In this document: in pieces, positions 1 to 29,953 of the stretch
How positions within the stretch are numbered: position 1 is the stretch's first letter
How the letters are laid out: each line of letters begins with the position of its first letter
From: a virus
Length of the DNA: 29,953 nt
IMG/VR virus record: IMGVR_UViG_3300047548_000862
Coordinates: 1-29,953 of that record
Reading direction: 5' to 3' (one strand)
Made by a program: the position numbers and the translations under genes
The notes under the pieces: model-generated
The model's input: the letters and a program-made list of their open reading frames with translations, nothing else
Told to the model about the DNA's origin: nothing
Database searches by the model: none

Positions 1-3000
1 GAAGTTGGAGATAGATCAACAAATAATAAAAAAGTCGGAATTTTTGTAAATGGGTCAGAAATTTTTTCACCTACATTATTTGATGAAAACATTTATTATG
101 GTAAATTAGAATCTGTTTCAGTAACTAATTCTGGAAGTGGATATGATGTAATGAATCCACCAGAATTGGAAATTTCAGATGTTTCTGGATCTGGAGCAAA
201 GGGATATTTAAACATTACAGGATCACTAGAAAGAGTTAGAATTATAACTCCAGGAATTGGTTATCAAGTTAAACCAAAAATAACTATTCTTGGTGGAAAC
301 GGATCGGGAGCAGTTTTAGAACCGAATTTCGTAAAATCACAGATCAATAATGGTTTTAAAGGTGATGGATTTGGATTAAATCCAACTGATAACACAATTA
401 CATTTTTTGAAAAGCATAATTTTGAAGATGGTGAAGAAGTAATTTATAATTCAAACTTTAATTCAGAAATTGTTCCTTTAAAAAATAGTTCAATCTATTA
501 TGTTGGTGTAATTAATGATAAAGTAATAAAGTTATATGAAGATGTAGTTAATGCATTTTCAAGAACTAATGAAATAAATTTTATTGGAATTAGTTCAGGT
601 TTTCATTATTTAAAAACTACAAAATCAAAAAATACTATTACCCAAGTATATGTGAAAGATGGAGGTTCTGGGTATTCTAATAGATTGATTAAAGTTCCCT
701 CTGTTTTGTCTTATGACAATAATACAAATGGAGTTAATACCTTTGACAATTACATTTTTGCAACAGATCATAGATTTAAAAACAAAGATATTGTAAGATA
801 CTCAACTACGGGGACAGCAATTAGTGGTTTATCTACAACATCAGAATATATCGTAACAGTCATTGATAAAAATAAATTTTATTTATCTTCAGTTGGAAAT
901 GGTGATAAAATAGATGAGTTTGATTATATCAATAAGAGATATATTAAATTTTCGTCTTTAGGTGATGGTGATCATACTTTTTATTATCCACCAATACGAT
1001 TAGTTGTTGAATCTCTTTCTGGAGTCGGTGCAACAACAATTATTACACCTGAGTTTGAACCGATTATAACAGGAGAAATTGAAAGTGTATTCTTAGAAAC
1101 AAACGGTGTTGGTTATGGTGTTTCTGATATAATAAATTTCCACAGAAGACCAGACATAAAAATAAAACCAATAGCATCTGAATCTCTATTAAAACCAATT
1201 GTTGTCAATGGTTCAATAGTTGATGTTCAATTTTTATCTTATGGTTCTGGATATGATAAAGGAATAGATATTCAAGTTTTTGGTGATGGGAAATTTGCAG
1301 ATATTAGACCAATAGTAGATGAAAATGGAAGAATAACCAGTGTCAATATTGCAAATGGTGGTGTAAATTACTTACAAAGTAATACAATATTAAAAGTAGT
1401 AAGAAGAGGGAAAGATGCAAAGTTCCTTGGAAATATTTTTGAATGGAAAATAAACCAAGTAGAAAAGAATAAAGAATTATTATCTACTCAAGATGAAGGT
1501 ATAATAGCACCAAGCAATAATAAAGATTTTGGATTGCAATATATAAACTTTTTTGCTCCTAAAGTACTAAGGTATACACTAAATGATCACGTAGATTTAT
1601 CTAATAGGGAAGTCATTGATAATACTCATTCTCCAATTATTGGATGGGCATATGATGGAAACCCAATATATGGACCATATGGACAAGTTGGTTCTGAAAT
1701 TAGAAAGATAAGATCTAGTTATTTTAAAAAAATAGAAACTAATCTGAATTTAAGACCAAATCTACCAGATGGTTTTTTTGCTCAGGATTTTTATTTTGAT
1801 AAAGCAATTGGTGATTTAGATGAATATAATGGAAGATTTTGTATAACTCCAGAATTTCCAAATGGAGTTTATGCTTATTTTGCATCAATTGATAATGCAA
1901 TCATATCAAAACCAGAATATCCATACATCGTAGGAAAAGAATTTAAGGATTACGCAATAAAAGAGAATTTTATTCCATCTTTTAATCAAGATTTGAATAT
2001 GTTTGAGTCTGGTATTATTAGAAATATTGGACCTTATTATATCAATTCAAATAGATCAAGTTATAGTTTAATACAAAGTAATGAAGATAAGCATAAACAA
2101 GAGTTTATGGTATCAGAAACTTTATCATCTGCTGTTGATCAGATTTTAGTTTATAGTCCTGGGGAAAATTATAAAATTGGTGATAATGTTATATTTGATA
2201 ATAGTGATACTGGTGGTACTGGTATAAGTGCCGAAGTGTCAAGATTGAGAGGAAAGGATCTTTCTAGAATTGAAGTTGGCATTTCCACTTTCAATAATAC
2301 AAGATTTTTTACAGAGAAAAATCTTGTAGTTGGATTAGTAAATGAACCACATAATTTAGTGAGTGGAGATCAAGTAGTAATATCTGCAGTGTCTGATCCC
2401 GTATATTCATTTTTAGAAGGGTCAAGAAAGATATTAGTTAAATCTAAAGTAGTTGGTTTGACAACTGATATTGATATTATACAAGTAACAGGACCATCAA
2501 CTAAAATTTATGTTAATGATTATTCTGGTTTTGAAGTAAATGATTTTATTGGCATAGGATCTGAAAAGTTGCAAATTGTAAAAATTGATGAGACCGATTC
2601 ATCATTTATTGCAAATAGACTTGAAAATGTTGGTTTCCATACGGTTGGAATTGATAGCGTTAGACTATTACCTAAAAAATTCTATTTTTCTGAATTATCT
2701 TTACCGACATATTTAAGAGAAAATGCACCAATTTATTTCAATCCAGAAACATTAATAGGATTTGGAACTCAGATAAACAATTACACTTTACCTGATCAGT
2801 CCAATATATCTGTGCCAGAAAGGGCAATATATGTTCCAAATCATAATCTTTATACTGGACAGCAAATTGTATATAATGTTGGTTTTGCTGGCAGTAGTTT
2901 ATACGTTTCCAATATCCCAGATTCTGCTGCTTCTTTCCCGTTACCAGACAATACTTTACTTTATGTTGTAAATAAAGGAAAAGATTTTATTGGAATCTCT

Positions 3001-5787
3001 ACCTTAGGATTTACGACTTCTTCGGGTATAGGAACAAATAATAATAGTCTATACATTTATGAAAACAACTCTACTGTTGGTGCGGCTCATTCATTTACAA
3101 CAGTTTACAATGAAGTTTTGGGTACAGTTGAAAATTATTCTTTAACTGTGGATACTGAAGAAGATCACGAATTAACTAATCTTGATTCGGTTAACTTTAG
3201 TATAAACCCAAGATTAACTAATGTATTTTCAATAAGTTATGATTCTATATTGAGAAAATTAACAACAGTTCCTATAACTTTTGATACTTCAGTTTCTGTT
3301 GATGTTGCAGATTCCACAATCTATATTCCAAATAATGATTTTTCTACTGGTGACAAAATTGTTTATTATAATATTGGAAACTCTTCTATAGGTGGATTAA
3401 TTAATAATGAAACTTATTATGTAATAAAACAAGATCCAGATTATATAAAATTAGCATTATATAGATCTGATGCTATATCAGGAATAGGAATTACCTTTAC
3501 CAGTCAAGGTTCATTATTTAATTCAATATCTTTAATAAATCCCCTATTAAAAACAACTAAGGGAAATGTAATAGTATTTGATTTATCAGATACATCATTA
3601 AGTGGAATGGATTTAAAACTTTATAGAGATAGTAATTTATCAATTCAAGTTGAATCATATAATTATAAAAGAAATGGAATTGATGCGGGTTCTCCTGGGG
3701 CAGAACTAAGAATAGATACAAATAGTAGTTCAATCTCAAATACACTTTTTTACACATTAATACCACTTTCACCATCAGTTGTAGAAAAATATCAGATATC
3801 TATTGATACTGATGTAATTGGAAATAATAAAATATCAATAGAAGATAGTACATTCAGTGATTTATACCAAATAGTAGTAACCTCAAATTCAAGTTTTAAA
3901 TTTAATTTATATGAAAAACCAGAAAGTTTTTCATATACTACATCTTCCGGTATTTCTTCTATTTTCTATGAGACCGATTCTAAAACTGCAAGTGGTCCAA
4001 TATCTAAAATAAGATTAAATTTTGGTGGTAAAAAATATAAAAAACTTCCAAAAATTGTTGGTGTTGAATCCGAAAATGGTAGAAATGCTACTCTTAAGTG
4101 TATTTCAAAAAATATTGGAAAAATAAACAATATTGAAAGGGTAAAAGATGGATTTGATTATCCAACAGATCCAACACTTAAACCAATTTTAAGTGTTCCA
4201 ACTGTATGCCAAATTAGAGGAATTTCTAGAGTTAAATTAATTGATATAATATCTGGTGGATCCAATTATATCACTCCACCAAAATTGAAAGTATTAGGAA
4301 ACAATAATATAGAATTAGAAGCTATTATTCAAGGAAATTCTGTTGTTGATGTTAAGATAATTAGAAACACAAAAGATTTAACTCAACCATTAACAATAAT
4401 ACCAACAAGAAATTCTAATGGATATGATATTGATGATATTACTTATAATAATATAACAAAGAAAGTTACATTAGAACTAGTAAACTCTGATAATCAACAG
4501 TTCCCATTAATATCAAATTCATATGGATCAAATATTGTTGATTTCCCATTTAGTGTTGGTGATCAAATATTTGTTGAAAATTGTAGAATATCCGATCAAA
4601 CAAAATCCAATTATAATTCATCAAATTATGGATATAGATTCTTTACTGTAACTGATGTTAATCCAAATAACTATACAGTTACATATGATGCTTCTTCTAT
4701 TCCCGATAATCTTGGGGAATATAATTCAGATTTTGGATATGGATATGTGGTTAACAAAAAAAATATGGCATCATTTGAAATGGAATTGGAAGATGATTTA
4801 TCCTATTTTTCTAATGAAACTATAATAGGTTATGATTCAACTGATTCTGCAGTATTCACCGCAAAGGTGATGGAGAATGGATGGGATAATAATATTAATC
4901 AATTGAGAATGATTGATTCTTCTGGAGATCTTGAAGTTGGATATAAGCTTTATGGAACTAGATCTGGTTTAACTGGAACTATTGAATCAGTTAATACATT
5001 TACATTAAATTCAAATCTTGAAGTATCTAGAGAAAAAGTAAATGATTTTGGAGATAGAGTTGGATTTTTAAATGATTATCAACAGAGAATATCTGACAAT
5101 AGTTACTATCAAAAGTTTTCTTACTCAATAAAATCTGATGTAAATTATGAAGATTGGAAAGAATCTGTAAGATCATTGGTCCATCCTGCAGGATTTAAGG
5201 AGTTTTCGGACTTAGATATAATCCAAAAGGCTTCAAATACAATGAACGTTGGAGTTGGAGACTCTTCATTAACTATTTTAGCCAATATTGATGGATATGG
5301 TTCAATGTATTCAAGATCCAATTTCTCAATGGTACTAGAAGATGACCAATTTGAAGATGGTTCAGTTGAGAGAATACTTTTCCCAGAAGGAGTTAGTTTA
5401 AAATCATATATTTTAAGTAAAACAAATAAAGTTTTAAAAATTGATGATATTAGTGACCAATTTACTGGTTTTACGACTACTACAGGTGGAAAAATAGTTG
5501 GATTAACTACTTTTAAACTAAAAAATAAAGGAACTCCATTATTTTACCACGAATTTTCTGGAATTAGTACTTCTACAATAAATTTAAATGCAGATGCATT
5601 TAACATTAGAAATCATAATTTCCAATCAGGACAAAAAGTATACTATGGAATAGGTTCTACATCTATAGATCCAATTTGTTTAGTGGAAAATACTGTTGAC
5701 TCTGCATTTAGTTATAATTTAACTGAGACTTTTGATAGTCAAGTATTTACATTTGATAGTTTAGATTCCACTATGGATCAAAACTAA
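1..5787 (+). CDS. Giant YHYH-type virion structural protein, 5' end missing
   Basis: The frame is open from the first base and no ribosome binding site precedes the ATG at 151, so this is the 3' part of a longer gene. At least 1928 codons are present. The segment at nt 1627-1690 contains GWAYDGNPIYGPYG, and nt 1837-1890 reads GRFCITPEFPNGVYAYFAS; both are typical of the YHYH-domain structural proteins of T4-like cyanophages. The rest is short beta-rich modules: GxGY cassettes (for example nt 103-340, 646-700, 1200-1400, 4210-4330) and repeated 'HxFxxGxxVxY ... YxVxxx' units (near nt 391, 736, 2821, 3313, 5575). No signal peptide or membrane segment is seen. I infer a baseplate-peripheral or fibre-connecting role from its position upstream of gp8. 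The domain assignment comes from recognised motifs; the exact role is not known. Confidence 0.85.
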   Translation, partial: EVGDRSTNNKKVGIFVNGSEIFSPTLFDENIYYGKLESVSVTNSGSGYDVMNPPELEISDVSGSGAKGYLNITGSLERVRIITPGIGYQVKPKITILGGNGSGAVLEPNFVKSQINNGFKGDGFGLNPTDNTITFFEKHNFEDGEEVIYNSNFNSEIVPLKNSSIYYVGVINDKVIKLYEDVVNAFSRTNEINFIGISSGFHYLKTTKSKNTITQVYVKDGGSGYSNRLIKVPSVLSYDNNTNGVNTFDNYIFATDHRFKNKDIVRYSTTGTAISGLSTTSEYIVTVIDKNKFYLSSVGNGDKIDEFDYINKRYIKFSSLGDGDHTFYYPPIRLVVESLSGVGATTIITPEFEPIITGEIESVFLETNGVGYGVSDIINFHRRPDIKIKPIASESLLKPIVVNGSIVDVQFLSYGSGYDKGIDIQVFGDGKFADIRPIVDENGRITSVNIANGGVNYLQSNTILKVVRRGKDAKFLGNIFEWKINQVEKNKELLSTQDEGIIAPSNNKDFGLQYINFFAPKVLRYTLNDHVDLSNREVIDNTHSPIIGWAYDGNPIYGPYGQVGSEIRKIRSSYFKKIETNLNLRPNLPDGFFAQDFYFDKAIGDLDEYNGRFCITPEFPNGVYAYFASIDNAIISKPEYPYIVGKEFKDYAIKENFIPSFNQDLNMFESGIIRNIGPYYINSNRSSYSLIQSNEDKHKQEFMVSETLSSAVDQILVYSPGENYKIGDNVIFDNSDTGGTGISAEVSRLRGKDLSRIEVGISTFNNTRFFTEKNLVVGLVNEPHNLVSGDQVVISAVSDPVYSFLEGSRKILVKSKVVGLTTDIDIIQVTGPSTKIYVNDYSGFEVNDFIGIGSEKLQIVKIDETDSSFIANRLENVGFHTVGIDSVRLLPKKFYFSELSLPTYLRENAPIYFNPETLIGFGTQINNYTLPDQSNISVPERAIYVPNHNLYTGQQIVYNVGFAGSSLYVSNIPDSAASFPLPDNTLLYVVNKGKDFIGISTLGFTTSSGIGTNNNSLYIYENNSTVGAAHSFTTVYNEVLGTVENYSLTVDTEEDHELTNLDSVNFSINPRLTNVFSISYDSILRKLTTVPITFDTSVSVDVADSTIYIPNNDFSTGDKIVYYNIGNSSIGGLINNETYYVIKQDPDYIKLALYRSDAISGIGITFTSQGSLFNSISLINPLLKTTKGNVIVFDLSDTSLSGMDLKLYRDSNLSIQVESYNYKRNGIDAGSPGAELRIDTNSSSISNTLFYTLIPLSPSVVEKYQISIDTDVIGNNKISIEDSTFSDLYQIVVTSNSSFKFNLYEKPESFSYTTSSGISSIFYETDSKTASGPISKIRLNFGGKKYKKLPKIVGVESENGRNATLKCISKNIGKINNIERVKDGFDYPTDPTLKPILSVPTVCQIRGISRVKLIDIISGGSNYITPPKLKVLGNNNIELEAIIQGNSVVDVKIIRNTKDLTQPLTIIPTRNSNGYDIDDITYNNITKKVTLELVNSDNQQFPLISNSYGSNIVDFPFSVGDQIFVENCRISDQTKSNYNSSNYGYRFFTVTDVNPNNYTVTYDASSIPDNLGEYNSDFGYGYVVNKKNMASFEMELEDDLSYFSNETIIGYDSTDSAVFTAKVMENGWDNNINQLRMIDSSGDLEVGYKLYGTRSGLTGTIESVNTFTLNSNLEVSREKVNDFGDRVGFLNDYQQRISDNSYYQKFSYSIKSDVNYEDWKESVRSLVHPAGFKEFSDLDIIQKASNTMNVGVGDSSLTILANIDGYGSMYSRSNFSMVLEDDQFEDGSVERILFPEGVSLKSYILSKTNKVLKIDDISDQFTGFTTTTGGKIVGLTTFKLKNKGTPLFYHEFSGISTSTINLNADAFNIRNHNFQSGQKVYYGIGSTSIDPICLVENTVDSAFSYNLTETFDSQVFTFDSLDSTMDQN

Positions 5788-5789
5788 AA

Positions 5790-5797
5790 CATAAATA
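5790..5797 (+). promoter_or_regulatory. Probable T4-type late promoter
   Basis: CATAAATA lies in the 35-nt gap before the fibre gene at 5823. It differs from the T4 late consensus TATAAATA only at the first base and keeps the TAAATA core. The distance would give a leader of about 20 nt. The AT-rich background makes chance matches possible. Confidence 0.5.
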
Positions 5798-5822
5798 AAA
5801 ATAAAGAAGTTTCTATTGTATA

Positions 5823-6821
5823 ATGGCAAAACTAGGAATAAATACCGGTTCTACACCAAATGATGGTACAGGAGATACACTTTTAGCGGCTGCTTTAAAG
5901 ATAAATCAAAATTTTGATGAGATATATACCACTTTTGGTGATGGTGCTAGTTTATCTGGTATTGTTGGTTATGCAACTGAAGGATATGTTGATAATGCTG
6001 TAGTTGGGTTTATAACTTCTGGTTCTCTAAGTGGTTATGCAACTGAAGGATATGTAGATAATGCTGTAGTAGGATTTATTACTTCTGGTGCTCTAAGTGG
6101 TTATGCGACTGAAGGATATGTTGATAATGCTGTAGTTGGTTATGCAACTGAAGGATATGTAGATAATGCTGTAGTTGGGTTTATAACTTCGGGTTCTTTA
6201 ACTGGTTATGCTACTGAAGGATATGTTAATTCTAAAGTTGGTTTATCAACTGTTGGATTACTTAGTGCAACTGGTAATGGATCTACTTTAACTGGTATTG
6301 TAACATCAATTACTGCTGGTTCCGGTATTTTGGTAAATCAATCAACTGGTAGTGTTACTATTAGTGCTACTGGTGGAGGTGATGGAGGAGGAGAATCCTA
6401 CTGGGTATCAACAACAGCAGGAATTCATACACTTTCTAATGTTGGTGTCGGTACAACAAATCCACGAACACCATTGCAAATTGAAAATGTTTATGGTATT
6501 GATACTGGATCTGGTACATTCAGTCCAACACCTGGTGTTGCATATGCCGCAACTTCTTGGACTATTTCAAGTACAAACTTTAGGACTGCAGAATATACAT
6601 TGTGGTTCCAACATACTGGTGGAATTCAATCCCAAAAAATATTGATTATGAATGATGGAATTAATGCATATTATGAAGAATATGGCATTATGTACAGCAA
6701 TTCTCCGTTAGTTTCTGTAGGTGCGACCGTAGAATCTGGTTCAGTTAAACTATTGTGGACTCCAGAATCTGGAGTAACTGGAGTTGTGACTTACAGATTC
6801 ACTAGGGAGACAATGCTCTAA
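5823..6821 (+). CDS. Tail fibre-like protein with 22-residue shaft repeats
   Basis: 332 residues. The N-terminus (about 1-40, with GINTGSTPNDGTGDTL and KINQNFDEIY) matches the short N-terminal region common to marine phage fibre proteins, probably the attachment end. Residues 49-140 hold GYATEGYVDNAVVGF-type shaft repeats, followed by a Gly-rich linker near 184-192 and VGVGTTNP at 207-214. The C-terminal domain (about 213-332, with FRTAEYTLWFQHTGG and ILIMNDGINAYYEEYG) resembles a beta-sandwich tip domain found at the ends of many marine phage fibres. Its stop codon shares one base with the next start. A probable late promoter lies just upstream. It is likely a trimeric receptor-binding or whisker-type fibre; the receptor is unknown. 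Confidence 0.8.
   Translation: MAKLGINTGSTPNDGTGDTLLAAALKINQNFDEIYTTFGDGASLSGIVGYATEGYVDNAVVGFITSGSLSGYATEGYVDNAVVGFITSGALSGYATEGYVDNAVVGYATEGYVDNAVVGFITSGSLTGYATEGYVNSKVGLSTVGLLSATGNGSTLTGIVTSITAGSGILVNQSTGSVTISATGGGDGGGESYWVSTTAGIHTLSNVGVGTTNPRTPLQIENVYGIDTGSGTFSPTPGVAYAATSWTISSTNFRTAEYTLWFQHTGGIQSQKILIMNDGINAYYEEYGIMYSNSPLVSVGATVESGSVKLLWTPESGVTGVVTYRFTRETML
5967..6242 (+). repeat. 66-bp in-frame tandem repeat coding the fibre shaft
   Basis: Units start at 5967, 6033, 6099, 6138 and 6204. Units 1, 2 and 4 are 66 bp (22 codons). Unit 3 stops after 39 bp (13 codons), losing the GFITSG half. Unit 5 is degenerate after ATEGYV. Differences between full units are mostly synonymous third-position changes. 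Confidence 0.9.
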
Positions 6822-8878
6822 TGTTAAAACTATCCCACACTGGAAGATATTGGATAAAATGGGGAGATACTAATGAAGGAAGTCTTCAATCAGTAACTTC
6901 TTATGATAAAAATAATATATACAGTTCTGGTAATTCAACAACAACAAAAAATGCGATAATATCAAAATCTAACCTTAGTGGAGACTGTAAATGGATACGG
7001 TCTCTAGGAGATAATACCAATCAAACTACATCATACAGTGTAGATACAGATTCATTTGGAAATGTATATGTATCATTAATACAAAATATTTCTGGAAATA
7101 ATAATTTTATTATTGCGAAATATAGTTCATTGGGAGTTCTCCAATGGAAAAAGAAATTAAATGTTGGTGGTAGTAATGGTGCCAGTACATTAAAAGTCGG
7201 GGACTCTAATCACATTTATATTTGTGGATGGACAAATCAGTCTGGTCAAGGAAACTCAGACCTATTGGTTATGAAATTAGATTTATCTGGAAATATTATT
7301 TGGCAAAAAACTTTAGGTTCAACAGGAAGTGAAGAAGGTTATAATTTAATATTAGATTCTAATGAAGATATAATAATAACAGCATATAATCTGGATGACA
7401 TTCTTGTTGTAAAATACAATACATCCGGTGATTTGCAATGGCAAAGAAAAATTGGTAAAGTTAAAATAGGTACATATGATGCAGAGTATTCTCCTAGTGT
7501 TGCCGTAGATTCTAGTAATAATATTTACATCGTTGGATATGAAATATATGAATATAGTACAGCATTTGGCAATACTGCATATGGATTTAAAGGAATTGTT
7601 GCAAAATATAGTCCCTCCGGGTCTATTCAATGGCAAAAAACAATAACATCCAACACAAGTACATACGTACAATTGTATGGAATAACAATAGATTCAAATA
7701 ATAATCTCTATATTACTGGATCCTGCACCGTTGATATTGGTACACCAAAATATGCGGCATATATTGCAAAATTGGATACTTCAGGAAATATTCAGTGGCA
7801 AAGAGGATTATACCGTACATCCGATGGTGTTATAACTTATGCTTTAACAAGTTATGGATATTCAATAGAAGTTGACGAGTATGATGATTTATACGTTTCT
7901 GGAGAAACCACTTATGCCAGCAATGAAGTTTATAATAAGTATTGGCCATTATTATTAAAAGTACCTAGTGATGGTTCACAACAAGGAATATATGGTCAAT
8001 TTAGATATAATTCGGTGTCATTGTCATATTCCAATGGCATATATACGGACTCTACTACAAGTTTTGTAGATTCTTCTAGTAGTTTTAATTTTATAGATTC
8101 AACTTTAATAGATTCTGCATACTCTTGTTCTTATTTTGATAATATTTTGGAAATACCTGATTTTAGTGAAACCCTAACTGTAAGTGTTAGGGAAAATATA
8201 ATTACTAGTAATTTACAAATTCATTTAGATGCCATTGACAAAAACTCATATCCTGGTTCTGGAACTACTTGGATAGATCTGATGGGAAATAGTAATGGAA
8301 CTTTAACAAATGGACCAAGTTATGACGGAGAAAGTATAGTATTTGATGGGACTGATGACGCTGTTACATTTTCCCAATATGATTTTGGTAATGAATTTAC
8401 TCTATTTTGTTTTATAAAACCTTCTCTTAGGACTAACATTACAACACTTTTTGCAAATAGTATTGCTGGGTTTCCCACAAATGGAATTAGATTATTTTTT
8501 AATTTTGAAAACCAAAACACTAGAACTCTTCACATTGAACTTGGAAACGGTTCGTCTGGATTTGGGTTGAATAGCGCACTTAATACCATTACATACGATA
8601 CTTGGCAGCAAGTTGCATTTACATTAAATAAAAATACTGCAAAGGCAGTCATTTATCATAATGGCATTAATGTCAAAGAGGGTAATTTAAGTTTTACAAA
8701 TTATAATACTAATGCAACATTCAGGTTCGGAACAATGGGCAGTTCAGTTTACCCATATGCAGGAGGACTGGCAAATTACTTAATATACAACAGAGCACTC
8801 ACAGAATCAGAAATAAAACAAAACTATATTAATCAAAAAGGAAGATTTTTTGGCGAGAACAATATTAGTATCTTTTAA
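6821..8878 (+). CDS. Beta-propeller (SBBP-like) plus LamG adhesin-like protein
   Basis: 685 residues. Residues about 25-385 are repeated propeller blades, each with a 'NxIYIxG' strand and a 'KxxxxGxxxWQK' strand. The blade tryptophans are W58, W109, W161, W207, W271 and W326, with a weaker seventh near W375. A Ser-rich linker (about 395-460) leads to a LamG/concanavalin-like jellyroll at about 462-665, with NLQIHLDA, SIVFDGTDDAVTF, FTLFCFIKP, WQQVAFTLN and the closing YNRALTESEI motif. LamG domains commonly bind glycans, so surface recognition is the likely role. The start codon overlaps the previous stop by one base, so the two are co-translated and possibly part of the same fibre. No signal peptide is present, as expected for a virion protein. 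Confidence 0.8.
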   Translation: MLKLSHTGRYWIKWGDTNEGSLQSVTSYDKNNIYSSGNSTTTKNAIISKSNLSGDCKWIRSLGDNTNQTTSYSVDTDSFGNVYVSLIQNISGNNNFIIAKYSSLGVLQWKKKLNVGGSNGASTLKVGDSNHIYICGWTNQSGQGNSDLLVMKLDLSGNIIWQKTLGSTGSEEGYNLILDSNEDIIITAYNLDDILVVKYNTSGDLQWQRKIGKVKIGTYDAEYSPSVAVDSSNNIYIVGYEIYEYSTAFGNTAYGFKGIVAKYSPSGSIQWQKTITSNTSTYVQLYGITIDSNNNLYITGSCTVDIGTPKYAAYIAKLDTSGNIQWQRGLYRTSDGVITYALTSYGYSIEVDEYDDLYVSGETTYASNEVYNKYWPLLLKVPSDGSQQGIYGQFRYNSVSLSYSNGIYTDSTTSFVDSSSSFNFIDSTLIDSAYSCSYFDNILEIPDFSETLTVSVRENIITSNLQIHLDAIDKNSYPGSGTTWIDLMGNSNGTLTNGPSYDGESIVFDGTDDAVTFSQYDFGNEFTLFCFIKPSLRTNITTLFANSIAGFPTNGIRLFFNFENQNTRTLHIELGNGSSGFGLNSALNTITYDTWQQVAFTLNKNTAKAVIYHNGINVKEGNLSFTNYNTNATFRFGTMGSSVYPYAGGLANYLIYNRALTESEIKQNYINQKGRFFGENNISIF

Positions 8879-8886
8879 TCTAAATA
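8879..8886 (+). promoter_or_regulatory. Possible late promoter motif
   Basis: TCTAAATA has one mismatch to TATAAATA and sits immediately after the stop of the propeller-LamG gene. It would leave a leader of only about 8 nt before the start at 8900, so it is weak as a promoter for that gene. A purine-rich AAGAG at 8893-8897 is a reasonable ribosome binding site. Confidence 0.3.
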
Positions 8887-8899
8887 TTTAAAAAGAGCA

Positions 8900-10912
8900 A
8901 TGTCAGAAAAAGCATTTGGAATAAAAAAAATAGAAATTAAAGGGTCTGGTATTCCTACACTTGACAGTCCTACAGATTTATATTTAAATGCCGTTAATGT
9001 TTCAATTAGCACTGACGTTACAATTGGAAGAAATATAAATGTTTCTGGTATTTCCACTCTTGGTGCTGGTGTAACAGTCACTGGAACCACCTTCACAAAT
9101 CAGTTAAGTGTTTCTGGTATTGCTACAATTGGTCCAGTTGCTACTGGAACTACTAGTTTATATCTTGGTGGACCTCTTAAGGTGGGAGAAATTGATATTT
9201 CAGGTGGTTCTAACAGTGTGCATGTTGGTCAAGGTGCTGGTCGTAAAAACTATAATGGTGGAAGTGGGCAACAAAACACTGCTGTTGGTTGGAATGCTTT
9301 AGGAGTCAACCAAGCAAGTAATTTTAACACTGCTTTTGGAATAAGTGCATTAGGTTCTTTAGGTGATACTGCATTTAGTAATTATGATAGTAATACTGCA
9401 ATTGGTGCATATGCTGGTAATTCACTTTTAACAGGATTCCAAAATACTTTTGTTGGAAGAAGTGCTGGTAGTTCAATCACCTCAGGATCAAGTAATACAA
9501 TCTTGGGAATGTATAATGGAAATTCTGGAGGACTTGATATCAGAACTTCATCTAACAATGTAGTTCTTTCCGATGGTTCTGGAAATATCAAACTTTATGC
9601 AAACTCAAGTGGTAATGTTGGACTAGGAACAACGAATCCAACAAGTAAACTTTCAGTTAATGGTGGAATACAATTAGCACAGAATAATGCAACAATCGTA
9701 GGAACATCAGGAACAGTAGGAGAAATCAAGAGAATTGGTGGGGCTCCATTCTTCTATGATGGAAGTGCATGGAGAGAATTTGTTCTTTCTGCAGGTACTC
9801 CAGTTTCTGTTCCTGCAGATACTGAATGGGATAGTGTTGTTTTCAGAGCAACTTTTGATACTGATTACACTGATGCAAAGTTCGGAGCAACTCCAATTGT
9901 CGTAAGTGCCGGTTCTAGTATTGTTGGTTCTGCGGTTACAATTGGAACTGGTGCATATAGAAATGATAATAGTTTTGGTAATGCTGGTTTAACTTATCCT
10001 TATAGATCTGAATATGATTTCACCGGTTCTTGGACATTTGAAACTTGGATTTATTTTGATAATGCCAACGAAACAAATACTGTATCAATATTTGCAATTA
10101 CAAACGGTTCAGACACAAGCGGACAACTTGCTTTGTTTGTGTCAACTGATATATATGCAAACAAGTCCATTCAATGGGCTAATGAAAACGGAACAAATCA
10201 AGTTGTTTATAATACATCTGGAGCAGCATTTTATTCAATTTTCAACCAAAAATGGGTTCATATTGCATTAGTTAGGGAATCTAGCAATGGATCACTTCAT
10301 TTTTATCTTAATGGAGTAGAATCCAATAACACATATTTAAATGCAGTAATTGACAATAACATAATCAATGTAAACAATAATCAATTAAATATTGGAGGAA
10401 CTCCTAATAATGGAACTATTACAATAAATGGTGTTTCCATAAACACTACTGGTGGCAGTGGTACTAGCATTGATGCAATTTACGATGATTTAAGAATTTC
10501 CGCAGGTGTTGGAACTGCAGGCCAGAGATATACATCTATTGGTACTGCTTCAACTACAACATTCACTCCTCCAAGAACTGCACTTCCAACTACTGGAACA
10601 CTTTCATCTTATGTTCAGCCACCAGGAGATAAGTATGGTGAAATTTCTTTAGGAGTATCACCAACTTGGAGAGGAACATCTGGTGTTACAGTTTTAAGAC
10701 AAGCAAGTGGAAACTATCGTGTAAGTTTTGCAAGTTCTTACACAAATAGTAATGATTATTATGTACTCTCTCAGGGTATGGATCAAGGTTTTGCTTCCTA
10801 TGTTGGTATTGCCAGATCTACTACTCACGTAGACATATCAATTAATAGATTAGATAATGATGCAACTATTGATTCTGGTTCACTTTCTGTCCAGATTAAG
10901 AATCACATTTAA
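8900..10912 (+). CDS. Tail fibre with head repeats and LamG domain
   Basis: 670 residues. An N-terminal shaft (about 1-120, with repeated VSGISTLG-like strands) is followed by adhesin-head-type repeats at about 126-206: NTAVGWNALG, NTAFGISALG, NTAIGAYAGN, NTFVGRSAG and NTILGMYNG. These resemble trimeric autotransporter head repeats and are common in phage fibres. VGLGTTNPTSKLSVNGG at 240-256 is a familiar fibre motif that often precedes a terminal domain. A LamG jellyroll spans about 311-535 (FRATFD, WTFETWIYF, WVHIALVRE, LHFYLNGVE, IYDDLRIS). A small beta domain (about 585-670) closes the protein. There is no Peptidase_S74 chaperone at the end. It is probably a trimeric host-binding fibre, and the third in a row in this cassette. 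Confidence 0.82.
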   Translation: MSEKAFGIKKIEIKGSGIPTLDSPTDLYLNAVNVSISTDVTIGRNINVSGISTLGAGVTVTGTTFTNQLSVSGIATIGPVATGTTSLYLGGPLKVGEIDISGGSNSVHVGQGAGRKNYNGGSGQQNTAVGWNALGVNQASNFNTAFGISALGSLGDTAFSNYDSNTAIGAYAGNSLLTGFQNTFVGRSAGSSITSGSSNTILGMYNGNSGGLDIRTSSNNVVLSDGSGNIKLYANSSGNVGLGTTNPTSKLSVNGGIQLAQNNATIVGTSGTVGEIKRIGGAPFFYDGSAWREFVLSAGTPVSVPADTEWDSVVFRATFDTDYTDAKFGATPIVVSAGSSIVGSAVTIGTGAYRNDNSFGNAGLTYPYRSEYDFTGSWTFETWIYFDNANETNTVSIFAITNGSDTSGQLALFVSTDIYANKSIQWANENGTNQVVYNTSGAAFYSIFNQKWVHIALVRESSNGSLHFYLNGVESNNTYLNAVIDNNIINVNNNQLNIGGTPNNGTITINGVSINTTGGSGTSIDAIYDDLRISAGVGTAGQRYTSIGTASTTTFTPPRTALPTTGTLSSYVQPPGDKYGEISLGVSPTWRGTSGVTVLRQASGNYRVSFASSYTNSNDYYVLSQGMDQGFASYVGIARSTTHVDISINRLDNDATIDSGSLSVQIKNHI

Positions 10913-10942
10913 TTAATTTTTCATTTGGCATCACTTCTATCT

Positions 10943-10950
10943 AATAAATA
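10943..10950 (+). promoter_or_regulatory. Probable T4-type late promoter
   Basis: AATAAATA lies in the 97-nt gap between the LamG fibre and the giant gene at 11010, the longest intergenic gap in the window. It differs from the consensus TATAAATA only at the first base. The leader would be about 50 nt. No convincing hairpin terminator is visible in the same gap. Confidence 0.5.
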
Positions 10951-11009
10951 ATCAAAAGTTATAATTATTTTATTTTGAGTGGTTTTAATAAAAAAATAAA
11001 AGCAAATAT

Positions 11010-14000
11010 ATGCCTACAAGAGTAGTTCCTGGTTCTGGTGCAATTCTACAACCAACTTTTGATGAAAACTATGGTGTAGTTTCAATAAATGTTATTAATG
11101 GTGGTTCTGGGTATGCTTCCACAGATCCACCAAAAATAACTATACAAGGGACTAATACACCAATTGTTGAGGGAGTATTTTATCCTGTCATAAATTCAAG
11201 TGGTGAAATTTCAAGAATAGTAGTAATTGAACCGGGAAGTGGGTATACTCCCGTAGAAGTTGGATCAGGACAAAGAATAGGAATAGAAACAACTGCTTTT
11301 GTAGAAAGTTCCCTTATCGTACAAAAAGGACTTGATACACCAACTCCATACATTTCTGTTGCATCAACGGAATCTAATATAATAATGGGAGTTATTGGAG
11401 GGGAAGGGTCATCATTGTATGAAGATGGTTATAATATTGCAATTTCTACTTCAATTGTAGGAACTTCTGCTTCCATAACTCCCGATTTCTCACTAAATCA
11501 AAATAGATTTTATGGATTTACAGAACCATTTCCTGCATATTATACAAGTGGAATTGGAACTGATGCTAAATTTAATGTTTTTATCGTATATGACTCCGGA
11601 ACAGGAGTTCCAATATCAACATCAGTAATATTAAGAACTGGTGGAATTGGTTACTCTATTGGGGATACAGTGTCCATTTCTGGAACATTTATGAATGGAA
11701 CATCCCCAGAAAATGACCTATCATTTACTGTTTCTTCTGTAGCAAATACAAGAATACTTTCCGCAGCAAATAGCACATTCTTAAATCTACCATCAGAAAC
11801 TTTAATCGGATTTGGTTCTGGAGCAACATTTAATGTATCAAGAGATTCATTTGGTGATATATCTATAATTGATGTTGTTAATGGTGGTGCTGGATATGCA
11901 CTAACAGATAAAATTAGTATAGCAGGAACTTATATTGGTGGTTCAACTCCCCAGGATAATTTATTAATTTCACCAGCAGTTTTAGGAACAAATAAATTAC
12001 CAACTAATTTATATGTAATAAAAACAAATGATAATTCATTTAAAGTATCTGGTTTATCTACATCAAATGAATTGAATTTAATATCATATGGAATTGGAAC
12101 ACATTCATTTACCTTTGATAATCCAAATGCAAGTTCAATAATTTCAATAGACAATATTGTACAAAGTCCAGTATATAGAACTGATTTATCTTTAAATCTT
12201 TCATCTTCAATTGGGGTTTCAACTGATATAATATTTGTTTCTTCTGGTTTATCATCAATTACTAGTTATGATATTCTGAGAATTAATAATGAATTAATGA
12301 CTGTTAAAAATATAGGATTTGGTTATACAAATGCTATACAAGTAAATAGGGGTGTTTTAGGAACAAAAGTAGATGCACATTTCAATAACTCTACAATAAA
12401 TGTTTTAAGGGGAAATTTCAATATAGTAAAAGATCTAATACATTTTGTTAATCCCCCATATGGACCAGTTGGCCCAGATGGGTTAGAGGTAAATTCAACT
12501 TTTAATGGTAGAGCATTTTCAAGGCAATTTGACCCAGACTTGGAAAATGATAAAAATATAATTTTTGATGATATTTCAAATAATTTTGTAAGTACTTCTT
12601 CTACTGAGTTTTTCTTAAAGTCGGAAGGTCAGCAAGTAGTTGGAATTTATACAGACACCAATTCAATTATTGTTGGGAATATTGATATTAATAACAATCC
12701 AATAATTTTAATTAATGGAATTCCTCAGATTTCAGAAACAGACTTTACTATTGATACACCAGGAAACAATAGGTTGAAGTTTCTTTCTGGTTTCCCACTT
12801 TCTGGAAGAATATCCAGAGTAGGAATAAACAGCGGATATGGTTATCAACCATTAATAGGAGCTGGTGCTTCTGTTACAGTTTCTGTTGCTGGAACAATTT
12901 CTAGTATAATTTTACTAGGTTCAGGAAGTGGATATAGAACCCCACCAGAAATTAAATTACAATCTACAGTAGGTTCTGGAGCATCATTCTCTGCAACAAT
13001 TGGTGCAGGAGGAACTATTACTGGAATTTCAATAGTTAATGCAGGAAGTGGATATACCTCAAATCCAATTCCAAATGTTATAGTTGGAGTACCCACAGGA
13101 TACAGCAATTTGCCATTAGAATATGTTTCTGGATCTAGTGGAAATGGATATGGTGCTAGAGCATCTGTAATAATTGGTAATCAATCCGATGTGATTCAAT
13201 TCAAATTGGATGATATTGGACAATTCTACAAAGTTGGTGATGTATTAAAAGTTGCTGGAGTAACTACAAATCCACTTGTAGGTTCAGGATTTACTGAGTT
13301 TGAAGTCACTGTAGAAGAAACTCTTAGTGACAAATTTAGTGGTTTTTATCCTGGTCAGTTTATACAATTTGACGATATTTCACAATTCTTTAATGGCATA
13401 AAGAAAAAATTCACATTAACTGTAACTCAAGGTGCAATAACAGAGGTTTTAAGTCTGAAGGTAGATCCAAGCACTGACTTATCTTTAGAGAATAATTTGT
13501 TTATATACTTAAATGATGTTTTGCAAGAACCAGTAGAATCATATACATTTAATGGATCCAGATTAATTTTCAAAGAGGCACCAAAACCAAATTCCAAGTG
13601 TGCGATATTATTCTATAGAGGATCAGATCTAGATGTAGAACAGATAGATCCACCACAAACAATTAAACCAGGAGATACTGTTCAAATTATTGAAAATATT
13701 TTAGATCCTTTTGATAGATCTCAATTTGATCGTATTGTTAAAAGAATAGTTTCATCTGAATCATTAGATACATTTACTTATGATAGTATTGGAATAAGTA
13801 CAGATCAAACAAAGGAAAGACCATTGGTTTGGACAAAGCAAACATCAGACTTAATTATTAATGGTGTACTTTATTCAAAATCCAGACCAGATTTAAAATC
13901 AAGAATTATTCCATACACTAAATTAATTAAGAATGTAGCAAAAGATGATAGAGAAATATACGTAAATAATGCATTCCCACTATTTGTAAGTGTTGATAAC

Positions 14001-15854
14001 ATTACCGAAGAACTTAAAGACATTCAAATAATAAACAACAATAATGTATCTGCAGCTATTGCTACTGCAATTGTTTCTTCTGGTTCTACCATAACATCAA
14101 TTTCTATACAAAATTCCGGTATTGGATATGAGAATTTAAGTACACCCTTTGTTGCAATATCTTCATCATTAATTAAGAAAAAAGATCCAATATATAATTG
14201 GAAATCAGTTTCAACTGGAATATCATCTGAGTATACTCTAAATTCATTAGTTTATTTGGATAGTATTGTTTCTGTTGGATCTAGTGGAATAATTGGTATT
14301 TCTAGTGATGGATTAAGTTGGATTACTTCATCAATTGGTATAGCACAATCAACTACATTTAATTCTATTTCTGGTTATGATAAAAAATATTATGCTGCTG
14401 GTGATAATGCAAAAGTTGTTTACTTGGATTCATCTTCTGGATTTTCAACTTCATCTTGGCAATCAATTAAATTATTCAAAGAAGAGGCAATTTTGGGTTC
14501 TCCAGAACCAATAATTAGTTTTAGTGCATATTCTGGTAATTTTAATCAGATATTATATTCACCAAATAAAAATATTATAGTTTGTGTTGGAACTAATAGA
14601 GGATTATTCTCTGGAGTTGGAATAGGAACGTCATCATTATTTGAAAAAGCTCCTCCAGTATTCGTTGATTTAAATAGTATTGCAATAAATGATAGAACAA
14701 CTTCATTTATTAGTGGTCTTTTATTTGTTGCAGTCGGCAATAATGGAAATATCATATATTCTTCTGATGCAGAAATTTGGGCAAGAGCATTGTCAATTCC
14801 GACAACTAGAAATTTAAATAAAATAATTTGGGATTCATTTAGATTTGTTGTTGTTGGAAATAATGGAACAGTATTAACATCAGTAAATGGAATAACTGGA
14901 TGGGAAAAAGTTAATACTAATACTACAAATGACTTAGTTAATATAAAATATGAATATGGAATTTATATTGCATTGAACAGTGCAGGAGAATTGCTATTCT
15001 CGTACAATCTGTCTCATTGGGTTAAGAGATCAACAAATCAACAAAATCCAATTAATGACTTTATTTTCTTACCACCTTCTCAAGAAATAGATGAGGGAAG
15101 AAGTATTGTAGTTGGATCTGGAGGAACTACTTTATATGCAGAACCAATTTACAATAGAGCAGTTGCAATTTCTTCTGCTTCATCTGGATCAGTTAATTCA
15201 ATTACTGTTGTTGAACCAGGATTTGGATATGATCAATCTACTCCACCACCAGTAATTATTGAAAGTGCTGGTGTAGAAACAGAAAAGATTCTTTCAATTA
15301 AAGCAGTTGGTGATTTTGGAACAATTAAATATGTTGGTGTTGGAGCAACTACTATTGATTTTGAATTACATTCAGAAACATATAACAATAGTTCTTTAGG
15401 TATCGGATATTCTTCACTGAACTCATATGGTGTTAATTATAGTCAACTGGAAGTAGGTGATTATTTTGTAATTTTTGAAAGCAATTCTACTATTGGTCAT
15501 GCTTTAACTGGAATAACAACAAGTCTTGGTGGACTTTCAAATTATCCAGCATCAAGAGTCGGTACAGCAACATCTTATTTGGATGGAGTTTATAAAGTAG
15601 AAAAAGTTTCTTCCCCTGTAGCAGGAATTGTTACAGTTAGATGCAACTTTACTTATGGTCCAAACAATATTCCAATACAAGTAAACACAAATACAAATGT
15701 AAATGGAATATATGGAAAATATACCTGGGGTAAAATCTATGATTATCAGAATAGAACTAGATTAAATCCGAGAGATTTCTATGTACAAACAAATACTGGA
15801 TTAGTTGGTTTATCTACTGCTCCAGACGTAGTACGAACTCGTGGCCTTTTCTAA
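11010..15854 (+). CDS. Giant modular structural protein with embedded YCF48-like propeller
   Basis: 1614 residues. It begins directly with GxGY cassettes (INGGSGYASTDPPKITIQG, then EPGSGYTP) and contains more near nt 11620-11700, 11870-11960, 12870-13090 and 15150-15260. A 'YDILRINNELM ... VNRGVLGT ... H' module lies near nt 12223-12425. An 'FDDISQFFNG ... LNDVLQEP ... GSRLIF' module lies near nt 13370-13620. Residues about 1064-1346 form a YCF48/sialidase-type propeller with repeats such as VGSSGIIGISSDGLSW, VGNNGNIIYSSD and VGNNGTVLTSVNGITGW. It sits directly before gp8, the place of gene 7 in T4, so a wedge or wedge-peripheral role is possible, but I see no sequence match to gp7. No ribosome binding site stands out before the start. 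Confidence 0.8.
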   Translation: MPTRVVPGSGAILQPTFDENYGVVSINVINGGSGYASTDPPKITIQGTNTPIVEGVFYPVINSSGEISRIVVIEPGSGYTPVEVGSGQRIGIETTAFVESSLIVQKGLDTPTPYISVASTESNIIMGVIGGEGSSLYEDGYNIAISTSIVGTSASITPDFSLNQNRFYGFTEPFPAYYTSGIGTDAKFNVFIVYDSGTGVPISTSVILRTGGIGYSIGDTVSISGTFMNGTSPENDLSFTVSSVANTRILSAANSTFLNLPSETLIGFGSGATFNVSRDSFGDISIIDVVNGGAGYALTDKISIAGTYIGGSTPQDNLLISPAVLGTNKLPTNLYVIKTNDNSFKVSGLSTSNELNLISYGIGTHSFTFDNPNASSIISIDNIVQSPVYRTDLSLNLSSSIGVSTDIIFVSSGLSSITSYDILRINNELMTVKNIGFGYTNAIQVNRGVLGTKVDAHFNNSTINVLRGNFNIVKDLIHFVNPPYGPVGPDGLEVNSTFNGRAFSRQFDPDLENDKNIIFDDISNNFVSTSSTEFFLKSEGQQVVGIYTDTNSIIVGNIDINNNPIILINGIPQISETDFTIDTPGNNRLKFLSGFPLSGRISRVGINSGYGYQPLIGAGASVTVSVAGTISSIILLGSGSGYRTPPEIKLQSTVGSGASFSATIGAGGTITGISIVNAGSGYTSNPIPNVIVGVPTGYSNLPLEYVSGSSGNGYGARASVIIGNQSDVIQFKLDDIGQFYKVGDVLKVAGVTTNPLVGSGFTEFEVTVEETLSDKFSGFYPGQFIQFDDISQFFNGIKKKFTLTVTQGAITEVLSLKVDPSTDLSLENNLFIYLNDVLQEPVESYTFNGSRLIFKEAPKPNSKCAILFYRGSDLDVEQIDPPQTIKPGDTVQIIENILDPFDRSQFDRIVKRIVSSESLDTFTYDSIGISTDQTKERPLVWTKQTSDLIINGVLYSKSRPDLKSRIIPYTKLIKNVAKDDREIYVNNAFPLFVSVDNITEELKDIQIINNNNVSAAIATAIVSSGSTITSISIQNSGIGYENLSTPFVAISSSLIKKKDPIYNWKSVSTGISSEYTLNSLVYLDSIVSVGSSGIIGISSDGLSWITSSIGIAQSTTFNSISGYDKKYYAAGDNAKVVYLDSSSGFSTSSWQSIKLFKEEAILGSPEPIISFSAYSGNFNQILYSPNKNIIVCVGTNRGLFSGVGIGTSSLFEKAPPVFVDLNSIAINDRTTSFISGLLFVAVGNNGNIIYSSDAEIWARALSIPTTRNLNKIIWDSFRFVVVGNNGTVLTSVNGITGWEKVNTNTTNDLVNIKYEYGIYIALNSAGELLFSYNLSHWVKRSTNQQNPINDFIFLPPSQEIDEGRSIVVGSGGTTLYAEPIYNRAVAISSASSGSVNSITVVEPGFGYDQSTPPPVIIESAGVETEKILSIKAVGDFGTIKYVGVGATTIDFELHSETYNNSSLGIGYSSLNSYGVNYSQLEVGDYFVIFESNSTIGHALTGITTSLGGLSNYPASRVGTATSYLDGVYKVEKVSSPVAGIVTVRCNFTYGPNNIPIQVNTNTNVNGIYGKYTWGKIYDYQNRTRLNPRDFYVQTNTGLVGLSTAPDVVRTRGLF

Positions 15855-15861
15855 CTAAATA
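15854..15861 (+). promoter_or_regulatory. Possible late promoter motif for gp8
   Basis: ACTAAATA keeps the TAAATA core of the T4 late promoter but has two mismatches at its 5' end. It lies in the 28-nt gap before the gp8 gene and would give a leader of about 15 nt. The related CTAAATA also occurs in the gap at 8880. Confidence 0.35.
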
Positions 15862-15882
15862 AAGAAAAAACGTTTATTTAAA

Positions 15883-17448
15883 ATGCCTGCTATTATAACT
15901 GACCAATTTAGGGTAATGAATGCTGAGACTTTTATTAAAAGTCTCGTGTCTGTTGGTAATACTGCAAATAATTACTACACTTTTATTGGGCAACCAAATA
16001 GTTTAAATCCACAAGCAAATGGATCTTCTATTTGGGGGGATGGTCTTCCACCATTGGATGGATTTGAAGAGGAGAATAGAATAAAAGAAACAATTATAGC
16101 ATTAAAAAAAGTAACAGGTGATGATATTAGAAGAATGATCAGAAAGGTTCAATGGACCTCGGGAACAACATATGAAATGTATCGTCATGACTACACAATT
16201 TATAATAAGACTCCAGTAACTAAACAATCTAGTTTATATAATGCTAATTATTATGTTATAAATGAGGACTTTAGAGTATACCTTTGTTTACAAAATGGAT
16301 CTGATCCAGAAAATCCAAATGGAAGACCATCATTTGATCAACCACAATTTATTGATTTAGAACCAAGACCAGCAGGAACAAGTGGTGATGGATATATTTG
16401 GAAGTATATGTATACAATTAAGCCATCCGAAGTTGTAAAATTTGATTCTATCGAATTTATTCCTGTTCCAGAAAATTGGGGATTAACTGGTGAAACAATC
16501 TCTACAAAAAATAATGCGATAGATGGGAAAATTGAAGTAGTTACTATTAAGAATAGGGGAACTGGTTATCAACCAATTTCTAAATCATTTACAAATATTC
16601 CAATTTTAGGGGATGGTAATGGTGGAAAGGTAACAATAACTGTTGACTCATTCGGAAAAGTTTCTGAGGTTTTTGTGACTGATGGTGGATCTGGATATAC
16701 AAAAGGAACTATAAAATTTGATCCAGGGGCTCCTGGCATTCCATCAGAATTATCCAATGGATCAGAAATAGCAGAATTTGATGTTATAATTCCACCAAAG
16801 GGTGGTCATGGTTATGATGTTTATAAAGAACTTGGAGCAAATAGGGTTTTAATATATTCTAGATATATTACTGACCCGTCAAACCCAGACATTATTTTGG
16901 GAAATGACTTTTCAAGAATTGGAATTATAAAAAACCCAACTATTCCTGGTAGTAATACAGAATTATTGACTTTAGGTGAAGTTAGTGCTTTAGATTCATT
17001 AAAATTGACTGGATTAAGTACACAGACTACATATCCAGTTGATTCTATAATTAAGCAAACTATTGGAACAGGTGTAACTGCAGTAGGTTTTGTTGCTTCC
17101 TGGGACAACATTAGTGGAGTTTTAAAATATTATCAGCCAGTTGGACTAGCAACACAAGCAGTTGGTTATAAAATAAATAAATTCACCTCATTTCCTGGTC
17201 AGGGTGGTTCATTGTCAATTGACTGTGAAAATATAGTTGGTCCAGTTTTAAGTATTGATACTGGATTTAATGGCATAAGCACTGTAATAAATAATAGGAC
17301 ATACCAATTGGGAAGTAATTTTGTCTCTGGAATTTCATCTTCCGAATATAATAAAAAATCGGGTGAAATAATTTATATTGATAATAGAAAGGCAATTCCT
17401 AGATCATCTAGTCAAAAAGAAGACATAAAAATTATTTTGGAGTTTTAA
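15883..17448 (+). CDS. gp8: Baseplate wedge subunit gp8
   Basis: 521 residues, homologous to T4 gp8 (334 residues), a dimeric beta protein of the baseplate wedge. Both ends match. GDGYIWKYMYTIKPSEV at residue 168 corresponds to the GDGYVWEYLFEIPPDV segment of T4 gp8. SGEIIYIDNRKAI at residue 493 through the EDIKIILEF C-terminus corresponds to SGEMIYMENRPPI ... ILFTF. The extra length is partly explained by an inserted GxGY cassette at about residues 215-283 (KNRGTGYQP and VTDGGSGYTKG), which T4 gp8 lacks. The DUF4815 gene follows after only 6 nt, so the two are probably co-transcribed. This is the most secure T4-family assignment in the window. Confidence 0.92.
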   Translation: MPAIITDQFRVMNAETFIKSLVSVGNTANNYYTFIGQPNSLNPQANGSSIWGDGLPPLDGFEEENRIKETIIALKKVTGDDIRRMIRKVQWTSGTTYEMYRHDYTIYNKTPVTKQSSLYNANYYVINEDFRVYLCLQNGSDPENPNGRPSFDQPQFIDLEPRPAGTSGDGYIWKYMYTIKPSEVVKFDSIEFIPVPENWGLTGETISTKNNAIDGKIEVVTIKNRGTGYQPISKSFTNIPILGDGNGGKVTITVDSFGKVSEVFVTDGGSGYTKGTIKFDPGAPGIPSELSNGSEIAEFDVIIPPKGGHGYDVYKELGANRVLIYSRYITDPSNPDIILGNDFSRIGIIKNPTIPGSNTELLTLGEVSALDSLKLTGLSTQTTYPVDSIIKQTIGTGVTAVGFVASWDNISGVLKYYQPVGLATQAVGYKINKFTSFPGQGGSLSIDCENIVGPVLSIDTGFNGISTVINNRTYQLGSNFVSGISSSEYNKKSGEIIYIDNRKAIPRSSSQKEDIKIILEF

Positions 17449-17454
17449 AGTAAA

Positions 17455-20400
17455 ATGCCTCAGAATACTAATCTAAACATTTCTCCATATTTTGATGACT
17501 TTGACGAAGCAAATAATTATAAAAGAGTATTATTTAAACCAGGAACTCCAATTCAAGCTAGAGAATTAACTACTTTACAGTCAATTCTTCAGAATCAAAT
17601 TGAAAAATTTGGAAAGCACTTTTTCAAAGAAGGATCAGTAGTAATTCCCGGTCAAATTTCATATGATTCAAATTATTTTTGTGTCCAAATTGATGAAACT
17701 CATCTAGGAATTCCAGTATCATTATATCTTGAGAATTTCAAAGGAAAATTAATTAAAGGTGATCTGAGTGGTGTAACTGCAAAAGTAGAAAATATTATAT
17801 CTAATGTAGAGTCCGAAAGAAACAACTACACAATATATGTAAAATATCAAAGTTCTAGTGATGTTAATTTTACTAGTAGCACATTTGTAGATGGTGAAAA
17901 TTTAATTTCAGTTGATGATGTTTCTTATGGGATATCTGCCATAAGAGCAGGAACAACTTTTGCAACTACAATTATATCAAATTCAACTGCGGTTGGATCA
18001 GCAGCAAAGATTGCTTCTGGTGTTTATTTCATCAGAGGATTTTTTGTAAATGTTTCAGAACAATCAATAATTTTAGATCAATACTCAAATTCACCATCTT
18101 ATAGAGTTGGTTTATTAATTGATGAAGAGTTAGCAGTAGCATCAAATCAATATCAAGATTTATATGATAATGCACAAGGATTTTCCAACTATGCTGCTCC
18201 TGGAGCAGATAGACTTAAGTTTGAAGTTACTCTGATAAAAAAAGAAATTGATAATTTTAATGATGAGAATTTTATTGAATTAATTAGATTAAATAATGGT
18301 GTACTTCAAAAGTTTGTAAGTACCTCAAATTATGATTTAATCAGAGATGAATTGGCAAGAAGAACTTATGATGAATCTGGAGATTATTATATTAGACCAT
18401 TCAATATAGTATTGAAAGAGTCTCTTAATGATAGAATTGGTAATGATGGAATGTTTTATGAAACAGATAAAACTAGGCAAGGTAATGTTCCATCAGAAAA
18501 TCTTGGTAGCATCGTAGTTGGACCAGGAAAAGCATATGTAAGAGGTTATGATATAGAAACTATTGATAACCTTGTAGTAGATTTTAATAAACCAAGAGAT
18601 ACAGAAAAACAAGAAAATCAATCTATTCCGTTTAATGTAGGAAGACAGATTTTACTTAATAATGTTTATGGATCTGGAATTATTGGTTTTGGATCTGAAG
18701 CAAAAATAGATTTATATTCTGGTAGAACTTCTACTCCTGGTTCTGCATCTGGAGAAAAGATAGGGGTTGCTAGAATATATGATTTTAAATTAAGGAATGC
18801 AGAATACCAAAATGCAGCAACCCAGTTTGAATGCTCTCTCTATGATGTTCAAACATATACAAAAATTATTTTAAATACTGGCATTGATATAGATGCTCCA
18901 GCATTTATAGAAGGAAAGAATAGTTCTGCATCAGGGTATTTAGTAAGCAGTGTAAATGATTCGGAAACACTTTTATTATATCAAGTATCTGGATCATTTA
19001 ATATTAATGAGAGAATATCAATAAATGGAATAGATAACGGAAGGATTATAAAAGAAATTAGAGATTATAATTTATCTGATGTTCATCAAGTAAAAAATAG
19101 TTCTGGAATTTCTACATTTACTTCAGATACTGTATTAAATACCAAACTATTTTTATCAGATCCTTCAACACAATACACTATTACTTCTTCTGGAGAAATT
19201 ACATCATCAGATCCAACTTTTTATGTTGGAATACAAACTGGTGACATACTTTCATATTCTAGAGAAGGACTTTCTGTTCCTGTTTATAATAAAGTAACTG
19301 AAATAGATGCTCCTAATAATAAAATAATTGTCTCTTCAGTATCTTCTGTGGCTGGAGTTTGTACTGGAGCACTTCCTGCATCTACTGTAACCGTAAATGA
19401 TTTAAGAAAGTTAACATTAGAAGTTTTAAACACAAATAATTCTTATCTTTATTCTAGACTATATCATAAAAATATTGCAACATTAGATTTATCTAATTCT
19501 AATATAATAATAAGAAAATCATATAATATTGTAGTATCTGCAAATTCGTATGCATCTACATTAGAAACTGATATAAGTTTAACACTAGAACCTTTTGATG
19601 AAGAGGATTACACACTAACTTACATCTCCAATGGAATAGTTGAACCCCTTAGTAATCAAAAATTAAATGTTTCCGGAAGAACTATATCTTTAACAAACTT
19701 ATCTTCAAATGGTAATGCAATTCTGACAGTTACATATAAGAAGGTTAATACAAAAGTAAAGAAAAAAATATATAATAGATCATCTAGTTTGGTAATTAGT
19801 GGTTCTAATTCATCTGCATCTGGTATTGGGAATACAACATTAAATGACGGATTAGTTTATAGACCAGCATATGGTTTAAGGGTACAGGATAAAGTAGTAT
19901 CACTCAATGTTCCTGATGTGGTTTCAATATTGGGTATATATGAATCATCATCTACAGATGATCCTAGTTTACCAACTATCACTTTTAGTTCTCTCAATTC
20001 AACTACAGATAATTTTATTGCAGGTGAGCAATTTATAGGAAAAACTAGTGGTGCTGTTGCTCAATTTGTTTCTACTTCTGGAATTAATCAAGTTGAAATT
20101 GTATATTTAAATGAGAATAAATTTTCTATTGGTGAAACAATAACATCTAAAGAAACAAATATAACTGGAACTGTTGGATCTTTGGGTGCAGGGGATAAAG
20201 ATATTAAGGATAATTTTATTTTAGATAATGGACAAAGACTTGAATATTATGATTATTCTAGATTAATAAGAAAGAAGGAAGTATCTGCTCCAACCAAAAA
20301 AATCAGAGTAATTTATAATAGTTATGTAATTGATCCAAACGATGAAGGTGATTTTGTATCTGTAGATTCTTATGATGCAGATAGATATTCAAAAGAAATA

Positions 20401-23400
20401 GCAACTATCAATGGAATTAGAACTACCGATATTATTGATTTAAGACCAAGGGTAGATGATTTTTCTCCAATAAATGCACAATATTCTCCTTTTGAATATA
20501 GTGCGAGAGTTTTTAGTCCTTATTCTAATTCTGCAACAAATATTTTTGCTAAGGATAAAACATTAAATCTTTCATATTCTTATTATCTTCCAAGAATAGA
20601 TAAAGTCTTTTTAACTAAAGATGGATCATTTATTGTTAGCACTGGAATTCCATCGTTGACACCAAAAGCACCAAACAATGTAGATTCTGCTTTAGAGATA
20701 TGCACAATATATTATCCTGCATATCTTTATGATATTAGACAAGCTCAAATATCATTAGTAAGTCATAAGAGATATCGAATGAAAGATATTTCTAGATTGG
20801 AAGATAGATTATCCAATGTTGAATATTATACTTCACTTTCTTTGTTGGAAACTGATACTAAAAATCTTTCCATAAGAGATGCACAAACAGGATTAGATAG
20901 ATTTAAGTGTGGATTTTTTGTTGACAATTTTAAATCATATCTAGGTGGTGACATTTCAAATCGTTTATATAGAGCAAGTGTAGATACTTCATTTGGTCAA
21001 TTGAGACCAATGCATTATACGACTTCGGTAGATTTACTTTTGGGATCAAGTGTTATAATTGGTATTGGAACTATTTCCGACCCAACCACAGACTTAAGAT
21101 ATGTAACTGATCTGGGAAATCCAAATGCAAAGAGAGTTGGAGACATAGTATGCTTAGACTATTCTGATGTTGTATTTACAGAAAATAAATTTGCAACAAG
21201 AACAGAAAATGTTAATCCTTTCAATACTCCAACTTGGATTGGATCTATAGAATTAAATCCATCCACAGATACTTGGATTGAAACTAGAAGAACAGAAAGA
21301 GTTGATGATATTGAAGGAAGTTATTCTTCTTCCATACAGCAATTGGGTGTTGATACTAATACTGGATTATCTCCAGTAAACTGGAATTCTTGGGAAACTA
21401 ATTGGACTGGAACTTCTGTTGTTGAAGGTCCAGTTATTGCAAGATTAAATGAAAGGTCTAGGACTTCCTCTACTGTTCAGAATAGATGGGTAACAGTAAC
21501 AACAGAGTCTGAATGGACTGAACTTAGAAATACCACCATAACAACAACAACAAATCAAAGTAGACAAGGAATTCAATTTGGAGTTTCGGAAAGATTTGAT
21601 TCAACTTCTCTTGGAGATAGAGTTGTTTCTAGGGCAATTGTGACTTTAATGAGATCAAGAAACATTGAAGTTGTTGCAAGAAGAATGAAGCCTTCTACTA
21701 GGTTGTATGCTTTCTTTGATAACATTGATGTCACTAATTTTATTGTTCCCAAACTAATTGAAATTAGAATGCTTAGTGGAACTTTCCAGAAAGGGGAAGT
21801 TGTAACGGGAACTATGCCTTCGGGTGGAGCAAATAGAACAATACGTTTTAGACTAGCAAGACCAGATCATAAATATGGTCCATACAATTTCTCAACAAAT
21901 TCAGGATCCGCGGATCTTTCTATTCTACCATTCTTTGATACTTATAAAACAAATCCATATAATCCAACAAATTCTATTGGAAGTGAATATTCATCAACTT
22001 CTACAATATTAAATGTTGACACAGCAAGTTTAGAATTACAATCACAATCAGACTTTTTTGGTTGTATTGCACCGCAGATGCAACTTGTTGGCCAAACAAG
22101 CAATGCAATAGCAGTTGTTAATGATATAAGATTAATTACTGATCAATCTGGAACTTTTATTGGTTCATTGTTTATTCCAGACCCAACTATTCGTTCAAAC
22201 CCATCTTTCCAAACAGGAACAAAAACTCTTACATTAACAACAAGTCCAACTAATTCCAGAACATCTGCACCATCAGATAGCATTGGAGAAGCAAACTTTA
22301 CTGCTAGTGGAACTATTGATAACGTAGAGAATGTTACTTTAAGGATTAGAAATGCAGAAATTGAAAGATTGACTGTTTCTGAGGCAAGAACACTTTCAGA
22401 GACAGAAGATAGACTAGTTGCACAAAATAGATCAAGTAGAACAACCAGAACTTACTATGACCCATTAGCACAATCATTTGAGGTTACTGATATTAATGGT
22501 GTATTTTTAACAAAATGCGAGATTTACTTTAAGACTAAGGATCCCACTGAGGTTCCTGTCACAATGCAGATCAGAACAGTTCAATTGGGAACTCCAACTC
22601 AGGAAATTTTACCTTTCTCTGAAGTATCACTAGAACCAGATCAAATTTCTGTATCTGATGATGCTACTGTTCCAACAACATTTACATTCCAAGCACCAGT
22701 TTATCTAGAAGGTGGTGGTGAATATGCAATTGTATTGTTATCAAACTCAGATTCATATAATGTATGGATTTCTAGAATGACTGAGGTTGATGTAACTTCT
22801 CAGAATAGACCAGAATCAGAAAGAATTATTGTTTCTAGACAACCAACACTTGGATCATTATTTAAATCTCAAAATGCATCTACTTGGGATCCATCACAAT
22901 TAGAGGATCTTAAGTTTACACTTTATAGAGCAAACTTTACAACAAATGATGCTATAGTTAGATTCTACAATCCACCTCTAGGAATTGGAAATAGACAAAT
23001 CGTTTCACTTAGAACTAATCCAGTAGTTGCTTATTCACAAAAAATTCTTGTTGGGTTAGCACAAAGTATGAGTCAATTTGATATTAATAATTTAACACCT
23101 GGTGTTAAATTATATCAAAGTAACTATCCTGATTTCTCCGGTAATTTAGTAAGCATAGTTGGTTCTGTTGGTATTGGATCAACACTATCAATGACTAATG
23201 TTGGTTCTGCTTATACTGCAAATAAGACTTATAGTAATGTTCCAGTAACAACTTTATCTGGAAGAGGATTTGGTGCAAGGGTCAATTTAACCATTCAGAA
23301 TAACGTTGCTGTTGCTGCTACAGTCTCTATTGGTGGAACTGGGTATGCTGTTGGTGATACAATGACGGTACAGAATCAGTATACGGGTGGATTTGGAAAG

Positions 23401-24993
23401 AATCTAATATTGTCTATTCCGAATAATGTTGGAATTCTAAGTTCTTTCAATTCTATGATAATTGAAAATGTTCAAGATAATATTAATACTTCTGGTGTTT
23501 TAAATCAAATTCAGTATACTGGTATTGGAAATACTATAACTACAGTAACAAATGGATTTGTTGTCTATAGTGAAACTATTGATGATGGATTGCATCTAAA
23601 AGTAAATCATAACAATCATGGAATGTATTCAGACTTAAATTATGTAACTTTATTTGATATTGAATCTGATGTTCCTCCATCAACTTTAACCGCAGAATAC
23701 AACCAAAGTTCTACCTCAGATATACAATTAGCAAATGTTGGCATATTTACTTATTTTGAAAATATTGGTATTTCTTCGGACAATCCAGGTTATATTAAAG
23801 TAAATAATGAAATAATTAGATATACTGGTATTAATACTTCTACAAATTCATTAAGTGGGATAACTAGAGGTATTGATATTATTGATTCAGTAAGTCCAAA
23901 TACAAGAACAACTCTTTCTATAAATTCACATCCAGTTGGATCTCAAGTATTTAAGTATGAATTTAATGGAGTATCACTTAGAAGAATCAACAAAACTCAC
24001 TATTTTGGAGACGTAGATTTAAATAAGTATCCAATTGAACTTGATAGTTATCATGTAAAACTTGATATGACAAAATCTGGAAAAGATAGAAAATTCGGAA
24101 CACCTAGACTATACTTTAATCAGACAAAAACAGGAGGAACCTACCAATCAAACTTAGGTTCAACTGGATCTAATACATTATCCGGACCAAAAGCATCTCA
24201 AAATATTCCATATAGTATTATTAGACCAAATATTCAATTTATGACTCCAGAAACAACATCTATTGATGCACAAATAAGAACTGTTTCTGGTTCAAGTATT
24301 AATGGAAATGAAAGTTCATTTGTTGAACAGTCATATATTCCTGTATCATTGAATTCCAATAATTTCTTACCAACACCTAGAATAATTTCATCAAAAGTTA
24401 ATTCTGAAAAAAATCTATCTAATAATCAAGGAAATACATCATTTACTATGGAATTAAAACTTTCCACAACAGATAGTAAAGTTTCTCCAATAATTGATTT
24501 AGATAGAATTAATATTATTACCTCAATGAATAGAATTAATTCTCCAATATCAAATTATAAAACAGATTCTAGAGTAAATAGTCTTTTTGATGATCCAAAT
24601 GCTGCGATTTATATTTCTAAAGTAATTAGATTGGAAAAAAATGCTGATAGTTTAAAAGTTTATTTTGATGCGTTCAGAGATTCATCCAATCAAATTATTG
24701 TACTTTATAGATTGTTGAGACCAGATACTCCCGATGATCAACAACTTTATGAGTTGTTCCCAGGATATAATAATATTGACGATTTTGGAAATACTATTGA
24801 TCCAAAAGAAAATAACGGATTACCCGATAAGTTTGTTTCTGAATCATTAGCATTAGATGATTTTAGATCATATGAATATACAGCAAAAAATCTTCCATTA
24901 TTTAATGGTTACCAGATTAAAATTATAATGACTGGCACAAATCAAGCAGTAACACCATTACTTAGAGACCTAAGAGTTGTGGCAACAATATGA
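17455..24993 (+). CDS. Giant DUF4815-type virion structural protein
   Basis: 2512 residues. The N-terminus (PYFDDFDEANNYKRVLFKPG, then RELTTLQSILQNQIEKFG at 36-53 and HFFKEGSVVIPG) is the hallmark of the DUF4815 family of T4-like cyanophages. Further family-typical blocks are SRLEDRLSNVEYYTSLSLLE (about 1114), LGDRVVSRAIVTLMRSRNIE (about 1388), YYDPLAQSFEV (about 1667) with a beta-sandwich after it (PVYLEGGGEYAIVLLS), and a C-terminal region with VIRLEKNADSLKVYFDAF (about 2390). A GxGY cassette lies at nt 23120-23410 and a 'GYIKVNNEIIRYTGI ... ITRGI' module near nt 23710-23985. It occupies the place of T4 genes 9 and 10, suggesting a baseplate-edge or fibre-network component; this role is inferred from position. 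The next gene overlaps its stop by 4 nt. Confidence 0.88.
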   Translation: MPQNTNLNISPYFDDFDEANNYKRVLFKPGTPIQARELTTLQSILQNQIEKFGKHFFKEGSVVIPGQISYDSNYFCVQIDETHLGIPVSLYLENFKGKLIKGDLSGVTAKVENIISNVESERNNYTIYVKYQSSSDVNFTSSTFVDGENLISVDDVSYGISAIRAGTTFATTIISNSTAVGSAAKIASGVYFIRGFFVNVSEQSIILDQYSNSPSYRVGLLIDEELAVASNQYQDLYDNAQGFSNYAAPGADRLKFEVTLIKKEIDNFNDENFIELIRLNNGVLQKFVSTSNYDLIRDELARRTYDESGDYYIRPFNIVLKESLNDRIGNDGMFYETDKTRQGNVPSENLGSIVVGPGKAYVRGYDIETIDNLVVDFNKPRDTEKQENQSIPFNVGRQILLNNVYGSGIIGFGSEAKIDLYSGRTSTPGSASGEKIGVARIYDFKLRNAEYQNAATQFECSLYDVQTYTKIILNTGIDIDAPAFIEGKNSSASGYLVSSVNDSETLLLYQVSGSFNINERISINGIDNGRIIKEIRDYNLSDVHQVKNSSGISTFTSDTVLNTKLFLSDPSTQYTITSSGEITSSDPTFYVGIQTGDILSYSREGLSVPVYNKVTEIDAPNNKIIVSSVSSVAGVCTGALPASTVTVNDLRKLTLEVLNTNNSYLYSRLYHKNIATLDLSNSNIIIRKSYNIVVSANSYASTLETDISLTLEPFDEEDYTLTYISNGIVEPLSNQKLNVSGRTISLTNLSSNGNAILTVTYKKVNTKVKKKIYNRSSSLVISGSNSSASGIGNTTLNDGLVYRPAYGLRVQDKVVSLNVPDVVSILGIYESSSTDDPSLPTITFSSLNSTTDNFIAGEQFIGKTSGAVAQFVSTSGINQVEIVYLNENKFSIGETITSKETNITGTVGSLGAGDKDIKDNFILDNGQRLEYYDYSRLIRKKEVSAPTKKIRVIYNSYVIDPNDEGDFVSVDSYDADRYSKEIATINGIRTTDIIDLRPRVDDFSPINAQYSPFEYSARVFSPYSNSATNIFAKDKTLNLSYSYYLPRIDKVFLTKDGSFIVSTGIPSLTPKAPNNVDSALEICTIYYPAYLYDIRQAQISLVSHKRYRMKDISRLEDRLSNVEYYTSLSLLETDTKNLSIRDAQTGLDRFKCGFFVDNFKSYLGGDISNRLYRASVDTSFGQLRPMHYTTSVDLLLGSSVIIGIGTISDPTTDLRYVTDLGNPNAKRVGDIVCLDYSDVVFTENKFATRTENVNPFNTPTWIGSIELNPSTDTWIETRRTERVDDIEGSYSSSIQQLGVDTNTGLSPVNWNSWETNWTGTSVVEGPVIARLNERSRTSSTVQNRWVTVTTESEWTELRNTTITTTTNQSRQGIQFGVSERFDSTSLGDRVVSRAIVTLMRSRNIEVVARRMKPSTRLYAFFDNIDVTNFIVPKLIEIRMLSGTFQKGEVVTGTMPSGGANRTIRFRLARPDHKYGPYNFSTNSGSADLSILPFFDTYKTNPYNPTNSIGSEYSSTSTILNVDTASLELQSQSDFFGCIAPQMQLVGQTSNAIAVVNDIRLITDQSGTFIGSLFIPDPTIRSNPSFQTGTKTLTLTTSPTNSRTSAPSDSIGEANFTASGTIDNVENVTLRIRNAEIERLTVSEARTLSETEDRLVAQNRSSRTTRTYYDPLAQSFEVTDINGVFLTKCEIYFKTKDPTEVPVTMQIRTVQLGTPTQEILPFSEVSLEPDQISVSDDATVPTTFTFQAPVYLEGGGEYAIVLLSNSDSYNVWISRMTEVDVTSQNRPESERIIVSRQPTLGSLFKSQNASTWDPSQLEDLKFTLYRANFTTNDAIVRFYNPPLGIGNRQIVSLRTNPVVAYSQKILVGLAQSMSQFDINNLTPGVKLYQSNYPDFSGNLVSIVGSVGIGSTLSMTNVGSAYTANKTYSNVPVTTLSGRGFGARVNLTIQNNVAVAATVSIGGTGYAVGDTMTVQNQYTGGFGKNLILSIPNNVGILSSFNSMIIENVQDNINTSGVLNQIQYTGIGNTITTVTNGFVVYSETIDDGLHLKVNHNNHGMYSDLNYVTLFDIESDVPPSTLTAEYNQSSTSDIQLANVGIFTYFENIGISSDNPGYIKVNNEIIRYTGINTSTNSLSGITRGIDIIDSVSPNTRTTLSINSHPVGSQVFKYEFNGVSLRRINKTHYFGDVDLNKYPIELDSYHVKLDMTKSGKDRKFGTPRLYFNQTKTGGTYQSNLGSTGSNTLSGPKASQNIPYSIIRPNIQFMTPETTSIDAQIRTVSGSSINGNESSFVEQSYIPVSLNSNNFLPTPRIISSKVNSEKNLSNNQGNTSFTMELKLSTTDSKVSPIIDLDRINIITSMNRINSPISNYKTDSRVNSLFDDPNAAIYISKVIRLEKNADSLKVYFDAFRDSSNQIIVLYRLLRPDTPDDQQLYELFPGYNNIDDFGNTIDPKENNGLPDKFVSESLALDDFRSYEYTAKNLPLFNGYQIKIIMTGTNQAVTPLLRDLRVVATI

Positions 24994-25193
24994 TACCTGT
25001 AAAAGAAAATAAAGGTCTTTTCAGAGATGAGAAGACCAACTCAATTATAAACTGCGATGACTTACAATATGAACAATATATGAAGATGAAAGCAATTAAG
25101 ACAAAAGAAAAAAGTGAACTAGAAGAACTAAAGTCAGATATAAATGAAATAAAGTCTGTATTGAAAATTCTTTTAGAAAAGATAAATAACTAA
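24990..25193 (+). CDS. Small coiled-coil protein of unknown function
   Basis: 67 residues, with an ATGA overlap with the end of the DUF4815 gene, which argues for translational coupling. The N-terminus (PVKENKGLFRDEKTNSIINC) is polar. Residues about 30-66 are charged and helical with heptad spacing of Leu/Ile (ELEELKSDINEIKSVLKILL), predicting a short coiled coil. No membrane segment or signal peptide. It could be an assembly factor or a small virion component; no family is assigned. Confidence 0.7.
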   Translation: MIPVKENKGLFRDEKTNSIINCDDLQYEQYMKMKAIKTKEKSELEELKSDINEIKSVLKILLEKINN

Positions 25194-25214
25194 AATCCCA
25201 CTTTCAATTATCTA

Positions 25215-25550
25215 ATGTCTGCGAAGCAAATAAATCTGGTAATAGAGCAAGGAACGGATTTTGAAAGTACTTTTACAATTTATAATGAAAATGGAACAAA
25301 ATTAAATTTGACCGGATTTACCGGTATGAGTTTAATTAAAAAAAGTACATATTCATCTACATCATATCCGTTTACAGTTTCTTTCCCAAATAGATTAGGT
25401 GGTCAAATAAGTGTTTCTATGGGAAGGAGTGATACTTCTCTAATTGAAGGTGGAAGATATGTTTATGACGTTGTTATTACATCACCAAACAATTATACAA
25501 GAAGAGTAGTTCAAGGAAGTGTTTTAGTAACACCAGGAGTTAGTCTATGA
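25215..25550 (+). CDS. Small beta-sandwich-like phage protein
   Basis: 111 residues. The pattern (LVIEQGTDFESTFTIYNENG, LNLTGFTGMSLIKKS, SVSMGRSDTSLIEGGRYVYD, RRVVQGSVLVTPG) is that of small Ig-like or BppU-N-like domains often found near tail and baseplate genes, where an N-terminal 'QGtDF' strand precedes a predicted jellyroll. No strong ribosome binding site lies in the 21-nt gap before it. The next gene overlaps its stop by 4 nt, so the two are probably made together. Fold is inferred; function unknown. Confidence 0.7.
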   Translation: MSAKQINLVIEQGTDFESTFTIYNENGTKLNLTGFTGMSLIKKSTYSSTSYPFTVSFPNRLGGQISVSMGRSDTSLIEGGRYVYDVVITSPNNYTRRVVQGSVLVTPGVSL

Positions 25551-26227
25551 CAAATTATGATGTAAGATTAACTTCTCAAGATAGATTTACAGTTGATGTA
25601 AACTATGAAATACCGTTAAAGCAGGTACAATATAATAATCTCATCATTGATGACATTTCAAGTCAATTTAATGGATCTGATACAAATTTCACTCTTTATG
25701 TGAACGGAGAAGAATATTTTCCAATTAATGAGCAACAACTTTTAATTTCTGTAGGTGATATTTTATTAGAGCCAGTAGTAGATTATCAAGTTTCTGGAAG
25801 TACTATTATTTTTACTATTCCTCCATCAAGTGGAAATACTTTTTCTGGAATTGCATTAGTAACTACTGCAGACTTAACTAGAACAATAGTATTTCTAATT
25901 GATAATGGTTCATTAGATATATCTCCAGGGAGCAAAGGATATATTTCACTAGATGTTAGTGGAACAATAGAATCTTGGACCATTTTATCAGAAGATACTG
26001 GATCTATCGCAATAGACATAAAGAAGACATCATATTCGGATTTCCCAAATAATTTTATTTCAATAGTTGGAGGAGAAATTCCCGTCTTAATTAATCAAAA
26101 TAAAAATAAAGATGATATCTTGACAACTTGGGATAAGTTTTTAAATACTGGTGACATTCTTGATTTTGATGTCCTTAGTTGCTCTGGAATTTCTAAATGC
26201 ACGTTAACATTGAAATTAAAAGTATGA
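25547..26227 (+). CDS. Two-module fibre-tip-like structural protein
   Basis: 226 residues. The first part (about 35-105) holds 'DDISSQFNGSDTNFTLYVNG ... GDILLEP ... YQVSGSTIIF', a beta module also present in the 1614-residue protein at 11010-15854. The second part (about 118-226: DISPGSKGYISLDVSGTIES, then DTGSIAIDIKK, WDKFLNTGDILDFDV and a closing strand CTLTLKLKV) resembles a C-terminal domain seen on many phage tail fibre and tip proteins. It starts in an ATGA overlap with the preceding gene. A virion or tail-tip location is likely; the ligand is unknown. Confidence 0.75.
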   Translation: MTNYDVRLTSQDRFTVDVNYEIPLKQVQYNNLIIDDISSQFNGSDTNFTLYVNGEEYFPINEQQLLISVGDILLEPVVDYQVSGSTIIFTIPPSSGNTFSGIALVTTADLTRTIVFLIDNGSLDISPGSKGYISLDVSGTIESWTILSEDTGSIAIDIKKTSYSDFPNNFISIVGGEIPVLINQNKNKDDILTTWDKFLNTGDILDFDVLSCSGISKCTLTLKLKV

Positions 26228-26238
26228 GAACTTTAGAT

Positions 26239-26246
26239 TATAAATA
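26239..26246 (+). promoter_or_regulatory. T4-type late promoter, perfect consensus
   Basis: TATAAATA, an exact match to the T4 late promoter element, lies in the 64-nt gap before the gene at 26292. The predicted leader is about 40 nt and carries a strong ribosome binding site. This is the best promoter candidate in the window. Confidence 0.7.
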
Positions 26247-26278
26247 ATCATATAAAACATTTTTTAATTGTATATTCC

Positions 26279-26284
26279 AGGAGA
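26279..26284 (+). promoter_or_regulatory. Strong Shine-Dalgarno for the 460-residue gene
   Basis: AGGAGA, 7 nt before the ATG at 26292, is the clearest ribosome binding site in the window; most other starts have weak ones. It supports the chosen start and suggests high expression of this gene. Confidence 0.75.
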
Positions 26285-26291
26285 TTAGTAG

Positions 26292-27674
26292 ATGGCACTT
26301 TTAGTACCAGATAGTGGAGAACTACAGTCATTAAGATATCTTGTAAATAGCAACCATCAAATTCCTAGAAATTTGATCTTAAAACTATTTTCAAGCAATA
26401 CTACACCAGCAGAAGGTGATGTTCCAAGTCAATCTGCATATTATGAACCATATGATGCAACTGGTTTGGTTGGTTATGGAACAGCACCAAATAATAGTTA
26501 CCCACTTTGTATCAATAACAGATGGGATCAAGACTATTCTCAACAATATGGTATTTTACTTAATGGAAATCTCTGGAATGTAAGAACTATTTTAACCCCA
26601 ATTGCAACTACTACTGGTGGTGGAACAACTGGTGAATATACAATTACAGTAGCAAGTACATTAAATATTGCTGTTGGTCATTATGTTAGTGGTGGAAATG
26701 TAGGATCAAATGCTGTAGTTGCTGCAATTGATGGAAATACAATTGTACTCACAGTGCCAAACACTGCAACATTTAATAGTCAGACATTAGAATTTGGTGT
26801 AGGTACAACTACAGCATCATATCCAGAGCAGACATTTACATTTAGTGACGCAGGTAACCAACAGTATGGATATTATCTGGCAAGAGCAAATAATATGCCA
26901 GTTCAAATCCATGGTGTTGCAAATGCTGCGACAATTTCTGTTAACGCAGGAGTAGCAAAATCACAAACTATTGGTGTTATTGCACAATCATATGTAACAC
27001 TATTTGAAACAAAATATGAGCCAACTGCTACTGGAACATCTGGTCTTTTCTCATTTACTGTAAGTAATATTACAGGAATTAATACAGATCAAAGAGTTAT
27101 TGGCACAGGAATTGCAAGTGATGCAAGAGTGGTTGGATTTACTACTGATACAGTTTACGTAAATAAGGCAAATACTGGAGCAGTTTCTGGAGTTGCAACA
27201 TTCTTCAAAAATGTTACTGAAGATGTAACTATCGGTATGGGTGTAACTCACTCCAACCTTCTAGGTGAAATTAATGCTATCCCAGCAAATACAAAAGTAA
27301 CAGGTATTGATGAAAAGAATAGAATTATTTACTTGAATAATGCCTTAGTAAATAACATTCAGTCTGCTACTGGTGATACTATTACTTTCGCATCAAGCAA
27401 AGTAAGCACAGGTTCAACTGCACACGGATTAGTACCAGGTGATGTAATCTACATTGCAGCAGGAACAGGAAATACTACAACTACTTCATCTACATATACA
27501 ATTTTTGAAACACCAGATTCAACAACATTTACTACAACCCCAGCATTAAATGGTTCTGGTGCTTCAACACTTTATAGCAGCATCTTCTTCGCAGAAAGAT
27601 TCACAAACGGTCCTTACAATATTCAGAACAACGGTGACCAAATTAAGGTTACCTTGAATATCAGCCTCGACTGA
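26292..27674 (+). CDS. Virion structural protein, tail-associated type
   Basis: 460 residues. The N-terminus (MALLVPDSGELQSLRYLVN, then NLILKLFSSNTTPAEGD) and C-terminus (FFAERFTNGPYNIQNNGDQI, ending VTLNISLD) match a structural protein type that recurs in marine T4-like and other tailed phages. The body is Gly/Thr/Val-rich beta sequence and includes an 'HGLVPGDVIYIAAG' unit near nt 27400-27560, related to the repeated units of the giant protein at 1-5787. A perfect late promoter and a strong Shine-Dalgarno precede it and a hairpin terminator follows, so it may form its own abundant transcript. The exact virion location is unknown. Confidence 0.78.
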   Translation: MALLVPDSGELQSLRYLVNSNHQIPRNLILKLFSSNTTPAEGDVPSQSAYYEPYDATGLVGYGTAPNNSYPLCINNRWDQDYSQQYGILLNGNLWNVRTILTPIATTTGGGTTGEYTITVASTLNIAVGHYVSGGNVGSNAVVAAIDGNTIVLTVPNTATFNSQTLEFGVGTTTASYPEQTFTFSDAGNQQYGYYLARANNMPVQIHGVANAATISVNAGVAKSQTIGVIAQSYVTLFETKYEPTATGTSGLFSFTVSNITGINTDQRVIGTGIASDARVVGFTTDTVYVNKANTGAVSGVATFFKNVTEDVTIGMGVTHSNLLGEINAIPANTKVTGIDEKNRIIYLNNALVNNIQSATGDTITFASSKVSTGSTAHGLVPGDVIYIAAGTGNTTTTSSTYTIFETPDSTTFTTTPALNGSGASTLYSSIFFAERFTNGPYNIQNNGDQIKVTLNISLD

Positions 27675-27700
27675 TTTTTTGAAATCAATATCTTTATTAT

Positions 27701-27734
27701 GGAGGGGTTGCAAGAGCGGTCCCTCCTATTTTTA
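27701..27734 (+). terminator. Probable intrinsic terminator
   Basis: GGAGGG (27701-27706) pairs with CCCTCC (27721-27726). Three G-T wobbles and one G-C pair can extend the stem to 10 bp around a 6-nt loop, and TATTTTTAT follows. It stands out as GC-rich in this AT-rich sequence. A weaker AT-rich hairpin (TGATTT/AAATCA, 27672-27687) lies just upstream. Confidence 0.65.
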
Positions 27735-27753
27735 TCGAATATAAGAGGTCAAT

Positions 27754-28266
27754 ATGCCAGCACGTAATGTCGGTGTAAATTCTACTTTTGAGGAACAACG
27801 TCAAGTTATAAATCAACTTGCTGGAGATGTATTTTCTTTTGAATCTCCTAATTATGTAAAACTCGCAAGAATAACAAACCAAACTATAACCAATGGTGCT
27901 GACACTTTAATTGGATTTTCTGTGGTCAGTGATCCGAATAATTGGTATAGTGGGATTACAACTCGCACCACACCAACCGTTGCAGGAACTTATCACATCG
28001 ATGTGATGTTAAACTGGCAATCAGGATCTGTTGTAAACAATCAAACAAATATTCAAATTAGAAAGAATGGGTCTACATTTGCATTAAGTCAAGTTGGTAT
28101 AGAGACCAATTTTGCATATACTCAAAGTGCTTGTGGAATTGTTACAATGAATGGAACAACAGATTATATTGATTTTACAGTATTTACAGGAAATCCAACC
28201 AGTCAAGTTGTTACTGGAACTGCTGACGGGGCTTGGACGAAAATGGAGGTATATAAAATAAACTGA
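27754..28266 (+). CDS. C1q/TNF-like fibre tip protein
   Basis: 170 residues. The N-terminus (NVGVNSTFEEQRQVINQLAG) resembles the short attachment region of marine phage tail proteins. Residues about 33-168 follow the C1q/TNF-like jellyroll pattern: 'TTPTVAGTYHIDVMLNWQSG', 'NIQIRKNGSTFALSQ', 'CGIVTMNGTTDYIDFTVFTG' and a closing 'WTKMEVYKIN' strand. Such domains form trimers and are common at receptor-binding ends. AGAGG about 6 nt before the ATG supports the start. It lies after a probable terminator, so it needs its own promoter or read-through; a clear late promoter is not seen in the short gap. Its TGA overlaps the next ATG by one base. Confidence 0.78.
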   Translation: MPARNVGVNSTFEEQRQVINQLAGDVFSFESPNYVKLARITNQTITNGADTLIGFSVVSDPNNWYSGITTRTTPTVAGTYHIDVMLNWQSGSVVNNQTNIQIRKNGSTFALSQVGIETNFAYTQSACGIVTMNGTTDYIDFTVFTGNPTSQVVTGTADGAWTKMEVYKIN

Positions 28267-29953
28267 TGGCAATTTTCTCATATTCATCAGGTTCAACTTT
28301 ACCACAAATATCAGAATATGCTGACCAACAAATCAGCCAATATTCTAACGAGGTTGTATCTGTTTTTGGATTGAGAAATAAAAATTTATTTAAACTTACA
28401 TCATCATCTGATCAATTACTTGTATCTTCTTCTTTTTCGTATAATGAATTATCTGATAATTATTTTATTAACTATGATTATGGGAATATTGTAGATTCAA
28501 TTGATGAATCTGAAGACTATGGAAGTATAACAGATGTTACAACAACATTTGAAGAGTATGGATATACAACTGAAAAGAATACTGCTGCATTCGGAATAGT
28601 AGGAAATATAGAATCTGCTACCGAATATTCTATAATTAGAGTATCTCAAATACAAGGAACTACATTCTTATTCAATGGAAGGTCTAATGTTTATATTAAT
28701 TCTTCATACATTGGATATGGTTTACTATCTACTAGTGGAACATTAAGTTCAGAAAAAAATACCGAATCTTATGTAGGAACAGGAAAAGCATTTGGATTCG
28801 GAAGTAAGGCAGAGAGAGTTGTCGCATCTTATAACAACTCCTCTGTCGTTTCTTATGAAAGCATTGATTATGGTTCTATAAGTTCTGTTATTGATTCTAC
28901 AGAAGATTATGGATCTATTTTGGATGATCCAAATCTTCCTTCAGAACGTGATAATTATGGACTCATTACTGGTCGTGGATTAAGACCATTTGGATTAACA
29001 AGATTCTCTAGTGCAAACATAGAGAAGAATACAGAATCTTATGTTGGTTCTGGATCACTATTTAACTTTGGAACCGCCAAGATTTTTGTATTACCAGTAC
29101 ATTACGGAAAAGGTACATTTAAGATCCGTGGAGCATACAGTGATCTTAAGAACGCTGAGTCTTATGTTGGTTCTGGATCACTATTTGGATTCGGCAGTAA
29201 AGCAGAAAGAGCAGCAGTAAGTTATAATCTATCATCAACTGTTGATTATGAGGGACTTGATTATGGTTCTATAAGTTCTTCTATTGATGAATTTGATGAT
29301 TATGGTTCCATTCTTGATACAGAACTCTATGGACAGCAAACAGATGATTATGGTCTAGTTACTGGTCGTGGATTGAGACCATTTGGATTAACTAGTTTCT
29401 CCAGTGCCAATATAGAGAAGAATACTGAAAATTATGTTGGTAGTGGTTCTCTATTCAACTTTGGTAATGTAAAAGTATTTGTATTACCAAAACATATAGG
29501 TCGTGGTGTCCTTAAGATCCGTGGAGGATATAGCAACCTTAAGAATACAGAATCTTATGTAGGAACAGGTAGGGCATTTGGATTCGGTAGTAAAGCAGAA
29601 CGTACTACTGCCTCATATAATGAATTCTCTATAGTTGATTATGAAGGTTTAGACTATGGTTCTATAAGTTCTTCTATTGATGAATTTGATGATTATGGTT
29701 CCATTCTTGATACAGAACTCTATGGACAGCAAACAGATGATTATGGTCTAGTTACTGGTCGTGGATTGAGACCATTTGGATTAACTAGTTTCTCCAGTGC
29801 CAATATAGAGAAGAATACTGAAAATTATGTTGGTAGTGGTTCTCTATTCAACTTTGGTAATGTAAAAGTATTTGTATTACCAAAACATATAGGTCGTGGT
29901 GTCCTTAAGATCCGTGGAGGATATAGCAACCTTAAGAATACAGAATCTTATGT
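28266..29953 (+). CDS. Tyr/Gly-rich 131-residue-repeat structural protein, 3' end missing
   Basis: The ATG shares one base with the TGA of the C1q-like gene, and the frame stays open to the window end (562 codons). After a unique N-terminal part (about 1-200) the protein consists of 131-residue units. Each has an acidic Tyr stretch (DYGSISSSIDEFDDYGSILD in unit 2), a RGLRPFGLTxFSSANIEKN block, and two copies of an (E/L)KNTESYVGxGxxFxFG half-repeat, one followed by a VFVLPKHIGRGVLKIRGGY-type strand and the other by SKAERxxxSYN. Degenerate half-repeats start earlier (near nt 28570). No known enzyme motif, signal peptide or membrane segment. I recognise no named family; similar long repeat proteins exist in T4-like cyanophages, and a fibre-like virion role is the simplest reading. 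Confidence 0.82.
   Translation, partial: MAIFSYSSGSTLPQISEYADQQISQYSNEVVSVFGLRNKNLFKLTSSSDQLLVSSSFSYNELSDNYFINYDYGNIVDSIDESEDYGSITDVTTTFEEYGYTTEKNTAAFGIVGNIESATEYSIIRVSQIQGTTFLFNGRSNVYINSSYIGYGLLSTSGTLSSEKNTESYVGTGKAFGFGSKAERVVASYNNSSVVSYESIDYGSISSVIDSTEDYGSILDDPNLPSERDNYGLITGRGLRPFGLTRFSSANIEKNTESYVGSGSLFNFGTAKIFVLPVHYGKGTFKIRGAYSDLKNAESYVGSGSLFGFGSKAERAAVSYNLSSTVDYEGLDYGSISSSIDEFDDYGSILDTELYGQQTDDYGLVTGRGLRPFGLTSFSSANIEKNTENYVGSGSLFNFGNVKVFVLPKHIGRGVLKIRGGYSNLKNTESYVGTGRAFGFGSKAERTTASYNEFSIVDYEGLDYGSISSSIDEFDDYGSILDTELYGQQTDDYGLVTGRGLRPFGLTSFSSANIEKNTENYVGSGSLFNFGNVKVFVLPKHIGRGVLKIRGGYSNLKNTESY
28869..29953 (+). repeat. 393-bp in-frame tandem repeat, two full units and a partial third
   Basis: Units start at 28869, 29262 and 29655, a constant 393-bp (131-codon) period. 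Unit 1 is diverged. Bases 29262-29560 and 29655-29953 are identical over 299 bp by direct reading, while the remaining 94 bp of unit 2 (29561-29654) differ clearly from the equivalent part of unit 1 (29168-29261). The window stops inside unit 3. Confidence 0.92.

Follow-up and report, generated by a model that had tools for sequence, protein, structure and literature searches.

What kind of protein is built from a regular 131-residue repeat, and what is it for, are the questions raised by an open reading frame (ORF) that runs off the end of a 29,953-base virus record, the stretch of DNA analysed here and called the window. An earlier note had described the repeat, recognised no named domain in it, and suggested that the protein is a beta fibre forming the shaft of a structure tipped by the product of the overlapping upstream gene.

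The repeat gene and its units

The ORF starts at position 28266, overlaps by one base (TGATG) the upstream ORF 27754-28266, and is open at the 3' end, where it is cut by the contig end. Its features are the following.

28266..29951, + strand: N-terminal 562 residues of a giant modular repeat protein of the PHROG 11522 family (ORF list, phrog_11522 match, 1,234-aa homologue in locus L007)
28308..28370, + strand: N-terminal segment ISEYADQQISQYSNEVVSVFG, also seen inserted into the DYG modules of related proteins (sequence reading)
28425..28748, + strand: degenerate first unit, residues 54-161 (unit profile, E 2.8e-19)
28755..29147, + strand: 131-residue unit 1, residues 164-294 (profile and unit comparison)
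29148..29540, + strand: 131-residue unit 2, residues 295-425 (profile and unit comparison)
29541..29933, + strand: 131-residue unit 3, residues 426-556, with the C-terminal part equal to unit 2 in DNA
28821..28976, + strand: DYG insert of unit 1, about 52 residues, YNxSSxxx...DYGxI...DYGxI...DYGxI..RPFG (alignment A2, 55 units)
29214-29369 and 29607-29762, + strand: equivalents of the DYG insert in units 2 and 3

At the DNA level Tandem Repeats Finder reports a period of 393 bp, 2.6 copies and a score of 1444. Protein self-similarity at lag 131 has a mean BLOSUM62 score of 2.45, whereas no lag in 100 shuffles scores above -0.36, and the repeat is therefore far beyond chance. Motifs of the [DEN]-aromatic-G-x-[ILV] type occur 13 times (0.8 expected), GxG..F motifs 6 times (0.4 expected). 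The tandem, two-part 131-residue repeat proposed in the earlier note is thus confirmed, and so is the alternation of A and B half-repeats. The picture can be refined: half-repeats are spaced 90+41 within the unit, a degenerate fourth unit precedes the other three, and a shorter basic period of 20-21 residues underlies all. Glycine makes up 12% of this part of the protein, serine 15%, phenylalanine plus tyrosine 13.5%; cysteine and tryptophan are missing.

Units 1 and 2 are 71% identical both in amino acids and in DNA. For units 2 and 3 identity rises to 92% in amino acids and 90% in DNA, and their B halves are identical. The contig stops inside a 299-bp exact copy (29262-29560 = 29655-29953), and the identity of the two units probably stopped the assembler at this point. 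An end of this sort might also suggest that a unit has been duplicated by the assembler. This is extremely improbable, because the copies are not alike in unit 1 and in the A halves, and independent contigs and isolates also carry these modules as tandem arrays; in L007 the 131-residue spacing recurs (residues 377 and 508).

A known, uncharacterised family

The window protein is a member of an already known, uncharacterised family. The ORF matches PHROG 11522, a family of no known function, in six stretches (E 5.6e-30), and the complete relative in L007 matches the same profile with an E value of 1.1e-81. Homologues were collected in two sets, 79 loci fetched via the upstream 460-aa gene and 40 via a full-length relative. 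The nearest complete homologue is the 1,234-aa protein of L007; other relatives range from about 700 to over 3,000 aa. With the repeat proteins of L008 and L067 the window protein shares about 60% identity.

The window units, together with homologous ones, were turned into a unit profile, which was searched against phage genome segments. It retrieved the giant proteins of S-CAM1, S-CAM3, S-SSM7, Sf-FS3 and S-SCSM2R (E 1.7e-30 to 7e-181) and nothing else in the segments searched. PHROG 11522 (2130 positions, S-CAM1-type protein) shares with the window protein profile, module types and gene slot. S-CAM1 SXBG_00232 (2130 aa), S-CAM3 AOV59077 (2558 aa), S-SSM7 SSSM7_110 (1529 aa), Sf-FS3 SfFS3_93 and S-SCSM2R SSCSM2R_111, the last labelled TolB, resemble the window protein in modules and synteny, but are only about 25% identical to it over the aligned stretches and differ in module numbers. 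The regular 131-residue tandem, a lineage-specific expansion, and the coupled upstream gene set the window apart from S-CAM1 and S-CAM3, which have neither. The TolB label was discarded, since no Pfam match of other family members points to TolB. The S-SCSM2R homologue (L004, 18102-22211) has an inserted stretch in the repeat array which by eye resembles an FG-GAP-like propeller.

Searches of Pfam, NCBIfam and PDB gave no meaningful match, to known fibre shaft families or otherwise, and sequence and profile searches of PDB with the repeat family gave chance matches only, with no homologue of known structure. The initial remark that no named domain is recognisable is therefore correct, PHROG 11522 being the only match. 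The family had no match in plasmids, nor, with one query, in bacterial genomes; pattern scans of viral and bacterial sequences with the window ORF and L035 found nothing, and alignments A2 and A4 contained no stretch of sufficient conservation to serve as a scan pattern. Many T4-like cyanophages lack the giant repeat gene. As an example, it is absent from the slot in S-CAM9 and S-SCSM1 by segment comparison and profile search.

Module anatomy

Self-similarity of the family proteins peaks at lags 20/21, 40/41 and 81. G[ST]GxLFxF anchors are spaced by 40 or 41 residues in 84 cases, the looser LFxFxGxA anchors mostly by 19-22; the basic repeat is therefore about 20 residues long and comes in two alternating flavours. 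Beneath the A and B halves lies a 20-21-residue beta-like repeat, GSGxLFxFxGxAxE, arranged in 40/41-residue pairs and broken by DYG inserts of about 52 residues. According to a register set by eye, the 131 residues of the window unit are made up of about four basic repeats and one insert of 52 residues, in which three DYGxI motifs and a PFG occur. In the alignment of 55 units (A2), Y26, D38, G40, D51, G53 and G69 are nearly invariant, G80 and G141 invariant. Cysteine is missing, and methionine and tryptophan almost so. In nearly all members a DYG module opens the array, and most complete relatives, including L007 and L067, carry the C-terminal peptide R-x-[YFV]-x-[IV]-I-I or one close to it.

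Two smaller elements accompany the array. A short segment, ISxxANxxVSxFG, is found both at the N-terminus of the window protein and as an insert in the DYG modules of the giants of L018, L042, L051, L055 and L065, and is, as read from its sequence, a mobile micro-module. In L109, L113, L114, L117, L119, L123 and L125 a 120-140-aa gene lies upstream of the giant gene; its product mostly starts with MNIYEYNSSTINxYxxED... and looks like a stand-alone DYG module.

Selection and gene length

Three S-CAM3 isolates all have a gene of 7,677 nt and four S-CAM1 records all have one of 6,393 nt, and no copy-number variation was found within either species in these records. Within-species dN ranges from 0.0002 to 0.0017 and dS from 0.003 to 0.012, with dN/dS of about 0.04-0.2 (S-CAM3, S-CAM1). 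Low dN/dS and constant length together indicate a maintained coding gene. Gene length is fixed within species, and strongly different between species.

The gene block and the terminator

The window holds a baseplate and fibre gene block of the T4-like cyanophage type. It includes a gp10-like connector gene (phrog_677), gp8 (Phage-Gp8), a 2,512-aa DUF4815/VrlC-type structural gene, a match to L-shaped-fibre assembly proteins, a 226-aa virion structural match, a 460-aa phrog_10467 gene, a 170-aa gene and the repeat ORF. For this block, the best annotated relatives come from the T4-like phages of Synechococcus, with S-SSM7 at 54% over the 2,512-aa protein. Three elements precede the repeat gene.

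26292..27674, + strand: conserved 460-aa gene (phrog_10467; 335 aa in part of the relatives), a constant landmark upstream of the repeat-protein slot
27701..27726, + strand: conserved intrinsic terminator (stem-loop and T run) that follows the 460-aa gene and precedes the repeat-protein cassette
27754..28266, + strand: 170-aa upstream gene, translationally coupled through TGATG, with adaptor-like N-terminus VGVNSTFEEQRQVIN (ORF list, locus comparison)

In the window and in its relatives alike, the giant gene always comes after the 335/460-aa gene. In most loci it is followed by a KxVQxRxGT gene, which corresponds to Mtd_N (PF18454) where tested. The hairpin directly follows the 335/460-aa gene in all 22 loci examined, and in 14 aligned copies two of its pairs show changes on both sides which preserve pairing. 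It marks the border between the baseplate block upstream and the repeat-protein cassette. Since the repeat protein and its optional partner lie behind a terminator, they may have their own promoter, or be expressed at a reduced level.

In L014-L018, L027-L029, L042, L051, L054 and L055 the interval from the 460-aa gene to the repeat gene holds no gene, one or several. Many of these cassette genes start with VGxxxTFEQQRxxIN and continue with differing long C-terminal parts. This variable cassette looks like a swap site for adhesins.

The upstream gene

The direct overlap between the repeat gene and its upstream neighbour is real and amounts to the single shared base of TGATG. The neighbour had been called C1q-like, a label which found no support: the 170-aa protein has no profile match to a C1q domain in Pfam, NCBIfam or PDB, and its relatives have none in Pfam. 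A remote C1q-like fold is possible. The partner family is marked by the conserved adaptor-like N-terminus VGxxxTFEQQRxxIN, which in other loci carries unrelated fibre-like proteins of up to 1,466 aa.

The two products had been proposed to form one fibre, the repeat protein as the shaft and the 170-aa product as the tip. The identical TGATG overlap is found in the window, L007, L010 and L013/L071, where the repeat proteins share an extra N-terminal segment, ISxYANExIS, and the joint conservation of coupling and segment is what favours the proposal. Yet the segment is present in L020 without a partner gene, and the co-occurrence pattern is confounded by relatedness. Moreover, the repeat gene stands without the partner in L008, L067, L011, L035, L038, L058, L060 and others, that is, in most of the family, and obligate co-occurrence of the two genes does not hold across relatives. 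The partner has its own conserved N-terminus, and stalks of varied length. Taken with the missing C1q match, these features make a single shaft-and-tip fibre improbable. Because the partner is absent from most relatives, shows no C1q match and brings an adaptor-like N-terminus of its own, we treat it as a separate adhesin which may or may not associate with the repeat protein.

Fold and function

In T4-like cyanophages the giant modular protein whose N-terminal part the repeat ORF encodes is probably a fibrous component of the virion. This reading, drawn from sequence and gene order, is based on the place of the gene, within a baseplate, tail-fibre and neck gene block, on the type of repeat, on size and composition, and on the absence of enzyme domains. 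The protein is real and ordinary in kind, that is, of the phage fibre type, and its family is uncharacterised.

The repetitive beta fibre suggested in the earlier note agrees with the Gly/Ser/aromatic-rich, Cys-free repeats, with their strand-like alternation and with the baseplate and fibre block. The fold itself was not confirmed by monomer predictions. AlphaFold2 reached a pLDDT of 48.4 for a single extended unit, modelled from an alignment of 55 units, and of 26.5 for the complete ORF with 13 homologues, both below usable confidence; values of this order can be given by an obligate multimer or by a shallow repeat alignment, and are neutral on the fibre. Both models being unusable, it is the periodicity that points to a beta rod. 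Trimeric beta fibres such as the adenovirus triple beta-spiral shaft, T4 gp12/gp34-37 and T7 gp17 combine short Gly-rich repeats of alternating hydrophobicity, giant length and a fibre gene context, and the repeat protein may be likened to them by analogy. No sequence or profile similarity to these fibres was detected, and in contrast to them the window protein has a 20-21-residue repeat with long inserts. It is conceivable, and put forward tentatively, that the family represents a very long viral rod of a new type, made of a 20-21-residue beta repeat with spaced DYG inserts, matching no solved structure, of up to 3,000 residues per chain, set in length for each phage species by module amplification, in a widespread group of cyanophages.

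In the model proposed, beta-strand-turn repeats of about 20 residues would stack into a thin, long rod, probably formed by several chains, since single chains are not predicted to fold. DYG inserts would decorate the rod at intervals, and the conserved N-terminal module and the C-terminal R-x-Y-x-I-I peptide may serve as docking or capping ends. The number of modules would set rod length, and unequal recombination between near-identical repeats would alter it between species. The rod would plausibly work as a side or tail fibre, or as a neck whisker, reaching towards the cyanobacterial surface or holding adhesins near it.

Assignment to the neck or collar, as a whisker-like fibre rather than a baseplate fibre, is unlikely. 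Neck genes lie downstream in the S-SCSM2R block, following the next large gene, and in S-CAM9 and S-SCSM1, which lack the repeat protein, they come shortly after the fibre-assembly gene. The immediate neighbours in the window and relatives, however, are baseplate and fibre-type genes, and no fibritin-type profile match was obtained. It is also rather unlikely that the protein is itself a receptor-binding adhesin, binding surface glycans or cations through its acidic DYG modules with no separate tip. Each module carries several conserved D-[YFW]-G motifs, and the DYG module with which nearly all arrays begin would suit such a role; strong purifying selection within species, with no hypervariable part seen, and the lack of a lectin profile match argue against it.

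In the literature searched, no virion proteome covering a confirmed family member was found. The virion proteome of S-CREM2 (PMC10665884) and the proteome of S-SCSM1 (PMC9602691) come from phages whose corresponding segments are devoid of the repeat family by profile search. S-CREM2 ORF128-130, considered as proteomics-supported orthologues, occupy the same genomic place, but were rejected because they show no module or profile match. PMC3037559 names the proteomes of S-SM1, S-PM2 and Syn9; these phages are not among the matches listed by tblastn with four family members against all phage records. For want of a proteome with a family member, a non-virion or intracellular protein might be envisaged; gene slot, fibre-like composition, giant size, and the lack of cysteine and enzyme domains make this very unlikely. 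The fibrous virion protein remains the preferred reading. Little is known of the way in which T4-like cyanophages locate and bind their cyanobacterial hosts, and in many of these phages the fibre proteins have no assignment. One large uncharacterised family can now be described by its modules and by its constant place among the genes; with S-CAM1 and S-CAM3 it has members in culture, and a clear hypothesis links its module number to rod length.

Other features of the window

Repeated DNA is not confined to the 3' end of the window. A tandem array with units of 39, 66 and 105 bp is found at 5966-6227, within the gp10-like connector gene (5823-6821). This gene is adjoined by one (6821-8878) encoding 685 aa, in which SBBP beta-propeller repeats are combined with a concanavalin-like Laminin_G_3 domain; the product is a candidate receptor-binding protein.
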